Of a stretch of 64,000 bases of DNA, positions 1-64,000 are shown one piece after another. The DNA lies in assembly GCA_018222605.1 (NCBI GenBank), contig JAAEZZ010000002.1, positions 186,001-250,000 of the forward strand, read 5' to 3'. The translations under genes were made by a program, and so were the position numbers. The notes below the pieces were generated by a model. It was not told where the DNA came from and did no database searches. It was given only the letters and a program-made list of their open reading frames with translations. This DNA comes from Alphaproteobacteria bacterium. GTDB taxonomy: Bacteria > Pseudomonadota > Alphaproteobacteria > Caulobacterales > Hyphomonadaceae. How positions within the stretch are numbered: the first letter of the stretch is position 1; each line of letters begins with the position of its first letter.

Positions 1-181
1 TCAGGTCCCAAACATAAGCCTCGGAGATCGGTTCGGGCGTGGCAGGGGCCGTGACCGGCAGCTCCACCGTCAGATTTGGCTCCTGACCCAATTGCGCCTC
101 CGACATCATGGCACAACCAGACATCGCCATAAGGGCCAAACCACTCATCCCTACCTTGAACATATTGCGGATCTTGATCAT
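1..181 (-). CDS. Lipoprotein, N-terminal fragment (runs off the window)
   Basis: The first 60 codons of a minus-strand gene whose remainder lies left of the window. The product starts with a short basic segment, a hydrophobic stretch and a Ser-Gly-Cys lipobox near residue 23, followed by a Pro/Thr/Glu-rich linker. This predicts a lipidated envelope protein. No domain is visible in the fragment, so function is unknown. It is divergent from the metallopeptidase gene at 358; the 176-base gap between them presumably holds both promoters. Confidence 0.6.
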   Translation of the reverse strand, partial: MIKIRNMFKVGMSGLALMAMSGCAMMSEAQLGQEPNLTVELPVTAPATPEPISEAYVWDL

Positions 182-357
182 GCCAACTTCCCCAAACTTA
201 TTGTTTATCGAGAAATACAGAAACCATGCAGCCGATCGCCTGACAAGCGAAATCAGGCTGGGCCTAAACCCAGATGTCAAACATTCTAGGGTGACGGCCC
301 GGGCCCGACGCGCTATCCCGGATATTCGCCCAATGAGTAGGCAGGATGGAGTGAAGC

Positions 358-1206
358 ATGCGCTGGCAAGGTGGACGCAGAGGCGGAAATGTAGAAGACA
401 GACGCGGGCTTGGCCCCGGCAAGGCGGTCGGTGGCGGCAGCCTTATTGTCGTAGTGATCGCCCTGGTCGGCTATTTCGTTTTCGGCATGGAACCTAAAGA
501 CGTTGAACGCCTGATCGAAAGCACGAGCACGCAAACCTCTTCTCAGCAGAGTGGCGAAGTCGGCACACCGGAAGACCAGGCTGGCCAGTTCGTTGATGTC
601 GTCGGCGCCAACATCAATGATGTCTGGAACGGCATGCTGCCGGACTATCGCGAGCCGACCGTCGTGCTCTATACGCAAGGCACCTCCACAGGCTGCGGCT
701 ATGGCCAGGCCGCCATGGGCCCGTTCTATTGTCCGAATGACCAGACGGTCTATCTAGACCTCTCCTTCTGGCAGCAGATGGAAGACCAACTCGGCGCGTC
801 CGGCGCGGAATTTGCTCGCGCCTATGTCATCGCACATGAATTCGGCCACCATGTGCAAACGCTGACCGGCACATCCCAGCAGGTCCGCCAGGCCCAGCAG
901 AAGGCAGGCAGCCAGGCCGAAGCGAACAAGTATTCTGTGGCGTTGGAACTGCAGGCCGATTGCTATGCCGGCGTCTGGGCGGCCAATGCAGCCAAGGCCT
1001 CCAATGGCACCGTGGCGCTGGAACCGGGCGATATGCGGGAAGGTCTGAAAACCGCCAATGCGATTGGTGACGACATGCTGCAAAAGCGCTCTCAGGGCCG
1101 AGTCACACCGGAAGCCTTCACCCATGGCAGCGCCGAACAGCGTATGACCTGGCTAAACCGCGGTTACGAAACTGGCGACCCGCGCCAGTGCGATACATTC
1201 AACTGA
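358..1206 (+). CDS. ypfJ: Neutral zinc metallopeptidase, YpfJ family
   Basis: A 282-residue single-pass membrane protein of the putative neutral zinc metallopeptidase family (PF04228). A basic Gly/Arg-rich N-terminus is followed by one membrane helix at about residues 28-43, then the peptidase domain. The catalytic HExxH motif is HEFGHH at residues 160-165, and a downstream acidic segment (ELQADCYAG) is typical of the third zinc-ligand region. Length and architecture match the family. The substrate of this family is not established. It is monocistronic, with metY starting 50 bases downstream on the same strand. Confidence 0.88.
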   Translation: MRWQGGRRGGNVEDRRGLGPGKAVGGGSLIVVVIALVGYFVFGMEPKDVERLIESTSTQTSSQQSGEVGTPEDQAGQFVDVVGANINDVWNGMLPDYREPTVVLYTQGTSTGCGYGQAAMGPFYCPNDQTVYLDLSFWQQMEDQLGASGAEFARAYVIAHEFGHHVQTLTGTSQQVRQAQQKAGSQAEANKYSVALELQADCYAGVWAANAAKASNGTVALEPGDMREGLKTANAIGDDMLQKRSQGRVTPEAFTHGSAEQRMTWLNRGYETGDPRQCDTFN

Positions 1207-1256
1207 CCCCCCCTGCCCCAGCAGGACCATACACACAATAAAGGGAGATCGCCGAC

Positions 1257-2546
1257 ATGACGGACGGCAAGCCGATGGGCTTTGAGACTTTGCAAATTCA
1301 CGCCGGAGCCACTCCGGACCCGGCCACCGGCGCTCGCCAGGTGCCCATCTATCAGACCACGGCCTATGTTTTCCGCGACGCAGACCACGCCGCCGCATTG
1401 TTTGGCCTGCAGGAAGTCGGCTATATTTATTCCCGTCTGACCAACCCGACGGTGGCTGCGCTGGGAGACCGCATCGCGGCCCTTGAAGGCGGCGCAGGGG
1501 CGGTCTGCTGTTCCTCCGGCCATGCGGCCCAGATCATGGCCCTCTTCCCGCTGATGGCACCAGGCCGCAACATCGTTGCCTCAACCCGCCTTTATGGCGG
1601 TACGATCACCCAGTTCAGCCAGACCTTCAAACGCTTTGGCTGGTCATGCATCTTTGTCGACTTCGACGACCTGGACGCCGTCAAAGCCGCGATTGATGAA
1701 GACACCCGGGCCATCTTCTGCGAGACGATCGCCAATCCTGGTGGCTATATCACCGATCTCGACGCCATCGCCAAGATTGCGGATGAGGCTGGCCTGCCGC
1801 TGATCGTCGACAATACGACGGCCACGCCCTATCTCTGTCGCCCCATCGAACATGGCGCGACACTGGTCGTCCACTCGCTGACAAAATACATGACCGGCAA
1901 TGGTACGGTCACCGGCGGAGCTATCGTGGATTCCGGCAAGTTTGACTGGTCTGCCTCTGACAAGTTCCCGTCGCTGTCTCAGCCGGAACCGGCCTATCAC
2001 GGCCTGAAATTCCATGAGACCTTCGGCCCGGCCGCCTTCATGTTCCATGGCATTGCCGTTGGCCTGCGCGATCTTGGCATGACGCTGAACCCGCAAGCGG
2101 CACACTATACGCTGATGGGCATTGAAACGCTCTCCATGCGGATGGATAGACATGTTGCAAACGCCGAGAAGATTGCCAAATGGCTGGAAGGCCATGACGC
2201 GGTCGCAGGCGTCACCTATGCCGGCCTCGACTCCTCACCTTACAAGGGCCGGATCGCGAAGATCTGTCCGAAGGGGGCCGGCGCGCTGTTCACCATCCAG
2301 CTGAAAGGCGGCTATGAGGCCTGCGTCAAATTCGTGGACGGGCTAAACCTGTTCAGCCATGTCGCAAACCTTGGCGACGCCCGCAGCCTGGTCATTCACC
2401 CGGCCTCCACGACGCACCGTCAGCTAACGGAAGAGCAACAAGTAGCCGCTGGTGCTGCGCCGAACACGGTCCGCCTCTCCATTGGCATCGAAGACGCCGA
2501 TGATTTGATCGCAGACCTGGATCAGGCTCTAAACGCTGCGGGCTGA
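1257..2546 (+). CDS. metY: O-acetylhomoserine sulfhydrylase (PLP enzyme)
   Basis: A 429-residue Cys/Met-metabolism PLP-dependent enzyme (PF01053). It probably makes homocysteine from O-acetylhomoserine and sulfide in methionine synthesis. The PLP-binding lysine is K210 in the motif SLTKYMTG. The N-terminal FETLQIHAG segment and the length (about 430 rather than about 390 for cystathionine gamma-synthase) favour MetY over MetB. A good ribosome site (AAGGGAG) precedes the ATG. A strong terminator follows at 2567, so it is a single-gene unit. O-succinylhomoserine as substrate cannot be excluded from sequence. Confidence 0.9.
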   Translation: MTDGKPMGFETLQIHAGATPDPATGARQVPIYQTTAYVFRDADHAAALFGLQEVGYIYSRLTNPTVAALGDRIAALEGGAGAVCCSSGHAAQIMALFPLMAPGRNIVASTRLYGGTITQFSQTFKRFGWSCIFVDFDDLDAVKAAIDEDTRAIFCETIANPGGYITDLDAIAKIADEAGLPLIVDNTTATPYLCRPIEHGATLVVHSLTKYMTGNGTVTGGAIVDSGKFDWSASDKFPSLSQPEPAYHGLKFHETFGPAAFMFHGIAVGLRDLGMTLNPQAAHYTLMGIETLSMRMDRHVANAEKIAKWLEGHDAVAGVTYAGLDSSPYKGRIAKICPKGAGALFTIQLKGGYEACVKFVDGLNLFSHVANLGDARSLVIHPASTTHRQLTEEQQVAAGAAPNTVRLSIGIEDADDLIADLDQALNAAG

Positions 2547-2566
2547 ACCTCTTTCCGGTCCCATCA

Positions 2567-2597
2567 GAAAAGGTGGTCCTTACGGGCCGCCTTTTTT
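2567..2597 (+). terminator. Rho-independent terminator of metY
   Basis: A 10-bp stem (AAGGTGGTCC with GGGCCGCCTT, including two G-T pairs) closes on a TTAC loop and runs into a T-tract at 2591-2597. It lies about 20 bases after the metY stop codon. Confidence 0.85.
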
Positions 2598-2694
2598 GTG
2601 TGCAGTCACATCCAGCCTGCGACGGCATAAGCCTTTCGCGCCTCAAAGATTTCACCCTACCGGTCTTTCGCCCAGCCGAGACACTGCACATCAG

Positions 2695-3489
2695 CTAGCC
2701 AGCAACACTGTCTTCCACCGTCACGGCATCCACGCTCTGACGCTTCAGCTCTGCCGACCCAAAGATTGTCATGAAGCTGATATCAGTTGCATCGCGCCCG
2801 GCGGCAATACGCACCAGATTACGCTCATCGGCCAGTTTGGTCGCGTCGATGAGCCGCCAAGCATCGTTCAGCCAGACTTCCGCCACGGCATGAAAATCCG
2901 GTGGCTTAATGCCTGGCGCATAGGCCGAGACCATGCGGGCCGGAATACCGGCTGAGCGTGCAAAGCTGATCAGCACATGGGCATAGTCCCGGCAGACGCC
3001 CTGACGCATCATGAAACTGTCTGCGGCTGTCGTCTCACCATCGCTGGCGCCGGGCACATAGTCGAAGTGCTCATAAATCCAGTCAGCCATGGCCAGCACC
3101 TGGTCCCCGCCCTGCTGGCCAGCAAAGGTGCGCTGGACGAACGTCATCATACGGTCGGATTCGCAGTACCGACTCGGGAATAGATATGAGGTCACATCAG
3201 ATGGCAATTCATGATGCGGCGGCACAGACAGGCCAGCCAGCTCGACCGGCCCGCGCGTCACATCCACCAGCGCCTCATATGTGATCATGACATCACCGCG
3301 TGCCTTCATCCATTGCCGCACGCCCTTGTCATCCGGGCCATCCGCGACACTCAGATCGCAAGGAGGGTTCACTGTCAGGGCATCTGCAATCACGCGCTGG
3401 TCTGGCGCGCGCGCCGCCTCCAGGGCCAGCAAGACATCCGCGGGTTGGGGGAAACTATATTCCAGGAAAGCCTTGATACTGACGCGCAT
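2695..3489 (-). CDS. Transglutaminase-like cysteine peptidase family protein
   Basis: A 264-residue protein with a transglutaminase-like core (PF01841) in its C-terminal half. The Cys is in RQGVCRDYAH, followed by a His in PDFHAVAEVW and an Asp in WRLIDAT, the Cys-His-Asp triad order of the family. The N-terminal part is a beta-rich domain typical of bacterial transglutaminase-like proteins. An upstream ATG at 3555 would add 22 residues. The start at 3489 is preferred because AGGA sits 10 bases upstream and it opens on the conserved domain. Substrate unknown; peptide or isopeptide hydrolysis is as likely as cross-linking. Confidence 0.8.
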   Translation of the reverse strand: MRVSIKAFLEYSFPQPADVLLALEAARAPDQRVIADALTVNPPCDLSVADGPDDKGVRQWMKARGDVMITYEALVDVTRGPVELAGLSVPPHHELPSDVTSYLFPSRYCESDRMMTFVQRTFAGQQGGDQVLAMADWIYEHFDYVPGASDGETTAADSFMMRQGVCRDYAHVLISFARSAGIPARMVSAYAPGIKPPDFHAVAEVWLNDAWRLIDATKLADERNLVRIAAGRDATDISFMTIFGSAELKRQSVDAVTVEDSVAG

Positions 3490-3618
3490 GAGTGGGGTAT
3501 CCTGAAAGGTCAGAGAGGATCGCCCAGATGACGATATGAGGATAATGCCCTGCAAGAGGTTTCGTTGCCGCCCCGCAAAAAGATTTCAGGCGGCCACTCT
3601 ACCCGCCGCGGTAACAGC

Positions 3619-4002
3619 TCAACCCGGCGTGAACAATCCCTGAAAACCGACAATGATCGCGATCACGCCAAATACGGCAATTGCTGTGGTGAACGGATCA
3701 GCCCCCTTGGCAACCGGATCCTGCGTAAGCCGCCCTGCCCGAACCCGATCTGTCATCAACAGCGCGCCTGTGATCAGGCCGACCACTTCGAAGTGGAAAA
3801 GATGCGGTCCCGTCGTCAGGTGAACGATAAGATAATATCCGCCCGTCACCAGCGCGACAATTCCGATCAGCCATCCAAGCTGAGCCACCTTTGCAGCGCC
3901 TCCGGCCAGATCGTCCCCGACATTAGGGATTTTTACCAGCAGACCTATGGCGAGTAGGAAGCCGCCAAAAATATTGGCTAGGTCAAGAAGAAGTGAAATC
4001 AT
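3619..4002 (-). CDS. Small four-helix membrane protein, unknown function
   Basis: A 127-residue protein with four hydrophobic segments (about residues 5-22, 40-60, 70-85 and 103-122) joined by short polar loops. It would be an inner-membrane protein. I do not recognise a family. It is transcribed in the same direction as the transglutaminase gene downstream, with a gap of about 130 bases, and lies behind the DUF72 gene. The reading frame is clean and has the codon bias of its neighbours. Confidence 0.6.
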   Translation of the reverse strand: MISLLLDLANIFGGFLLAIGLLVKIPNVGDDLAGGAAKVAQLGWLIGIVALVTGGYYLIVHLTTGPHLFHFEVVGLITGALLMTDRVRAGRLTQDPVAKGADPFTTAIAVFGVIAIIVGFQGLFTPG

Positions 4003-4060
4003 GATGCGTTACCCCTATCAGCTGTCACCGCATCAACCGCGCGAGAGACGCATCCGTTCC

Positions 4061-4798
4061 CTACAGGCGCTGGATCAGTGCCTGCGCTGCAGCCGGATTG
4101 GTTTCTTTCGCGCCTGAGATAAAGAAGGCAAACACCTCCCGTTCATCCGCCCAGCCACGCAGCGTTTTCGCCCACTGATCAAGCTGCACAGGCCTATATC
4201 CCGTCTCGACCCCGGCCTGACTGTTTTGCAGGCGCGCATAGGTAAAGCTGGCTGTATTCATGTCCGGCATCGGCCAGTCAGCATCATCGGCAAAGACGAG
4301 CGCGCAGCCATGTTTGCGCAGCATGTCTTCAAAGGCTGGCGTGTTGAAACTTTCATGGCGCACTTCAATAGCATGACGCAGCGCGACGCCATCGTGCTCT
4401 TTCGGCAGAGTGGACAGGAAGGTGTCGAAGTAGTCCGTGTCAAAGGTCTTGCTGGCGGCGAACTGCCAGTTGATCGCGCCCAGCTTGTCACCTAGCGCCG
4501 TTACCCCTCCGCCGACGAACCAGGTTATGGCCTCCTCAATGGCAGAGGGCGTATTACGGCTGGTCGTCATGCGCTGCGCCTTCACCGTGAAGCGAAACTC
4601 GTCCGGGGTCTCCCCTGCCCAGCGGGCGAAAACATGCTCTGGCTGGTTACGGTAAAAGGTGGAATTGATCTCGATGGCCGTCAGGCGGCGGCTGGCATAT
4701 TCCAGCTCCCGCGTCTTCGGCAGATCCTTCGGATAGAAGCGCCCCCGCCAGTCGTCAAAGCTCCAGCCGCCAATTCCGACATGAATGTCGTGTCCCAT
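4061..4798 (-). CDS. DUF72 family TIM-barrel protein (YecE-like)
   Basis: A 245-residue protein of the DUF72/YecE family (PF01904). The N-terminal VGIGGWSFDDWRG and the ATEINSTFYR-type strand (here AIEINSTFYRNQ) are the family hallmarks, followed by FRFTVKAQR and a C-terminal AFFISGAKETNPAAA segment. Members adopt a TIM barrel, but no reaction is established. The length is normal. It is followed downstream on the same strand by a small membrane protein gene. The rpoD terminator separates it from rpoD. Confidence 0.85.
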   Translation of the reverse strand: MGHDIHVGIGGWSFDDWRGRFYPKDLPKTRELEYASRRLTAIEINSTFYRNQPEHVFARWAGETPDEFRFTVKAQRMTTSRNTPSAIEEAITWFVGGGVTALGDKLGAINWQFAASKTFDTDYFDTFLSTLPKEHDGVALRHAIEVRHESFNTPAFEDMLRKHGCALVFADDADWPMPDMNTASFTYARLQNSQAGVETGYRPVQLDQWAKTLRGWADEREVFAFFISGAKETNPAAAQALIQRL

Positions 4799-4822
4799 GA
4801 CACATCTCCCCCAGCCACAAAC

Positions 4823-4853
4823 AAAAAGGGCGACCCGCAGGCCGCCCTTTGAA
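4823..4853 (-). terminator. Rho-independent terminator of rpoD
   Basis: Read on the minus strand, AAAGGGCGGCC and GGTCGCCCTTT form a GC-rich stem followed by TTTTTGTTTG. It begins a few bases after the rpoD stop codon. Confidence 0.85.
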
Positions 4854-4859
4854 ATTGGA

Positions 4860-6812
<1,953 letters not shown>

Positions 6813-6924
6813 TCAATTCTCTCCCGTGAGGTTCCCGACCACGCCCGTCGGATACCCTCGCAAAACTGCCTGCCTTGTAGCTTTCGCTGACTGTACCTGC
6901 TGCCTTCAAAATTCATGCGGGCGC

Positions 6925-6953
6925 TGTATGCCCATCGTTCTGTAACGCGTCAA
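6925..6953 (-). promoter_or_regulatory. Candidate rpoD promoter
   Basis: On the minus strand TTGACG (6948-6953) is spaced by 17 bases from CATACA (6925-6930), about 110 bases before the rpoD start. The -10 box is a weak match. The rest of the 413-base gap between dnaG and rpoD (6813-7225) shows no gene or clear hairpin. Confidence 0.3.
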
Positions 6954-7225
6954 AAGCCCTGCTGCCATCTCATGGCAACAGCACCAGACCCCAACTTACA
7001 GCACCTTTCGTGCCACAGGTCAGGATCAGACTCGTCTGAACGTCCGGCTGCCGTGTTTTGCTCGGGGGCTTAAAGCCAATCCCTTGCCTCGGGTTCTTTG
7101 ACCGCGATTGAGGCGTCTCGGGGTAGTCGTTGAGCAAGCTGGCAGCGCGCATGTTCCCTGCTTGCTGTAAATGGGCACTGATTCCTCTGCGGTCAATAGG
7201 TTTTCCTGAGTTTGAGCCGCAGGAA

Positions 7226-9127
7226 TCAGGAACTGCCGGAGGCATCCCCCTTAAACCAGGGGTTCTGCTCTTCAAACTTCTTCCAGAAATCGCCAATATT
7301 GGCCTTGCCCATGGCCTTCTCCTGCTGGTCCAGCAACACACGCTCTTCGAATGCCTTGCGCCGTTCTGCCACCAGACGGCGTTTCAGTTTGAGACGGCGC
7401 ACCTCGTCATCCGCCGTCGGTGTCGTGTCGACGGGAATGAATGCTTCGACCGCCGCCTTCCACGAGCGATAGGCTGGATCATTCAGGCGAATATTGGAAA
7501 TGTTCTTCAAATCAATCTGCGCAATTTCCTTCTCATGACCCTGCCGCGCGAGGCTTTGCAGAACGGCGTCCAGGGTCAGATCCTGATCCTCGATCAGGAA
7601 GTCCACGATCAGGTCACGCAGGCCGTTGGAAATCTCGTTGCGAAAATCCGCCGCGATCAGCAACTCTTCCATGCCGGACAGGATCGACGGGTTCAGCACG
7701 GCCTGCAGCAATAGCAGAACACCGGGGCGCGTCCGGCCTGCAGCCTGCACCTGGGCGACCGCCGCCGGCCCAGCCGAGCCCGTATCCCCCCCTCTGCCCT
7801 TGCCCGGGGTAAAATTACTTTTGCGCTTGGACTGGCGGATCTGCCAGAAATGGTCCCTCATGCGGGCCTTCAGGTCTCGCTCATAGGCCGCCTTCACGCC
7901 GGGATGCTTGATCTGGGCCGCGGCCCCCATCAGTCGCGCTTCAAGGCCCGCCTGACGTTCAGGCGTGTCGAGTGGCTCGGCATCCCGCTCGCGCTGCCAT
8001 AAGAGTTCCGACAGGGCGATCTTGCCATCCAGCGCTTCGCCCATGGCGGCAGGCCCGCGCTCGCGGATCAGATCGTCCGGGTCCATGCCATCCGGCAGCA
8101 GCACGAAGAACAGGGACCGCCCGGGCTCGACATGTGGCAACGCCCGGTCAATCGCGCGATAGGCGGCGCCGAGGCCCGCCCGGTCCCCGTCAAAACACAG
8201 CACCGGTTCCGGCCCTGCGCGCCACAGCAGATTGATCTGGTCTTCCGTCAGCGCCGTCCCAAGCGGCGCGACCGCTTGGCCAAAGCCCGCCTCCGTCAGC
8301 GCGATGGCATCCATATAGCCTTCGCAGACAATCAGGCCGCCGCCCTCGCCATGGCCCAGCGCTTCCCGCGCCGCCTTGTAGCGATAGAGCACACGCGATT
8401 TGTGAAAAAGCGGTGTATCGCCTGAATTCAGATATTTCGGCTTGGCATCCGGCGTCAGGCCCCGGCCGCCAAAGGCAATGATGCCTCCCCGGCTGTCCGG
8501 AATCGGGAACATGAGACGCCCACGGAACGCATCGTACGGCTCTCCACCACGATCACTGGTCTTGGCGAGGCCCGCCTCCAGGATCTCGTCCGAGGTGAAG
8601 CCCAGCTGCTTCAGATGGACGCCGGTCTTGTGCCAATCATCCGGGGCAAAGCCCAGCCGGTGGCGCTTCCAAGCCATGGGCTTCAGGCCGCGCCCTTCCA
8701 GATATTCCCGCGCCGCAGCTCCCTCGGAAGATTGCAGCCGATCCTCATAATAGGCTGCAGCCGCTTCACAGACCTCCTGCAGGCGCTTGCGATGGTCATA
8801 AACTTCAGCGGCTTGCGGATCTGCTTTGGGCAGCTCCATACCCGCCTCTTCGGCCAGCTTGTCAACGGCTTCCATGAAAGAGAGCCGTTCGGTCTCCATC
8901 ACAAAACTGATGACATCGCCACCCATACCGGAAGAGAAGCATTTGAAGATGCGCTTCTGGTCGTTGACGTAGAAACTCGGCGTCTTCTCGTTCGTGAAGG
9001 GGGACAGGCCGACCCATTCCTTGCCCTTCTTGGTCAGCTTCACCTTGCGACCAATCACATCCGAAGGCCGGATACGGGCCTTCAGCTCATCAAGGAAACC
9101 ATCAGGGATGCGGACTGCGGAGGACAT
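7226..9127 (-). CDS. dnaG: DNA primase
   Basis: A 633-residue replicative primase that makes RNA primers for the replisome. The N-terminal zinc-ribbon-like domain covers residues 1-100, the TOPRIM catalytic core includes IVCEGYMDAIAL and CFDGDRAG, and a C-terminal helical domain would bind the DnaB helicase. Of the four usual zinc ligands only Cys63 remains: residues 42, 45 and 66 are Ser, Thr and Ser (GLSPFTNEKTPSF and KCFSSGMGGD). The fold is otherwise conserved, so the gene is probably functional. The start is chosen at the conserved N-terminus ahead of FLDELKARI. Confidence 0.96.
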   Translation of the reverse strand: MSSAVRIPDGFLDELKARIRPSDVIGRKVKLTKKGKEWVGLSPFTNEKTPSFYVNDQKRIFKCFSSGMGGDVISFVMETERLSFMEAVDKLAEEAGMELPKADPQAAEVYDHRKRLQEVCEAAAAYYEDRLQSSEGAAAREYLEGRGLKPMAWKRHRLGFAPDDWHKTGVHLKQLGFTSDEILEAGLAKTSDRGGEPYDAFRGRLMFPIPDSRGGIIAFGGRGLTPDAKPKYLNSGDTPLFHKSRVLYRYKAAREALGHGEGGGLIVCEGYMDAIALTEAGFGQAVAPLGTALTEDQINLLWRAGPEPVLCFDGDRAGLGAAYRAIDRALPHVEPGRSLFFVLLPDGMDPDDLIRERGPAAMGEALDGKIALSELLWQRERDAEPLDTPERQAGLEARLMGAAAQIKHPGVKAAYERDLKARMRDHFWQIRQSKRKSNFTPGKGRGGDTGSAGPAAVAQVQAAGRTRPGVLLLLQAVLNPSILSGMEELLIAADFRNEISNGLRDLIVDFLIEDQDLTLDAVLQSLARQGHEKEIAQIDLKNISNIRLNDPAYRSWKAAVEAFIPVDTTPTADDEVRRLKLKRRLVAERRKAFEERVLLDQQEKAMGKANIGDFWKKFEEQNPWFKGDASGSS

Positions 9128-9200
9128 GGTCTGCCAATGTAGCGCTTAACCCTCTTTGGTGAAACATGAGACTGCCATCCTTCCCCGTTCAAACGCAGAC

Positions 9201-9231
9201 AAAAAAAGACCCTGCCGAAGCAGGGTCTTTT
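9201..9231 (-). terminator. Terminator of the PRC-barrel lipoprotein gene
   Basis: A perfect stem AAAAGACCCTGC/GCAGGGTCTTTT around a short TTCG-type loop. On the minus strand it ends in a seven-T run. It lies 24 bases after the stop codon at 9255 and insulates dnaG. Confidence 0.88.
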
Positions 9232-9254
9232 CCAGGTGACGGATCTCTCCGGCA

Positions 9255-10019
9255 TTAGTCCTCTGTCAGTTCAATGCCTGGGGCGTCGGCATATTCCTCA
9301 GACGTGATGTCCAGGACGATCTCGCCATCACTGTCACCTTGGGCAATCATGATTGCGTCCGGATTGATCAGGTAACGATCAGAGGTCAGGGCATCGACCA
9401 CTCCATCTGCAACGACGGCGTATTTGACGGTACCGTCCTTGGCCATGATGAAGTCCGTGATGCGGGCATCGCTGTCATTGAAGGCCAGCGAGGCGTTCGT
9501 CCCCATCAACTCGGAGGCGAGACGATAGTCGTTCAGGCCTTCCTGTTCGAATTCCGGCATCGAATCGAGGGTTCCGTCCGTGACCGTCAGCGTCGCGACA
9601 GGCTCCTTTTCCTCGTCCCAAGTGATCGTAGCCTGGTCGAAAGTGACCGGGTGAAGGGCGCCAGCGATGCCATCACGGATGATCAGGGTCGGCTGAGTGC
9701 CATCGCGGGAAATCATGACGTCAGCAATCTCGCCAATTTCGTCGCCATTGGCATCATAGACGCCTTCATCGATCAGATCAGATGCCATCATCTCGCCCGT
9801 TGTCGGAACGTAGGCAATCCGGGTGATCTCTTTCTTGGTGTCCATGTCATCGGCGGAAGCATCAACGATCTCGCCGCCATACATGCCTTCACCGGAATTG
9901 GAATCTGCGGTTTCTGCAGCAGACGTGTCAGCCGTCTGCGCATTTGTTTCGGTTTTGGAACACGCAGCGGCACCGAGCATCAGGGCAGCTGCACTGGCAG
10001 TAATCAAAAGCCGTTTCAT
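9255..10019 (-). CDS. PRC-barrel domain lipoprotein
   Basis: A 254-residue envelope lipoprotein. A signal peptide ends in the lipobox LGAAAC (Cys20), followed by a Thr/Ala/Glu-rich linker to about residue 60. A PRC-barrel-like domain follows at about residues 75-135 (MASDLIDEGVYDANGDEIGEIADVM region), and a second, weaker copy (YRLASELMGTNASL, ITDFIMAKDG) lies at about 165-215. The protein is strongly acidic. PRC-barrels are small protein-binding or structural domains; no partner is evident here. The gene sits between dnaG and yqeY with its own terminator. Confidence 0.78.
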   Translation of the reverse strand: MKRLLITASAAALMLGAAACSKTETNAQTADTSAAETADSNSGEGMYGGEIVDASADDMDTKKEITRIAYVPTTGEMMASDLIDEGVYDANGDEIGEIADVMISRDGTQPTLIIRDGIAGALHPVTFDQATITWDEEKEPVATLTVTDGTLDSMPEFEQEGLNDYRLASELMGTNASLAFNDSDARITDFIMAKDGTVKYAVVADGVVDALTSDRYLINPDAIMIAQGDSDGEIVLDITSEEYADAPGIELTED

Positions 10020-10040
10020 TTGGTGGTCCTTTCTAGGTGA

Positions 10041-10056
10041 CTAACACCCCATTAAC
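10041..10056. promoter_or_regulatory. CtrA-like motif upstream of the PRC-barrel gene
   Basis: CTAA-N7-TTAAC differs at one base from the CtrA full site TTAA-N7-TTAA(C) known from Caulobacter. It is 22 bases upstream of the lipoprotein start. A match of this length can occur by chance. Confidence 0.25.
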
Positions 10057-10095
10057 GGACCCCATGCCTGCTTTGTTCCTCAACCTTTCGGCGAT

Positions 10096-10578
10096 TTAAC
10101 TGTTCTGGCCTGCCCCGCTGGTCAGGGCCTTGCGCATGGCCTTGCCGGCCGCGGCGGACTCGATCATGTCCGGATATCGCTGTTTCAGGGCGCTCATGCA
10201 GCGGCCCAGATCCTTCAGCTTGGAAGCGCCCAATTCCTCGACAACTTCCTCGACCGCCTGGTCCAGTGCCTTGCCGGCCAACGGCACTGGCAGGAACTGC
10301 TCTATGACCTCAATCTCTTCGCGTTCGCGAATCGCATCCTCGATGCGGCCCGCATCATCATATTCCCGTGCGGCCACTTCGCGCTGGGCCACCATGGTCT
10401 CCAGCACCTTGCGCACATCCGCCTCGGGACAGCCTTCGCCGTCGCCACGCCCACGTGCGCAGACATCGCGGTCCCGGATCGCACAATCGATCAGGCGCAG
10501 CGTCGCCAGACGCACCGAATTGTCGGGCTTTTCGCTCTCGACTTTCAGCGCGTGCGCCACCCGCTTTTTCAGCGTCAT
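10096..10578 (-). CDS. yqeY: GatB/YqeY domain protein
   Basis: A 160-residue YqeY-family protein (PF09424), the tRNA-amidotransferase-associated helical domain found as a stand-alone protein. Conserved parts are the N-terminal LKKRVAHALK, the TLRLI segment, the REYDDAGRIEDAIREREEIEVIEQFLP block and the C-terminal LKDLGRCMSALKQRYP. The start at 10578 aligns with the usual YqeY N-terminus; in-frame starts at 10605 and 10641 would add residues the family lacks. It is divergent from carA, a common alphaproteobacterial arrangement. Its biochemical role is unsettled. Confidence 0.85.
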   Translation of the reverse strand: MTLKKRVAHALKVESEKPDNSVRLATLRLIDCAIRDRDVCARGRGDGEGCPEADVRKVLETMVAQREVAAREYDDAGRIEDAIREREEIEVIEQFLPVPLAGKALDQAVEEVVEELGASKLKDLGRCMSALKQRYPDMIESAAAGKAMRKALTSGAGQNS

Positions 10579-10736
10579 CTTACAAGATTTGTCTTCACGG
10601 CCCATTCTAAATACGCCTTTCACACCAGCGCAGCGGCACACCGCTTGACGCCAAGGGGACTCGGCCCCATTAACCGGGCAAACTGTCGGGCGATAGAGTT
10701 AAAGGTCCGACAACAGGCCCGGAAGGGAAGCGAAAT

Positions 10737-11918
10737 ATGTCCGACACACAAAAAAAGCAAGACAAGACAACTGCCACGGGAGCTATCGCCTTGGCAGACG
10801 GGACAATTTTCCTCGGCGCAGGCGCCGGGGCCGAAGGAATCCGCGTCGGTGAGCTGTGTTTCAACACGGCAATTACCGGCTATCAGGAAATCCTGACTGA
10901 CCCGTCCTACTCCTCCCAGATCGTCCTGTTTACATTCCCGCACATCGGAAATGTTGGCGCGAATGATGAAGATCACGAAGAATCGTCGGCCCCTGCAACA
11001 GATGCAGCGCGCGGCACGATTTTCCGCGAGCCGATCACGGCGGCCTCCAACTGGCGCGCAGGCGAAGGCTTTGACGCCTGGCTCGCCAAACGCGGCATTG
11101 TTGCGCTGTCTGGCGTAGATACCCGCGCAATCACTCGCCTGATACGCGAAAACGGTATGCAGAAAGCTGCCATCTGCAACAAGCCGGATGGCAATATCGA
11201 CCTCGACGCCTTGATCGAAACCGCGCGCAGCTGGAACGGCCTGGAAGCCGCTGATCTGGCCGCAATAGTCGACACGGACGCCTCATTCGAAAACACCGAG
11301 CAATTGTGGACAATCGAGCATGGCTACGGCCAGCTGGAAGACGCCCGCTATCATGTCGTGCTGGTGGATTTTGGCGTGAAGAAAAACATCCTGCGCAACC
11401 TCGCCCAGGTCGGCATTCGCGCGACGGTCGTGAACGGCGATGCGAGCGCTGAGGAGATCTTCGCGCTGAAGCCTGACGGCGTCGTCTTCTCCAATGGTCC
11501 GGGTGACCCGGCCGCCACCATTCAGCGCTCCGGCGACATGATCCGCGCGGTCATCGATAGCGGCCTGCCGATCCTTGGCATCTGCCTCGGCCACCAGCTG
11601 CTGGCCCTGGCACTGGGCGCGCAGACGATGAAGATGGCGCAGGGCCACCATGGCGCAAACCATCCGGTCAAGGATCTGGCCACCGGCAAGGTGGAGATCG
11701 TGTCCATGAACCATGGCTTTACGGTTGACCCAAAAACGCTACCGGCGGGCGTGGAAGAGAGCCACCGCTCCCTGTTTGACGGCACCAATTCCGGCCTCGC
11801 GGTGAAAGATCGCCCGATCATTTCCGTGCAGCACCATCCGGAAGCCAGCCCCGGACCGCAGGACAGTTTCTACCTGTTCCAGCGTTTCGCGGACCTGATG
11901 GCAGCGGCCGGGAAATAG
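10737..11918 (+). CDS. carA: Carbamoyl-phosphate synthase small (glutaminase) subunit
   Basis: A 393-residue CarA, which hydrolyses glutamine and passes ammonia to CarB for carbamoyl phosphate, used in pyrimidine and arginine synthesis. The N-terminal CarA domain has [13 protein letters not shown]. The class I amidotransferase domain has the nucleophile Cys283 in GICLGHQ, and the His/Glu pair in [10 protein letters not shown]. carB is not adjacent; the next gene downstream is an oxygenase after 34 bases. argF, which uses the product, lies near 40 kb. Confidence 0.96.
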
Positions 11919-11952
11919 TCCCGCCAGAGCGCCCCGAAAACCCAGCCCCCGC

Positions 11953-12615
11953 ATGACCGCGCCCCTCCCCCTGCCAGGCGACAACCGTCTCGGCTGCGTG
12001 ATTGAAGACCTGGCCAGCAAGGGCTGGTCCTGGCAGCCGGGTTTTTTGCCAGATGCCCTGCTGATCGCGCTACGTGACGAGATTCACGCGCTGGAGGCAG
12101 AAGCCGCGCTGGCCCCTGCAGGGATCGGCCGCGAAGATGCCTTTCAGGTCGATCACTCCATCCGCAAGACGCGCATCACCTGGCTGAACGATTCCAGCCC
12201 GGCGCAGCTGGCCTTTTCCGACTGGGCCGAGCATTTGCGCGAAGCCCTCAACCGTTCGCTGCTGCTGGGCCTGTTCGAATTCGAGGCCTGTTATGCTGTC
12301 TATCCGGAAGGCGGCTTCTATGATCGCCATCTCGACAGTTTCGAAGGTGCGAAGAACCGCATCGTCTCACTCGTCGTCTACCTCAATGATGAATGGAGCG
12401 CAGAAGATGGCGGCGCCTTGGTCGTGTGGCCGGAAGGCGCGAGCGAAGACGACACCCCTGTCGCGACTTTGGTGCCGGAAGGCGGCGGTGTGGTGCTGAT
12501 GCTGTCAGAAACCATTCCGCACGCGGTGCAGCCGACCGCGAAACAACGCTACGGCATTGCCGGCTGGTGGCGTGTGAACCAGGCGATTGACGGACAGGTC
12601 ATCCCGATCAGCTAA
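11953..12615 (+). CDS. 2-oxoglutarate/Fe(II) oxygenase (prolyl 4-hydroxylase-like)
   Basis: A 220-residue dioxygenase of the SM-20/prolyl-hydroxylase group. The iron triad is visible as H126 and D128 (YDRHLDSF) and distal H190 (IPHAVQ), with the 2-oxoglutarate-binding Arg199 nine residues later (KQRYGIAGWWRV). The double-stranded beta-helix core spans about residues 100-210. The substrate cannot be read from sequence; a protein residue is plausible from the fold. It follows carA by 34 bases on the same strand and may be cotranscribed. Confidence 0.83.
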   Translation: MTAPLPLPGDNRLGCVIEDLASKGWSWQPGFLPDALLIALRDEIHALEAEAALAPAGIGREDAFQVDHSIRKTRITWLNDSSPAQLAFSDWAEHLREALNRSLLLGLFEFEACYAVYPEGGFYDRHLDSFEGAKNRIVSLVVYLNDEWSAEDGGALVVWPEGASEDDTPVATLVPEGGGVVLMLSETIPHAVQPTAKQRYGIAGWWRVNQAIDGQVIPIS

Positions 12616-12617
12616 GC

Positions 12618-13205
12618 CTAGCGCAGGCTCCTCAGCATAATCTCGAACACTTCAAGCACACGCTCGACGGTGGCACCATTTCTACCGCGTGCGAGGGCAA
12701 AGCCTGAGCCGTTCAGCGCGCCCTGCACGATCAGCGCACATGCATCAGCCCGTTCCGGGGCAATTATGCCCTCTTCGACCAGAAACTGAATTCCGGCCCG
12801 CACATTCTGCTGACCGAGATCATGATCGGCCTCATACCATTCCAGCAGGCCCAGAGCCCGCGGACCGTCCAGAAGCACAATGCGCTGATAGTCTGTCCGC
12901 ATGACCCAACTGAAATAGACACGCGCACCAGCCAAGAACGCGGCATACGGGTCTTCGACAGACATGGCCTCTATCGCCGCGATGCGGGTTTCCTTGTCCA
13001 TCGTGACCTGCAGATCGCGCCAGACTTCATAATAGAGCTGCTGCTTGTTCTCGAAATGATGAAACAGCGCGCCCTTGGTGATGCCCGCCTCGACGACAAT
13101 ACTGGCAATGCTTGCCTCAAACCCCTCCTCCGAGAACCGGTTTCGAGCAGCTTTCAGGATCGCTGTGCGCGTTTCGCGGGCTTTTCTGGCACGTGGCTTA
13201 GGCAT
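12618..13205 (-). CDS. TetR-family transcriptional regulator
   Basis: A 195-residue TetR repressor. The N-terminal helix-turn-helix is at about residues 10-56 (AILKAARNRFSEEG, ITKGALFHHFENK), followed by an all-helical ligand-binding half. A perfect palindrome ending 25 bases before its start codon suggests autoregulation. It is convergent with the oxygenase gene, the stop codons being 3 bases apart. No divergent target gene is present upstream, where a gap of about 375 bases precedes the GH3 gene end. Ligand unknown. Confidence 0.87.
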   Translation of the reverse strand: MPKPRARKARETRTAILKAARNRFSEEGFEASIASIVVEAGITKGALFHHFENKQQLYYEVWRDLQVTMDKETRIAAIEAMSVEDPYAAFLAGARVYFSWVMRTDYQRIVLLDGPRALGLLEWYEADHDLGQQNVRAGIQFLVEEGIIAPERADACALIVQGALNGSGFALARGRNGATVERVLEVFEIMLRSLR

Positions 13206-13229
13206 GGCGGCTTTTCAGTTGTCCATTTA

Positions 13230-13246
13230 ACATACCAGTGGTATGT
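13230..13246. promoter_or_regulatory. TetR operator, perfect palindrome
   Basis: ACATACC-AGT-GGTATGT is a perfect 7-bp inverted repeat with a 3-base centre. It lies 25 bases before the TetR start codon, where it would overlap the promoter or leader. It is a typical autoregulatory site; binding is inferred. Confidence 0.6.
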
Positions 13247-13355
13247 AAAATCACCAATGTGGACTTTTCCGGGTCTGCAAAGACCGGAACGGCATCACCA
13301 TGACGACAACAGGCTGGGTGGCTTTCCGAAACCGCATTGCCATAGTGGGACGCGG

Positions 13356-13398
13356 GACGACCGCGCGAACAGGTGTCGAGCCCGTACGCGCGGTCGTC
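13356..13398. repeat. Inverted repeat with 12-bp perfect arms
   Basis: GACGACCGCGCG (13356-13367) and CGCGCGGTCGTC (13387-13398) are perfect complements around a 19-base loop. There is no U-run, so it is not an intrinsic terminator. It lies in the gap between the TetR gene and the GH3 gene. That gap (13206-13581) contains no convincing gene. Confidence 0.45.
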
Positions 13399-13468
13399 TT
13401 GATTCAGGAATGAATAGCCAAACAGGCCATAGCCGTCACAGCGCATAGCAGACACGATCAGATGCCCT

Positions 13469-13498
13469 CCTAACCTGTAATATCAGTTACAGGTTAGG
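13469..13498. promoter_or_regulatory. Operator-like palindrome, 12-bp perfect arms
   Basis: CCTAACCTGTAA (13469-13480) and TTACAGGTTAGG (13487-13498) are perfect inverted repeats around a 6-base spacer. The form suits a dimeric repressor, yet no clear gene starts nearby. It differs in sequence from the site at 13230, so a different regulator would bind it. Confidence 0.5.
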
Positions 13499-13538
13499 CG
13501 CAAAATGACAAGTCGATAGAAGCGCCTTATCGGAAAGA

Positions 13539-13578
13539 TGTGACCCTGCCCGCGCTATGGGAAGCGGACAGGGTCACA
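13539..13578 (-). terminator. Hairpin after the GH3 gene, probable terminator
   Basis: TGTGACCCTG and CAGGGTCACA form a 10-bp perfect outer stem, with extra GC pairing inside the loop. On the minus strand it begins just after the GH3 stop codon and is followed by TCTTTCC, a poor U-run. Confidence 0.45.
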
Positions 13579-13581
13579 AGC

Positions 13582-16308
13582 CTAGTTTTCCGGCGTGAAC
13601 CGTACCGTGGCAGAGGCGCCTGCCGTCTCTGCGATATAACCTGGCTGGCCCCCGCCCAGAGAGATCACCGCCTCTCCGCGGGTCGGCGTCACGAAGGTGC
13701 CGTCCGTATCATAATAGCCAAGCCGATCCGGAGACAGTTCGAACGTCACTGTCCGCGTCTCACCCGGTGCCAGCTCCACGACATCAAATGCGATCAGCTC
13801 CACCTTCGGTACGGAGGGGTTTGCGCGTTCCTTGTGCTGAATATAGGCCTGCACCACTTCGCGCCCGGCCATGTCGCCCGTATTGGTCACCGTCACACTG
13901 ACCGGCAATGGTTGGCTCGCATCATGGCTTTCCGGCACGGACAGGCCATCATAGCCGAAGCTGGTATAGGAAAGCCCATAACCGAACGGATAAAGCGGCT
14001 CGCCCTCATAATATTTATAGGTGCGGTTCTGCATCGAATAATCACCAAAGTCCGGCAAATCATCGACCGATTTGTAGAACGTTACTGGCAGGCGGCCGGA
14101 CGGGCTGTACTCGCCCCACAGCAGGTCTGCGATGGCATTGCCTGCCTTCTCCCCCGGATAGAAGGCCTGGACAATGGCCGGCAAATTCTCGCTTTCCCAG
14201 TTCAGCCCCATGGCAGAGCCGGAGAAGTTCACCATCACGACCGGCTTTCCGGTCGCATACAGATCTTTCAACAGGCTCTCCTGGCTTTCAGGCAGCTTGA
14301 TGTTCGTACGGTCTCCGCCCAGGAAGCCGTCCAGCTCGACGCCCATTTCCTCGCCTTCGAGATTGGCATCAATGCCGCCAAAGAACAGGATGACATCGGC
14401 GTCTTCCACTGCCGCCATGGCCTCCGCCTTCAGGTCTCGCGAGACATCGGTCCAGTTCAGATAGGCATATTTGTCCAGCTGGTCGCGCGGCCATCCGCTG
14501 TCGAATTTCAGCGTCATCTTCACGCTATAGGGCTCACCCGCTGTCATCGCGATGCCGTCGCGTTCGCCCACTTCCTTGCCGTTGATCTCGACCGTGGACC
14601 AGCGCGAGGGCTGGAACCGGTAGACCCCGTCCGCCTCCGGAACAATCACGCCGTCCCAGATGGCGCCGAACTCATCATTCAGCCCGCCCGTGCTCGGCGT
14701 TCGGTCCCAGTAGAAATCGATCTTGTCTTCCACTGTCTCGACTGCCGGGTCACCGGAGAGATCCTTCTCGACATAATAGGCCGCCTTCACGCCGGGCACC
14801 AATTCGCCTGTCTCATCCTCATGGAACAGGACAGAGGCCGGCACCGGCTTGTAGTCGGAATAATTGTCGCCTGCGATGGTGGATCCGACCGCGTAGGTCA
14901 CATTCTCTGCGCCCACTTTCGCGGTCACGCCTTCCAGCGCCGTGACGGGCTGTGTCGGGCGGCCATAATAATTCGCCACCAGCGTCCACCAATTGTCGGC
15001 ATTCGGACCGATCACGGCCACCTTGGTTTCCGGCGCCAGTGGCAGGATGCCATCATTCTTCAGCAGTACCAGAGACTGCCGCGCCGTCTTTTCGGACAGC
15101 GCAATATGTTCGTCATTCGCCACAATATCCAGCGGCAGATTGGCCCATGGCACCATGGCCGGGTCATCATACATGCCCAGCCTGAACAACGCCGTGTAGA
15201 GACGGATGACCGCCTGGTCGATGGTCGCCTCATCGATCAGCCCTTGCGCGACAGCGTCCGGCAGCGCGTCCATCTTGTTGCCGAACCCGTCTCCGCAATT
15301 CAGATCGGTGCCCATCTTCACAGACAGGGCCGCCGCCTCTGCGCGCGTGTCGACATAATCATGCGCCACATAGGGCGCTTCGCCGGCTTCCTGCTTCGCC
15401 TCATCATAATAGAAGTCACCAATCGCGCCGCAATCGGAGACGACATAGCCGTCAAAGCCGAGTTCGCCGCGCAAGAGGTCAACCATAAGCCGCTCACTGC
15501 CACAGGCCGGCGCGCCCCAGACGGCATTATAGGCGCACATGACAGAGCCGACATCGGTCTCGTCAAACGCCATCTTGAAGGCGGGCAGATAGGTCTCCCA
15601 CAGATCTGCGTCGCTCGCATGATAGTCATCACGGTGGCGGGACGGTTCCGGTCCGGAATGGACGGCATAATGCTTTACCGTCGCGACGGCTTTGAGATAC
15701 TTGTCGTCATCGCCCTGGATACCATTGACGAAATTCACCGCCATGCGGCCCGTCAGGAACGGATCCTCGCCATAGGTTTCCTGCCCCCTGCCCCAGCGCG
15801 GATCACGGAAGATGTTGATATTGGGCGACCAGAAGGTCAGCCCGCCATACATGGCGTAGACATCCTCAGACGCATAATAATGATGCTTGGCGCGGCCCTC
15901 GTCTGAAATCGTCGTGGCGACGTCCAGCATCAGGTCTTCATCCCAGGTCGCCGCCAGGCCGATCGCCTGCGGGAACACCGTGGCATGGCCCGCGCGGGCG
16001 ACGCCATGCAGGGCCTCGTTCCACCAATTGTATTCATGGATGCCAAGCCGCGGAATGCCAGCGGCCTTGTCATACATCTGGGCCGCTTTCTCCTCCAGCG
16101 TCATGCGGCTGACCAGATCCCTTGCCCGTTCCTCCGGGCTGAGGGAGGCGTCCATATAGGGCAGAATCGCAGGCTCTGTCGCTTCTGGCGCATCCAGCGC
16201 GGCAACAGGTGCCTCGGCAGGCTCTGTGCTGGTACAGGCCGCCATCAATGCAAGCGATGCAACCGCCCCCATAAGGCTGAATTTATTGAATAATTTCCGG
16301 TTCAACAT
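13582..16308 (-). CDS. Glycoside hydrolase family 3 lipoprotein with PA14 insert
   Basis: A 908-residue exported glycosidase (beta-glucosidase or beta-xylosidase type). A lipoprotein signal ends in LMAAC. The GH3 N-terminal barrel follows (EYNWWNEALHGVAR, RDPRWGRGQETYGEDP), with the nucleophile Asp at about residue 292 in VVSDCGAI. The GH3 C-terminal domain is interrupted by a PA14-like segment at about residues 450-590, and a fibronectin-III-like domain (GREVVQAYIQ) ends the protein. The start at 16308 has AGGA 8 bases upstream; the longer in-frame start at 16389 precedes the signal peptide and is rejected. Sugar specificity is not readable. It is a single gene, likely for polysaccharide scavenging at the cell surface. 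Confidence 0.92.
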   Translation of the reverse strand: MLNRKLFNKFSLMGAVASLALMAACTSTEPAEAPVAALDAPEATEPAILPYMDASLSPEERARDLVSRMTLEEKAAQMYDKAAGIPRLGIHEYNWWNEALHGVARAGHATVFPQAIGLAATWDEDLMLDVATTISDEGRAKHHYYASEDVYAMYGGLTFWSPNINIFRDPRWGRGQETYGEDPFLTGRMAVNFVNGIQGDDDKYLKAVATVKHYAVHSGPEPSRHRDDYHASDADLWETYLPAFKMAFDETDVGSVMCAYNAVWGAPACGSERLMVDLLRGELGFDGYVVSDCGAIGDFYYDEAKQEAGEAPYVAHDYVDTRAEAAALSVKMGTDLNCGDGFGNKMDALPDAVAQGLIDEATIDQAVIRLYTALFRLGMYDDPAMVPWANLPLDIVANDEHIALSEKTARQSLVLLKNDGILPLAPETKVAVIGPNADNWWTLVANYYGRPTQPVTALEGVTAKVGAENVTYAVGSTIAGDNYSDYKPVPASVLFHEDETGELVPGVKAAYYVEKDLSGDPAVETVEDKIDFYWDRTPSTGGLNDEFGAIWDGVIVPEADGVYRFQPSRWSTVEINGKEVGERDGIAMTAGEPYSVKMTLKFDSGWPRDQLDKYAYLNWTDVSRDLKAEAMAAVEDADVILFFGGIDANLEGEEMGVELDGFLGGDRTNIKLPESQESLLKDLYATGKPVVMVNFSGSAMGLNWESENLPAIVQAFYPGEKAGNAIADLLWGEYSPSGRLPVTFYKSVDDLPDFGDYSMQNRTYKYYEGEPLYPFGYGLSYTSFGYDGLSVPESHDASQPLPVSVTVTNTGDMAGREVVQAYIQHKERANPSVPKVELIAFDVVELAPGETRTVTFELSPDRLGYYDTDGTFVTPTRGEAVISLGGGQPGYIAETAGASATVRFTPEN

Positions 16309-16449
16309 GGCTATTTCCTGCTCCCTCTGGATTATAAGGAGGGCACAGAAACAGCCGGGCACCCTCCACATTTGAGAGCATTGTTGCACGCTAACATTTT
16401 TAAGGCCAGACGCTTTTTGGCCTTTTTCGCGGGGATCGCAATCCGGGCC

Positions 16450-16887
16450 CTAGACCGGCTTCAAAGTCTTCGGATTGATTCCACCCATGCGGCAGACTTC
16501 CGTCCACTCATCGGCCTTCACCGGCTGAACGGACAGGCGGAAAGACGTCACCAGGCTCATCTCCTCCAGCTTCGGATTGGCCTTTACCTCTTTCAGCTTC
16601 ACCGGTTTTGGCATGTCGGCCAGCGCCCGCACATGCACGCAGTCCCAGCGTTCATCATCGGTCGTGGAATCCGGCGCGCTCTCGGCGGATATCTCGACAA
16701 TGCCAACCACTTCGAGCCCCTTATTGGAGTGGTAGAAAAAGCCCCGGTCGCCGACTTTCATGTCACGCATGAAATTGCGCGCCTGATAGTTGCGGATGCC
16801 GGACCATTCCTCGCCCTCATCGCCCTTGGCCTTTTGCTGTTCCCAGCTCCAGGCGTCCGGTTCGGATTTGAACAGCCAGTATTTCAT
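16450..16887 (-). CDS. EVE domain protein
   Basis: A 145-residue stand-alone EVE domain (PF01878), related to PUA and YTH folds that read modified bases. Typical parts are the N-terminal YWLFKSEPDAWSW, IRNYQARNFMRDM, GDRGFFYHS and the C-terminal SLVTSFRLSVQPV. EVE proteins are thought to bind modified nucleobases, which is family knowledge only. The length is normal. It is divergent from the P-loop kinase gene at 17061. Confidence 0.9.
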   Translation of the reverse strand: MKYWLFKSEPDAWSWEQQKAKGDEGEEWSGIRNYQARNFMRDMKVGDRGFFYHSNKGLEVVGIVEISAESAPDSTTDDERWDCVHVRALADMPKPVKLKEVKANPKLEEMSLVTSFRLSVQPVKADEWTEVCRMGGINPKTLKPV

Positions 16888-17060
16888 GATGTGCCTCTTC
16901 GCATTTCACTTTGTCAGACCTAATCGGATTCCGGGCCACGTCCACCCGGCCCCCGATGCAAGCCCAGCTGCACGCCCCTTCGGACATAAGCGTTCAGCCC
17001 TTGCGCTGCCCCGGCGGCTGGCTAAAACGCTCTGCCCTGCACATGCCGAGACAGATCGCC

Positions 17061-17627
17061 ATGCCTAACTACATCTCCCTGACAGAGGCCGCCGCAAAGC
17101 TGCAGACGGCGTACCGTGTTCTCATTATCGGCTGCAGCGGTTCAGGCAAGACGACGCTTGGCCGCGCCATCTCCGACGCATTCGGCCTGCGCTGTATACC
17201 ACTTGACCAGGAAGTCCTCTGGCAGTCGGGCTGGGTCGAGCGCAGCGACGCAGAACAATATAGTATGATCGCCAAACTGGTTCAGGAAGACCGCTGGGTG
17301 ATGGACGGCACGAATCCGAAAACATTTGACCTGCGCCTGCCACGCGCAGACCTTGTCCTCTGGCCGCGCCTGCCGCGTCTCGCATGCATCAGCGGCGTAA
17401 CCAGACGGTGGCTGAAATATCGCGGGCAAACCCGGCCTGGCATGGCGCAAGGGTGCCCGGAGAAACTCGATGCGGAGTTCCTGCATTTCATCTGGACGTT
17501 CGAGCAGACCGTCTCCCCCCGTATCATCGAAGGGCTCGACACGCATGGGCCGGACGTGCCCGTTCTCGTATTCCGCTCCCGGAAAGAAATGACCGATTTG
17601 CTCGCTCTCTCAGGCGCGCCTGCCTAA
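17061..17627 (+). CDS. P-loop kinase, adenylate kinase/topology-modulation-like
   Basis: A 188-residue P-loop NTPase with Walker A GCSGSGKTT and the small-kinase pattern of DNA topology modulation (FlaR-like) proteins: LDQEVLWQSGW, then WVMDGTNPKTFDLRLPRAD. The start at 17061 is preferred; longer in-frame starts at 17043 and 16911 add residues unlike the family. Its 3' end overlaps the convergent DUF3445 gene by 18 bases. Substrate unknown; the group includes uncharacterised nucleotide or small-molecule kinases. Confidence 0.75.
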   Translation: MPNYISLTEAAAKLQTAYRVLIIGCSGSGKTTLGRAISDAFGLRCIPLDQEVLWQSGWVERSDAEQYSMIAKLVQEDRWVMDGTNPKTFDLRLPRADLVLWPRLPRLACISGVTRRWLKYRGQTRPGMAQGCPEKLDAEFLHFIWTFEQTVSPRIIEGLDTHGPDVPVLVFRSRKEMTDLLALSGAPA

Positions 17628-18443
17628 CTGTCTTAGCGCTGCGCGGACGAGACCGTCATATGCCGCCCAGCCCTTATAGTCTGCCATCTCCGGTGTGATG
17701 CCCTGCCAGGCGGCCCTGAACGCCTCCGCCGCCTCTTCCCCGGCAAGTGCCGCGCGCAGCGGGTCCATCACGATACGGATGGTGAACAGCACCGCGCCTG
17801 TCTCGGGCAGCTTGGTGATCGTCTGGCGTTCCACGCGCAGATACAGCATGTCCAGCGCAGCATCTTCCGGTGTCTCTGCAGCCAGCGCCTTCAGCGGCGA
17901 TGAGCTGGGCGTGAAGCGCGCCTCGCCCGCCTGAACGGTCCAGTTGAAGCGCTCCAGAATGAGGCCCGGCTGCAGGCCATCAAAGATGCGGGAAATCCGC
18001 CGCACCAGATCCGGGTCAGCGCCCGGCACAGGCGCATGCAGCCCGCCCAGCGGTTCCCCCATCTTGTCAGACAATCGCCAGAAGGTCGGCGCGCACAGGC
18101 TCGCCGCCTGCAATCGCCACAGCCCGTCTTCTCCCCGCACCATCAGACAGAGATCATCGAACACCTCCGCGGCAGCGGCCTCCAACGGCGTCGGCCATTC
18201 GCCTTCGCAAATCCCCTGTCCCAGCGCGCTAAGCACCAGCACCGCCGCCTCCGCCATCTCGGCCTCTGCTCCGTGGGCGGCAAATACCTCGGCGCGGCGG
18301 TCCCGCATCAAGTCGCGTTTCGGCCCCAGCCAGGCCTCTGCTTCACTGTCGGGGGTCAGCCAGCCTTGCCATGCAATCGGCTTCAGTCCGGGCGCAAGCC
18401 CCGGCGGACCGCTCAGAAAAGGCAGATAGGGCGGCGCGCGCAT
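17610..18443 (-). CDS. DUF3445, heme-dependent oxidative N-demethylase alpha-like
   Basis: A 277-residue protein of the HODM_asu-like family (PF11927/DUF3445), which includes the alpha subunit of dimethylamine monooxygenase. Recognisable parts are PFLSGPPGLAPGLKPI, the WLGPKRDLMRDR stretch, DDLCLMVRGEDGLWRLQA and the C-terminal RVERQTITKLPETGAVLFTI. It lies 8 bases after the methyltransferase gene and is the last gene of a three-gene operon. The other demethylase subunits are not in the window, so a stand-alone role is likely and the substrate is unknown. The start at 18443 matches the domain edge; an upstream in-frame start at 18632 overlaps the methyltransferase and is rejected. Confidence 0.75.
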   Translation of the reverse strand: MRAPPYLPFLSGPPGLAPGLKPIAWQGWLTPDSEAEAWLGPKRDLMRDRRAEVFAAHGAEAEMAEAAVLVLSALGQGICEGEWPTPLEAAAAEVFDDLCLMVRGEDGLWRLQAASLCAPTFWRLSDKMGEPLGGLHAPVPGADPDLVRRISRIFDGLQPGLILERFNWTVQAGEARFTPSSSPLKALAAETPEDAALDMLYLRVERQTITKLPETGAVLFTIRIVMDPLRAALAGEEAAEAFRAAWQGITPEMADYKGWAAYDGLVRAALRQLGRRA

Positions 18444-18451
18444 TCCGCGTC

Positions 18452-19078
18452 TCAGACGGGCACTGCCGCGCCCCAGCTGACAAAGCCTGCAATTTTGGGC
18501 GTGGACGGAAGATACATCGTCTCCGCTCCGTCCAGACGAAAGCCCGCCGCCGCAAACATCGCCTCGGTGTCGCGCGTCAGATGGCACCCACCACCGAGAG
18601 GTTTCCACACGGGCTCTATGCGGCGCTGCCATTTCGCAACGCCCTCATCGGGCGCCAGGCCATGCTCGGAAAACAGGATCTTGCCATCCGGCTTCAGCAC
18701 ACGGCGCACCTCGCGCAGGCTCGCCTCCCAGTCCGGTATTGTGCACAATACAAACGTGATTATCGCCGTGTCGATGCTGTCATCTTCCAGCGGAATGGCT
18801 TCGGCGCCGGTCTGCAGGAATTCGATACGATTGCCGATGCCCAGCGCGCCAGCCTCCCGGCGCGCCTTCTTAAGCATCACTTCCGACGGTTCCAAAGCAT
18901 AGAGATGCTCTACCTTGCTGGCGTCATAATAGCGGAAATTCGTGCCGGAGCCACAGCCCACCTCCAGCACTTGGCCTTCCGCCCGCGGAACAATCTTTTC
19001 CCGCTGCTTCATGATCGGCTTCGTGCTGCATGCACAGGAGACGATATGCGGAACGACGTAACGCTCCCACGGGTTCAC
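18452..19078 (-). CDS. Class I SAM-dependent methyltransferase
   Basis: A 208-residue methyltransferase with motif I VLEVGCGSGTN, an acidic motif II region (LYALEPSEVML) and a motif IV-like DTAIITFVLC. It is related to the UbiE/COQ5-like and METTL7-like groups (Methyltransf_11). Its first codon overlaps the stop of the upstream membrane protein gene by 4 bases (ATGA), indicating translational coupling. The acceptor is unknown. Confidence 0.82.
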   Translation of the reverse strand: MNPWERYVVPHIVSCACSTKPIMKQREKIVPRAEGQVLEVGCGSGTNFRYYDASKVEHLYALEPSEVMLKKARREAGALGIGNRIEFLQTGAEAIPLEDDSIDTAIITFVLCTIPDWEASLREVRRVLKPDGKILFSEHGLAPDEGVAKWQRRIEPVWKPLGGGCHLTRDTEAMFAAAGFRLDGAETMYLPSTPKIAGFVSWGAAVPV

Positions 19079-19839
19079 TGGCCACCCTCCAGATCACCGG
19101 CAGGCATCTCCGTATCCGGCGTCTCGGCAGGCGTTGAGGCCGGACTATAGCCGGGATATTTCTGGCGCTGGATCAGCGTCTTCGTGCCCTCGGTCGGGCG
19201 GGCGATCAGGGCATCCTGGGAAATATTGACGACATATTCGAACTTGTCGCCCATCGGCTGATAGGTGGCAGAGCCATAATCGGCATCAATGCCAAACCGT
19301 CCGCCCTGCTTCTCGGCCAGCGTATAGACATCCAGACCTGGATTTTCCGCCAGAGCGATGCCATTCGTCGTGGCCTCGGTCACTTCCGTCGTCGTGAAGC
19401 GGCGCGACATGCGGCCCTCGATATAGTCCAGCCGGTAGATGGAATCATAACCCAGCATATTGGCCATCGGCTTGAACTTGATGACCTGCGCGCCGACTTC
19501 GAACTGGTTGCCGCGCAGCACAGGCTGTGTGCCATCGGCCTGAACCAGCTTGGTGCCATCCGACAGCGTCATGTCCAAGGCATAGGCATTGTCCTCGCCC
19601 GGCACGGCGGCAAATTTGATATTGGCGGCGTAGCGTTCCTTGGTCAGGCGCTTATAGGTCTGCAGATTGAGGCCAGCAAAGGCAACCACGCCCGCCAAGC
19701 CCAGAAAGCCGACGCCAAAGACGAGCCGGAAAAAGCCTGATCCCGCTTTCAGCTTGGCCAGCTTCCCGAAGCCCGCAAACAGCAGCATCAGGCCAATGAC
19801 CGCAGCAATTGCCGGCAGGATCCACCAAATCAGTCCCAT
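19075..19839 (-). CDS. Membrane-anchored protein of unknown function
   Basis: A 254-residue protein with two N-terminal membrane helices (about residues 2-23 and 36-56) and a large beta-rich domain likely outside the cytoplasm. Similar descriptions occur for cation/multidrug-transporter-like hypothetical proteins, but I recognise no catalytic motif. The C-terminus is Pro/Thr/Glu-rich. The start at 19839 has AGGAG 10 bases upstream. It is the first gene of the operon with the methyltransferase and DUF3445 protein. Confidence 0.65.
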   Translation of the reverse strand: MGLIWWILPAIAAVIGLMLLFAGFGKLAKLKAGSGFFRLVFGVGFLGLAGVVAFAGLNLQTYKRLTKERYAANIKFAAVPGEDNAYALDMTLSDGTKLVQADGTQPVLRGNQFEVGAQVIKFKPMANMLGYDSIYRLDYIEGRMSRRFTTTEVTEATTNGIALAENPGLDVYTLAEKQGGRFGIDADYGSATYQPMGDKFEYVVNISQDALIARPTEGTKTLIQRQKYPGYSPASTPAETPDTEMPAGDLEGGQ

Positions 19840-19902
19840 CAAATCATGTCTCCTGTTTGCACCACGCCCGCCAGTCTCTCCCGGCAAGGCCTCCCAAGCC
19901 CG

Positions 19903-19920
19903 TTATAACACCTTATTAAC
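19903..19920. promoter_or_regulatory. CtrA-like motif in a divergent promoter region
   Basis: ATAA-N7-TTAAC is one base from the CtrA full site TTAA-N7-TTAA(C). It lies about 65 bases upstream of the minus-strand operon start, in the 235-base divergent gap before the DMT transporter. Weak on its own. Confidence 0.22.
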
Positions 19921-20074
19921 ACTTGTTTAGCGCGTCAGATACCGCGCAGTTCCGGCGCAATTAGGGCAGACCCTTCCTCCCCCCTGCGCTGCGAGGAAAT
20001 CTACACACGCGCCTGAAAAGTGAAAGCGCGCTTTTCTCTGCCCAGTTTGCTCAAATCCTGCTAACGCCACTGGC

Positions 20075-20977
20075 ATGAACTTTCGTGACTTCATGCTGCT
20101 CTTCGCCGTCTGCCTCGTCTGGGGGCTGAACCTGGTCATCACACGTTGGGTGGTGGCCGATATTGGCGTGCCGCCGATCTTCTTTGCCGCGACCCGCTTT
20201 GCCGGTGTCGCGCTGTTCCTGCTCGTCTTCCTCAGGCCAAAGCCGGAAGATTTGCGGATGCTGTTCCTGATCGCGATGTTCATCGGCGCGGTGCATTTCG
20301 CCCTGCTCTTCCTGGGCCTGCAGAATGCGGAGGCGTCCGCAGCCTCGATCACCGGACAGCTCGGCGCGCCCTTCTCCACGCTGATGAGCATGGCCTTCCT
20401 GGGCGAGACCATTGGCTGGCGGCGCGGCCTCGGCATCATGCTGTCTTTTGCGGGGGTCGTGCTGATCGCGTTTGACCCCGGCAGCTTCACCATCTCCATC
20501 GGCCTCGTCTACATCACCATCGCCGCCTTTATCGGCTCGATCGGGGGCATCCTGATGAAGCGCATGGCCCCCATCAAGGCACTGCAGCTGCAGGCCTGGG
20601 TCGGCCTGTTCAGCTTCGCGCCGCTCTTCATCACGTCCGGCCTTCTGGAAACCGGCCAGATCGAGTCTCTCATGCGCGGCGGGTGGCAACTCGGCCTGGC
20701 CTGGCTGTTCGCAGTGGCAGGCGTGTCGATCTTCGGCCATGGCGCCTTCTATTCCCTGATCAAGAAATACGACATTTCGCTGCTCTCCCCGCTGACGCTG
20801 ATGACCCCGGTCTGGGGCGTCATCTTCGGCATCATCCTGCTGAACGAGCCGATCACGGCGCGGCTGGTGCTGGGCTCTGTCATCTCCCTGTCCGGCGTCT
20901 TCGTCATCGCCGTGCGCCAGAACAAGCGCTTGCCGGAAGCGTCCATCGTGGAGAAAATGAGTTCAGGAGGCAGCTGA
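20075..20977 (+). CDS. EamA/DMT-family transporter
   Basis: A 300-residue inner-membrane permease with ten predicted helices arranged as two EamA repeats (about residues 5-135 and 150-285). The N-terminal LVWGLNLVITRW and the second-repeat end LLNEPITARLVLGSVISLSGVFVI are typical. Probably an exporter of amino acids or metabolites; the substrate is not inferable. Its stop overlaps the amidase start by one base (TGATG), so the two are translationally coupled. Confidence 0.88.
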   Translation: MNFRDFMLLFAVCLVWGLNLVITRWVVADIGVPPIFFAATRFAGVALFLLVFLRPKPEDLRMLFLIAMFIGAVHFALLFLGLQNAEASAASITGQLGAPFSTLMSMAFLGETIGWRRGLGIMLSFAGVVLIAFDPGSFTISIGLVYITIAAFIGSIGGILMKRMAPIKALQLQAWVGLFSFAPLFITSGLLETGQIESLMRGGWQLGLAWLFAVAGVSIFGHGAFYSLIKKYDISLLSPLTLMTPVWGVIFGIILLNEPITARLVLGSVISLSGVFVIAVRQNKRLPEASIVEKMSSGGS

Positions 20978-21744
20978 TGCAGACAGACCGCGTGGAGAGC
21001 CCGAACTTCAACGCCCGCCGTCACGCGCTGGATATGCTGGTGCTGCACTATACCGGCATGGAGTCCGGCGAGGCCGCCCTGCAGCGCATGTGCGATCCCG
21101 CCGCCGAAGTCTCGGCCCACTACATGGTCTGGGAAGATGGCCGCATCACCCAGCTGGTCCAGGAAGACCAGCGCGCCTGGCATGCCGGGGTCTCCCGCTG
21201 GCAGGATGATGATGATCTGAACTCCCGCTCCATCGGCATCGAGATCGTCAATGGCGGGCACGATGTCCCGCTGCCCGATGGCCGCCTGCCGCCCTATCCG
21301 GACGCGCAGATCGCCGCCGTCATCGCGTTGTCGAAAGACATTCTCACGCGCCACGCCATTCGCCCGTCCCGCATTGTCGGGCATTCGGATATCGCCCCGG
21401 CGCGCAAGATTGATCCGGGCGAGCATTTCCCGTGGGATCGTCTCGCTGCAGAGGGCGTCGGCTACTGGCCTGACTTGCCCGCCATGTCAGGCCGCGATGG
21501 TGGCAGCCTGCTACCCGGCGACACGGGAAAGCATGTCGAGCGCCTGCAAAATGCCCTGAACGGCATCGGCTATGAACTGGCCGTGGACGGCATCTATTCG
21601 GATGAAACGGCCAGCATCGTGCGCGCCTTTCAGCGCCGCTGGCTACCCATGCGCCTGACCGGACATGCCGGCGCGGGCACGCTGGCCCGCATCGCACAGA
21701 TTCATGCGGGGCTGGAGGCACCCTCCGTATCGCTGTCATCCTGA
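20977..21744 (+). CDS. amiD: N-acetylmuramoyl-L-alanine amidase with peptidoglycan-binding domain
   Basis: A 255-residue amidase_2 enzyme (AmiD/AmpD-like) that cleaves the lactyl-Ala bond of peptidoglycan or muropeptides. Zinc ligands are suggested by H24 (LVLHYTGM) and the VGHSDIAPARKIDPG motif with a second His and the Asp. A C-terminal peptidoglycan-binding domain follows (about residues 180-245, GKHVERLQNALNGIGY, FQRRW). No signal peptide is visible, so it may act in cytoplasmic muropeptide recycling. A strong AGGAGG precedes the ATG within the end of the transporter gene. Its 3' end overlaps the convergent BrkB gene by 43 bases. The AmiD name is by similarity only. Confidence 0.85.
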   Translation: MQTDRVESPNFNARRHALDMLVLHYTGMESGEAALQRMCDPAAEVSAHYMVWEDGRITQLVQEDQRAWHAGVSRWQDDDDLNSRSIGIEIVNGGHDVPLPDGRLPPYPDAQIAAVIALSKDILTRHAIRPSRIVGHSDIAPARKIDPGEHFPWDRLAAEGVGYWPDLPAMSGRDGGSLLPGDTGKHVERLQNALNGIGYELAVDGIYSDETASIVRAFQRRWLPMRLTGHAGAGTLARIAQIHAGLEAPSVSLSS

Positions 21745-22661
21745 ACCGATATATCCTCTTCCTCGTCATCTTCGGCGATGACGTCTTCCTTCTGCATCCG
21801 CGCCGCCCACTCGACCGCCAGCGCTGCGCCGAACAACAGCGATGAGACGGACACGGACAGCCAGATAAAGCCCAGGATCACAGAGGCCAGCGCACCATAG
21901 AACGTGTCCAGCGCGGTGAATTTCAGATAGAGGTGATAGCCCCAGGTCGCGACCAGCCAGGCCAGCGATCCCGCTGCCGCCCCCAGCGCCTTCGCCTTGT
22001 GCCCGCTGACCCGCCCGCTCAGCGACAGGGCAATGATCAGATAGAAGATCACAAAGCACGCAATCCCCTTCCCCAGCCACAATTGCGCGGCAATGTCGGA
22101 AATCGTCTGCGCCAGATCGAACGCGATGAAGCCGTCGCGCTCTGTCACGACAGACATGATCAGCTGCAGCGCGCCCAGAATCCAAACTGACAGGATCAGC
22201 AGCGCCGTCATCAGGATGGACACGCCCTGGAAACGGATGATCTTTGTGCGCCGTTCACTGCCCGCCACCATGCGGATGCCGGTAATCGCCGCCTTCGCCC
22301 CCGAACTCGCCGTATAGAACACGACGATGACAGCGATCAGCGCCTGAAAGGTGATCACCTGCGGCGTCGATTCATGGATCGTGTCGAGGTCTGCCTTGCT
22401 GAGCGGAGCCACGGCGGAAACCAGAACCTGGTCCACCGTATCGGCCAGATGCTGGCTGATCTCGCGCGGCAACAGCGTGAACAGCAGGGTCAGCGTCAGA
22501 TAGACAATCGGGAAGATGGAAAACAGCGCATAGAAGCTGATCCCCCCCGTCACAATCCGCACTTCCGGCTTGGACAGCCTGACCATCGCGCACCAGAGTG
22601 GTCCGATCAGCCAATATTTCACCGGCTCCGGGACAGGCAGCTTTCGAAGATGTTTCAGCAT
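21702..22661 (-). CDS. YihY/BrkB family inner-membrane protein
   Basis: A 319-residue polytopic membrane protein (PF03631). The IVTGGISFYALFSIFPIVYL helix, the FYTASSGAKAAITGIRMVAG segment and the C-terminal GALASVILGFIWLSVSVSSLLFGA are family hallmarks, with six predicted helices. The C-terminal tail is Asp/Glu-rich. The family was named for a serum-resistance protein once misread as RNase BN; function remains unclear. It is divergent from the phosphatase gene. Confidence 0.88.
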   Translation of the reverse strand: MLKHLRKLPVPEPVKYWLIGPLWCAMVRLSKPEVRIVTGGISFYALFSIFPIVYLTLTLLFTLLPREISQHLADTVDQVLVSAVAPLSKADLDTIHESTPQVITFQALIAVIVVFYTASSGAKAAITGIRMVAGSERRTKIIRFQGVSILMTALLILSVWILGALQLIMSVVTERDGFIAFDLAQTISDIAAQLWLGKGIACFVIFYLIIALSLSGRVSGHKAKALGAAAGSLAWLVATWGYHLYLKFTALDTFYGALASVILGFIWLSVSVSSLLFGAALAVEWAARMQKEDVIAEDDEEEDISVQDDSDTEGASSPA

Positions 22662-22826
22662 GCGGGGCGCTCCGGCAAGTCTGCAATATATGGAGCAATT
22701 CCGGCCTCACTCCCACCCCTGAAACGTTAACGCGGGAGTTGAACATTCCCCGCGCCTGAGATATATGCGCCCCACATTCCCGTGTTGCCGCGGCTGCTGA
22801 CCCCACGACAGCATGAGGAATTCACC

Positions 22827-23363
22827 ATGTCACACCCCGCAAACCGGGCGGCGCGCCGTGCGGCTGCCCGCAATCACAATGGCGACCGCAAGGTAGAGCC
22901 AACCTATCGCGGCTTTGCAGAAAAGAAGTGGCGCCTGGTCTATCTGCGTCATAACAAGCTTCACAGGGCGCGTCAGATCGGCAAGATCTGGCCGTACCGG
23001 GAGTGGGAGAAACTGATGGCAGATGCCGTGCCTGTAAAAGTCCTGTTCGTCTGCAGCCACAACAAATGGCGCAGCCCGACCGGCGAAGCCGTGTTTGCGA
23101 ATGTCGCAGGCGTCTCCGCCCGGTCTGCCGGAACGGCGCGTAGCGCACGTCACCAGATCAGTGTGGCCGACATTCGCTGGGCTGACCTGATTTTGGTGAT
23201 GGAGGACAAGCATGCTTCCCGCCTGCGCGCAGACTTCCGGCAGGAAGTCGCGTACAAGGACGTGCATGTCTTGGATATTCCGGACGACTACCAGTTCATG
23301 GACGAGGATCTTGTGGACATCCTGCGCGCCAAGTGCGAGCCACTGATTTTCGGGGCGGAGTAA
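22827..23363 (+). CDS. Low-molecular-weight protein tyrosine phosphatase with basic N-terminal extension
   Basis: A 178-residue frame. Residues 66-178 match small predicted protein tyrosine phosphatases (COG4551 type) with the catalytic loop CSHNKWRS (C76, R82) and a late Asp in VLDIPDDYQF. Residues 1-63 are an Arg/Lys-rich extension that the family normally lacks. Two starts have good ribosome sites: 22827 (GAGGAA 6 bases upstream) and an internal ATG at 23016 (GGGAG 6 bases upstream) that would yield the ordinary 115-residue phosphatase. Either a fused protein or both forms may be made. Divergent from brkB. Confidence 0.78.
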   Translation: MSHPANRAARRAAARNHNGDRKVEPTYRGFAEKKWRLVYLRHNKLHRARQIGKIWPYREWEKLMADAVPVKVLFVCSHNKWRSPTGEAVFANVAGVSARSAGTARSARHQISVADIRWADLILVMEDKHASRLRADFRQEVAYKDVHVLDIPDDYQFMDEDLVDILRAKCEPLIFGAE

Positions 23364-23381
23364 GCGCCCCTCACTCTCGGC

Positions 23382-23954
23382 TTACGGCCCGCAGGTCCAG
23401 ACTCCCTGATAGGTCCGCTCGGCGCCGTCGCCGCGCTGGACCAGCAGTTTTGCGCTCTGGCTGACTGTCTCTGTGCCGTCATTCACACGCTGCTCTACCG
23501 GCGTCAGAGTCAGGGTCATCCCCTTGCCGCCAAACCTGCCGCCATCGGCCTCCAGCGTGCTGAAACCGCCTGTCTCGGTGCCGGTCAGGGTTTCGGCATA
23601 GCCATTATTGTTGATCCCGCCGCGCGGGCGGAACTCATCGCCCACATTGGCCTTTGCGATGAACAGCAAGGCATTGTCTGGCTCGGTCTGGAAGCTGCAG
23701 CCTAGCTCTCCTTCCAGATCAAGCCCGGTGTCGGCGGTGATCGGCTGGAGCTGGATGTCCGATCCATCTCCTCCGATGGTTTCAGACGGTGTCGCGGAGG
23801 GGGCTGCCTCTGCCGTCTTGTCCGCCTGCTCGTCCGTCTGGGTGGGGGCCAGCGCAGGCGCAGCATCAGGGTCAGCAGGAGAAATACTTTCCTGCGAACA
23901 CGCTGCGACCAGCACAAGAGACAGGACGAGAACGGAAATTGTTGCTTTTATCAT
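23382..23954 (-). CDS. Lipoprotein of unknown function
   Basis: A 190-residue lipoprotein with signal peptide and lipobox LVAAC (Cys19), then an Ala/Pro/Thr linker to about residue 65. A compact C-terminal domain carries two cysteines (GELGCSFQ and WTCGP) that could form a disulfide across the domain. No family recognised. It is downstream of the amidohydrolase gene on the same strand (47-base gap) and may be cotranscribed. Confidence 0.7.
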   Translation of the reverse strand: MIKATISVLVLSLVLVAACSQESISPADPDAAPALAPTQTDEQADKTAEAAPSATPSETIGGDGSDIQLQPITADTGLDLEGELGCSFQTEPDNALLFIAKANVGDEFRPRGGINNNGYAETLTGTETGGFSTLEADGGRFGGKGMTLTLTPVEQRVNDGTETVSQSAKLLVQRGDGAERTYQGVWTCGP

Positions 23955-24001
23955 TGCCTGAAAACGAACTGCACCGCATTGGGTTCCCGCCCGGTGAAAA
24001 C

Positions 24002-25522
24002 TTATTCTGCCGCCAGCGCCACTTTGCGACTCGCGGCGTTCGCATCGGCAACAGATTGCAACATCGCGTCCAGGTCTGCCCGGTCGAACACACGGGTGCC
24101 CAGCATCACCATCTCGATCTCCCGCGTGGCGGAAATGTCCTCCAGCGGATTATCCCTCAGCAGCACCAGATGGGCCTTACGCCCTGCGCTGATCTCTCCG
24201 GTATTGCTATCCATCAAGGTGGCCGGCTTCATCGTGGCAGAAGCCAGCACTTCTGCGGGACTCATGCCGGCCGCATTCATGGCTTCCAGTTCGTCATGCA
24301 GGGAAAAGCCCGGCACCATGACCGGTACATTTGCATCCGTGCCCGCCAGAATGTCCACGCCATGCGCCAGCATCGCATCGAGCAGGATATGCTGCGCCTC
24401 GGCATAGGCCTTCCAGTAGACAAGGCTACGGGCCTGTCGACGCGCGTCCATCCCTTCCGGCCAGCGATAGATATTCACCTCCGGCAGCCAACCCATGCCG
24501 CGCGATGTAATCACCGTGCCCTCGGCAATGCCCGGGTTTTCGTATGCCAGTTCAACGGCCTGCAGCTCTTCCTTAAGCTGGGATTTCTGGCGGTGAAAGC
24601 TGTCGACCAGGTCCAGCGTGGACGTCACCATGATGCCCTCGCGCACCAGATTCTGTGCCACATCATCACTCCGCTCCCGAACGAATTCCAGAAACGCCTC
24701 TGCCTCGTCCGGGCCATAGCCGCCAAACTCCTTGTCCAGCTGTTTGACCAGTTCCTCGATATGCGCAATCTCGGAAGCACTGCCACGCCACACCGCGTCC
24801 AGATCCGTCGCCACCGGAATATGCCCCACCAGCGGCATCCCGGCCTCGGCGGCCACCTCGCTCAACTGGTCATAATTTTCGCGGCTCAGAAAGCTGCTGG
24901 ACTTCAGCGCGTCATAGCCTGCCGCCTTGAAGTCCGCGACGGCCTTCTCGATCTCCTTCCGGTTACGCACAATCGTCTTGCGCTGGGTCCAGCCGACCAT
25001 GACGCCTTCAAACCCCACAAAGGTCGCAAATTGCGGCGCCACCACAAAAATCTCCGGCCCGATCCGGCCTTCTTCGATCTCGCGCTTCCAGGCCAGATTG
25101 TTCGGCTGGCCGTTCATCTCGCGCACCTGCGTCACACCATTGGCAACATAAAGCAGCAGATCATTGGCGCTCTCCCACAAATGCACATGCGAGTCGGTAA
25201 ACCCCGGCACCAGATACATGCCCTGTCCGTCCACGGCGCGAATGCCTTCCGGCACGTCCCCTGCCCCGACGGTCCGTATCAGGCCATCCTCGACGATTAC
25301 GGACTGGTCAGGAATGAACCGGTCTGCTTCCGGCGCCAGTACATTCACATTGGCCAGCGCATAGGTCTCCGCTGTCTCTGCCTCAAGCTCCGGCTCGGCC
25401 ACCTCGACAAAGGCGCCATACATCCGGTTCAGTTCGCGATCGACGAACAGATAGCTCGACACCGTCCCCAATACCGCAATCACCCCTACGGCCAGCAGCC
25501 CCCTGATTACCCATTTCATCAT
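24002..25522 (-). CDS. Membrane-anchored amidohydrolase
   Basis: A 506-residue metal-dependent hydrolase (PF01979). An N-terminal membrane anchor (about residues 4-25) is followed by the small beta domain, the metal-binding HxH in GFTDSHVHLWE, and a barrel with later His in VGHIPVA and a final Asp in LAGTDANVPV. Similar to imidazolonepropionase- and prolidase-like amidohydrolases that act on cyclic amides or dipeptides outside the cytoplasm. The gene is divergent from a TetR regulator with two palindromic sites between them, so it is probably the repressor's target. Confidence 0.85.
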   Translation of the reverse strand: MMKWVIRGLLAVGVIAVLGTVSSYLFVDRELNRMYGAFVEVAEPELEAETAETYALANVNVLAPEADRFIPDQSVIVEDGLIRTVGAGDVPEGIRAVDGQGMYLVPGFTDSHVHLWESANDLLLYVANGVTQVREMNGQPNNLAWKREIEEGRIGPEIFVVAPQFATFVGFEGVMVGWTQRKTIVRNRKEIEKAVADFKAAGYDALKSSSFLSRENYDQLSEVAAEAGMPLVGHIPVATDLDAVWRGSASEIAHIEELVKQLDKEFGGYGPDEAEAFLEFVRERSDDVAQNLVREGIMVTSTLDLVDSFHRQKSQLKEELQAVELAYENPGIAEGTVITSRGMGWLPEVNIYRWPEGMDARRQARSLVYWKAYAEAQHILLDAMLAHGVDILAGTDANVPVMVPGFSLHDELEAMNAAGMSPAEVLASATMKPATLMDSNTGEISAGRKAHLVLLRDNPLEDISATREIEMVMLGTRVFDRADLDAMLQSVADANAASRKVALAAE

Positions 25523-25535
25523 GATTTTTCGCCTA

Positions 25536-25552
25536 TCTAGTCACTGTCTAGA
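25536..25552. promoter_or_regulatory. TetR operator 1 in a divergent promoter
   Basis: TCTAGTCACTGTCTAGA is a 17-bp palindrome with one mismatched pair. It lies 14 bases upstream of the amidohydrolase start codon. Its right half CACTGTCTAGA is repeated in inverse orientation in operator 2. Confidence 0.6.
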
Positions 25553-25570
25553 TTTAGCCCTACAGACACA

Positions 25571-25587
25571 TCTAGACAGTGTCAAGT
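25571..25587. promoter_or_regulatory. TetR operator 2 in a divergent promoter
   Basis: TCTAGACAGTGTCAAGT is a second, less perfect palindrome. The 11-mer TCTAGACAGTG is the exact reverse complement of bases 25542-25552. The two centres are 35 bp apart, which would let two dimers bind between the TetR gene and the amidohydrolase gene. Confidence 0.55.
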
Positions 25588-25607
25588 TACGCGCTATGAT
25601 ACGCCTC

Positions 25608-26246
25608 ATGACAGCTTCATCCCCTTCCGCTTCGCACGCCGCGTCAAAACGCTACCATCATGGAGACCTTGGCCCGGCGCTGCTCAAGGCGGCGGAAGAA
25701 GAACTTGCTGAAAACGGCACGGAATCCTTCTCCCTGCGCGCCGTTGCCAAACGTGCAGGTGTCAGCCATGGCGCGCCCGCCCATCATTTCGGGGATGCCA
25801 AGGGCCTGCTCACCGCGCTCGCCGCCATCGGCTATGACCGCCTGATCGCCGCGCAGGAGGCCCGCCAGGCCGCTGCCGCGCCGGACAAGACCTCCCAGCT
25901 GATCGCCATCGGCCTTGGCTATGTCGATTTCGGCATTGCCAACCCGGCCCTCTTTCGCCTGATGTTTTCCTCCGAGAAACCTGACCGCAGCGATGAGGCC
26001 TTCGCGGCCAGTTCCCTCGCCGCCTTCGGCAAGCTGGTAGAGCTGGTTCAGGCCGAAGTCGGCGCGGACCCGTATTCAGACGCCGAAGCCATGAAGGATG
26101 TCGTCGCCTCCTGGGCCATGGTGCATGGCCTGGCAGATCTCATCCTGTCCGGCCGCATTGAGCGTCTCATGGGCCTCAGCCAACTCCCGCAGGATGAAAC
26201 CGATGCCATCCTCATAGACATTTTGCTCCGCCCCATCTCGCGATAG
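25608..26246 (+). CDS. TetR-family transcriptional regulator
   Basis: A 212-residue TetR regulator. The helix-turn-helix is at about residues 16-62 (KRYHHGDLGPALLKAAEEEL, VSHGAPAHHFGDAKGLL), followed by a TetR_C-type domain (ANPALFRLMFSSEKPD). An alternative start at 25596 adds four residues; neither has a clear ribosome site. It is divergent from the amidohydrolase gene and the two palindromes between them suggest it represses both. The inducer may be the amidohydrolase substrate, which is inference. Confidence 0.85.
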   Translation: MTASSPSASHAASKRYHHGDLGPALLKAAEEELAENGTESFSLRAVAKRAGVSHGAPAHHFGDAKGLLTALAAIGYDRLIAAQEARQAAAAPDKTSQLIAIGLGYVDFGIANPALFRLMFSSEKPDRSDEAFAASSLAAFGKLVELVQAEVGADPYSDAEAMKDVVASWAMVHGLADLILSGRIERLMGLSQLPQDETDAILIDILLRPISR

Positions 26247-26301
26247 AGCCTTCAGCGCCCGCCATCTGGCGCGGCCCGCTGCTTTCCCCTATATAGCCTC
26301 C

Positions 26302-26674
26302 AGACCAGACGGCCGGGCAGCCGCTGGCATGCTGGTAACGGCATGCTGGAGGAAAGTCCGGGCTCCAGGGAAACAGGGCGACGGCTAACGGCCGCCCGGC
26401 GCGAGCCGAGGGAAAGTGCCACAGAAAGCAAACCGCCCCTTCTCGAAGGGGTAAGGGTGAAAGGGTGGGGTAAGAGCCCACCGCAGGCCTGGCGACAGGA
26501 CTGGCACGGTAAACCCCGCCCGGAGCAAGACCGAATAGGGGGCGCATATGGGCCGTTTTCCGCCCGCGCCCCGGGTGTGTCGCGTGAGGTGCCTGGCAAC
26601 AGGCATCCCAGAGGAATGGCTGCCAGATCTCCGCAAGGGGACGAACAGAACCCGGCTTACAGGCCGTCTGGTCT
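26302..26674 (+). ncRNA. rnpB: RNase P RNA (bacterial class A)
   Basis: The catalytic RNA of RNase P, which matures tRNA 5' ends. The P1 helix is AGACCAGACGGCC (26302) paired with GGCCGTCTGGTCT ending at 26674. Inside are the universally conserved GAGGAAAGTCCGGGCTCC near 26346, ACAGAAAGCAAACCGCC near 26421, AAGGGTGAAAGGGTG, and the 3' GGACGAACAGAACCCGGCTTA. The length of about 373 bases is typical of alphaproteobacteria. A TATATA at 26290-26295 is positioned as a -10 box for a transcript starting near 26302. Confidence 0.96.
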
Positions 26675-26836
26675 TATTTACCGCGCGCTCCTTCACGCGT
26701 GGCGTGCCCCGGAATTACCTTGTTTGTCGGGCCAGAAGTGTGTTGCGACGCCACTCAACCAAAAGTATAAGTCCGGCAAGCGCCCTGCCATCTGCTGCGG
26801 GTCATACGGAAGACAGCTATCTCGAAGGAGTATGGG

Positions 26837-27166
26837 GTGAAGAAATCTGGATTGGCGATGATTTGGGTGTCTGTTGTCGTGGTCGCAGCGGGGCTTTTTC
26901 TTTTCTCTCGGATCGGACAATACCAAGAGGCAAAGCTCGATTTCGACAAGGCCGCCGCCCAGCTTGAGCTATGCATGAAAGTCGTTCAGTCCTGCGACAC
27001 GCCGCGGGACAATTTCGAGGCGGCCTATGCGCGTTACAGCGATACGGCTCCAGATCCGGTCTATAGTTATTTTGCGCTTGGCGCGGGCGGCGTTCTACTC
27101 CTGCTTGGTACAATCCTCTTCGCCGCTGGGCGCATTGAAGAGTCAAACAGACTCGCGGCCGGATAA
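26837..27166 (+). CDS. Small two-helix membrane protein, unknown function
   Basis: A 109-residue protein starting at GTG, chosen because AAGGAG lies 6 bases upstream. Two membrane helices (about residues 7-25 and 82-102) flank a polar middle with two cysteines about seven residues apart (LCMKVVQSC). Topology places the middle segment on one side of the membrane, possibly the periplasm, where the cysteines could pair. No family recognised. It follows rnpB; the 162 bases between show no terminator that I can identify. Confidence 0.6.
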   Translation: MKKSGLAMIWVSVVVVAAGLFLFSRIGQYQEAKLDFDKAAAQLELCMKVVQSCDTPRDNFEAAYARYSDTAPDPVYSYFALGAGGVLLLLGTILFAAGRIEESNRLAAG

Positions 27167-27199
27167 TCAGACCATTGCACAGCGCTGCCGCCCACCCGG

Positions 27200-27547
27200 T
27201 CAGGCATCCAGTACGACGTCAAACCCGCCAAAGATCATCCGGGAGCCATCGAATGGCATCTCCATGCCGGCCATGCGCTCATCCGCCATCAGCTTTTCCC
27301 AGGCTGCATCGCGCGCATCCTTGGACGGCCAGCTGATCCAGGACAGCACGACCGTCTCCCCCTCTTCCAGCTTCACAGCCATTGGCATGGAGGTCAGCTT
27401 GCCTTCCGGCACATCGGCGCCCCAGCATTCAACAACAGACAACGCGCCAGCTTCCTTGAACAGTTCCGCTGTCTTTTTGGCATGGTCCAGATAGGCCGCC
27501 TTATTGGCCTCTGGCACCGCCGCAACCATTCCATCCACATAGGTCAT
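27200..27547 (-). CDS. DUF1428 family protein (YbaA-like)
   Basis: A 115-residue dimeric alpha/beta-barrel-type protein of DUF1428 (PF07237). The signature parts are the N-terminal YVDGMVAAVPEANKAAYLDHA, VVECWGADVPEGKLTSMP and the C-terminal MPFDGSRMIFGGFDVVLD. Function unknown in the family. It is a single gene convergent with the small membrane protein gene and divergent from the ATPase gene. Confidence 0.9.
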   Translation of the reverse strand: MTYVDGMVAAVPEANKAAYLDHAKKTAELFKEAGALSVVECWGADVPEGKLTSMPMAVKLEEGETVVLSWISWPSKDARDAAWEKLMADERMAGMEMPFDGSRMIFGGFDVVLDA

Positions 27548-27612
27548 ATTCGTGTCTCCTGCCTGCGTTGTTGTCCTTCTCCCAATCCTATCCTCAAGCC
27601 AAAGAGTAGACC

Positions 27613-28158
27613 ATGAACCATTTTATCATCCTCTCCGGCTGCTCCGGCGGCGGAAAATCCACGCTGCTTTCGGCGCTGTCAGACCTCGGCTATGCGACGA
27701 TCAATGAACCCGGCCGGCGCGTGGTGGAGGCCGAACAGGCCAGCGGCGGCACCGCCCTGCCCTGGCAGGATTTGCGCGCCTTTCTCATCCGCGTGATCAG
27801 CCTTGCCCGCGAAGATCATGAGGCGGCCCGCGCGCATACGGGCCCGGTCTTCTTTGACCGCAGCCTGATTGACGCCCTTACCGCCTGGCAGCACCTGACC
27901 GGCTCTGCCGAGCTTGCCCCGTTGGCGGAGCAATACCGCTATGCCCGCACAGTCTTTCTCACGCCGCCCTGGCCGGAGATCTACGAAACAGATGCTGGCC
28001 GCCAGCATGGCCTTGAAGAGGCCATGGCCGAGTATGACCGCCTGCTGACGGCCTATCCTGCCCATGGTTATGAGACAATCCTGCTGCCGAAAGTGCCGGT
28101 GGCAGAGCGTGTCGACTTTCTGCTCGGTCAGCTTGGCCTGCCAAATGGCGGGGATTGA
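27613..28158 (+). CDS. AAA-type P-loop ATPase/kinase
   Basis: A 181-residue predicted ATPase (COG3911-like). Walker A is GCSGGGKST near the N-terminus; the NEPGRRVVEAEQ and VFFDRSLIDALTAW segments are typical of this nucleoside-kinase-like family. Substrate unknown. The end of the frame lies 99 bases before the next gene. Confidence 0.78.
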   Translation: MNHFIILSGCSGGGKSTLLSALSDLGYATINEPGRRVVEAEQASGGTALPWQDLRAFLIRVISLAREDHEAARAHTGPVFFDRSLIDALTAWQHLTGSAELAPLAEQYRYARTVFLTPPWPEIYETDAGRQHGLEEAMAEYDRLLTAYPAHGYETILLPKVPVAERVDFLLGQLGLPNGGD

Positions 28159-28257
28159 GACGGTCCTGTGCTACGCCTTTTGGCGCGGAACCTGTCGCCG
28201 TCATTGGCGTGGCACAATCTGAATTCGTGGGAGAGGCGGCTGGCGCACACTTGCGCC

Positions 28258-28674
28258 ATGGATCGCCTTTTCGCCCCTCCCTGCAAGCTGCTGCCGGAAC
28301 TGGAGCAATATCGCTTCTGGATCTGGATGCAGCTCGTCATGATCCGGCTCTATGTCCGGACCGTGAAAGGTGAGCAGGCGAATTTCCTCTATGGCATCGC
28401 CCCGAACGGACGCGTCGTGCTGGTCCGCATCTCCGACACGCAAGCCGAGCGCGACGCAGCGCTGGCAAAGCAGAAACGGCAGGATCAATTCAAGTGGGAG
28501 CCGTCGAAGGCCTACCGCGATGCCCTCTGCGAAATTGAAACGCTCACGCCTCTTGTCCGCTCACCCCGGCGAAAGCCGGGGTCCAGTGCGGCAGGCTCTG
28601 CACGCACGCCCCTGGATACCGGCGTGCGCCGGCATGAGCGGATGTGGGAAAGTGTCCCCCCACCCGACACCTGA
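28258..28674 (+). CDS. Hypothetical protein with repeat-derived C-terminus
   Basis: A 138-residue frame of unknown function. Residues 1-100 read as a normal protein with an amphipathic start (LPELEQYRFWIWMQLVMIRLY). Residues 101-130 (SPRRKPGSSA, LDTGVRRHERM) are encoded by an 85-bp dispersed-repeat element at 28557-28641, a tail seen in unrelated alphaproteobacterial proteins. The original stop codon was probably displaced by insertion of the element. An in-frame start at 28168 is possible; 28258 is chosen as the more conservative choice. Confidence 0.5.
   Translation: MDRLFAPPCKLLPELEQYRFWIWMQLVMIRLYVRTVKGEQANFLYGIAPNGRVVLVRISDTQAERDAALAKQKRQDQFKWEPSKAYRDALCEIETLTPLVRSPRRKPGSSAAGSARTPLDTGVRRHERMWESVPPPDT
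28557..28641. repeat. REP-like dispersed palindromic element
   Basis: An 85-bp element with matching ends CCGCTCA and TGAGCGG. It contains two GC-rich hairpins, ACCCCGGCGAAAGCCGGGGT and ACCGGCGTGCGCCGG, around a central CTGGA/TCCAG pairing. The pattern is that of repetitive extragenic palindromes common in alphaproteobacteria. It is the only copy I see in this window, and it lies inside a reading frame. Confidence 0.7.
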
Positions 28675-28748
28675 CCCGTCTCTCTACGGATAAAAACTCA
28701 CCCCACCCACAAAGCGCCTTCACGGGCGTCGCATGTGCAGCTGGAATC

Positions 28749-29150
28749 CTAGCCTGTCTTGCGCTTCACGAATTTCAGCCCGGACCAGTCATCCGTCACG
28801 GCACAGACTTTCACATCCACCCAGCCCATGGGCAGGATCACATCCCGCAAATCCTGCTCGGTCAGGTCGGCATAAAGGCGGGAGGATTTCTTTGGCCAGG
28901 AGACCCACAACATGCCGCCCGGGTTCACCTGCGCCATGGCCGCTGAAACAGCGCCCTCGAATTCCGCGCGATTATGGCAAAACAGGTGGACCAGATCTGC
29001 CGGGCCATTCTGCGTATACTGCACGCCCTCGGCCCCATCGACGAGGCTGGTATAGGTCATCGGCGGATTGACCGGCAGACAGCGCATGCCGGGCTTCAGG
29101 CCCAGCTTCTGCCAGAGCGGCTTTCCGGAATATCCGGGCGTCTGCGCCAT
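28749..29150 (-). CDS. DUF3052 family protein
   Basis: A 133-residue protein of DUF3052. Typical parts are the N-terminal GYSGKPLWQKLGLKPGMR, the GGMLWVSWPKKSS core and the C-terminal LPMGWVDVKVCAVTDDWSGLKFV. It resembles a shortened methyltransferase-like fold but lacks a SAM motif; function unknown. It starts 2 bases after the DUF2959 stop codon, so the two are in one operon. Confidence 0.85.
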   Translation of the reverse strand: MAQTPGYSGKPLWQKLGLKPGMRCLPVNPPMTYTSLVDGAEGVQYTQNGPADLVHLFCHNRAEFEGAVSAAMAQVNPGGMLWVSWPKKSSRLYADLTEQDLRDVILPMGWVDVKVCAVTDDWSGLKFVKRKTG

Positions 29151-29152
29151 GC

Positions 29153-29815
29153 CTACACTCCGCCTGCGGTCATCTCCTGAATGAAGGCGTCTGCCTCGGC
29201 AATCGAGCGCTCCATCTCCGCAATCAGCTCCGCCACATCGGTCTCGATGTCGCGCGTCTCATTGCTCAGCGCCGCAATCGCCCGCGCATTCAGATTATGC
29301 TTCAGGAACAATACGCGGTCATGGAACACGGCCAGAACCGGGTCCATGGATTCCGCGGCCCGGTCCATCTTCTGCACAAGAACGCCATAGCGCTCCCGCG
29401 TATCTTCCAGCTGCTGGGCCGAGACGCGGCGCAGCTCGGGATCGGAATACTCTTCCAGCTCCTTGCGCCATTCCACGAACAGGTCACGGGAGACGCCCTT
29501 CATGCTCTTGATACGGTCGCGCACCTTCTGGGCCTTGTCCTCGGCCTGATCATAGGTTTTCGACAGGCGGTCATAGGAGGCTTCCAGCTCTCCCCCATCC
29601 AGCGCGACGACGGAGCGGAAGGCTTCCAGCGCGTCATTGAATTCCACCTTTGCCTCTTCCTGCGCGGCGGCGGCCTCATTCACGCGCGAGACCAGCAGGT
29701 CGCGCTTTTGATAGCCGAACTGCTCCATCGCGCCATAATAGGCCGTGGAACATCCCGCGACACTTGATGTGGCAAGAAACGCTGCAAGCATTGCAGCACG
29801 CAAGCGAATGGTCAT
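29153..29815 (-). CDS. DUF2959 lipoprotein with coiled coil
   Basis: A 220-residue lipoprotein. The signal peptide ends in SSVAGC, then comes the family start STAYYGAMEQFGYQKRDLL. The rest is almost entirely helical, with long coiled-coil-prone stretches (AAQEEAKVEFNDALEAF; LYDRLSKTYDQAEDKAQK-like region; RVLFLKHNLNARAIAAL). DUF2959 has no assigned role. The start at 29815 is taken for the signal peptide and AAGGGG upstream; a longer frame from 29923 is rejected. Confidence 0.85.
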   Translation of the reverse strand: MTIRLRAAMLAAFLATSSVAGCSTAYYGAMEQFGYQKRDLLVSRVNEAAAAQEEAKVEFNDALEAFRSVVALDGGELEASYDRLSKTYDQAEDKAQKVRDRIKSMKGVSRDLFVEWRKELEEYSDPELRRVSAQQLEDTRERYGVLVQKMDRAAESMDPVLAVFHDRVLFLKHNLNARAIAALSNETRDIETDVAELIAEMERSIAEADAFIQEMTAGGV

Positions 29816-29961
29816 GACGTCACCCCTTCCCGTGAAGACTGCTAGCCCTTCTCTGCCGTGCGCCGCCGTCACAGTCCAGCAATCAGACGCAAAAACCTTG
29901 TCGCACCCTGGAAACCGCGCCATCCGCGCTCGGCCAGCCCCCCACAGGCCGCCGCATTGCG

Positions 29962-30984
29962 CTAGGCTTTCAGCACTTTCAGCAGAGCGTCGACCTCTTC
30001 GACCCGCGTGCTCCAGCTGCAGACCAGCCGCTGGCTGCCGCCCATCCAGGGATAGAACACGGCCCCGGCAGCATGCAGGCGCGCCACCTGATCCTCAGAC
30101 AAAAGCGCGAACACTTCATTGCCCTCCGGCGCAAAGGCCAGCTTCACGCCCTTACGCTGCAGGCCTTCGGCCAGGCGCCGGGCGGCCTCATTGGCCTGCG
30201 CCGCCAGCTCCAGCCACAGATTGCCCTCCAGCATCGCCTCGGCTTGCGCCGCCATGAACCGCATCTTGGGCGGCATATGGCCAGCGCGTTTCGCCCGCAC
30301 TTCCAGTTCCCGCTTCTTCTCACGCGCCTTGCCGAACAGAAGGATGATCTCGCAACCGATCGCGCCAGTCTTGGTCAGGCCGAAGGTCAGCACATCGACG
30401 CCCGCTTTCCAGGTCATCTCCGTCGGGGTCGCGCTTGTGGCGACCAGCGCATTGCCAAGCCGCGCGCCATCCATATGCACGATCAGGCCTTTGGCATGGG
30501 CGCGTGCCGCATAGTCCGTTACCTGAGCAACACTATAGGCCGTGCCATTCTCGGTAAGGTTCGTCAGCGACAGCACATGCGCAGGCGTCTCGTGCACGAA
30601 ATCATGATTGATCCCCGCCAGCGCCTCGTCCAGTTGCTCGCTGCCGATCTTGCCATCCGGCCCGCGCAACAGCTGCAGCTTGCCACCGCCGGAGAAGAAT
30701 TCCGGCGCGCCGCGTTCATCCACCGCAATGTGTGCGCCCGCATGGCACAGCACAGCGCCGGTCGGCGGGCAAAAGCATGACAGCGCCAGCGCGTTTGATG
30801 CCGTGCCGGAGGCCGTCAGCCAGTAATCGAAATCCGCCGTGCCGAACACATCGCCCAGACGCTGGCGCAGGCGGCGCGTAACCGTGTCATTGCCATAGCT
30901 TGCCTCCAGCCCTGTATTGGCTGCGACCATTGCCTCCAGCACCGAAGGATGCGCCGGGGCGGACGTATCGGAAGAGAAATTCAT
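29962..30984 (-). CDS. ltaE: Low-specificity L-threonine aldolase family PLP enzyme
   Basis: A 340-residue beta-eliminating lyase (PF01212). It would cleave threonine or related beta-hydroxy amino acids to glycine and an aldehyde. N-terminal FSSDTSAPAHP, the His-containing LCHAGAHIAVDERGAP, the HMDGARLGNA aspartate motif and the PLP lysine in LTFGLTKTGA are present. Its start overlaps the upstream SDR stop by one base (TAATG). It is the last gene of an operon with the antiporter and SDR. Exact substrate uncertain. Confidence 0.87.
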   Translation of the reverse strand: MNFSSDTSAPAHPSVLEAMVAANTGLEASYGNDTVTRRLRQRLGDVFGTADFDYWLTASGTASNALALSCFCPPTGAVLCHAGAHIAVDERGAPEFFSGGGKLQLLRGPDGKIGSEQLDEALAGINHDFVHETPAHVLSLTNLTENGTAYSVAQVTDYAARAHAKGLIVHMDGARLGNALVATSATPTEMTWKAGVDVLTFGLTKTGAIGCEIILLFGKAREKKRELEVRAKRAGHMPPKMRFMAAQAEAMLEGNLWLELAAQANEAARRLAEGLQRKGVKLAFAPEGNEVFALLSEDQVARLHAAGAVFYPWMGGSQRLVCSWSTRVEEVDALLKVLKA

Positions 30985-31736
30985 TAGACCTGCGTATCCG
31001 GAGTTTGCCACATCAGATGCTGCCCGCCATCGCTGGCAATCATCTGTCCCGTCACGCTGCGCGCAGAGATCAGATACCGCATGGCGCTCACAATCTCTTC
31101 GGGGCTGGACCCCTCCCCCATCAGGGTCGCGCGCCTCTCGGCGGCGAACTCTTCCTCACTCTGATGTTTTGAGCGCAGCGTCGGCCCCGGTCCGATGGCA
31201 TTGACGCGCACCTGCGGCGCCAGCGCCTGGGCCAGTGTCTGCGTCGCCTGCCAGAGGGCGGCCTTGGACAGCGTATAGGTGAAGAATTGCGGGGTCAGCT
31301 TCCAGACACGCTGGTCCAGCATGTTGATGACCAGGCCGCTTTCGCCTTTCGGCAGGGCATCGGCCAGGCTTTGCGCCAGATGCACCGGCGCGCGCAGATT
31401 GGCGTTCATGTGCGCGTCCCATCCCTCGCGGGTATGGGTCAGCGCCGTGTCATCCTCGAACAGGGACGCAGAATTGACCAGCAGAGTCACCGGCCGGCCC
31501 AGCTTTTCGGCCGCCCTCAGGATCAGGTCTCCGGTCTCGGCCTCATCGGTCAGATCCGCCTGCAGGGTGATCGCCTCACCGCCCGCTTCGCGGATCGCGG
31601 CAGCGGTCTCTTCGGCCCCGTCAGCAGAGCTGTTGTAATGCACGATCACATGCCAGCCATCGGCGCCCAGCGCTTCGGCCATGGCGCGGCCCAGCCGCTT
31701 CCCGGCCCCGGTGACAAGCGCCGCGCCCGGTTTCAT
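30984..31736 (-). CDS. SDR oxidoreductase, FolM/pteridine-reductase-like
   Basis: A 250-residue short-chain dehydrogenase. The Rossmann motif is VTGAGKRLGRAM (the RLG form is characteristic of FolM and pteridine reductases), followed by VHYNSSADGAEET, the NSAS motif, and the catalytic YTLSK. The C-terminus TGQMIASDGGQHL is normal. It probably reduces pterins with NADPH, an inference from the motif class. Its ATG overlaps the antiporter stop by 4 bases, and its own stop overlaps the aldolase start. An in-frame upstream start at 31898 is rejected. Confidence 0.82.
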   Translation of the reverse strand: MKPGAALVTGAGKRLGRAMAEALGADGWHVIVHYNSSADGAEETAAAIREAGGEAITLQADLTDEAETGDLILRAAEKLGRPVTLLVNSASLFEDDTALTHTREGWDAHMNANLRAPVHLAQSLADALPKGESGLVINMLDQRVWKLTPQFFTYTLSKAALWQATQTLAQALAPQVRVNAIGPGPTLRSKHQSEEEFAAERRATLMGEGSSPEEIVSAMRYLISARSVTGQMIASDGGQHLMWQTPDTQV

Positions 31737-32722
31737 GCCGCAGAGGGCTGGACCAGGCCCAGCAAATTGAACCCGCTGATCAGACCGTAAATGTAGACTG
31801 CATAGATCAGCAGCATCAGAACTCCCATCAGGCGGCCAAGGCGCGCATGGGTCATGATGAAGACACCGATCAGCAGTGCGGCAAAAGCCATGACCCAATG
31901 GTCATACTGCGTGAAAGTGGGCGCAATCTCAATCGGCCCGAAGAAGGAGATAATGCCGCCCGCCCCCAGAATATTGAAAATGTTGGAGCCGAGCACATTG
32001 CCGATAGCCACTTCGCCATGCCGACGCAGGGCCGCAGCAATGGCTGCGCCAATCTCCGGCAAGGAGGTGCCGATGGCCAGCAAAGTCAGCCCGATCCATT
32101 CCTGGGGCACATCGTAGAAGGTCGCGATGCCGACACCGCCAGCGATGATGAGATGGGCGCCCAGCACCAGGCCGCCAATGCCCAGCGGCACATAGGCCAG
32201 CGCGCGAGCGACGCTGATATGCGGGGTCTCTTCCAGTTCCACGCCGGGGTCTTCCCCGCTCGCCACCGCGCGGCGGGCCTGGATCAGCGTCACACCGCAA
32301 TAGCCAAGCAGGATAATCAGGAACAATATGCCCGTCAGCGGCGTCAGCTCGGAAAACCCGGTCATGCCCATCCAAACGGCTGTCGCCACCAGCATGGCGA
32401 TCAGGGCCCGGCCCTGCCCCCGTCCGCCTGCGGCAAACGGCATGATCAGCGCAGGCACGCCCAGCACGAGGAAGATGTTCGCAATGTTGGAGCCGACAAT
32501 ATTGCCAATCGCGAGGCCTGCGCGGTCTTCCAGCGCAGCGTTCAGCGACACGATCATCTCCGGCGCGGAGGTGCCGAAGCCGACAATGAATATGCCGGCG
32601 ATCAGGGGGGAAACACCAAGACGCCTGGCAATGGCCACCGCGCCGTTTACAAGGAAATCCCCTGCAAACGCCATGATGGCTAGCCCCCCGATCAGGGCGG
32701 CGATCAGGGTAAGATCAGGCAT
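31733..32722 (-). CDS. Calcium/sodium antiporter, CaCA family
   Basis: A 329-residue inner-membrane exchanger with two sodium/calcium exchanger repeats and about ten helices. The alpha-repeats are GFGTSAPEMIVSLNAAL with GNIVGSNIANIFLVLG, and AIGTSLPEIGAAIAAAL with GNVLGSNIFNILG; the acidic Glu in each is the cation-binding residue. Resembles E. coli YrbG. A 28-codon membrane micro-protein gene ends 16 bases upstream, and the SDR gene overlaps downstream. Confidence 0.93.
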   Translation of the reverse strand: MPDLTLIAALIGGLAIMAFAGDFLVNGAVAIARRLGVSPLIAGIFIVGFGTSAPEMIVSLNAALEDRAGLAIGNIVGSNIANIFLVLGVPALIMPFAAGGRGQGRALIAMLVATAVWMGMTGFSELTPLTGILFLIILLGYCGVTLIQARRAVASGEDPGVELEETPHISVARALAYVPLGIGGLVLGAHLIIAGGVGIATFYDVPQEWIGLTLLAIGTSLPEIGAAIAAALRRHGEVAIGNVLGSNIFNILGAGGIISFFGPIEIAPTFTQYDHWVMAFAALLIGVFIMTHARLGRLMGVLMLLIYAVYIYGLISGFNLLGLVQPSAA

Positions 32723-32737
32723 TTACCAGGAAAACTC

Positions 32738-32824
32738 CTAGTCCAGGCGCTTGTATTCAATGAAATTCAGGATGCCGAACACGATCACAATCGCGGCAAT
32801 GGCAATCAGGGAAGGATGGATCAT
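32738..32824 (-). CDS. 28-residue single-helix membrane micro-protein
   Basis: A short frame starting at ATG 32824 and stopping with TAG at 32738, only 16 bases before the antiporter gene. The product is one hydrophobic helix (residues 5-20, IAIAAIVIVFGILNF) ending in a charged tail EYKRLD, the usual make-up of small membrane proteins that bind a larger transporter. The ribosome site is weak. It is first in the operon with the antiporter. Function not known; assignment rests on position and composition. Confidence 0.5.
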   Translation of the reverse strand: MIHPSLIAIAAIVIVFGILNFIEYKRLD

Positions 32825-32983
32825 GGTGCCGTCTCGCTGCTGTTCTCTCTAGCATTTCCATGCTTTGGCCCTCCCATAGCGCGCGTTGCGCAGCTTGGCG
32901 AGCCTTAAACGACAGGAAAATTTTACATCCTGCCGGGAAATATACCCACTCCGCACAATAATTTACCCTATGAGGGGAGTCCC

Positions 32984-33457
32984 ATGCCGTCCTTGAGAAC
33001 CCGCCTCTTCCATGTCTATGCCCGCCTGATGCGCCCGATGACGCTGGGCGTGCGCGCGCTTGTAGAGAATGAAAAGGGCGACATTCTTCTGGTGCGTCAC
33101 ACCTATATTGGCGGCTGGCACATGCCGGGCGGCGGGGTTGAGCGGGCCGAACCCTGCGAAGAGGCCCTGCGCCGGGAAATCCTGGAAGAAGGCGGCATCA
33201 TCCTGACCGGGGCCCCGCGCCTGATCGGCGCCTATTCCAATCATGTCTCCTTCCCCAATGATCATGTGCTGCTCTACCATGTCACGCCGGATATCTGGCA
33301 GACAGGCAAGGCCACCGCCCATGCCGAAATTGCCGAAGCGCGCTGGTGTTCGCCCGCTGACCTGCCGGACGGCACGACACCCGGCACAAGGCTGCGTCTG
33401 GAAGAAGTCTATCACGGCGCGGCCCCCTCCCCCTATTGGGGCGGGCAGAAGCCCTGA
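32984..33457 (+). CDS. Nudix hydrolase
   Basis: A 157-residue Nudix enzyme. The Nudix box G-x5-E-x7-REILEEGG is seen in GGGVERAEPCEEALRREILEEGG, written here as GGVERAEPC followed by REILEEGG at about residues 48-71. It would hydrolyse a nucleoside diphosphate linked to another group; the substrate cannot be read. TATGAGGGGAG precedes the ATG. The gene is followed by a long 3' region ending in a terminator at 33782. Confidence 0.85.
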   Translation: MPSLRTRLFHVYARLMRPMTLGVRALVENEKGDILLVRHTYIGGWHMPGGGVERAEPCEEALRREILEEGGIILTGAPRLIGAYSNHVSFPNDHVLLYHVTPDIWQTGKATAHAEIAEARWCSPADLPDGTTPGTRLRLEEVYHGAAPSPYWGGQKP

Positions 33458-33459
33458 GA

Positions 33460-33561
33460 TCAGGCCCCGGCCATTGCCAGGAAGGCCGGCAGGCACAGGA
33501 ACAGCAACCCTGCCAGCAGCACGGTCACAAGTTTCGTCGTGGGGCTCGTTCGTGATCTCAT
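33460..33561 (-). CDS. 33-residue hydrophobic small protein
   Basis: A frame of 34 codons with a GGGAG ribosome site 3 bases before the ATG. The product has a basic N-terminus (MRSRTSPTTK) and one hydrophobic helix (LVTVLLAGLLFLCLPAFLAMAG), like a small membrane protein or a signal peptide without a mature part. It is convergent with the Nudix gene, 2 bases apart. No known family; moderate to low confidence that it is expressed. Confidence 0.35.
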   Translation of the reverse strand: MRSRTSPTTKLVTVLLAGLLFLCLPAFLAMAGA

Positions 33562-33781
33562 GACTCCCTTGTCGCCCGCGATTGAGTCCGAACGCGGGCC
33601 GACTTCCGGAGAAATCATGGAAATGCAGCCTCAATGCCGCCGCAAAATTTCGCGGGAACCTTTGCACGCGCCGGGCATTTCGAATCGCGGTGGTGGGACA
33701 GTTCTTCTCTCCTGGCCCAATCATCAGACGCCTGTTCCGCGGGCCTGTTACCCCTTATCGGGCTCCCGGAAGTGACAGCCT

Positions 33782-33826
33782 GGAGCGCTGGTTGCCTCAC
33801 CCCTTGGGCCTCCAGCGTTCCTTTTT
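33782..33826 (+). terminator. Rho-independent terminator, upstream transcript uncertain
   Basis: GGAGCGCTGG pairs with CCAGCGTTCC (one G-T pair) and is followed by TTTTTAT. It points in the plus direction, 325 bases after the Nudix stop codon and against pgsA. The interval 33562-33781 has no plus-strand gene that I can support, so it is either a long 3' UTR or encodes a small RNA. Confidence 0.7.
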
Positions 33827-33847
33827 ATCTGGGGGGCTGAAAGTCCC

Positions 33848-34501
33848 TCAGCCCTGCGGGCGCAGCGCAGCCTTCATATATTGCCAGGCCGTCTGCCAGG
33901 ACAGGATCGCCGCCACCCAGAGCAGGCCCACAAGGGCAAACACGATGGCCAGAACAGCCAGCGACAATTCTTCACCCTGAAGGCGCTGCGGGTCTGGCGC
34001 AAAGATGGCCAGCGGCAGCATCATGCCGATGATGGCCGCCATTTCGAACCCGGTTTTCCACTTCGCCATATTGGACGGCACGATTACGGCCTTGCCCTTG
34101 GGCGTCGCCCGGAACCAGGTGATGAACACGTCCCGCGCAATGATCATCGCGGCCGGAATATAGATCAGCCAGCTGCGGAACTGGATCGACAGACAGATCA
34201 GCGCCGCCGCAATCAACAGCTTGTCGGCAATCGGGTCCAGCCAGACACCGAACCGGCTGTGCGCGTTCAGCTGCCGCGCCAGCCAGCCATCCAGAAAGTC
34301 CGTCAACGCACCGGACAGAAAGGCCAGAAAGGCAAACTGGTACCAGAGCTGTTGCAGCGTCGCGCGCACGGCGGAGTCATCCGCGCTGAGGCCCGCCTCG
34401 GCCGGGTCGAGGCTCAGCGCCTGCCAGAAGCCGAGCAGCAACAAGCCGGCAAAAACGCAGCGCGCTATCGTCAGCGCATTGGGAAGCCATTTGAGATTCA
34501 T
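33848..34501 (-). CDS. pgsA: CDP-diacylglycerol-glycerol-3-phosphate phosphatidyltransferase
   Basis: A 217-residue CDP-alcohol phosphotransferase that makes phosphatidylglycerol phosphate, the committed step to phosphatidylglycerol and cardiolipin. The catalytic signature D-x2-DG-x2-AR-x8-G-x3-D-x3-D is present as DFLDGWLAR, followed by GVWLDPIADK. About five to six membrane helices. The start at 34501 follows GGGGAG by 3 bases; a longer frame from 34537 is rejected. An insert of about 25 residues after the first helix (LSLDPAEAGLSADDSAV) lengthens the first loop. Confidence 0.93.
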   Translation of the reverse strand: MNLKWLPNALTIARCVFAGLLLLGFWQALSLDPAEAGLSADDSAVRATLQQLWYQFAFLAFLSGALTDFLDGWLARQLNAHSRFGVWLDPIADKLLIAAALICLSIQFRSWLIYIPAAMIIARDVFITWFRATPKGKAVIVPSNMAKWKTGFEMAAIIGMMLPLAIFAPDPQRLQGEELSLAVLAIVFALVGLLWVAAILSWQTAWQYMKAALRPQG

Positions 34502-34738
34502 GACTCCCCCTCTGCCAGCGCCCGCACCAACGCGCAATGACCTACATTTACAGCAGGCACTCTGGCCGACGGCACGTCTGATCGTAAAGCTTGTTGTTGC
34601 TTTTTGTTAATGTTGCAGTTCGTATGCATGTTCATGGGCCGGGTGTCTGACCGGTTCTCATCGCGTTTGAATGGGTCACGGGTCTTCCCAATAAACAGGG
34701 GCCGCGACCGGAAATTTGAAAATGGGGGAGGCATCCAA

Positions 34739-35698
34739 ATGAAATCAGCCATCCGTCTGACCATTGCCGCCGCAACACTCGCATTTGCAACACAAGCAGG
34801 CGCTCACGCGCAAGCCAAACATCTGGACGATAATGAAAGCCAGTTTATCAAGTTCGTGCTGCAAAGAGATTTTGAAAAAGCGAATTTCTACATTGGCCAG
34901 GGCCTTGTTGACCCCGAAAACCTGTCAACCGGGAAGCCCTTGCCCTATTACCTCTACGGGCCAGGTACGATCACCTACACACGCTGCAATATACCTTCCT
35001 ATTCCCAGTCCAGTGATGGCGATTGCAATCCCGACGTTTACGTTACCGAGTATCTTCTGAGTGGCAATTTCGACTTGAATGCCGAAACCGAGAATGGCCG
35101 CCGTCCCATCTCCTATGTATGCTGGGGCACCGATATCGGATTTATGACCACTCAAAAGCTGGTTGTGGAGGAAGGTGTCGATGTCAACTTCTATGATGAT
35201 TATGGATTTACCCCACTGCATCACTGCGCCTGGCGCGGAGCTCATCGCCACAGAGAACAGACCCTCGAGAAATATCTCAACATCATGGCCACCCTGATTG
35301 CCTATGGCACAGATGTGGATGCCCCCCTCAAAATTGAGAGAACTCTTGCACCTCATAAAGAAAAACCGGTCAATCCAGGCGCGACCCCACTTATGCTGGC
35401 CCTATCGGCATGGGGAGGAGACCGGGAAGAAATGGTAGGAATCAAACTTTTGATTGCCCTCGGCGCAGATACGAAAGCCAAGGATGACACCGGCGCAAGC
35501 CTGATGAACTATGTCTCCTATCCTTCAAGCAGCCGCCATTACGAGCCGACTCTGAAGCTGCTGACCATGCTCCACAATAATGGCGCAGATATCATGGAGC
35601 CGCGCGGCAAGGACAAGAAGACTTTCTTCGAAACCGCCATGGCCAAGGGCGATGTGGATTTCGCCATGCAGATCATGGCCCTGACACAAGGCGAGTAA
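34739..35698 (+). CDS. Exported ankyrin-repeat protein
   Basis: A 319-residue protein with a cleavable signal peptide (cleavage probable after AGAHA, about residue 24). About four ankyrin-like repeats follow; the clearest are GVDVNFYDDYGFTPLHHCA (about residues 145-165), PGATPLMLALSAWG and LGADTKAKDDTGASLMNYV. The protein would be periplasmic, a setting in which ankyrin proteins are usually anchors or inhibitors. A good GGAGG precedes the ATG. Monocistronic, sharing a terminator with hslO. Confidence 0.85.
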   Translation: MKSAIRLTIAAATLAFATQAGAHAQAKHLDDNESQFIKFVLQRDFEKANFYIGQGLVDPENLSTGKPLPYYLYGPGTITYTRCNIPSYSQSSDGDCNPDVYVTEYLLSGNFDLNAETENGRRPISYVCWGTDIGFMTTQKLVVEEGVDVNFYDDYGFTPLHHCAWRGAHRHREQTLEKYLNIMATLIAYGTDVDAPLKIERTLAPHKEKPVNPGATPLMLALSAWGGDREEMVGIKLLIALGADTKAKDDTGASLMNYVSYPSSSRHYEPTLKLLTMLHNNGADIMEPRGKDKKTFFETAMAKGDVDFAMQIMALTQGE

Positions 35699-35732
35699 GC
35701 AAAGCCGGCAAGCGCCTGACGCCAGCCACAAA

Positions 35733-35770
35733 GAAAAGCCCCTCACCTTTTCAAGGGTGAGGGGCTTTTC
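35733..35770. terminator. Bidirectional terminator between ankyrin gene and hslO
   Basis: GAAAAGCCCCTCACC and GGTGAGGGGCTTTTC form a perfect 15-bp stem with A/T-rich flanks on both sides, so it can end both convergent transcripts. Confidence 0.9.
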
Positions 35771-35779
35771 ATATCAGTC

Positions 35780-36712
35780 CTAATTCGGATTGCCAGTCAC
35801 ATCGCTGATCGGGATGGAATAATGCCGGTTGCAGAACTGGCAGTCGATGGCCAGCGTGCCGTCCGGCTCAACCATTTCCTGCAGGGACTCGTCCGGCATC
35901 TGGCGCAGCGTCTCCATCAGCCGTTCCTGATTGCAGGTGCAGCGGTCATCAAGCGCCTGCGGAGTCTCCATTGTCACGCCGCGTTCGTGGAACAGGCGAA
36001 ACAGCAGATCCTGCATCGGCAGATCCGGATCTGCCAGTTCGGCGTCCGTCAGCGTGGCGAACAAGGCCTCGGCTTCACGCCAGGCATCATCGGTATCGCC
36101 GCGGGCGTCATCATTGGCAATCTTCTGCACCATCATGCCGCCGGACACCCAGACGCCAGGCTCGCCCTTGCGGTCCAGTTCGGCCACCGACAGCTTGATC
36201 CGGGTCGGCACCTGTTCGGACATCGCGAAATAGTCTTCCGCACATTCCGACAGCGTGCCTTTTTCCAGCGGCACGATGCCCTGATAGGGCTGGACCGCCG
36301 GATTGTCCTGAATGATGATCAGGCCAAGGCGACCATTCGGGCCGAACAGCTGGGGCATGTGCGGGGCCGCGCCCTTGTTCACCTTGTCCAGATGCGCCCA
36401 GGCTTCGGGATCAAAGCGCGCATAGCCGCGCACGCCGCCATCGGTGCGATACTCGCCGACCAGCATGGAGACCGGACCATCACCCTCGGCCTGCACCAGA
36501 AGGCGGCCATTGAATTTCAGGGACGCGCCGACCAGCGTGGCGAGCGTCACCGCCTCGCCCAGGATACGGGCCAGATTGGTCGGGTAGTCGTGGCGGCGCA
36601 GAATGCCCGACAGGCTGCCCTGCCCCATGCGCACGGCCCGCCCGCGAACGGGACGGTCCACGATCTGGAAGTTCGTGACGAAATCGGTGACGGCATAGGC
36701 TGCGTCGGACAT
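35780..36712 (-). CDS. hslO: Hsp33 redox-regulated chaperone
   Basis: A 310-residue Hsp33. The C-terminal zinc switch has CxC and CxxC at C258, C260, C291 and C294, all four ligands present, so oxidative activation is expected. The N-terminal domain starts DFVTNFQIVDRPVRGRAVRM and contains ILRRHDYPTNLARILGEA. A cytoplasmic holdase for oxidative stress. Single gene, divergent from the YidD-like gene. Confidence 0.95.
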   Translation of the reverse strand: MSDAAYAVTDFVTNFQIVDRPVRGRAVRMGQGSLSGILRRHDYPTNLARILGEAVTLATLVGASLKFNGRLLVQAEGDGPVSMLVGEYRTDGGVRGYARFDPEAWAHLDKVNKGAAPHMPQLFGPNGRLGLIIIQDNPAVQPYQGIVPLEKGTLSECAEDYFAMSEQVPTRIKLSVAELDRKGEPGVWVSGGMMVQKIANDDARGDTDDAWREAEALFATLTDAELADPDLPMQDLLFRLFHERGVTMETPQALDDRCTCNQERLMETLRQMPDESLQEMVEPDGTLAIDCQFCNRHYSIPISDVTGNPN

Positions 36713-36827
36713 GGCAAATACCTCGAATTGGTGCCCCCATGTGGCAGCGCCCCGGCCCTATCGCAAGAGGCGGGTGTGTCAGACCTCACGAGCCTTGCAG
36801 GAAGGGGGCATTTCCCAATCCAGAGAA

Positions 36828-36856
36828 TTGACATCGTTTCTCGTCGCCGCCTTAAT
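36828..36856 (+). promoter_or_regulatory. Promoter of the YidD-like gene
   Basis: TTGACA (36828-36833), 17-base spacer, CTTAAT (36851-36856). Consensus -35 and a fair -10, 30 bases upstream of the start codon at 36886. Confidence 0.55.
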
Positions 36857-36885
36857 AGGCGAAGCAGGAATGGCCGGGGGGCTTC

Positions 36886-37233
36886 ATGCAAATTGGTGAT
36901 GTCGAGTTTGATGTTCCTGAGGAACTGCGCCCGTCCGCCATGCGCCGGATGGGACTGCGCCCTGCCATGGACCAGACCATCGACCGCTTGCCACGCCCGC
37001 GCATAACAAGTGCCGCCTTCCTGCCCGTCGCGTTGCTGAGGCTGTATCGCCGTCTGCGTCCGGAAGTCATCGGCAATCGGTGCGGCTATGAGCCAAGCTG
37101 TTCGCGTTACAGCGAGCTGGCCTTCCGCACCAAGCCGCCCCTCACCGCATTTCGCCTCACCTATCAACGTCTTTGCCGCTGCAAGCCCGGCAAGGGGGGA
37201 ACGGATCTAACAGAGCTGGAGCTGCCATCATGA
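36886..37233 (+). CDS. YidD-like membrane protein insertion efficiency factor
   Basis: A 115-residue protein whose C-terminal half matches YidD (PF01809): CGYEPSCSRYSELAF, then FRLTYQRLCRCKPGKGGTD, the Cys-containing signature of that family. Residues 1-45 are an extension that ordinary YidD lacks. In most bacteria yidD lies between rnpA and yidC; here it does not, so it may be a paralogue. It is translationally coupled to the next gene by ATGA. Confidence 0.72.
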   Translation: MQIGDVEFDVPEELRPSAMRRMGLRPAMDQTIDRLPRPRITSAAFLPVALLRLYRRLRPEVIGNRCGYEPSCSRYSELAFRTKPPLTAFRLTYQRLCRCKPGKGGTDLTELELPS

Positions 37234-37442
37234 AATACCGCGTTCAGGCCATCGGGAAGGAGTTTTCCGATCAGGCCATCAAGACCCTGGAGACCAAGCT
37301 GAACAACGCCCATGAAAAGGGCTATCGCTTTCACAGCGTGATGGAGGTCCAGCAGCCGGGCTGCGGTGGTCTTGGAGCACCAACCATTACCTATCTGGCC
37401 ATCTTCGAGCAGGTTGATGAGAATAGCCCGCCGCTGACTTAA
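37230..37442 (+). CDS. Small DUF4177-like protein
   Basis: A 70-residue protein starting at the ATG that overlaps the YidD-like stop codon (ATGA). The pattern KYRVQAIG, LETKLNNAHEKGYRFHSV and ITYLAIFEQ resembles DUF4177 (two beta strands around a helix). Function unknown. It ends 4 bases inside the convergent radical SAM gene. Confidence 0.65.
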   Translation: MKYRVQAIGKEFSDQAIKTLETKLNNAHEKGYRFHSVMEVQQPGCGGLGAPTITYLAIFEQVDENSPPLT

Positions 37443-38374
37443 GCGGAGCAGCTGCCGCCGCCGAGGACGCAGAAGCTGGCGCACCAGGGATGGTTCAGCT
37501 TGACCGGATCGGCTGTCGCCTCGGCCAAAGTCTCACCCAGTTCAAAGGCTGGATCATCCACCAACAGCGTGCAGGCGGTGACCGTGGCCCGGCCCGCGCC
37601 CTTGCGGCGGATCACCATGCGCTGATTGGCGCACATGATGTCGTCCGGGGACTTGCCCAGAATGCCCCAGCAAGCGGTGGTAATCTCCGGCGGGTCATCG
37701 CGGGCGATCATTTCCGGAAACAGGACCAGCTGTTTCGTGTCGGCGGGGTTCAGCTTCAGGCCCAGTGAAGCGGCCAGCGCGCCATAGGCGGTGCGGGCGG
37801 CGGAATCATCCTCGTTCAGGGCCTGACGGCCTGCCAGTGCAACCTGTACGCCGCGTTCCCCCAGCCAGCGGAGGCCCTTGCAGGCCTCTTCAAAGGCCCC
37901 TGCTCCACGCTCGGCATCATGGATCGCCGGGTCATGCGAATCGAGCGAGACGCGCAGCACCATGCGGTCGCCATGCTGAGCAGCCAGCTGCTCCAGACCT
38001 TCCTGCAGGCGCGGGCGCATCATCGGGCGCATCGCATTGGTCAGCAATAAGAGGCTGTGCCCGCGTGACAGCACATCCTCCATAATGCCCAGGATTTCGG
38101 GGCACATGAAAGGCTCGCCGCCAGTGATTCCGATCTCGACCGTACCGTCGATCTCTTCCAGGAAGGGGCGCACATCATCGCGCGTCAGATAGACCAGGCG
38201 GTCATTGGTGGGCGAGCTTTCGATATAGCAGTTCGCGCACTCAATGTTGCAAAGCGTGCCGGTGTTCAGCCACAGCGTCTTCAGCCCGGTCCAGCCAACG
38301 CTGGCACGGGTCTCTCCCTTGGCGGTCACATCGGGATCGGAAAACTTCGCGGGGACAAAATTCGTGTCAGCCAT
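37439..38374 (-). CDS. Radical SAM protein
   Basis: A 311-residue radical SAM enzyme. The [4Fe-4S] cluster ligands are C42, C46 and C49 in CNIECANCY, followed by the GITGGEPF glycine-rich motif. Two more cysteines occur near the C-terminus (WCASFCVLGGGSC), which could bind a second cluster as in SPASM-like enzymes. Product unknown. The upstream part of the open frame (to 39487) is antisense to the MFS gene and rejected. Confidence 0.85.
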   Translation of the reverse strand: MADTNFVPAKFSDPDVTAKGETRASVGWTGLKTLWLNTGTLCNIECANCYIESSPTNDRLVYLTRDDVRPFLEEIDGTVEIGITGGEPFMCPEILGIMEDVLSRGHSLLLLTNAMRPMMRPRLQEGLEQLAAQHGDRMVLRVSLDSHDPAIHDAERGAGAFEEACKGLRWLGERGVQVALAGRQALNEDDSAARTAYGALAASLGLKLNPADTKQLVLFPEMIARDDPPEITTACWGILGKSPDDIMCANQRMVIRRKGAGRATVTACTLLVDDPAFELGETLAEATADPVKLNHPWCASFCVLGGGSCSA

Positions 38375-38479
38375 AAACACAAGGTCTAGCGCATTCGCAA
38401 AGCGCTTCCAGCGCTTTTGCCTGCCAGACACCCAATCGTGAACATTGCCGATTTCGCCCGCTACGCTATTTAGCCCGTC

Positions 38480-39793
38480 ATGCCTGAAAATACGCGCAAG
38501 ACCGTTATGCAAATGCTCACCTCCGGCGATGAGGGCCGGGTGTGCAAGGATATCCCCGAAAGCGCATGCCATGAGGAATCCGGCAATTTCCTGAAACACA
38601 TTACCAGCCTCTCTGCGAGCAAGATCTCCGACGGGCTGATTGACCCGAAACTGGTGCTGAGCTGGCTGCTGACAACGCTCGGCGCGCCAGCCTTCATCAT
38701 CGGCCTGCTGGTCCCTGTGCGGGAGGCAGGTGCCCTGTTGCCGCAACTCTTCACGGCGGCGGCGCTGCGCAAGCTGCCCCAGCGCAAATGGGCCTGGGCC
38801 GTCGGCTCTGCCGTGCAGGGGCTGTCGGCTGCCTGCATGGCCCTTGCGGCCCTGACGCTGGAGGGACGCGCGGCGGGCCTTGCCGTACTGGGTGCGCTCG
38901 CCGTGCTGGCGATTGCGCGCTCTGTCTGCTCGGTCACCTATAAGGATGTGCTGGGCAAGACGGTTTCCAAATCGCGCCGGGGCACGGCAACAGGAACGGC
39001 CAGCACGATTGGGGCGGCCGCCGTGCTCACCTATGGCGGCCTGCTCAGCCTCGGCCTGATTGACCGGATGAGCATTGTCACCACCGGCCTGTTCCTGGCG
39101 GGCGGGCTCTGGGTCGCAGCGGCCCTCCTGTTTACCACGCTGAAGGAAGAGCCCGGCTCCACCGAAGGCGGCGGCAATCCGATCCAGTCCTTCAAGGACA
39201 ATTTTTCCCTGCTGGCAGAGGACAAGCAGCTGCGCCGGTTCATCCTGACACGCGGCCTGCTGATCTCCACCGCCCTCGCCCCGCCCTTCATGGTGGCACT
39301 CGGCACGGACAAGGATCAGGCCGGGCGGATGTTTGGCGGGCTGGGCCTGCTCGTCATCGCCTCTGCCGGGGCGGGCCTTGTCAGCTCCTATGTCTGGGGA
39401 CGGCTGGCGGACCGGTCGAGCCGGAAAGTGCTGATCCTGACAGCAGCAGCCGCCACGATTGCGCTGGCGGCGACACTGGGCCTGCATCTGACGGGCCTGC
39501 TGGAACAGATCTGGGCGCTGCCGCTGGTCCTGTTCGGGCTGATGATTGCCTATCAGGGCGTGCGCCTTGGCCGCTCAACACACCTCGTGGACATGGCCAG
39601 CCAGGAGACCCGCGCCGCCTATACCGCCCTTTCCAACACGATCATTGGCGGTCTGCTCGTGCTCGGCGGGGGCTTCAGCCTGGTCGCCGAATATGCGGGC
39701 AATGCCACCGTCATCGGCCTGCTGGCGGTCATGAGCGCGCTGGCCATCCCCGCCGCCTTCGGCTTGGCTGAAGTGCAGCAGGACAGCGACTAG
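38480..39793 (+). CDS. MFS transporter
   Basis: A 437-residue membrane permease with about eleven to twelve helices and a cytoplasmic N-terminus of about 50 residues. The central loop has the Asp-Arg-rich GRLADRSSRKVLI motif after helix 8, equivalent to motif A. Substrate unknown. There is no clear ribosome site before 38480, and M10 or M12 remain possible starts. Divergent from the radical SAM gene. Confidence 0.82.
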   Translation: MPENTRKTVMQMLTSGDEGRVCKDIPESACHEESGNFLKHITSLSASKISDGLIDPKLVLSWLLTTLGAPAFIIGLLVPVREAGALLPQLFTAAALRKLPQRKWAWAVGSAVQGLSAACMALAALTLEGRAAGLAVLGALAVLAIARSVCSVTYKDVLGKTVSKSRRGTATGTASTIGAAAVLTYGGLLSLGLIDRMSIVTTGLFLAGGLWVAAALLFTTLKEEPGSTEGGGNPIQSFKDNFSLLAEDKQLRRFILTRGLLISTALAPPFMVALGTDKDQAGRMFGGLGLLVIASAGAGLVSSYVWGRLADRSSRKVLILTAAAATIALAATLGLHLTGLLEQIWALPLVLFGLMIAYQGVRLGRSTHLVDMASQETRAAYTALSNTIIGGLLVLGGGFSLVAEYAGNATVIGLLAVMSALAIPAAFGLAEVQQDSD

Positions 39794-39796
39794 ACG

Positions 39797-40735
39797 CTAC
39801 TTATTGAGACACCAGCGCAGCACGGCCTTCTGGGCGTGCAGGCGATTTTCGGCTTCATCAAAGACGAGGCTCTGCGGGCCGTCGATCACTTCGGCGTCCA
39901 CCTCCTCGCCCCGGTGGGCCGGCAGGCAGTGCAGGAATTTCGCGCCGCCATTCGCCAGCTCCATCAGCTCTTCCGTCACCGCATAGGGCTCCAGAATCTC
40001 CAGCCGGCGCTCGGCATCGGCATCGCCCATGGAGACGAATGTGTCCGCGATCACGACATCAGCACCAGCAACCGCCTCTTCCGCCGTGTCATAGAGGTCG
40101 ATCCGGGCCTGCAGCTCACGGGCGATGTCGAGATCTTCATCGTCCGGCGCGAACCGGGCGGGCGTACCAACCGCAAGCGAGAAGCCGAACTTCGCCGCCG
40201 CATGAATGAAGCTGGCGCAAACATTGTTGCCATCCCCCACCCAGGCGAGGCGCGCGCCGCGCAGCTCCAGCCCGCTCTCTTCCAGCGTCTGCAGGTCTGC
40301 CATGATCTGGCAGGGATGGGAGCGATCCGTCAGGCCATTGATGACCGGCACGCTCGCATTGGCGGCAAAGGCCTCGACATCGGAATGGTCGTTCGCGCGG
40401 ATCATCACCACATCGACAAAACGCGACAGAACGCGGGCGGTATCTTCCACCGTCTCGCCCCGGCCGAGCTGCATGTCGCTGGACGTCGCCGTGATGGACG
40501 AGCCGCCAAGCTGGCGCATGGCCATGTCAAAGGAGAAACGCGTCCGGGTAGAGGATTTCTCGAAGATCATCGCCATCGTATGCCCTTCCAGCGGCGCGCC
40601 CGTATCAACGCGGCCCTTCGGCCAGCCTGCACGTGCTTTCTTCATGGCATGGGCCATATCCAGAATCTCTCGCAACTCAGCGGATTCCAGATGCCAGATG
40701 TCAATGAAATGGCGCGGGCTCGTCTTCTCGGTCAT
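39797..40735 (-). CDS. argF: Ornithine carbamoyltransferase
   Basis: A 312-residue OTCase that joins carbamoyl phosphate to ornithine to give citrulline in arginine synthesis. Phosphate-binding STRTR at residues 62-66, RSHPCQ and the ornithine-binding [11 protein letters not shown] are all present. It is a single gene here, convergent with the MFS gene and 8 kb from argD, so arginine genes are dispersed. Confidence 0.96.
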
Positions 40736-40869
40736 CCAGTCTCACTCCCTTCAGGGGCTTCGCGAAGCCCGGGGGCATAGCGCGTTTTCGCCTGCAGCAC
40801 CAGTGATAGGAGAAATCGGGCCGAAAACAGCCTCGAACAGGACACGCGGAGAAAATGACAAAAAACTAA

Positions 40870-40887
40870 TTGAGAATGACTTGCAAA
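40870..40887. promoter_or_regulatory. Fur-box-like site 1
   Basis: TTGAGAATGACTTGCAAA, whose reverse complement TTTGCAAGTCATTCTCAA resembles the Fur boxes found before iron-uptake genes in proteobacteria. It lies about 60 bases upstream of the small gene at 40948 and is repeated 44 bp downstream. Confidence 0.6.
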
Positions 40888-40913
40888 CTCACGGAGGCTG
40901 TGAGACACATGTT

Positions 40914-40931
40914 TTGAGAATGACTCGCAAA
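40914..40931. promoter_or_regulatory. Fur-box-like site 2
   Basis: TTGAGAATGACTCGCAAA matches site 1 at 17 of 18 bases, in the same orientation, 44 bp downstream (about four helical turns). It lies 16 bases before the start codon at 40948, where binding would block initiation. Confidence 0.6.
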
Positions 40932-40947
40932 TCAAATGGAGAGCCCC

Positions 40948-41139
40948 ATGTGCCTGCCAATGGATGACACTGCCATGCTTTGCTGGCTGAAAAATCAGGT
41001 CACCGTGCTGGAAGCCTGGCGCGAAGAGCTGACCTGCCGGCCGGAAACGTCGATCAGCATGATCGCCCGGCTGGAACAGCATCGCACCTGGCTGCGCGAG
41101 GAAATCAGCCGCCTTGATCCGGGCCTGAAAGCCGCCTGA
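40948..41139 (+). CDS. Small protein, probably iron-regulated
   Basis: A 63-residue protein starting at ATG 40948 with GGAGAG 4 bases upstream; an alternative start 4 codons earlier has no ribosome site. It contains three cysteines, an amphipathic helix with repeated Leu/Ala and Glu/Arg pairs (LEAWREELTC; ARLEQHRTWLREEI), and no signal peptide. I do not recognise a family. Two Fur-like boxes directly upstream suggest expression in iron limitation. The next gene downstream is the polyamine dehydrogenase, 162 bases away. Confidence 0.6.
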   Translation: MCLPMDDTAMLCWLKNQVTVLEAWREELTCRPETSISMIARLEQHRTWLREEISRLDPGLKAA

Positions 41140-41301
41140 TCCCCGAATTGTCGCGGCGCAGGACGTGTGCCCACCGTTTCCTCCCCGAAACACGCTTCCT
41201 GCGTCGCGGCATGTCTCATCTCCAGACTGGCGAACCGGCCGCGATTGCCCTATGTCACGGGGCAGAACAGCCGCCCAGACAGTCAGGGAGACTAAAGACA
41301 T

Positions 41302-42516
41302 ATGGACAACGTCCTCATCATTGGTGCCGGTGCCGCCGGATCCGTCGTCGCACAGAAATGCGCGATGGACCGCGACACTTTCAAACACATCCACCTCGCC
41401 TCTCGCCGCATCGAAAGTTGCGAGAAGGTCGCCGCGCTCTGCAAGACGCCGATCGAGATCAGCCAGGTGGATGCCGACAATGTCGAGGAGGTTGTCGCCC
41501 TCATCAACAAGGTAAAGCCGGACCTGTTGATCAACATGGCCCTGCCCTATCAGGATCTGCCGATCATGGATGCCTGCCTGGAAGCGGGCTGCAACTATAT
41601 GGACACGGCAAACTATGAGCCGCGCGATGTCGCGAAGTTCGAATATAGCTGGCAGTGGGCCTATCAGGACAAGTTCAAGCAAGCCGGCCTGACCGCCATT
41701 CTGGGCTGCGGATTTGATCCGGGCGTGACGAACATCTTCTGCGCCTATGCCCAGGAATTTCTGTTCGACGAGATCGAATATATCGACATCGTGGACTGTA
41801 ATGCTGGCGATCATGGCAAGACGTTCGCGACGAACTTCAATCCGGAGATCAACCTGCGTGAAGTGACGCAGGACGGCAAATACTGGAAAGACGGCGAGTG
41901 GATCGAGATCCCCGCCCTCTCCATCAAGACGATGATCGACTATCCGGAAGTCGGCCCGAAAGCCTCCTACCTGATCTATCACGAGGAAGAGGAAAGTCTG
42001 GTCAAGCACATCAAGGGCCTGAAGCAGATCCGCTTCTGGATGACCTTTGGTGCCGAATACATCAAGCATCTGGAAGTGTTCAAATCCATCGGCCTGATCG
42101 GTCTGGAGCCGATCAAGCACAAGGGCATGGACATTATCCCGATGGAATTCCTGAAGGATCTGCTGCCGCCGCCAAGCTCGCTGGCGGAAGGCTATACCGG
42201 CAAGACCTCCATCGGCATCATCGCGCGCGGCACCAAGGATGGCGAGCCGGTGGCGAAGATGATCTACAATGTCTGCGACCATGCCGAGACCAACAAGGAA
42301 GTCTCCGCACAGGCCGTTTCCTACACGACGGGCGTGCCGCCGGTTTCCGGCGCGGCGATGTTCTTCCGCGGAGAATGGTCCGGACACGGCGTTTTCAATG
42401 TCGAGCAATTCCCGGCCAAGCCGTTCCTGGAAGATGTCGCCAAACGCGGCCTGCCCTGGCACATCATCGATGTCGATGGCGGCGACCAGGAAGACCTGTT
42501 TGCGGTAGAAACGTAA
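41302..42516 (+). CDS. Carboxynorspermidine/carboxyspermidine dehydrogenase
   Basis: A 404-residue NAD(P)H-dependent enzyme of the saccharopine dehydrogenase superfamily. It condenses a diamine such as putrescine with aspartate semialdehyde to give carboxy(nor)spermidine. An N-terminal Rossmann motif (NVLIIGAGAAGSVVAQ) and the family's YMDTANYEPRDVAKFEY and ILGCGFDPGVTNIF stretches identify it. The partner decarboxylase gene is 0.5 kb downstream. The alphaproteobacterial version probably makes spermidine rather than norspermidine. Confidence 0.9.
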   Translation: MDNVLIIGAGAAGSVVAQKCAMDRDTFKHIHLASRRIESCEKVAALCKTPIEISQVDADNVEEVVALINKVKPDLLINMALPYQDLPIMDACLEAGCNYMDTANYEPRDVAKFEYSWQWAYQDKFKQAGLTAILGCGFDPGVTNIFCAYAQEFLFDEIEYIDIVDCNAGDHGKTFATNFNPEINLREVTQDGKYWKDGEWIEIPALSIKTMIDYPEVGPKASYLIYHEEEESLVKHIKGLKQIRFWMTFGAEYIKHLEVFKSIGLIGLEPIKHKGMDIIPMEFLKDLLPPPSSLAEGYTGKTSIGIIARGTKDGEPVAKMIYNVCDHAETNKEVSAQAVSYTTGVPPVSGAAMFFRGEWSGHGVFNVEQFPAKPFLEDVAKRGLPWHIIDVDGGDQEDLFAVET

Positions 42517-42586
42517 GTCATGATCTTGCGGGGGCACGGATCAATCCGCGCACCCCGCAAGACTTGCTACAGACAACAGGACCCCC

Positions 42587-42982
42587 ATGACAGAGACAAA
42601 CACACCACCCGGCATGGAACTGACGCTGCGAACGCTGGCCATGCCCGCGGACGCGAATGCCTCCGGGGACATTTTCGGCGGCTGGGTGATGTCTCAAATG
42701 GACCTTGCCGCCGCTGTGCGCGCCAATGAGCGCTGCAATGGACGCACCGTGACGGTCGCGGCGAACGAGATCATCTTCAAACAGCCGGTACATGTCGGTG
42801 ACACGCTATGCGTTTACACCGAAGTTGAAAAAGTGGGCCGCACATCTATCGTCATACGTCTGGAGACCTGGGCCCGGCGCGCCTTGTCCTCTCAGCGTGA
42901 CAAGGTGACCGAAGCGCGCTTTACCATGGTCGCCGTCGACAGCGATGGCCGCCCGCGGCCCGTGGATGACCCCGCGGCCTGA
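42587..42982 (+). CDS. Acyl-CoA thioesterase, YciA-like
   Basis: A 131-residue hotdog-fold thioesterase. The YciA signature is visible: PADANASGDIFGGWVMSQMD, and VGDTLCVYTEVEKVGRTS. It would hydrolyse acyl-CoA. It sits between the two carboxyspermidine genes, with gaps of 70 and 38 bases, which suggests a shared transcript. Its link to polyamines is unclear; it may just share the operon. Confidence 0.86.
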   Translation: MTETNTPPGMELTLRTLAMPADANASGDIFGGWVMSQMDLAAAVRANERCNGRTVTVAANEIIFKQPVHVGDTLCVYTEVEKVGRTSIVIRLETWARRALSSQRDKVTEARFTMVAVDSDGRPRPVDDPAA

Positions 42983-43020
42983 TATACTTCAAGGCCAGAT
43001 ACCTCAAGGACTGATCCCTC

Positions 43021-44166
43021 ATGACCCCGCCCCCTCTGCCAGATCACATCCCCACTCCCTGCTTCGTGCTGGACGTGGCCCGCTTGCGGAAGAATCTGGA
43101 GACGGCGCAGCGCGTTCGGGAGGAAGCCGATTGCAAGATCCTGCTGGCGACCAAGGCCTTCTCCCTGCCGGCGGCGTTTCCGATGATGACGGACTATCTG
43201 GACGGCACCACGGCCAGCGGCGAGCATGAAGCCATTATGGGCCATGAGAGCTTTGGCAAGGAAGTACATGTCTATTCCCCGGCCTATACCGAAGATGAAG
43301 TCCGCCGTCTGACGGAGGTGGCGCAGCACATCTATTTCAACTCCAATGAACAGCTGCAGCGCTTTGGCGACATTGCCCGCGATGCGGGTGCGAAAGTGGG
43401 CCTGCGTGTCAATCCCGGCTATTCCAATGCTACGCTGGGGGGAGACCTCTATAACCCTTGCGCCCCCGGCAGCCGGTTTGGCGAAGTGGCGTCAAAGCTG
43501 GACGAGGTTGACTGGTCCGGCGTCGATATCTTCCATGTGCACGCCCTGTGCGAGAGCCTGCATGAAGGCTCTGTTGGCCTGATCAATCATGTCGCGGACA
43601 ATTTCGGCCAGTATATCGAGCAGGTGAATGCCGTGAATTTCGGCGGCGGCCACTTCCTGAACAAGGACGGCTATGATGTCAGCCAGCTGATCAATGCGAT
43701 CAAGGCTTTCAAGGCGCGGTTTGGCGTCGAGGTCGTGCTGGAGCCTGGCGCGGGCCTCGTCGTGAATACGGGTGAGCTCTATGCCAGCGTGCTGGCCCTG
43801 CACTGGAACGAAATGGACCTGGCCATTCTGGATGCGTCTGCCTCCACCCATATGCCGGATGTTCTGGAAGTGCCTTACCGCCCGGACATTATCGGCGCCG
43901 GCCAGCCAGGGCAGAAGGCACACACCTATCGGCTTGGCGGGAAAACCTGCATGACCGGCGATGTGATTGGCGACTATTCCTTCGATGCCCCGCTGAAGCC
44001 AGGTGATACGCTGATCTTTACCGACCAGATGCACTATTCCTTCGTCAAGACGAACACGTTCAACGGCACACCGCTTGCCAATCTGGCCGTGCGCTGGGAA
44101 GACGGCATTGTCGAGATGCTGTCAGACTTCGGCTACGAAGACTTCCGCCACCGCCTGGGGCGCTAA
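43021..44166 (+). CDS. nspC: Carboxynorspermidine/carboxyspermidine decarboxylase
   Basis: A 381-residue fold-III PLP decarboxylase. The PLP lysine is K45 in ILLATKAFSLP, the active-site HALCES loop and the GGG motif (NFGGGHF) are present, and the C-terminal GKTCMTGDVIGDY carries the conserved Cys-Asp. It removes CO2 from carboxy(nor)spermidine to give spermidine or norspermidine. Product with the upstream dehydrogenase. Confidence 0.93.
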   Translation: MTPPPLPDHIPTPCFVLDVARLRKNLETAQRVREEADCKILLATKAFSLPAAFPMMTDYLDGTTASGEHEAIMGHESFGKEVHVYSPAYTEDEVRRLTEVAQHIYFNSNEQLQRFGDIARDAGAKVGLRVNPGYSNATLGGDLYNPCAPGSRFGEVASKLDEVDWSGVDIFHVHALCESLHEGSVGLINHVADNFGQYIEQVNAVNFGGGHFLNKDGYDVSQLINAIKAFKARFGVEVVLEPGAGLVVNTGELYASVLALHWNEMDLAILDASASTHMPDVLEVPYRPDIIGAGQPGQKAHTYRLGGKTCMTGDVIGDYSFDAPLKPGDTLIFTDQMHYSFVKTNTFNGTPLANLAVRWEDGIVEMLSDFGYEDFRHRLGR

Positions 44167-44248
44167 TCCGGACAGGGAAATTCACGCTCCGATCTTAACC
44201 GGTCCTTGCACCAGCCGAGCTATTCTCCGCTTTCGGAGGAAATGGCCC

Positions 44249-44587
44249 ATGCGCAGACCATCCGCGGCAATCCTGTTGATATTCCTGCTGAATGCGGGAC
44301 CAGCCCTTGCCCATGGGGGCGGTCTGAATGCGCAGGGCTGCCACACAAACCGCAAGACCGGTGACTATCATTGTCACCGTAGTTCATCCTCAGCCTCCCC
44401 TGCCCCAAGGCCCCAACGTACCAGCCCGGCAGATCGCATCCAGCCTTTGACCTCGCCTGTTTCACCCACCCGCACCTTCCGAAATTGCACAGAGGCCCGC
44501 GCAGCGGGTGCCGCCCCGGTCCGCAGGGGCGAACCCGGCTATGGCCCCCACCTCGACCGCGACAATGACGGCCTAGGCTGCGAGTGA
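44249..44587 (+). CDS. Exported YHYH/excalibur-domain protein
   Basis: A 112-residue exported protein. A signal peptide (cleaved after ALA, about residue 22) is followed by a YHYH-type motif (AHGGGLNAQGCHTNRKTGDYHCHR). A Ser/Pro linker leads to a C-terminal excalibur calcium-binding domain (FRNCTEARAAGAAPVRRGEPGY, then DRDNDGLGCE) with the DxDxDGxxCE pattern. Similar to secreted nuclease-associated and cell-envelope proteins. Start has GGAGGAA upstream. Confidence 0.82.
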   Translation: MRRPSAAILLIFLLNAGPALAHGGGLNAQGCHTNRKTGDYHCHRSSSSASPAPRPQRTSPADRIQPLTSPVSPTRTFRNCTEARAAGAAPVRRGEPGYGPHLDRDNDGLGCE

Positions 44588-44623
44588 AGCCATCCGTACC
44601 CGGTTCGGGTCTGCTGGGAAAAC

Positions 44624-45448
44624 CTAAATCAAAATGTCCCGCTCATTGCCGAGGGAGGGAATGCGGGTGCGGGCTTTGGCGATGGCGTCAAGGTCGAGAT
44701 CCGCCAGAAGGATGCCAGGCATGTCATCGGCTTTCTCGGCCAGTACTTCACCCCAGGGCGAGATGATCAGCGAGTGGCCGAAGGTTTCGCGGCCATCCTC
44801 ATGCGTGCCGCCCTGGGCTGGCGCGATGACGAAGCTGCCGGTCTCGATGGCCCGCGCCCGGACGAGAACATGCCAGTGCGCCTGCCCCGTCACACGGGTG
44901 AAAGCGGCGGGAATGGTCAGGATACCGGCCCCGGCCTGGGCTAGCTTTCGGTAAAGATGCGGGAAGCGCACATCATAGCAGATGCTGAGGCCCAGCGTGG
45001 CAAAGTCTGTCTCGGCCAGCACGGCGCGCTCCCCCGGCCGGTAAGCGCGGCTTTCGCGATAGCTCTGCCCGTCACCAACTTCGACATCGAACATGTGGAT
45101 CTTGTCATACCGTGCACGGATGCTGCCGTCTGGCGCGATCAGGATGGAGCGATTGGCAAAGCGATCTTCCCCCTCCACCGTGACGGCGATCGACCCGATC
45201 AACAGCCAGACGGCCAGCTCCTCCGCCAGTGCGCGCAATGCGGCGAGAGCCGGGTCATCCACTTCTGCCATCAGCTTCGGGCGAGCCATGCCGGGGCGGA
45301 TATCCAGCAGATTGGTCATCTCCGGCGTCGCAATGAGCTGAGCCCCCTGCCCTGCCGCCTCGCGGATCATCTGGCTGGCATGGGCAATGTTCGGCGCGAC
45401 TTCCACACCGGAACGCATCTGAATACAGGCGGCACGTAATTGGGTCAT
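44624..45448 (-). CDS. Carbon-nitrogen hydrolase (omega-amidase/deaminated-glutathione amidase-like)
   Basis: A 274-residue nitrilase-superfamily amidase. The Glu-Lys-Cys triad is in TPEMTN, YDKIHMFD and SICYDVRFP. The DVEVGDGQSYRES and TRVTGQAHWHVL segments match the Nit1/Nit2 branch, which acts on deaminated glutathione or omega-amides. Start at 45448; an upstream GTG at 45457 is possible. Convergent with the excalibur gene. Confidence 0.87.
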   Translation of the reverse strand: MTQLRAACIQMRSGVEVAPNIAHASQMIREAAGQGAQLIATPEMTNLLDIRPGMARPKLMAEVDDPALAALRALAEELAVWLLIGSIAVTVEGEDRFANRSILIAPDGSIRARYDKIHMFDVEVGDGQSYRESRAYRPGERAVLAETDFATLGLSICYDVRFPHLYRKLAQAGAGILTIPAAFTRVTGQAHWHVLVRARAIETGSFVIAPAQGGTHEDGRETFGHSLIISPWGEVLAEKADDMPGILLADLDLDAIAKARTRIPSLGNERDILI

Positions 45449-45555
45449 GGCAGGCACCCTATCGGATCTGCGGCAAGGCGATAGCCCCGTTCAACTTGAC
45501 GCCGCCCTGTCTGTTCCGTCAGTCTGTACGCGGGATGGACAAATCGGGGGGCATC

Positions 45556-46020
45556 ATGCCGGAATGGAACACGGAACTTGTCGGCATCGCCGTGGATATA
45601 TCGGGCCTCGCAATCACGCTGGCCGGGTTCATTTTCATCGTTATACAGATCCGCCGTCTGGGCCAGTCGATCCGCACGACAGCCCATGCCGCCATCTATT
45701 CGCAGGCCGCAGACTTCCGAACGCATCTGATGGCCTATCCTGAGCTGCGCAAATACTTCTTTGATGGTGTGGACATAGAGCGAGGTCATCCGGACTTTGA
45801 GCGCGCCATCACGCTGTCGGAATGCTTCCTGAACTATCTGGAACATCTGGCTGTCCAGAAAAGCCACTTCGCCGGAGCGGACGGAGATGCCTGGACCGAG
45901 TTCGCCTCAAGATCACTTGAGCGCAGCCCGATCACAAAGCGCCGTCTGAAGAACAATGACGCGAATTATTCACCCAAGCTGCTGGCCCTGTTGAGAGACG
46001 ACAGCGCGGTCGCCGCTTGA
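45556..46020 (+). CDS. Single-pass membrane protein, unknown function
   Basis: A 154-residue protein with one N-terminal membrane helix (about residues 9-30) and a helical cytoplasmic domain carrying SIRTTAHAAIYSQAADFRTH and YPELRKYFFDGVDIERGHPDFERA. Similar-looking proteins are common in bacterial genomes without function. Start at 45556 (GGGGGG before it); an in-frame start at 45535 is possible. Convergent with the LuxR gene, 3 bases apart. Confidence 0.6.
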   Translation: MPEWNTELVGIAVDISGLAITLAGFIFIVIQIRRLGQSIRTTAHAAIYSQAADFRTHLMAYPELRKYFFDGVDIERGHPDFERAITLSECFLNYLEHLAVQKSHFAGADGDAWTEFASRSLERSPITKRRLKNNDANYSPKLLALLRDDSAVAA

Positions 46021-46023
46021 GGA

Positions 46024-46530
46024 TCAGGTGCCTGTGCCGGGCAGCAGGTCTTCCAGGAAATAGGCTGACAGGGCATTGCGACCCGCCAACTGGCTTTTAC
46101 GGTACACGGCCCGGGCCTGTTCGCGCACCGTGCGTTCGCTGGTCTCTCTCAGATCGGCGATCTCCTGCAGGGACAGCCCCTTCAGCAGCAACAGGCCAAC
46201 ATCGGATTCCGCATCTGTCAGACCCCAGGCCGAAAACTGCCGTGCGATGGCAAGGCCCAGGCCCTGAACCAGCGCGCGGTTCTCTTCCTGCCAGCGGCCT
46301 GCATCCTGACGCGCATCGGCCAGCGCCCGGCGCAACCGGCCGACACGCCACAGCATGGCCCCAAGCCCAAAGGAGGCCGCGACCAGCACGATCATCTCTG
46401 CCGCAAGATGCGCCGCGCCGACGCCCTCCCCGCGATCGGTAAGAAGGTCTACGCCAATGAACAGCGCGATCGCGCCAAACAGCGCGGCTATGCCCAGAAG
46501 GCCCCTGCGGCCGGATACGTCATCTGACAT
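46024..46530 (-). CDS. Membrane-anchored LuxR-type regulator
   Basis: A 168-residue protein with two N-terminal membrane helices (about residues 10-27 and 42-62), a coiled linker (RVGRLRRALADARQDAGRWQEENRAL) and a C-terminal LuxR helix-turn-helix (LTDAESDVGLLLLKGLSLQEIADLR, SERTVREQARAVYRK). The regulator would act from the membrane. It is divergent from a cytochrome b561 gene, a plausible target. Start 46530; 46572 is an alternative. Confidence 0.78.
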   Translation of the reverse strand: MSDDVSGRRGLLGIAALFGAIALFIGVDLLTDRGEGVGAAHLAAEMIVLVAASFGLGAMLWRVGRLRRALADARQDAGRWQEENRALVQGLGLAIARQFSAWGLTDAESDVGLLLLKGLSLQEIADLRETSERTVREQARAVYRKSQLAGRNALSAYFLEDLLPGTGT

Positions 46531-46646
46531 AAACGCATCTTGCCCAAAGCTGCCGGAATGGGAATGCGTCATGTGGCGGGTAGCCGGACGCAGGCCCGCT
46601 GCGCACTTTCACGCCCATGCCAATTCTGCAGCATGGAGCCCATAAT

Positions 46647-47315
46647 ATGAGCCAAACATCTTCGCACCAGACCGTCTGGGACCCGCTTGTGCGGATCGGC
46701 CACTGGACCCTCGTCATCGCCTTTTTTACCGCCTATTTCGCGGGCGATGACCTGTTCAGTATCCACACATGGGCGGGCTATGTCGTGGCGTCCTATGTGG
46801 TGGTCCGCATCGTCTGGGGCCTCATCGGCACGCGGCACGCGCGGTTTGCGGATTTTGTACGCGGTCCGGGCGCAGTGTTCGGCTATCTGCGCGGTCTCTT
46901 CACGGGCAAGGTTCCGGACTATGCCGGGCACAATCCAGCCGGAGGCGCCATGGTGGTCGCCCTGCTGTTCAGCCTGGCAATGACCACATCTGCAGGCATG
47001 GCGCTGTATGCCGTTGAGGACAATGCCGGGCCGCTCGCCGGGATTGTGACCGAAGCGACGTTCGCGCCGCTTGCGGCAAGTTTCGGCGAAAACGAAGAGG
47101 AAGAGGAACATGAGCGTGACGGTGACCATGAGGAATCCGGCGCCGAGGAATTGCTCGAAGGCGTGCACAAGACTTTCGTCTACATCACGCTGGCTCTGGT
47201 CGGCCTGCACCTCGCCGGCGTGGTCGCCTCAAGCCTTGCCCACAAGGAGAATCTTGCCCGCGCCATGGTGACCGGCCGCAAGAAGGTGCATGACGCAGAG
47301 CATGGCGACGCCTGA
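46647..47315 (+). CDS. Cytochrome b561-type membrane protein with acidic insert
   Basis: A 222-residue di-heme b-type cytochrome (PF01292). Four helices; candidate heme ligands are H19, H40 and H188 in the helices. Residues 148-170 form a Glu/Asp/His-rich insert (ENEEEEEHERDGDHEESGAEE, written in part) just before the last helix, facing one side of the membrane. Such inserts are seen in some homologues but not the core family. Possibly moves electrons between quinone and a periplasmic partner. Divergent from the membrane-anchored LuxR gene. Confidence 0.83.
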   Translation: MSQTSSHQTVWDPLVRIGHWTLVIAFFTAYFAGDDLFSIHTWAGYVVASYVVVRIVWGLIGTRHARFADFVRGPGAVFGYLRGLFTGKVPDYAGHNPAGGAMVVALLFSLAMTTSAGMALYAVEDNAGPLAGIVTEATFAPLAASFGENEEEEEHERDGDHEESGAEELLEGVHKTFVYITLALVGLHLAGVVASSLAHKENLARAMVTGRKKVHDAEHGDA

Positions 47316-47338
47316 GGCAGGCACCGCCAGAGCCGGAA

Positions 47339-48580
47339 CTACATGCTGAACTCGCCCAGCCAGTCGAGCGCGGCCTGAAGGGCAAGGTCCGGCCCATCGC
47401 CATTGTCAGCAATCACCTGATGTGGCGGCGTCCATTCATGCCGCGGTGTGCCGTAGACATGGGCAAGGCTGTAGGCGGGCAGACGAATGGGAATGCCGGT
47501 GCGGCTGAGCGTGTAGTCTTCGACGCCGCCGGCAAGGCGTGCCATGTCGCTGCCAAAGACGTCGCCGCGCCGGGCCCCGTCGAAGCCGATGGCCAGCCCC
47601 TCGCCCATGCTGCCGGTCCAGCGACCTACCAGCACGACAACCGGCCCCTCTGCCGTCCAGCGGCCGTGGGGCGCCGCCTGTTTGATCCAGGCTGGTTCAT
47701 CCATGGGCAGGATACGCTGATAGTTTGCCGGCTCACTCAGGAAGTGACCGAGGATCGGCTCGGCGACATCCGTATTGCCGCCGCCGGGCGTGTCTCGAAG
47801 GTCGAGCACCCAGCCGCGAGCGCCTTTCAGCTGGGCCATGGCCGCGTCAAAGGCCGCGACCGTGTCGCTGTCGCCCAGGGAATTGTTGAGGCGGATATAG
47901 CCGATCCGGCCAGGCAGCATTTCAGCCGACACGAATTCCTGCGGTGCGGGTGTTTCATTATTTTCAAGTGAGAGCGTATCCGGCCCGCCCTCTCGTGCGA
48001 CGGTGACAGAGCGCGGCTCATTCCGGTAGCCTGCGGCGGCGGCGTTCAGGGCCCAGGCTTTCTGGGCCGGGCCATACGCAACACCTTTCGGCTGCAGGCG
48101 CGTCTCCATTGCTTCTTCCAGCGAGCGGCCATTGATGGCGATGACACGTTCACCAACTTTCAGGCCGGCCTGCGCTGCCGCGCTGCCGGGCCGAACGGCG
48201 ACGACCTGATCCCCTGTGAGCCAATAATCTGCCCCTGACGGAACAAGGCGCGGGGAGAGTCCGGAATTCGTGCCAAAGCTGGCATGTGGATCATGAAGCG
48301 CGTCCAGCAAGGTCTCCAGAACCTGCAATTGCTCCGCCTTGCTGGCGACGGAGCCGACCTTGTCCGGAATGTCTGCGCAGGCAGCCTCCCAAGTGTCGCG
48401 GCGGGACTCATAGAAAGCGTATTCGGTGCGCACCAAGGCGCACAGCTCCTCAGCGTCGGCGAGCGTAGCGGGACGCATATCCGACTGAGTAATAGTGGCC
48501 GTGTGCGACAGGGGCGCCGTCTGGGCGCACCCTGCCAGAAAGAGACTGGCCAGCAGCAGGCCGGGTCTTAGATGTCCCAT
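47339..48580 (-). CDS. S41-family peptidase lipoprotein
   Basis: A 413-residue lipoprotein (lipobox FLAGC). It has an N-terminal cap, a PDZ-like domain at about residues 115-160 (AAQAGLKVGERVIAINGRS) and an S41 core with GYIRLNNSLGD, the ALDLRDTPGGG-like strand and the nucleophile Ser in WTGSMGEGLA. Processing peptidase of the tail-specific type. Its start codon lies 13 bases inside the end of argD, so it is probably cotranscribed with it. Confidence 0.85.
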   Translation of the reverse strand: MGHLRPGLLLASLFLAGCAQTAPLSHTATITQSDMRPATLADAEELCALVRTEYAFYESRRDTWEAACADIPDKVGSVASKAEQLQVLETLLDALHDPHASFGTNSGLSPRLVPSGADYWLTGDQVVAVRPGSAAAQAGLKVGERVIAINGRSLEEAMETRLQPKGVAYGPAQKAWALNAAAAGYRNEPRSVTVAREGGPDTLSLENNETPAPQEFVSAEMLPGRIGYIRLNNSLGDSDTVAAFDAAMAQLKGARGWVLDLRDTPGGGNTDVAEPILGHFLSEPANYQRILPMDEPAWIKQAAPHGRWTAEGPVVVLVGRWTGSMGEGLAIGFDGARRGDVFGSDMARLAGGVEDYTLSRTGIPIRLPAYSLAHVYGTPRHEWTPPHQVIADNGDGPDLALQAALDWLGEFSM

Positions 48581-49755
48581 TCGCTGAGCGCCGCATCGAT
48601 GATGCCCGTCGCTTCTCGGACATTCTCGTCGTTAATGATCAGCGGCGGCGCAAGACGCAGCACATTGTTGCCCGCCACTCCGACCAGAAGGTTCTTGTCA
48701 CGGCAGACGCCCTGAAGGCCTTTCGGATCAGCCTTCATCTTGAGGCCGGTCAGCAGGCCCTTGCCGGTGACCCCTTCCACCTTGTCCGGATGGCTGTCAG
48801 CTAGGCTCTTCAGGCCCTGTGCCAGCGTGCCGGACACACGGCGCACATTGGCCAGGAAATCTTCATCAGAAATGATGTCCCACACAACATTGCCAACCGC
48901 CATGGCCAGCGGGTTGCCGCCATAGGTGGAGCCGTGGCTACCGGGTTGCATATGCTCGCCGACAGCTTCGGTGGTCAGGCAGGCGCCGAACGGGAAGCCG
49001 CCGCCAATGCCCTTGGCCGAACAGAGAATGTCAGGCTGAAGCCCGTCCACCCATTGATAGGCAAACAGCTGGCCGGTACGGCCCATACCGCACTGGACTT
49101 CATCCAGCATCATCAACACGCCATGCTCGTCACACAGTTCGCGCATCCGCTTCAGCTTGTCGTCCGGCAGAGCACGCACACCGCCCTCGCCCTGCACGGG
49201 CTCGATCAGGATGGCCGCAGCGCTCGGGCGGCTGATCGCCTCTTCCAGCGCGTCCATGTCACCCCATTCCAGATGCACGAAGCCAGGAAGGGCCGGGCCG
49301 AAGCCTTCAAGGTATTTCGGATTGCCGCCAGCATTGATCGCCCCAATTGAGCGGCCGTGGAAGGCGCCCGTGAAGGTGATGATGTCGATGCGCTCCTCGC
49401 GGCCATTGGCCCAGTGATATTTCCGCGCGGACTTGATCGCACACTCGATCGCCTCGGTACCGGAATTGGTGAAGAAGACGCGGTCCGCGAACGTGTCGCG
49501 GCAGATCTTGTCAGCCAGTTCTTCCGCCCCGCGCACGCGGAACATGTTGGACGTGTGCCACAGCTTGTCAGCCTGATCGCGCAGGGCGTCGACCATAGCC
49601 GGGTGGGCATGACCAAGGGCGTTCACGGCGATGCCGGCGATAAAGTCCAGGTATCGCGTGCCATCCTCGGTGAAGAGGCAGACGCCCTCCCCCTTTTCGA
49701 AGACTTCTTCCGGTGGCCGGTAGACTGGCATGATGTGCTGGCGCGGATCGCTCAT
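48568..49755 (-). CDS. argD: Acetylornithine aminotransferase
   Basis: A 395-residue class III aminotransferase for N-acetylornithine in arginine synthesis. Recognised by FLDFIAGIAVNALGHAHPA, FTNSGTEAIECAIKSARKYHW, the cofactor aspartate in MLDEVQCGMGRTG and the PLP lysine in CSAKGIGGGFPFGA. It overlaps the S41 gene by 13 bases. The 300-base region upstream holds an A/T-rich block with repeated ATCGATAAT motifs (49903-49963). The enzyme may also serve in lysine synthesis. Confidence 0.95.
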   Translation of the reverse strand: MSDPRQHIMPVYRPPEEVFEKGEGVCLFTEDGTRYLDFIAGIAVNALGHAHPAMVDALRDQADKLWHTSNMFRVRGAEELADKICRDTFADRVFFTNSGTEAIECAIKSARKYHWANGREERIDIITFTGAFHGRSIGAINAGGNPKYLEGFGPALPGFVHLEWGDMDALEEAISRPSAAAILIEPVQGEGGVRALPDDKLKRMRELCDEHGVLMMLDEVQCGMGRTGQLFAYQWVDGLQPDILCSAKGIGGGFPFGACLTTEAVGEHMQPGSHGSTYGGNPLAMAVGNVVWDIISDEDFLANVRRVSGTLAQGLKSLADSHPDKVEGVTGKGLLTGLKMKADPKGLQGVCRDKNLLVGVAGNNVLRLAPPLIINDENVREATGIIDAALSEWDI

Positions 49756-49902
49756 GATGGCTCCCTAGGATCTGCAAGAATTACATTTGATCAGACGCAT
49801 GGCCGGGCGCTGACTCGGAGTCAACACATCAGCCTGCCCCGGCAGGGCATTTTAATGACCCGCACGAGACATCAGGATATCTCATCGCCCTCATTAAAAA
49901 AC

Positions 49903-49963
49903 ATTAATCGAAAATCGATAATAATGATTGACGTTTATCGATAATCGTTTATTGATATTCATG
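49903..49963. promoter_or_regulatory. A/T-rich cluster with ATCGATAAT repeats upstream of argD
   Basis: Contains ATCGATAAT at 49914-49922 and again at 49937-49945, 23 bases apart, and the perfect palindrome TTATCGATAA at 49935-49944, in a G+C-poor stretch. It is about 150-200 bases upstream of argD. It looks like a two-site operator or curved upstream element; no regulator can be assigned. Confidence 0.4.
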
Positions 49964-50061
49964 AAGCCAAGGCGGACCGGGGTGATGTTCAAAACGCCCC
50001 CTACCTCACCTGAGCCGTTGTCCCGGACTGCCTTGGCCTACCCACTTTCCCTGAGTGCAAC

Positions 50062-50100
50062 AAAAAAGGCGCGAAAGCCTCATTCGAGCTTTCGCGCCTT
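50062..50100 (-). terminator. Terminator of the hisS-hisZ-hisG operon
   Basis: AAGGCGCGAAAGC (50067-50079) pairs perfectly with GCTTTCGCGCCTT (50088-50100). On the minus strand it is followed by TTTTTTG. It lies about 90 bases after the hisG stop codon. Confidence 0.85.
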
Positions 50101-50188
50101 CCACCGTTTGCAGCGTTTCCTCCCAGAAACTTGCTGTGTCATATGGCCGCGCGTTTAGAGTTATGTCAAGATTATGAATTCAAGTTTT

Positions 50189-50899
50189 TCAACAAATCTG
50201 GTCAAGAATCTTTGCTGCACTGCGCAATAAAGACAAGGAGTTCAGCGCTTGCGGGGTCCATTCGGCACCTGTGGAGACTGCAAGAACGGCCTGACTTTTC
50301 AGAATAACCCCGTCCGACAACACTTTAAGACCGTTAGCTTTAAGGGTTGCCCCTGTTGACGTGATGTCGACGATCACATCAGCCGCCCCGGTGGCAGGTG
50401 CAGCTTCAGTCGCCCCCGCGCTTTCGGCAAGGCGATATTCCCCGACAGATTTGGCCGCGAAGAATCGGCGTGTGAGTCGCATATATTTGGTTGCGACTCG
50501 CAGGCGGCGATGATGCGCCTTGCGGAAGGCGGCACCAGCGGCTTCCAGGTCCGACATCGTGTCGACATCCAGCCAGGCCTGCGGCACGGCAACGATGACG
50601 TCTGCACCGCCAAAGCCAAGCCGCTCGGCGACCCGAAACTCGGCATCGCCGGTGGGTGACAGGTCCTGCAGCAGGTCTTCGCCGGTCACGCCGGCATGTA
50701 TGGTGCCATCGATCAGGCCCTGTGCGATCTCACGCGCGGAGAGGAGACGCATGTCGACCTCTCCCAGCCCATCGATCTCTGCCTGGTAGCCACGCTCCCC
50801 GCCGATCTGGCGAATGGGAAAGCCCTGCTCACGGAACCAGTCTTCTGTCTTTTCCTTCAGCCGCCCTTTTGACGGGATGGCGAGTGACAGGATGCTCAT
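50189..50899 (-). CDS. hisG: ATP phosphoribosyltransferase, short form
   Basis: A 236-residue HisG, the first enzyme of histidine synthesis. It is the short form without the C-terminal regulatory domain, which needs HisZ for activity and feedback inhibition. N-terminal LAIPSKGRLKEKTEDWF, and the PRPP-binding ADVIVDITSTGATLKANGL are present. It overlaps hisZ by 4 bases (ATGA) and is the last gene of the hisS-hisZ-hisG operon. Confidence 0.95.
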   Translation of the reverse strand: MSILSLAIPSKGRLKEKTEDWFREQGFPIRQIGGERGYQAEIDGLGEVDMRLLSAREIAQGLIDGTIHAGVTGEDLLQDLSPTGDAEFRVAERLGFGGADVIVAVPQAWLDVDTMSDLEAAGAAFRKAHHRRLRVATKYMRLTRRFFAAKSVGEYRLAESAGATEAAPATGAADVIVDITSTGATLKANGLKVLSDGVILKSQAVLAVSTGAEWTPQALNSLSLLRSAAKILDQIC

Positions 50900-52026
50900 A
50901 CCGTCTCTCCCTTTGCACGCAGGATACGATCCGGGCGGACAATACCGCCAATGCCCGACGCAGAGGCGCGCGAGCGGGACAAACCTTCGATCAGACCATC
51001 ATACCGCCCGCCGGACGCTAGAGGCTGGCGGGAGGTGAGGTTCTGGCCAAATGTCTCAAAAACGAAGCCGTCATAATAGGTGAAGCGCCGCCCGAAGCCG
51101 GAGCGAAACCGCGCCTCGCCAGCAATGGAGGGCATGGCGGAGAGGATCGTTTCCATGCGGCGGGCAATCCGTTCGATGACGGATGACACGGCGCTAAGGC
51201 CATGCTTGTCGGCAATCTTCTGTAGTACGTCTGCGGCCTCAGCCGCCGGGCAGTTGACCTCAGACAGGTCTGACAGCGCGGCGCGCGCGGCTTCCGGCAC
51301 GCCGCCCGCATCATGCACCGCCGCCTTCCCGCGCAGGCCGGCAATGATCTCAGCCTCGCTGCGCGTACCGATCATGGGAATGCCGCGCGCCTCAAGCACT
51401 TTGCGGAACTCGGTCTCGGCTGCCTTGGCACCATTGGCGTCCAGCGTGGCCTGCAGGTCTGAATCAACGGCCTGCGGCGCGGCCATGAGCAATTCGCGTA
51501 CACCGCCCTCCTGACGGAAGGCGCGCTTGAGCAAATCCGTTGTGATACGAGCAAGCCCCAAAGCATCGACGAAAGCAGGGAACACGGAAAGGTCGCCCAT
51601 CTCGGTTGCCGTGGGGGTGACATCACAGGCGGCCACGGCTTCGCGCACCAGCGTGAAGGCCTCGGCATCCGCCTCCGGCGTGCTGTCGCGGCCAAACCAT
51701 TCGAAGCCGACTTGTGTGAACTCCATCGGATCATGATCCGTAGCCGGAAGGCGGAAGGCGCGCGCGGCATAGGTGTAGGCTTTCGCGCCATCGCCGCCAG
51801 AGGCCCGGCGCTCTGCCTCCTGCCCCGCCACTGGCAGGGTCAGGTCTGGCCGCATGACCATTTCTGTTCCGCGATGATCAGAGAACACGCACAGGCGGGC
51901 GCGCACGGCCTCACCCGACAGCTCAAGCGGAATGTCCGACGGCAGAACATAGGCCGGATCGATGCGCTCTGCGCCCGTTGCCTCGAAGACACCGCGCGCT
52001 GCGGCTACCAGCGCGTCCTGTGTCAT
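50896..52026 (-). CDS. hisZ: ATP phosphoribosyltransferase regulatory subunit
   Basis: A 376-residue HisZ, a catalytically inactive relative of histidyl-tRNA synthetase that activates short HisG. It keeps synthetase motif 2-like MRPDLTLPVA and a degenerate motif 3 region (LASGGRYDGLIEGLSR), without an anticodon-binding domain. It overlaps hisG and hisS by 4 bases each. Confidence 0.93.
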   Translation of the reverse strand: MTQDALVAAARGVFEATGAERIDPAYVLPSDIPLELSGEAVRARLCVFSDHRGTEMVMRPDLTLPVAGQEAERRASGGDGAKAYTYAARAFRLPATDHDPMEFTQVGFEWFGRDSTPEADAEAFTLVREAVAACDVTPTATEMGDLSVFPAFVDALGLARITTDLLKRAFRQEGGVRELLMAAPQAVDSDLQATLDANGAKAAETEFRKVLEARGIPMIGTRSEAEIIAGLRGKAAVHDAGGVPEAARAALSDLSEVNCPAAEAADVLQKIADKHGLSAVSSVIERIARRMETILSAMPSIAGEARFRSGFGRRFTYYDGFVFETFGQNLTSRQPLASGGRYDGLIEGLSRSRASASGIGGIVRPDRILRAKGETV

Positions 52027-53507
52027 GCCTGAGCCTCAACGATCTTGCGCACGGCCTCAACCATTTCGGCGCGTGCCACTTCGATCTGGCCGGGGCGGGC
52101 TTCACGGTATTCTTCATTGGACTTGATGGCCTTCGCCTTCAGCGCGCCCATTTCAAGATCCTTGATCGTGACGGTGCCCTTGGCGATCTCGTCCTCGCCC
52201 ACCATGACGACGACCGGAGAGCCGCGGCGGTCAGCATATTTCATCTGCTTACCCATATTGTTCGCGCCGCCCATATAGGCCTCCGCACGCAGACCGGCCG
52301 CGCGCAGTTCTGCCGCCGTGGAGAGCGCGACAGACGGGTCATCCCGGTCCAGACTGAGCACGACGACCGGTCCATCCAGCTTCGGCGTCTCATCCATGAT
52401 CGCCAAAGCGGCGGCGAGACGGGAAATGCCGATGGAAAAGCCGGTTGCCGGAACGCTCTGCCCCGTGAAGCGGGCGACGAGATCATCATACCGGCCGCCA
52501 CCGCCAATGGAGCCGATACGATAGGTCTTGCCGTCCTCGCCGGTGACTTCGCGCAGCAGCTCTGCCTCATAGACCGGACCGGTATAGTATTCGAGGCCGC
52601 GCACGACCGACGGATCGATCACGACATCCCCTTCCGGCGCGCCGAGCGCTTCGAGGGCTTTGGCGATGGCTTCCAGCTCAACGAGGCCAGCCTTGCCTTC
52701 TTCGGTATCCCCGGTGGCTTTGGTCAAATTGGCAAGGGTTTCGGCGCGAGTGTCTGCGCCTGCCTGCGCAAAGGCCAGCACACGCTTTACCTCATCCGCG
52801 CCAAGGCCTGCCCCTTTTGTATAGTCTCCGCTTTCATCCATGCGGCCTTCGCCGAGCAGATCTGCTACGCCGTCAATGCCGAGACGGTCCAGCTTGTCCA
52901 GCGCACGCAGGATGGCGAGGCGGGTCTCGGGATTGGAGGCCCCTACCCCGTCCAGCACACCGTTCAGCAGGCGGCGCGTATTAACGCGGATGACGAACTC
53001 TCCGGTTTCCATACCGACGGCCCGCAGCGCTTCGGCGCCCATGGCGATCATCTCGGCATCGGCGTGATAACCCGGCGCGCCAATCGTATCGGCATCGCAC
53101 TGCCAGAATTCGCGGAACCGGCCAGGGCCCGGCTTCTCATTGCGCCAGACAGGCCCGGCAGCATAGCGGCGGAACGGACGACCAAGCGACTGGCCAGCCT
53201 CTGCCACGAAGCGGGCAAGCGGCGCGGTCAGGTCATAGCGCAGCGCCATCCATTGCTCGTCATCATCCTGAATCGCGAAGACACCTGCATTCGGGCGGTC
53301 GGCATCGGGCAGGAATTTGCCCAGCGCGTCAGCATATTCGAACGCGCCGGTCTCCAGCGCCTCGAAGCCCCATTTGCGATAGACGCCGGTGATCGTCTCA
53401 ACCAGCTTCGCCTGAGAATGGATCAGGGCCTCACGCTTGTCGGGGAAGCCGCGCGGCTTGCGGGCAAGTTGCTTGCCGGTGAGGGGCTTTGGTTCCTTGT
53501 CACTCAT
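52023..53507 (-). CDS. hisS: Histidyl-tRNA synthetase
   Basis: A 494-residue class II synthetase charging tRNA-His. Motif 2 is in MALRYDLTAPLARFV with VWRNEKPGPGRFREFWQCD, the histidine-binding RGLEYYTG is present, as is motif 3 near GGGGRYDDLVARF. A C-terminal anticodon-binding domain ends the protein. It is the first gene of the operon with hisZ and hisG, placed behind a histidine leader. Confidence 0.96.
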   Translation of the reverse strand: MSDKEPKPLTGKQLARKPRGFPDKREALIHSQAKLVETITGVYRKWGFEALETGAFEYADALGKFLPDADRPNAGVFAIQDDDEQWMALRYDLTAPLARFVAEAGQSLGRPFRRYAAGPVWRNEKPGPGRFREFWQCDADTIGAPGYHADAEMIAMGAEALRAVGMETGEFVIRVNTRRLLNGVLDGVGASNPETRLAILRALDKLDRLGIDGVADLLGEGRMDESGDYTKGAGLGADEVKRVLAFAQAGADTRAETLANLTKATGDTEEGKAGLVELEAIAKALEALGAPEGDVVIDPSVVRGLEYYTGPVYEAELLREVTGEDGKTYRIGSIGGGGRYDDLVARFTGQSVPATGFSIGISRLAAALAIMDETPKLDGPVVVLSLDRDDPSVALSTAAELRAAGLRAEAYMGGANNMGKQMKYADRRGSPVVVMVGEDEIAKGTVTIKDLEMGALKAKAIKSNEEYREARPGQIEVARAEMVEAVRKIVEAQA

Positions 53508-53640
53508 GTCTCTTCAGGTCCTGGTTGCCGACGCGCCCCGCATAGACGGAGACGGCCGTATTGGGAAGACAACACACCGAAGAAGCCCGAAGCCGGAGCA
53601 GCTCGCCTGATCTTTTCTGGTTCTGGAGAATGAACACTTT

Positions 53641-53670
53641 GAAAAAGGCGCAGCCGGACCGGTTCGCGCC
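53641..53670 (-). terminator. Attenuator terminator of the his operon
   Basis: On the minus strand GGCGC (53666-53670) pairs with GCGCC (53647-53651) around an AACCGG-containing loop, followed by TTTTT (53642-53646). It overlaps the antiterminator hairpin at 53665-53681, so only one can form. Confidence 0.65.
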
Positions 53671-53681
53671 TCTTCGGCGCG
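53665..53681 (-). promoter_or_regulatory. Antiterminator hairpin of the his leader
   Basis: CGCGCC-GAAGA-GGCGCG (minus strand) forms a perfect 6-bp stem directly after the leader stop codon. Its second arm is the first arm of the terminator at 53641-53670. A ribosome at the stop codon would cover the first arm and let the terminator form. Confidence 0.65.
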
Positions 53682-53720
53682 TCACGCGTGGTGATGATGG
53701 TGGTGCAGCATCGTGTTCAT
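53682..53720 (-). CDS. hisL: Histidine leader peptide (MNTMLHHHHHHA)
   Basis: Thirteen codons including stop, encoding MNTMLHHHHHHA with six consecutive His codons (CAC and CAT). It sits 175 bases before hisS. Downstream are overlapping antiterminator and terminator hairpins. This is the classic design of an amino-acid attenuator: stalling at His codons in low His-tRNA favours read-through into hisS-hisZ-hisG. The likely -10 box is 9 bases upstream, so the peptide may be translated from an almost leaderless RNA. Confidence 0.88.
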   Translation of the reverse strand: MNTMLHHHHHHA

Positions 53721-53728
53721 TGCGCTGG

Positions 53729-53757
53729 CGGATACTGAGCGCAGCCCGGAAAGTCAA
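53729..53757 (-). promoter_or_regulatory. Promoter of the his leader
   Basis: On the minus strand TTGACT (53752-53757), 17-base spacer, TATCCG (53729-53734). The predicted start is near 53722, only a few bases before the leader ATG at 53720. Confidence 0.5.
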
Positions 53758-53771
53758 CCGGCTGGGCCGGA

Positions 53772-54248
53772 TCAGGCACCCTTTTCTGGCCGGGTGAACG
53801 GCTTTTCCTGGCCTTCCCGACGCTCGATCACCTTGAAGATGCCCGTGCCCCGCATCAGCAGCTTGTCGCCGGTATATATACGCCCCTCGACCGTGAAGAC
53901 ATCATCCTGACGACCAACGACAATACCATGCCCCTCAACAAAGCTGCCGAGTGGCGCGCCAGAGAGGAAGTCGCACATCAGGCGGACGGTGACCCACCAG
54001 GTGTCCTCGTCCTTTTCGACCGCTGCACCCCAGGCCATGTCCGCGAAGGTCATCAACATACCGCCATGCGCATTCATCATGCCATTGGTGTGATGTTCCT
54101 CGACGCGGAACGCGCGCCGCAGCACACCATTCTCATCCCGCTTTTCGAACAGGGGGCCCACCTGGCGGCCAAAACCGCGATGCCATGGCAGCGTCGTATA
54201 GCCTGCCGGCAAATCATCCGTCTGATTTCTGGTAAGATCGTCACTCAT
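53772..54248 (-). CDS. PaaI-type acyl-CoA thioesterase
   Basis: A 158-residue hotdog thioesterase. The central helix region NAHGGMLMTFADMAWGAA with the conserved HGG is present, as is the VGRQDDVFTVEGRIYTGDKLLMRGTGIFKVI strand order. It would hydrolyse acyl-CoA of unknown kind. Start at 54248 with the conserved N-terminus; a longer frame to 54278 is possible. Followed by the his leader 15 bases on. Confidence 0.83.
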   Translation of the reverse strand: MSDDLTRNQTDDLPAGYTTLPWHRGFGRQVGPLFEKRDENGVLRRAFRVEEHHTNGMMNAHGGMLMTFADMAWGAAVEKDEDTWWVTVRLMCDFLSGAPLGSFVEGHGIVVGRQDDVFTVEGRIYTGDKLLMRGTGIFKVIERREGQEKPFTRPEKGA

Positions 54249-54296
54249 ATAAAGCGGATTAGCGCCGAGGCGCCACAAAGGCCAGAGGCCAGCCCT

Positions 54297-55673
54297 TTAT
54301 TTATGTGCAGGCTGAAGCCCGACAGCCGCCGTGGCCTCAGCCTGGCGGGCCGCAACTTTCTCGATATCAAAGCCGTCGAGGCTTTCATTGAATAGCTGGT
54401 AGAAGTTCAGCTCCGCCCCGAGCCGCAGATAGGCTGCGCCGAGGCCGATTGCGGCGCGGTCCATGAAGACGAATTCGCGCGGCACCTTGACCGGACCCTT
54501 CTCCTTCAACAGGCGGCGAACCTCGAACGCCTCGCGCCGGCCATACTCACCCGCCGTCACCCCATCGGCGACACTGCGCACGCGGTCATCCAGCAGTGGG
54601 CCATAGATGAAGCGCGCCCAGATATTGAGAACTTCGACCAACTCCTTGGACAGGCCCTCAAAGCCCCATTTCTCATAGGCGGCAAATGTCGCGTCGAAAT
54701 CATCGTTTGAGAGCGCACGGTAGAGATCCACTACGCCGCTGACGAATTCCGGCGGGAAGACACGGATACAGCCAAAGTCCAACAGGTTCAGGCCGGTCCC
54801 CTCCCCTGTCACCTGATAATTGCCCAGATGCGGATCGCCATGGATCACGGCGTGGGAGTTGAATGGCCCCCACCAGGTCCAGAACAGCATTTCGGCGATG
54901 CGGTTGCGGGTTTCCTGGGGCGCATCCTCAAACGCGGTGAGGCGCTGGCCGTCCATCCAGGTCATGGTGAGGAGGCGATCTGTCGAGAGGTCCAGCACGG
55001 GGTCCGGCACGGTGACAAAATCATGCTGCCTCAGCATAAGCTCATAGAGAGCCATATGTTTGGCCTCCCGCGCATAATCGAGTTCCTCGCGCAGGCGGTC
55101 TGTAATCTCGTCGACCATGGCGGTCGGGTCGATGGAGCCATCCATGCGCTTGAACAGGCCGAGCACGGTTTTCAGCTGGCCGACATCGGATTCCACAGCG
55201 CTGGCCATGTCGGGATATTGCAGCTTGCACGCCACACGGCGGCCATCATGCATGGTCGCCATATGTACCTGGCCGAGCGAGGCGGCATGGGCAGCCTCCT
55301 TTTCAAAGTCGGCAAAGCTCTCCTGCCAGCCTGCCCCGAGCTCTGCCCGCATGCGGCGTTTGACGAAGGGCCAGCCCATGGCCGGGGCCTCTGCCTGCAG
55401 CTGGCTCAGTTCGGTGGCATATTCCGGTGGCAGGAAATCCGGGATGGTGGAGACCATCTGGGCGACCTTCATCAGGGGGCCCTTGGACTTGCCCAGCGCG
55501 GCGGCAAGTGCCCGCGCGATCCTTTCATCTCCCTTGTCCCCGCCAAACAGCGATTGCGCTGCGAATGTCAGGCCTGCACCGGAGAGATTTGCCCCGACCT
55601 TGGCCGTGCGGGCAAGACGTCCGGTCAGGCGATTGCGTTCGGGATCCTGGGAGGCGGGAGCATCATCTGTCAT
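54297..55673 (-). CDS. ABC1/UbiB-family kinase-like protein
   Basis: A 458-residue ABC1 (UbiB/COQ8-type) protein. The signature KxGQ region is here KGPLMKVAQMVST, an Ala-rich loop (AHAASLGQVHMA), the catalytic HGDPHLGNYQV and the metal-binding DFGCIRV. The family works in ubiquinone synthesis or lipid homeostasis, probably as an atypical ATPase. Unlike UbiB it has no C-terminal membrane helices, so it may be the soluble ADCK-like type. Start at 55673 (TDDAPASQDP); an in-frame codon at 55709 is less likely. Confidence 0.87.
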   Translation of the reverse strand: MTDDAPASQDPERNRLTGRLARTAKVGANLSGAGLTFAAQSLFGGDKGDERIARALAAALGKSKGPLMKVAQMVSTIPDFLPPEYATELSQLQAEAPAMGWPFVKRRMRAELGAGWQESFADFEKEAAHAASLGQVHMATMHDGRRVACKLQYPDMASAVESDVGQLKTVLGLFKRMDGSIDPTAMVDEITDRLREELDYAREAKHMALYELMLRQHDFVTVPDPVLDLSTDRLLTMTWMDGQRLTAFEDAPQETRNRIAEMLFWTWWGPFNSHAVIHGDPHLGNYQVTGEGTGLNLLDFGCIRVFPPEFVSGVVDLYRALSNDDFDATFAAYEKWGFEGLSKELVEVLNIWARFIYGPLLDDRVRSVADGVTAGEYGRREAFEVRRLLKEKGPVKVPREFVFMDRAAIGLGAAYLRLGAELNFYQLFNESLDGFDIEKVAARQAEATAAVGLQPAHK

Positions 55674-55751
55674 GCACGGGATATAGGCAGCCTGAGGGCA
55701 AAGAACCAATACGTGATAGTATGGCCTTGCCAGTCAGGTGACTCGAACCAG

Positions 55752-55767
55752 ATGACAGGTATGTCAT
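55752..55767. promoter_or_regulatory. Palindrome in the UbiB/enoyl-CoA hydratase divergent region
   Basis: ATGACA-GGTA-TGTCAT is a perfect 6-bp inverted repeat with a 4-base centre. It lies about 80 bases from the UbiB-like gene start and 165 bases from the hydratase gene start. Operator-like; no regulator assigned. Confidence 0.35.
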
Positions 55768-55930
55768 GTTTGCGGTATATGGCGCGCCTTCGCGTCAGAG
55801 AGGCGCTGCAAATCCTAATGCCCACGACAGTTTCCCCGGATCGGGCACCGGGGTGTAGATTGAACCGGACTATACAGGCCGCGACACATTGAAAGTCAGC
55901 GCCACACCGTGATCAGCAGGAATTTCTTTT

Positions 55931-56713
55931 ATGGCTTATAAAACACTCCTCACCGAGGTCGACGAAGATGCGGGCGTCGCCCTCATCACCCTCAACCGCC
56001 CAGAGAGCCTGAATGCCCTCTGCGAAGAGATGATGAATGAATTGAGCAATGCCCTCGACCGGTTTGAAGCCGACGAGGAAATTGGCTGCATTATCCTGAC
56101 CGGCGGCAAGAAGGCCTTCTCCGGCGGCGCAGACATCAAGGAGATCCAGGACAAGACCTTCCCGGAATCCTATTATGAAGACTTCATCAGCCGGAACTGG
56201 GAGCGCGCAGCCCACATGCGCAAGCCCGTCATTGCTGCTGTATCCGGCTACGCCATTGGCGGCGGGTGCGAACTGGCCCTGATGTGCGACATCATCCTGG
56301 CAGCAGACACGGCCCGTTTCGGTCAACCGGAAGTGCGCCTCGGCGTGATCCCCGGTGCGGGCGGCACACAGCGCCTGGCCCGCATGATCGGCAAGTCGAA
56401 AACCATGGAATTGTGCCTGACAGGCCGCATGATGGAAGCCAAGGAAGCGGAGATGTGCGGCCTGGTCAGCCGGGTTGTACCGGCAGATGACCTGCTGGAC
56501 GCCGCCCGCGAGCTGGCGCGCACCATCGCCTCCATGCCGCTGGCCTCTGCGCTGATGATCAAGGAAGCGGTCAATATCGCCTACGAAACCCCGCTGAGCC
56601 AGGGTATTCAGTTCGAACGCCGCCTGTTCCAGTCCCTGTTCTCTACAGATGACCAGAAAGAAGGCATGGCCGCCTATATCGAAAAGCGCTCGGCGCACTT
56701 TAAGGACAAGTAG
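55931..56713 (+). CDS. Enoyl-CoA hydratase
   Basis: A 260-residue crotonase-fold enzyme that hydrates trans-2-enoyl-CoA in beta-oxidation. Oxyanion-hole segments are AFSGGADIKE and SGYAIGGGCELAL, and the two catalytic glutamates are in GGGCELALMCD and FGQPEVRLGVIPGAGG. Close in pattern to FadB-type or PaaF/EchA. There are 257 bases upstream with a palindrome and a CCCCGG/CCGGGG hairpin at 55834-55853. Single gene, followed by rpsT. Confidence 0.92.
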   Translation: MAYKTLLTEVDEDAGVALITLNRPESLNALCEEMMNELSNALDRFEADEEIGCIILTGGKKAFSGGADIKEIQDKTFPESYYEDFISRNWERAAHMRKPVIAAVSGYAIGGGCELALMCDIILAADTARFGQPEVRLGVIPGAGGTQRLARMIGKSKTMELCLTGRMMEAKEAEMCGLVSRVVPADDLLDAARELARTIASMPLASALMIKEAVNIAYETPLSQGIQFERRLFQSLFSTDDQKEGMAAYIEKRSAHFKDK

Positions 56714-56779
56714 GGCCTGCAAAGGCCGAAAGAGTGCAGCCAGGCCTGCATTTTCCTGCCTTTGTCCCCATATGCGCTG

Positions 56780-56808
56780 TTGACGCCAACCCGCCCTTTA
56801 TGTATTTC
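56780..56808 (+). promoter_or_regulatory. Promoter of rpsT
   Basis: TTGACG (56780-56785), 17-base spacer, TATTTC (56803-56808). It lies about 47 bases before the rpsT ATG, which is preceded by AGGAG. Confidence 0.5.
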
Positions 56809-56854
56809 CGCGCCTTCAGTCTGAAGGGAAGCCTTCGGGCCACAGGAGTTTAAT

Positions 56855-57118
56855 ATGGCTAATACCCGTTCTGCCAAGAAAATGGTCCGCAAGATTGCGC
56901 GCCGCACCGAAGTGAACAAAGCCCGCCGTTCGCGCGTGCGTACTTTCGTTCGCAAGGTTGAGGAAGCGATCGCATCTGGCGACAAGTCTGCTGCACAGGA
57001 TGCCCTGCGCAGTGCACAACCCGAACTGATGCGTGCTGTCACCAAAGGCGTCATGCACAAGAACACATCGGCTCGTAAGGTGTCTCGCCTGTCTGCCCGC
57101 GTAAAGGCAATGAGCTGA
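56855..57118 (+). CDS. rpsT: 30S ribosomal protein S20
   Basis: An 87-residue Lys/Arg-rich, all-helical S20 that binds 16S rRNA. N-terminal [20 protein letters not shown] and the C-terminal [19 protein letters not shown] are typical. AGGAG lies 7 bases upstream. It is followed by a strong terminator and then dnaA. Confidence 0.97.
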
Positions 57119-57145
57119 TCACCGGATAAACCGGACCTGATCTTG

Positions 57146-57177
57146 AAAAAACCCGCCGGTCACCCGGCGGGTTTTTT
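57146..57177 (+). terminator. Rho-independent terminator of rpsT
   Basis: AAAAAACCCGCCGG and CCGGCGGGTTTTTT form a 14-bp stem around TCAC, with a T-run at its end. Its symmetric A/T flanks would work in either direction. Confidence 0.92.
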
Positions 57178-57514
57178 CTTGCGTGAAGTCTCCTACGAAT
57201 TTCTGTACCCTACCTGTTCAAGAGCTACAGACTCACGGATTCTCAAAGGTGGAATTGCGAAATTGAAGCGTCTCGACATCCCAGCCCTGCAGGAATGTAC
57301 TGACTTAATTTTAGGCGGCCAGACAGTAACGATTTCGAGGCGAATTTCACAGCCTATTGCGGCCTTCCCCTGTTGACAGAACAGTTGCGAACAAAAGTGT
57401 CGAACGACTCACTCACAAAAAAATTCCACTGCCCAAGCGACTGATTTGATTGCGATTTGACACAGGGGGAAAAGAGTCAAGCAGCCAAAACCCGCTGTCA
57501 AAAAAAAGTTGCAC

Positions 57515-57543
57515 TTGTCAGAAAAATCCCTGTTCGGTACTTT
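57515..57543 (+). promoter_or_regulatory. Candidate dnaA promoter
   Basis: TTGTCA (57515-57520), 17-base spacer, TACTTT (57538-57543). It would give a leader of about 100 bases before the dnaA start at 57653. Bases 57178-57514 show no gene and no consensus DnaA boxes (TTATCCACA). Confidence 0.42.
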
Positions 57544-57558
57544 GAATACACCAACGAA

Positions 57559-57616
57559 AAGCTCTCTCTACACGGAGTATCGCGGGGCCAGATTCATGTT
57601 CTGGTTAGAGAGGCTG
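57559..57616 (+). promoter_or_regulatory. Structured leader before dnaA
   Basis: CTCTCTA (57564-57570) pairs with TAGAGAG (57606-57612), extended by GC pairs with a one-base bulge. An inner hairpin CCAGA-TTCATGT-TCTGG occupies the loop. The element lies between the candidate promoter and the dnaA start. Related Caulobacter dnaA mRNA has a regulatory 5' UTR; equivalence is inferred. Confidence 0.4.
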
Positions 57617-57652
57617 TGTGCCAGTTGGACAGAGTGTAACGATAACTAGAAA

Positions 57653-59131
57653 ATGGGGCTCGGCATGGACGGGAACAGACTCTTTGATTCAAAAACTGGC
57701 GTAGAGTTCAACACTTCTGACAAGGCGCGCAATACGCCCGGCCAGGAAATCTGGCTGACCGTCAAGGCACACCTGGCGACCATTCTCAACGCAGCGGACT
57801 ATGACCGCTGGATTGATGATCTTCGTCTTGTGGCGGAAGTGGATGGCGAGATGGTCATCGCGGCACGTGACCCTCTCTCCTTTGATCGCGTGAATGGCGC
57901 CCATCGCCATGCGATCCAGCGCATCTGGCGTGAGCATGATCATGCGCGCCGGGCGATCCGACTAGTCTGCTGGCGCAACGCGCCGCAGGACCTGCTGGAG
58001 ATTGTGAAAGACCCGTGGGAAGCAGCAGCTCCCGTGCTGGAGCCCAAGGAACAGGCGGCCCCTGCCGAACAGAAAACGGCCTCCACAGGCGCGCCGCTGA
58101 TGACGTTCGACACCCTCGTCACGGGCGAGGCAAATGAGTTGGCCTTCGAGATGGCGCGGCGTATTGCGAGCGGCCTGCCAGTTGGTACACTGACAACCCT
58201 GTTCTACGGATTGCAAGGCACCGGCAAGACGCACCTGCTGCACGCCCTTAAGGCTGAGGCAGAGCGTCGTGATGCCGACTGCCACATCGTCTATCTGACG
58301 GCGGAAGAATTTCTCTCCTCCTACACCGATGGCGTTAAGGTGAAGGATACGAGCCAGCTGAAGAAGCGCCTTCGCGCGGCCAGCATCCTGATGATCGATG
58401 ACCTGCACCGCATCAGCGGTAAGCCGGGAACCGAGAACGAGCTGTTCCAGAACATCCGCGAAGTCACGGCAAATGGTGGCCATGTCATCCTGGCGGGCGA
58501 CAAGGCCCCTGGCGATGTGACCGGGTTCAGCCCGCGCATGGTCAGCGAGCTGAAAGGCGCAACAACTGTAGAAGTTGGCACACCGGACGCCAGCATGCGT
58601 CATGAGATCATGCGTCGTCTGGCTGACCATATTCAGGCCGGTCATCCGGACTTCATCGTCACCGACGAGATGATTTCGGAGTTCAATGCAGGCATTCGCG
58701 GCCAGGCCCGTGAGATGACAGGCGCGATCTGGAACCTCTACACAGAGGCTTCCTTCGGGGCCCGCACGCCGACCATGGACATGGTGCGCAAGATTATCCG
58801 CCGAACCGAAGGCGATGTGCGCCAGCCCTCTATCGAACTGGTCAAGAAAGCGGCGATGAAAGTGTTCGACATTTCGAAAACGGACATCGAAAGCCCCAGC
58901 AAGGCCCGCAATGTGGTCTATCCGCGCCAGATTGCCATGTATCTCTGCCGCGAACTGACCGGGAAATCCTTCCCCCAGATCGGCCGCAGCTTCGGCAAGC
59001 GGGACCATACGACCATCCTGTACGCCCACCGCAAGGTGGCTGAGGCCCTGGCAGAGGATCGTGAACTCGCGGCACATGTGAAGCAAGTCAATGAAACGAT
59101 CCTGGAGCTTCAGGCCGCTGGCATGAACTAG
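57653..59131 (+). CDS. dnaA: Chromosomal replication initiator DnaA, divergent AAA+ core
   Basis: A 492-residue DnaA. Domain I is at residues 30-95, a short linker follows, then the AAA+ domain with Walker A at 186-193 (GLQGTGKT), Walker B at 245-250 (ILMIDD) and sensor II R353. The DNA-binding domain IV ends with GRSFGKRDHTTILYAHRKV and is well conserved. Box VII is unusual: an ungapped alignment to E. coli puts R295 at Arg281 but Glu299 at Arg285, the arginine finger. The start at 57653 has no clear ribosome site; 57665 is an alternative. First gene of dnaA-dnaN-recF. Confidence 0.94.
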   Translation: MGLGMDGNRLFDSKTGVEFNTSDKARNTPGQEIWLTVKAHLATILNAADYDRWIDDLRLVAEVDGEMVIAARDPLSFDRVNGAHRHAIQRIWREHDHARRAIRLVCWRNAPQDLLEIVKDPWEAAAPVLEPKEQAAPAEQKTASTGAPLMTFDTLVTGEANELAFEMARRIASGLPVGTLTTLFYGLQGTGKTHLLHALKAEAERRDADCHIVYLTAEEFLSSYTDGVKVKDTSQLKKRLRAASILMIDDLHRISGKPGTENELFQNIREVTANGGHVILAGDKAPGDVTGFSPRMVSELKGATTVEVGTPDASMRHEIMRRLADHIQAGHPDFIVTDEMISEFNAGIRGQAREMTGAIWNLYTEASFGARTPTMDMVRKIIRRTEGDVRQPSIELVKKAAMKVFDISKTDIESPSKARNVVYPRQIAMYLCRELTGKSFPQIGRSFGKRDHTTILYAHRKVAEALAEDRELAAHVKQVNETILELQAAGMN

Positions 59132-59203
59132 GCGATTTCGAGAAAGCCAGCCGAAATCACTATCAGCGCTTGGCTTTTTTGACTCTTTGAGTAAGTGTGC
59201 TCG

Positions 59204-59227
59204 GCCCGCTCTTCTAGGAGAGCGGGC
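59204..59227 (+). other. Hairpin in the dnaA-dnaN gap
   Basis: GCCCGCTCT and AGAGCGGGC form a perfect 9-bp stem with a 6-base loop, 73 bases after the dnaA stop and about 100 bases before dnaN. No U-run follows, so it may stabilise or attenuate the mRNA rather than terminate. Confidence 0.35.
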
Positions 59228-59325
59228 TGATTCCACTCCGGGGCCATCTTTTCCGGGCGGGAGCAGCCGACTGATGAAGAATTCCGGGCGCCCTTTCGGG
59301 TGTCCCCCGATGAACGGAACGGACG

Positions 59326-60447
59326 ATGAAACTGACGATTGAACGTGGCGACCTGCTGAACGCACTCTCTCATGTGCAGAATGTGGTGGAGCGCCGGAAC
59401 ACGATCCCGATCCTCTCCAACGTGTTGCTCGAAGCGGGCAATGGTGAACTGAAGCTGACTGCGACGGATCTCGACATTGAAGCGGTCGACAGCGCCGATG
59501 CCTCCGTAGAACGCGAAGGCGCGGTGACGGCACCGGCCGGCACGCTGTTCGACGTGGTGCGTAAGCTGCCCGCAGGGTCTGAGGTCGTGCTTGAGGTTCA
59601 GCCCTCCAGCTCGCGCCTGCAGATCACGGCGGGACGCTCCCATTTCGAACTGCCAACGCTACCCGCTGCTGACTTCCAGACGATGAGTTCTGATGATGGC
59701 GCGACGAAGTTCGCGCTGGACGCAAAAGACTTTGCCCGCCTGATCGACAAGACGCGCTTTGCGATCTCGACCGAGGAGACCCGTTACTATCTGAATGGGG
59801 TCTATCTGCATGGCGCAAAGACAGATGAGGGCGACGCAGTGCTGCGCACGGTTGCCACGGATGGTCACCGCTTGGCGCTGGCCGAAGTACCCGCCCCTGC
59901 TGGATCGGAAGATCTGGAAGGCGTGATCGTGCCGCGTAAGACCGTCGCTGAAGCCCGCCGCCTGGTCGACACTGTCGATGGCGACGTGGAAATCGAAGTG
60001 TCCGACACGAAGATTGTCGTGCGCGCAGGCCGCGCCGTGCTGACCTCGAAACTGATCGATGGCTCGTTCCCGGATTATGGCCGCGTGATCCCGAAAGGGA
60101 ATGACAAGAAGCTGACCCTGGACAACAAATCTTTCGAAGCCGCTGTAGACCGCGTGTCCACCGTTTCGGCAGAACGGTCTCGCTCCGTGAAGCTGTCGCT
60201 GTCCGAGGGCAAGCTGGTGCTGGCCGTGAACCATGCTGAAACCGGCGCAGGTAATGAAGAGCTGGAAGCTGAATATGCGTCCGATCCGATGGAAATCGGC
60301 TTCAACGCAAAATACCTGCTGGATATTGCCGGTCAGATCGAAGCGGTGGATGTGGAGTTCATGTTCAATGATCCCGCCTCCCCTGCCCTGGTGCTGGACC
60401 CGTCGGATGACAGCGCGCGCTATGTGCTGATGCCGCTGCGGGTATAA
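59326..60447 (+). CDS. dnaN: DNA polymerase III beta sliding clamp
   Basis: A 373-residue beta clamp with three similar domains (about residues 1-125, 128-250, 251-373). N-terminal MKLTIERGDLLNALSHVQNV and the C-terminal YVLMPLRV (the family ends in PMRL/PLRV) are present. It tethers polymerase III to DNA. Follows dnaA after 194 bases. Confidence 0.97.
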   Translation: MKLTIERGDLLNALSHVQNVVERRNTIPILSNVLLEAGNGELKLTATDLDIEAVDSADASVEREGAVTAPAGTLFDVVRKLPAGSEVVLEVQPSSSRLQITAGRSHFELPTLPAADFQTMSSDDGATKFALDAKDFARLIDKTRFAISTEETRYYLNGVYLHGAKTDEGDAVLRTVATDGHRLALAEVPAPAGSEDLEGVIVPRKTVAEARRLVDTVDGDVEIEVSDTKIVVRAGRAVLTSKLIDGSFPDYGRVIPKGNDKKLTLDNKSFEAAVDRVSTVSAERSRSVKLSLSEGKLVLAVNHAETGAGNEELEAEYASDPMEIGFNAKYLLDIAGQIEAVDVEFMFNDPASPALVLDPSDDSARYVLMPLRV

Positions 60448-60474
60448 TGACCTGCGGGACAGCCCGCTGAAGAG

Positions 60475-61587
60475 ATGACTGCGCTAACCCGGCTGACCCT
60501 GACGGATTTCCGCAATTATGCGTCGCTGGCCCTGCCGCTGGATGGGCGCCATGTCTGCCTGTATGGCGCGAACGGCGCGGGCAAGACCAATCTTCTGGAA
60601 GCCGTCAGCCAGCTTGGCCCTGGGCGTGGCCTGCGCTCTGCCACCTTGCAGGAAATGACGCGCAAGGATGCGCCCGGCGGCTGGGCCGTCTCGGCCACAA
60701 TGCTCAGCGAGCAGAAGATTGGCGTAGGCCTCGACAGCGGCCCGAGCGCCAAGCGCAATGTACGGATTGATGGCGCTCCGGCCACAGCATCTGACTTGGC
60801 GGAGCTGATCCGCATCGTGTGGTTGACCCCTTCCATGGACGGTGTGTTTCGCGGCAGTGCCTCGGACCGGCGGCGTTTCTTCGACCGGCAGGTCATGTCT
60901 CACATGCCGACGCATGGCACCGCCGCCAGCCGCTATGAAAAGGCGATGCGCGAGCGCAATGCCCTGCTGGAGCGCGGCCATGTCGACCCCGCCTGGGCCG
61001 ACGCCATCGAGGCCCGCATGGCCGAGGCGGGCGCGGAGATGGCGATCAACCGCGCCTATGTGCTGGAAGCCTTGCAGGCCGCAATCGAGACACGGCCTGA
61101 AGGTCATTTTCCAAAGGCTGATCTCTCACTGGAAGGCAGCGCGGAAACCGCTGCCATGCGCGGCGATGATTTCAAGAGCATCTTTGAAAGCCTGACCGAA
61201 ACCTTCCGCACAACGCGGCGGCGCGACATTGCTGCCGGCCGCACAATCGATGGCCCGCACAGAACGGATCTGGCCGTGATCCACCGCCCGACGGGCGCGC
61301 CCGCAAAGGACGCCTCCACAGGACAGCAGAAAGCCCTGCTGATTGGCCTGATCCTGGCCAGCGCCTCAGCCCTGCGCGCCGGAGGGGAAGGCCCCTCTCC
61401 TCTGCTCTTGCTGGACGAGGCCGCGGCGCATCTGGACTCAAACCGTCGCGCAGCCCTGTTCGACGAGCTTACCGCGCTGGGCGGCCAGGCCTGGCTGACG
61501 GGCACGGAGGCGTTCCTGTTTGAAGCCTTTGGAGACCGTGCGCAAAGGGTGCGCGTGGAAGACGGCAAGGCCGTTACGGAAGGCTAG
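60475..61587 (+). CDS. recF: DNA replication/repair protein RecF
   Basis: A 370-residue SMC-like ATPase that helps load RecA at gaps. Walker A is GANGAGKT (residues 31-38), the ABC-type signature is STGQQKALLIGL, and Walker B is LLLLDEAAAHLD. 27 bases after dnaN, so it is cotranscribed. Overlaps the convergent TadG-like gene by 4 bases. Confidence 0.95.
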   Translation: MTALTRLTLTDFRNYASLALPLDGRHVCLYGANGAGKTNLLEAVSQLGPGRGLRSATLQEMTRKDAPGGWAVSATMLSEQKIGVGLDSGPSAKRNVRIDGAPATASDLAELIRIVWLTPSMDGVFRGSASDRRRFFDRQVMSHMPTHGTAASRYEKAMRERNALLERGHVDPAWADAIEARMAEAGAEMAINRAYVLEALQAAIETRPEGHFPKADLSLEGSAETAAMRGDDFKSIFESLTETFRTTRRRDIAAGRTIDGPHRTDLAVIHRPTGAPAKDASTGQQKALLIGLILASASALRAGGEGPSPLLLLDEAAAHLDSNRRAALFDELTALGGQAWLTGTEAFLFEAFGDRAQRVRVEDGKAVTEG

Positions 61588-63131
61588 TTCTTGATCCGCA
61601 AATCCGAGATCGACTGGGCGATCTTCTTGTAGACATCCTTCAGCTCATCCCCGTTTGACGCGTCAAACGCATAGGACGCGCTGCTGGCGCAGTATTGCAG
61701 GATGGTGCGCCCATCTGATGTCTTTTGCACATAGGTCGGCACCTGAAAGCCGACTGTATAGATTTCGACATTATAGGGCTCAGCCTTCATGGCGTCGCAT
61801 AAATCCATCGCCTGCTGGAAAGAGCTCTTGCCTGCGGTCGGGTGGTTTGCATTGAAATCACCATCCGTCATCAGGATGACCACTTTGGTGGCATTCACCT
61901 CATCATACTTCCAGGGCTTAGACTCGAGCGGCCAGACGGAGTCCCAATTGGGCGAAATGAGATACCAACCCCAAGCAACGCCCAGATGGCCAGCTGTACC
62001 GCCATTTGCCGTCATGCTCTGTACATGCGCCTTCAGGGCGTCCTTGTTCTCTGTCAGGGGCACAGGGCCGGTATTACGGCACTCGGCGTAATAGAAATCG
62101 AGCGCGCCGGTGGAACCATTCGCGCCGCCATTCTCAATCTCGTTTTCCCCCCGATACTTGTCACGGTCGCTGTCATAGAAATTCCAGCGCGGATTACCCG
62201 CGCCAACCCAGGCAGACACGCCAGGCGGCACATCGCTGGCCGCATAGGCGCCGGTGCGCTCATAGACACATGTGTCGGTGGCTGAAGAGTTTTCCCAATA
62301 CCAGCGCGCAACATCCCAGTCATAATCGCCATTCTGGTCACAGTTTGATGGATAGTATTCCAGGCAGGTACCAGTCTCGTAATACATGAAGCGCTTGCCT
62401 GTCGCCTGATCGTACATGCGTGCGCCATTGTAATTGTTGTAATTGCTCAACCCGTTGCTGTTGGATGTGTCCGCCGGGATAGTCACGCTGCGAGTGACGG
62501 TATTGAAATACGAGCCAGCATTGACCGCGTTGTTATAGGTCACGATGCCAAGACGCACTGTGCCATCGCGCACTTGGTCATCCGGCAGCAATTCATCAAA
62601 CGCGACCTCGGCGGCGGATTTGAGCAGGCTGAGCCGGTTGTCGCTGTTCATAGAGCCGGACACGTCGAAGACAAAGGCAACATCCACCTTGCCAACAGAG
62701 AAGGTAGAGGTGGATGAGACGCTGAACGACATATCGTCCTGTCCCATGATCTGAGAAATGAATGTGGGCTGGGTGCAGACCGTCTGGCCGTGAATGTCTT
62801 CACTGGCCTCATCAAAGGTAACGACGAGCGGCGTACAGCTGAGCCCGCCGCCGGCCGTATCGATCAGGCTGGCCGCGTATTTACGGACATCCGCGATGAC
62901 AAGATCATCCGCCTCCCCGCGCTGACGGGAGAGCGCCCCTGCCAGCACGGCAGAGTCTACCGAATGCTGGACGCGTTCTTTCTGGCGGATGGTGAACTCG
63001 AAATCGACCGCCAGACCAACGACCGACATGATGGCTATGATCACAAATGCCCCGAGGAGGGCCAGATTTCCGTCCGCATTCGCGGCAAACCGCCTGAACA
63101 GATGTCCGGTTGATTTTATCACGCTTTTCAA
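61584..63131 (-). CDS. TadG-like pilus-assembly protein with von Willebrand domain
   Basis: A 515-residue protein. Residues 15-60 form a TadE/TadG-like N-terminus with one membrane helix (about residues 27-44). A VWA domain starts near residue 148 with the MIDAS motif DVSGS (D156, S158, S160) and continues after an insert with VILMTDGDFN (about residue 418). A Tyr/Asn-rich insert of about 200 residues sits inside the VWA domain (GARMYDQATG, DYDWDVARWYW). It probably belongs to Flp pilus or surface adhesion, but no tad genes are in the window. Convergent with recF. Confidence 0.85.
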   Translation of the reverse strand: MKSVIKSTGHLFRRFAANADGNLALLGAFVIIAIMSVVGLAVDFEFTIRQKERVQHSVDSAVLAGALSRQRGEADDLVIADVRKYAASLIDTAGGGLSCTPLVVTFDEASEDIHGQTVCTQPTFISQIMGQDDMSFSVSSTSTFSVGKVDVAFVFDVSGSMNSDNRLSLLKSAAEVAFDELLPDDQVRDGTVRLGIVTYNNAVNAGSYFNTVTRSVTIPADTSNSNGLSNYNNYNGARMYDQATGKRFMYYETGTCLEYYPSNCDQNGDYDWDVARWYWENSSATDTCVYERTGAYAASDVPPGVSAWVGAGNPRWNFYDSDRDKYRGENEIENGGANGSTGALDFYYAECRNTGPVPLTENKDALKAHVQSMTANGGTAGHLGVAWGWYLISPNWDSVWPLESKPWKYDEVNATKVVILMTDGDFNANHPTAGKSSFQQAMDLCDAMKAEPYNVEIYTVGFQVPTYVQKTSDGRTILQYCASSASYAFDASNGDELKDVYKKIAQSISDLRIKN

Positions 63132-63327
63132 GCCCCTGCCGGTATCAGCACCGGGCCTGATTGTCCGTCAGATGGCTTTCTGCAGACTTCATATGTACAG
63201 GCGAAATGGCTTGCCGGAAGCAATGCCCTGTTTACCATAGGGCCGATTACCTGCTGTCTTCCTTGTCCCATCAGCGGGCTTTCGTGATATTCTGACGCAT
63301 AGAATCAATTCCCTGACCGAGGCCGAC

Positions 63328-64000
63328 ATGAAGCAATATCTGGATCTCCTGAGAGACATCCTTGAGAATGGTCACGAACGGTCTGACCGGACCGGTACAG
63401 GAACCCGTGCAGTGTTCGGCCGCCAGATGCGATTTGACCTTGCAAACGGCTTTCCAATGGTAACGACCAAGAAGCTGCACCTGCGCTCGATCATCATCGA
63501 GCTGCTGTGGTTCCTGAAGGGCGATACCAACATCAAATACCTGAAGGACAACAAGGTCTCGATCTGGGATGAATGGGCCGACGAGAATGGCGACCTTGGC
63601 CCCGTCTATGGCAAGCAATGGCGCAGCTGGGCCGCGCCGGACGGGCGGGTGATAGACCAGATCCAGTGGGTGCTGGACGAGATCCGCACCAATCCGAATT
63701 CCCGCCGCCTGGTCGTATCGGCCTGGAACCCGGCCGACGTGAACGAGATGGCCCTGCCGCCATGCCACTGCCTGTTCCAGTTCAATGTCATGGATGGCAA
63801 GCTGAACTGCCAGCTTTATCAGCGCTCAGCCGATATTTTCCTCGGCGTGCCTTTCAATATTGCGTCCTATGCGCTGCTGACCATGATGATGGCTCGCGCG
63901 ACCGGACTGGAGCCGGGCGAGTTCGTACACACATTCGGTGATGCGCACCTTTATCTGAACCATGTCGAGCAGGCAGAACTGCAACTCAGCCGGGAGCCTC
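63328..64000 (+). CDS. thyA: Thymidylate synthase (5' part, runs off the window)
   Basis: The first 224 codons of ThyA, open to the right edge. It methylates dUMP to dTMP with methylene-tetrahydrofolate. The catalytic Cys146 is in ALPPCHC, and the dUMP-binding [20 protein letters not shown] is intact. The N-terminus is [19 protein letters not shown] lies 6 bases before the ATG. It is on the plus strand, divergent from the TadG-like gene, with 196 bases between; nothing clear is in that gap. Confidence 0.96.

Follow-up and report, generated by a model that had tools for sequence, protein, structure and literature searches.

Known leader-peptide attenuators and the hisS locus of the window

The leader of the his operon in E. 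coli and related bacteria combines a peptide with His codons, a terminator that competes with an antiterminator, and histidine genes downstream (in the available text of PMC9413887). The available part of PMC8632094 describes an alphaproteobacterial leader-peptide attenuator of an aminoacyl-tRNA synthetase gene: uORFC-8-2, which precedes cysS in Rhodobacterales, contains two Cys codons, usually at positions 14-15, and has a consensus that ends in a U-run in all cases. The trpL attenuator of Sinorhizobium meliloti has a leaderless ORF whose ATG is the transcript start; it contains Trp codons, precedes trpE(G), and both its RNA and its peptide act in trans (according to the accessible parts of PMC10117765 and PMC7298713). 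Leaderless mRNAs are common in alphaproteobacteria, with 375 in Caulobacter, where a small leader frame also stands before trpS (available text of PMC4117421). In bacilli, a His leader places His codons before hisZ and a hisS paralogue, and the part of that study at hand reports no similarity between the leaders of Firmicutes and Proteobacteria (PMC2965389). Our literature search found no description of an alphaproteobacterial hisS leader or of a His/Gln leader, a result that does not establish absence from print.

We studied a short His-rich frame ahead of hisS in 64,000 nucleotides of an alphaproteobacterial genome (the window means this whole stretch). We call this genome Hyphomonas because of close relatives such as Hyphomonas beringensis, to whose HisS that of the window is 98% identical. 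The genes downstream of the leader were identified with NCBIfam models:

52023 to 53507, minus strand: hisS, histidyl-tRNA synthetase, 494 amino acids (TIGR00442, 370.7 bits, over the cut-off)
50896 to 52026, minus strand: hisZ-like gene, ATP phosphoribosyltransferase regulatory subunit (best match NF008953, 194.5 bits, under the curated cut-off of 384; adjoins hisG)
50189 to 50899, minus strand: short hisG, ATP phosphoribosyltransferase (TIGR00070, 162.1 bits, over the cut-off)

The first-pass annotation had named these genes hisS, hisZ and short hisG; this stands for hisS and hisG, while the second gene is better called HisZ-like, its match being under the curated cut-off. Neighboring genes overlap by 4 bases, and some 175 bases separate the leader stop codon from the start of hisS. 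Among 28 Hyphomonas loci, hisZ follows hisS in 27 and hisG comes next in 26, the misses (L043, L059) being cut by contig ends. The annotation had also called the placement unusual. One leader ahead of hisS-hisZ-hisG was indeed found, and the arrangement is less unusual than it seemed, given the published leaders of cysS and trpS in alphaproteobacteria and of hisZ and a hisS paralogue in bacilli.

We propose, with a rough probability of 0.72, that the leader is a ribosome-mediated attenuator reading the charging of tRNA-His. We read it so because the His run is unique in the genome and conserved, the hairpins are paired across 62 leaders and Gln codons track a tRNA-Gln gene. The counterweights are a T-tract that is poor in nearly all relatives, antiterminator covariation from one sequence, and five Hyphomonas genomes with hisS and without the leader. 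If true, one His-tRNA sensor would govern both the charging of tRNA and the first reaction of histidine synthesis in an alphaproteobacterial family. Moreover, the 62 related switches, which differ in T-tract, P1 (the long-range helix described below) and tRNA-Gln, would form a natural series together with the relatives without a leader, making it possible to test attenuators with poor U-tracts and leaderless ORFs, and leader codons that follow the cargo of the operon.

Neither the Rfam model His_leader (RF00514, which we take to be the family of the E. coli his operon leader) nor T-box matched the leader region, at the gathering threshold or at E up to 10. By these tests the leader is a member of neither family, and it would work like the leader-peptide attenuators. 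It differs from the E. coli his leader in the genes that it would control, in its likely leaderless start, in the helix P1 and in the missing Rfam match. Elsewhere in the window, positions 26305-26675 of the plus strand contain an RNase P RNA class A gene (321 bits).

The leader frame and its promoter

The promoter elements and the leader frame are arranged as follows:

53752 to 53757, minus strand: -35 element TTGACT
53729 to 53734, minus strand: -10 element TATCCG, a weak match to the consensus
53682 to 53720, minus strand: leader ORF MNTMLHHHHHHA, 12 amino acids and TGA
53688 to 53705, minus strand: His-codon run CAC CAC CAT CAT CAC CAC, the putative sensor

The frame reads ATG AAC ACG ATG CTG CAC CAC CAT CAT CAC CAC GCG TGA (53720-53682), which confirms the six consecutive His codons noticed in the first-pass annotation. 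A pattern of six His codons of this kind occurs once in the genome of 3,695,974 bases, ahead of hisS-hisZ-hisG, and the reversed control gave none. The 62 leaders that we aligned contain 3-7 His codons each (175 CAC and 158 CAT in total), and at least three are consecutive in each of 32 distinct Hyphomonas leaders, a set in which identical copies were merged. The peptide sequence is mostly kept among the Hyphomonas leaders.

The -35/-10 pair that had been reported just ahead of the frame is present: TTGACT is followed by 17 bases, TATCCG, 8 bases and the leader ATG. The spacer of 17 bases and the motif TAT[CT][CG]G were found in all 32 distinct Hyphomonas leaders, with 7-10 bases between the -10 element and the ATG, and in 62 of 62 leaders TTGAC stands 35-39 bases ahead of the ATG, which is the start codon in every one of them. 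A generic sigma-70 scan of the window did not report this promoter, since the -10 element matches TATAAT at 3 of 6 positions, which is under the limit of the scan. The position of the -35 and -10 elements sets where a transcript is expected to start, and the spacing observed here therefore places the predicted start on the ATG or only a few bases away from it. A tetramer resembling a Shine-Dalgarno sequence precedes the ATG in only one of the 62 leaders. The leader ORF is thus probably translated from leaderless or nearly leaderless RNA, as had been suggested for the window, and the promoter spacing in 62 of 62 leaders supports this. Conserved bases were also seen just ahead of hisS, where we found no convincing -35/-10 pair of a second promoter. 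Between the upstream thioesterase-like gene and the leader lies a short GC hairpin (53758-53770, minus strand), whose T-containing tail is the -35 element.

Occurrence of the leader

A comparison with relatives had been named beforehand as the check on conservation of the His run and hairpins, and both are kept in the 32 distinct Hyphomonas leaders. These share one pattern: TTGACT, 17 bases, the -10 motif given above, 7-10 bases, ATG, the leader, CGCGCC, three variable bases, a strand shared by two hairpins and a terminator strand. One more Hyphomonas leader and 29 leaders in two other genera, here g14 and g20, were found beyond them. The alignment of 62 leaders used throughout comprises 33 from Hyphomonas, 27 from g14 and 2 from g20; a decayed leader with two His codons (L204) and two repeats (L225, L226) were left out.

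A first covariance model matched in 47 of 299 genomes of the order, all of them in Hyphomonadaceae. In this family, a second model, built from the 62 leaders, matched in 65 of 104 genomes, among them 34 of 41 other Hyphomonas, 28 of 29 g14 and 2 of 3 g20 genomes; the remaining match, in g17 (E 0.008), was not counted, as it is far from the hisS of that genome. Across a sample of the whole class, the second model matched in 2 of 385 genomes, both Hyphomonas, and in none of the other 383. The filters in both large searches were strict enough to miss weak matches, and the model is blind to other kinds of His leader. Within these searches, the leader is found in three genera of one family, and it stands before hisS in every locus used. 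Three weak matches were obtained in the window's own genome; the best (G000:C3:27034-27100, L142) looks like the C-terminal end of a protein with five His, beside a gene that by eye we take to be obg, and was judged unrelated.

Seven Hyphomonas genomes gave no match: no hisS was found in two, and no leader before hisS in the other five. In the loci of this genus that lack the leader (L021, L024, L027, L030, L055 and duplicates) hisS has a different upstream region. The order hisS-hisZ-hisG is kept in loci without the leader as well (L045, L049, L051, L055).

Another family of the order, Caulobacteraceae, and its relatives have His codons with hairpins ahead of hisS too; such a leader was found at eight Caulobacterales loci (L060-L064, L067, L118, L119), six of which contain HHHxxHH or HHHxHHH. 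The Caulobacteraceae leader (for example MTRFAHHHGHHHPTLAGSAGGLVA) differs in its length of 24-25 residues and in having other hairpins near the hisS start; no T-run was seen there, and our model R2 does not match it.

Competing hairpins after the leader stop codon

Right after the leader stop codon the RNA reads CGCGCC-GAA-GAGGCGCG-AACCGGTCCGGCT-GCGCC-TTTTT, and contains the following segments:

53676 to 53681, minus strand: segment 2, CGCGCC, 5' arm of the putative antiterminator
53665 to 53672, minus strand: segment 3, GAGGCGCG, 3' arm of the antiterminator and 5' arm of the putative terminator
53645 to 53652, minus strand: segment 4, TGCGCCTT, 3' arm of the terminator
53642 to 53646, minus strand: TTTTT after the terminator hairpin, nearly species-specific

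In the antiterminator, CGCGCC (53681-53676) pairs with GGCGCG (53670-53665); in the terminator, GGCGC (53670-53666) pairs with GCGCC (53651-53647), followed by TTTTT (53646-53642). Since one strand is common to both, the hairpins are mutually exclusive, as the first-pass annotation had recognized, and both persist over the 62 leaders. Folded alone, they have predicted energies of -12.6 (antiterminator) and -15.7 kcal/mol (terminator). In the alignment, 99.7% of 372 cells are paired in the antiterminator and 92.7% of 729 cells in the terminator; P1 and the terminator were used in fitting the alignment, and both are favored in these pair counts as a result. The RNA after the leader frame is conserved as well as, or better than, the frame itself.

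Among the 32 distinct Hyphomonas leaders the antiterminator stem is invariant and the terminator stem nearly so, and thus there is little covariation to judge by within this genus. Over the 62 leaders, the antiterminator has one compensatory pair, contributed by L205 (CACGCC/GGCGTG), and 9 of 500 shuffles do as well. The terminator has 4 of 12 pairs, with 24 cells, changed on both sides: this number of pairs was reached in 155 of 500 shuffles and this number of cells in none of 500. A single clade of eight contributes 16 of the 24 cells, which belong to inner pairs; double changes of the outer pair occur in L029, L179 and L186. The fold of the window also predicts a short protector hairpin across the stop codon (CGCG-TGA-CGCG), which would mask part of segment 2 after release; its letters are present in 19 of the 62 leaders.

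Predicted long-range pairing in the read-through RNA

Beyond the two hairpins, we identified a helix that would join the leader start to RNA past the terminator, and a large predicted fold:

53713 to 53721, minus strand: left arm of helix P1, AATGAACAC, in the start-codon region of the leader
53629 to 53637, minus strand: right arm of helix P1, GTGTTCATT, just past the terminator
53620 to 53623, minus strand: GAAC, a possible alternative partner of GTTC at 53635-53632 (hairpin P4), low confidence
53571 to 53683, minus strand: predicted giant hairpin M of the read-through RNA, with segments 2-4 paired to the downstream leader

In P1, the leader start ATGAACAC pairs with GTGTTC, which is found in all 32 distinct Hyphomonas leaders, while the 11 leaders starting with ATGAAAAC or ATGAGAAC have GTTTTC as the right arm. 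Over the 62 leaders, 96.6% of 417 cells are paired, and 4 of 7 pairs, with 14 cells, are changed on both sides; shuffles equalled P1 in 0 of 500 cases on four measures and in 4 of 500 on a fifth. Two of the four double-changed pairs come from L206 alone, a misaligned row. When this row is excluded, 12 cells in 2 pairs are left, one pair having turned from CG to AU in 11 leaders belonging to one clade and the other from AU to GC in L205. The main change is clade-wide and therefore counts as about one event. In an alignment-free test in which arms were swapped, leaders scored 17.6 with their own arms, 10.8 between clades and 9.4 (s.d. 0.24) when shuffled, a result that rests mainly on the 11-leader clade; low scores (10-13) were obtained for L020, L186, L187, L205 and L206. 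As a predicted structure, P1 is well supported by these comparisons. The rare third helix of uORFC-8-2, in contrast, lacks covariation according to the available text of PMC8632094.

Since the right arm lies at or past the expected release point, P1 would belong to the read-through RNA. The GAAC of P4 is invariant in the 32 distinct Hyphomonas leaders and hence offers no covariation. The alphaproteobacterial LexA box is a direct repeat with fixed spacing; GTTC and GAAC form an inverted pair of varying spacing here, and a LexA-type site was rejected.

The predicted hairpin M of the window begins at the stop codon and spans about 115 bases (-64.3 kcal/mol, z -5.72, 0 of 200 shuffles). Sixteen leaders folded in the same way gave z from -0.45 to -5.35, the weak Hyphomonas cases being L052 (-1.38) and L059 (-1.79). 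For 47 leaders (33 from Hyphomonas, 14 from g14), the two halves of M pair with a mean of -53.6 kcal/mol, compared with -35.2 (s.d. 0.63) with shuffled 3' halves. The other 15 leaders, which include the tRNA-Gln carriers, have a mean of -32.5 without a shuffle control of their own, and z lies between -0.45 and -3.05 in five of them. A leader's own halves paired no better than those of other species (median rank 18 of 46), so that the swap test gave no covariation support for M; consensus folding of the aligned post-leader region did not recover it, with a covariation term of about zero. M is therefore a predicted fold, marked in most Hyphomonas tested and in part of g14, without covariation.

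Ribosome states, termination and the output of the proposed switch

A ribosome covers about 12 bases past the start of its A site, and our folds of the ribosome states assume this footprint. The distances in the sequence fit it: a ribosome at the stop codon would cover segment 2 and just free segment 3, and a ribosome on the first His codons would leave segment 2 free. With the ribosome at the stop codon and the RNA ending 9 bases past the hairpin, the terminator was part of the best fold in 61 of 62 leaders. When the ribosome was placed on the first or second His codon with RNA of the same length, the lowest-energy fold contained the terminator in 47 of the 62 leaders and the antiterminator in 6 of them. 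With the RNA reaching 45 bases past P1, the same stalled state contained the antiterminator in 56-57 leaders and the terminator in none. Because the short stalled RNAs favor the terminator, antitermination would have to depend on the 2:3 hairpin forming earlier, that is, on kinetic trapping.

Our preferred model is as follows. RNA polymerase would make the leader with a ribosome loaded on the 5' end of the RNA. When His-tRNA is plentiful, the ribosome would run to the stop codon and cover segment 2, segment 3 would pair with segment 4, and most polymerases would stop there, or pause and release. When His-tRNA is short, the ribosome would stall on the first His codons, and the free segment 2 would trap segment 3 before segment 4 is made; with 2:3 paired, the polymerase would read into hisS-hisZ-hisG, so that more tRNA would be charged and the first step of histidine synthesis would increase. 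In the read-through RNA, the start-codon region would then pair with GUGUUC just past the terminator (P1), and the downstream RNA would fold over segments 2-4 (M). Together, P1 and M may lock the leader against further translation, which would use six His per round in starvation, and may protect the 5' end and shield the untranslated stretch.

In the eight bases after the terminator, 23 leaders have 2 T, 19 have 3 T, 13 have 4 T and 7 have 5 T, and six of these last seven belong to g14. The hairpin followed by TTTTT that had been annotated is present in the window, but this T-run is not kept across the relatives, 5 T of 8 being reached by 7 of the 62 leaders. As TTTTT is almost private to the window species, the hairpin is only a candidate intrinsic terminator for the family. 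A comparison was provided by the operon end:

50057 to 50101, minus strand: hairpin with T-rich tail after hisG, taken as the operon-end terminator

We scanned 29 records for such a stem after hisG. The gene end was recognized in 17 of these, and 15 of the 17 have a stem followed by at least 5 T of 8 no more than 260 bases away; in L036, one of the two without it, the flank is only 35 bases long. This search took the best site within 260 bases and only loops of 3-8 bases, being laxer on position and stricter on loop than the count in the leaders; given these different rules, its result shows only that T-rich terminator-like sites exist in Hyphomonas. Applied to the leaders, the same search found no site within 70 bases of the stop codon in any of the 62, the window included, since the loop of the attenuator is longer; hence only raw T counts were compared. 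Generic promoter and terminator scans gave matches about as frequent as in shuffles, and served only to note the hairpin after hisG.

The poor T-tracts leave room for a switch with the same His sensor and another output, in which the U-poor hairpin would pause the polymerase, Rho-dependent termination or RNA decay before hisS would decide, and P1 and M would set the exposure of the RNA. We regard this as unlikely: the 2-4 T among eight bases in 55 of 62 leaders, the T-rich hairpins (at least 5 T of 8) available after hisG in the same genus, and the conservation of P1, which like M can form only in RNA past the hairpin, agree with it, whereas the T5 tract of the window species, the resemblance of the attenuator stem to the stems after hisG and the 15 leaders of the other group in which M is not evident argue against it. 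A translational output, with the ribosome site of hisS hidden in an alternative fold, is very unlikely, as the hisS start lies some 175 bases downstream of the leader stop and about 63 bases past the predicted end of M, although in Caulobacteraceae the other type of leader stops roughly 90 bases short of the hisS start, which some of its folds reach.

A tRNA-Gln gene and Gln codons in the leader

Scanning all 62 loci for tRNA genes revealed a second, divergent tRNA-Gln (TTG) gene with encoded CCA between leader and hisS in seven (L178, L180-L183, L186 and L187), which belong to the sister genera g14 and g20. Gln codons are present in the leaders of all seven carriers and in 2 of the 55 others (Fisher p 7e-8, uncorrected for strong kinship, as the carriers represent two lineages). 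The two exceptions are L057, and L184, whose leader stands beside an apparent tRNA-Gln remnant. In g14 the Gln codons stand inside the His run or behind it; in g20 they precede it, and L187 also has them inside. A HisS tree of 32 fragments, built after dropping 14 of 46 loci as too short or unrecognized by motif, gave good support to 6 of its 27 inner branches. A search with the tRNA of L180 found one copy in each of the 7 carriers and none in 7 non-carriers, and the carrier genome G095 has a second tRNA-Gln elsewhere that is strongly different from the copy in the leader region.

These data bear on what the small frame does. A working His-rich peptide, for example a metal-binding one, would explain why the peptide sequence is largely kept; it is highly improbable, since 3-7 His are tolerated, the RNA after the frame is equally or better conserved, Gln codons accompany tRNA-Gln, and the leader stands before hisS in every locus used. 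A chance polyhistidine frame is refuted in our judgment by its single occurrence in the genome and its retention in three genera with compensatory changes.

Within the reading as an attenuator, we tentatively suggest, as a possibility that we ourselves find somewhat doubtful, a lineage of self-locking, retunable attenuators: the read-through RNA would fold the leader start away, by P1 and then M, and the codon sensor would follow the cargo of the operon, with His alone or with His and Gln where tRNA-Gln is present.

By eye, L184 has a degenerate tRNA-Gln copy with the Gln codons kept, and L223 has a shortened one and no Gln codons. In L218, a distant member of the class, a short frame (MKNIVLNHTHHHTHAKHGLGN) stands 215 bases before a hisS match and is followed by a tRNA-like sequence, possibly representing another His leader.
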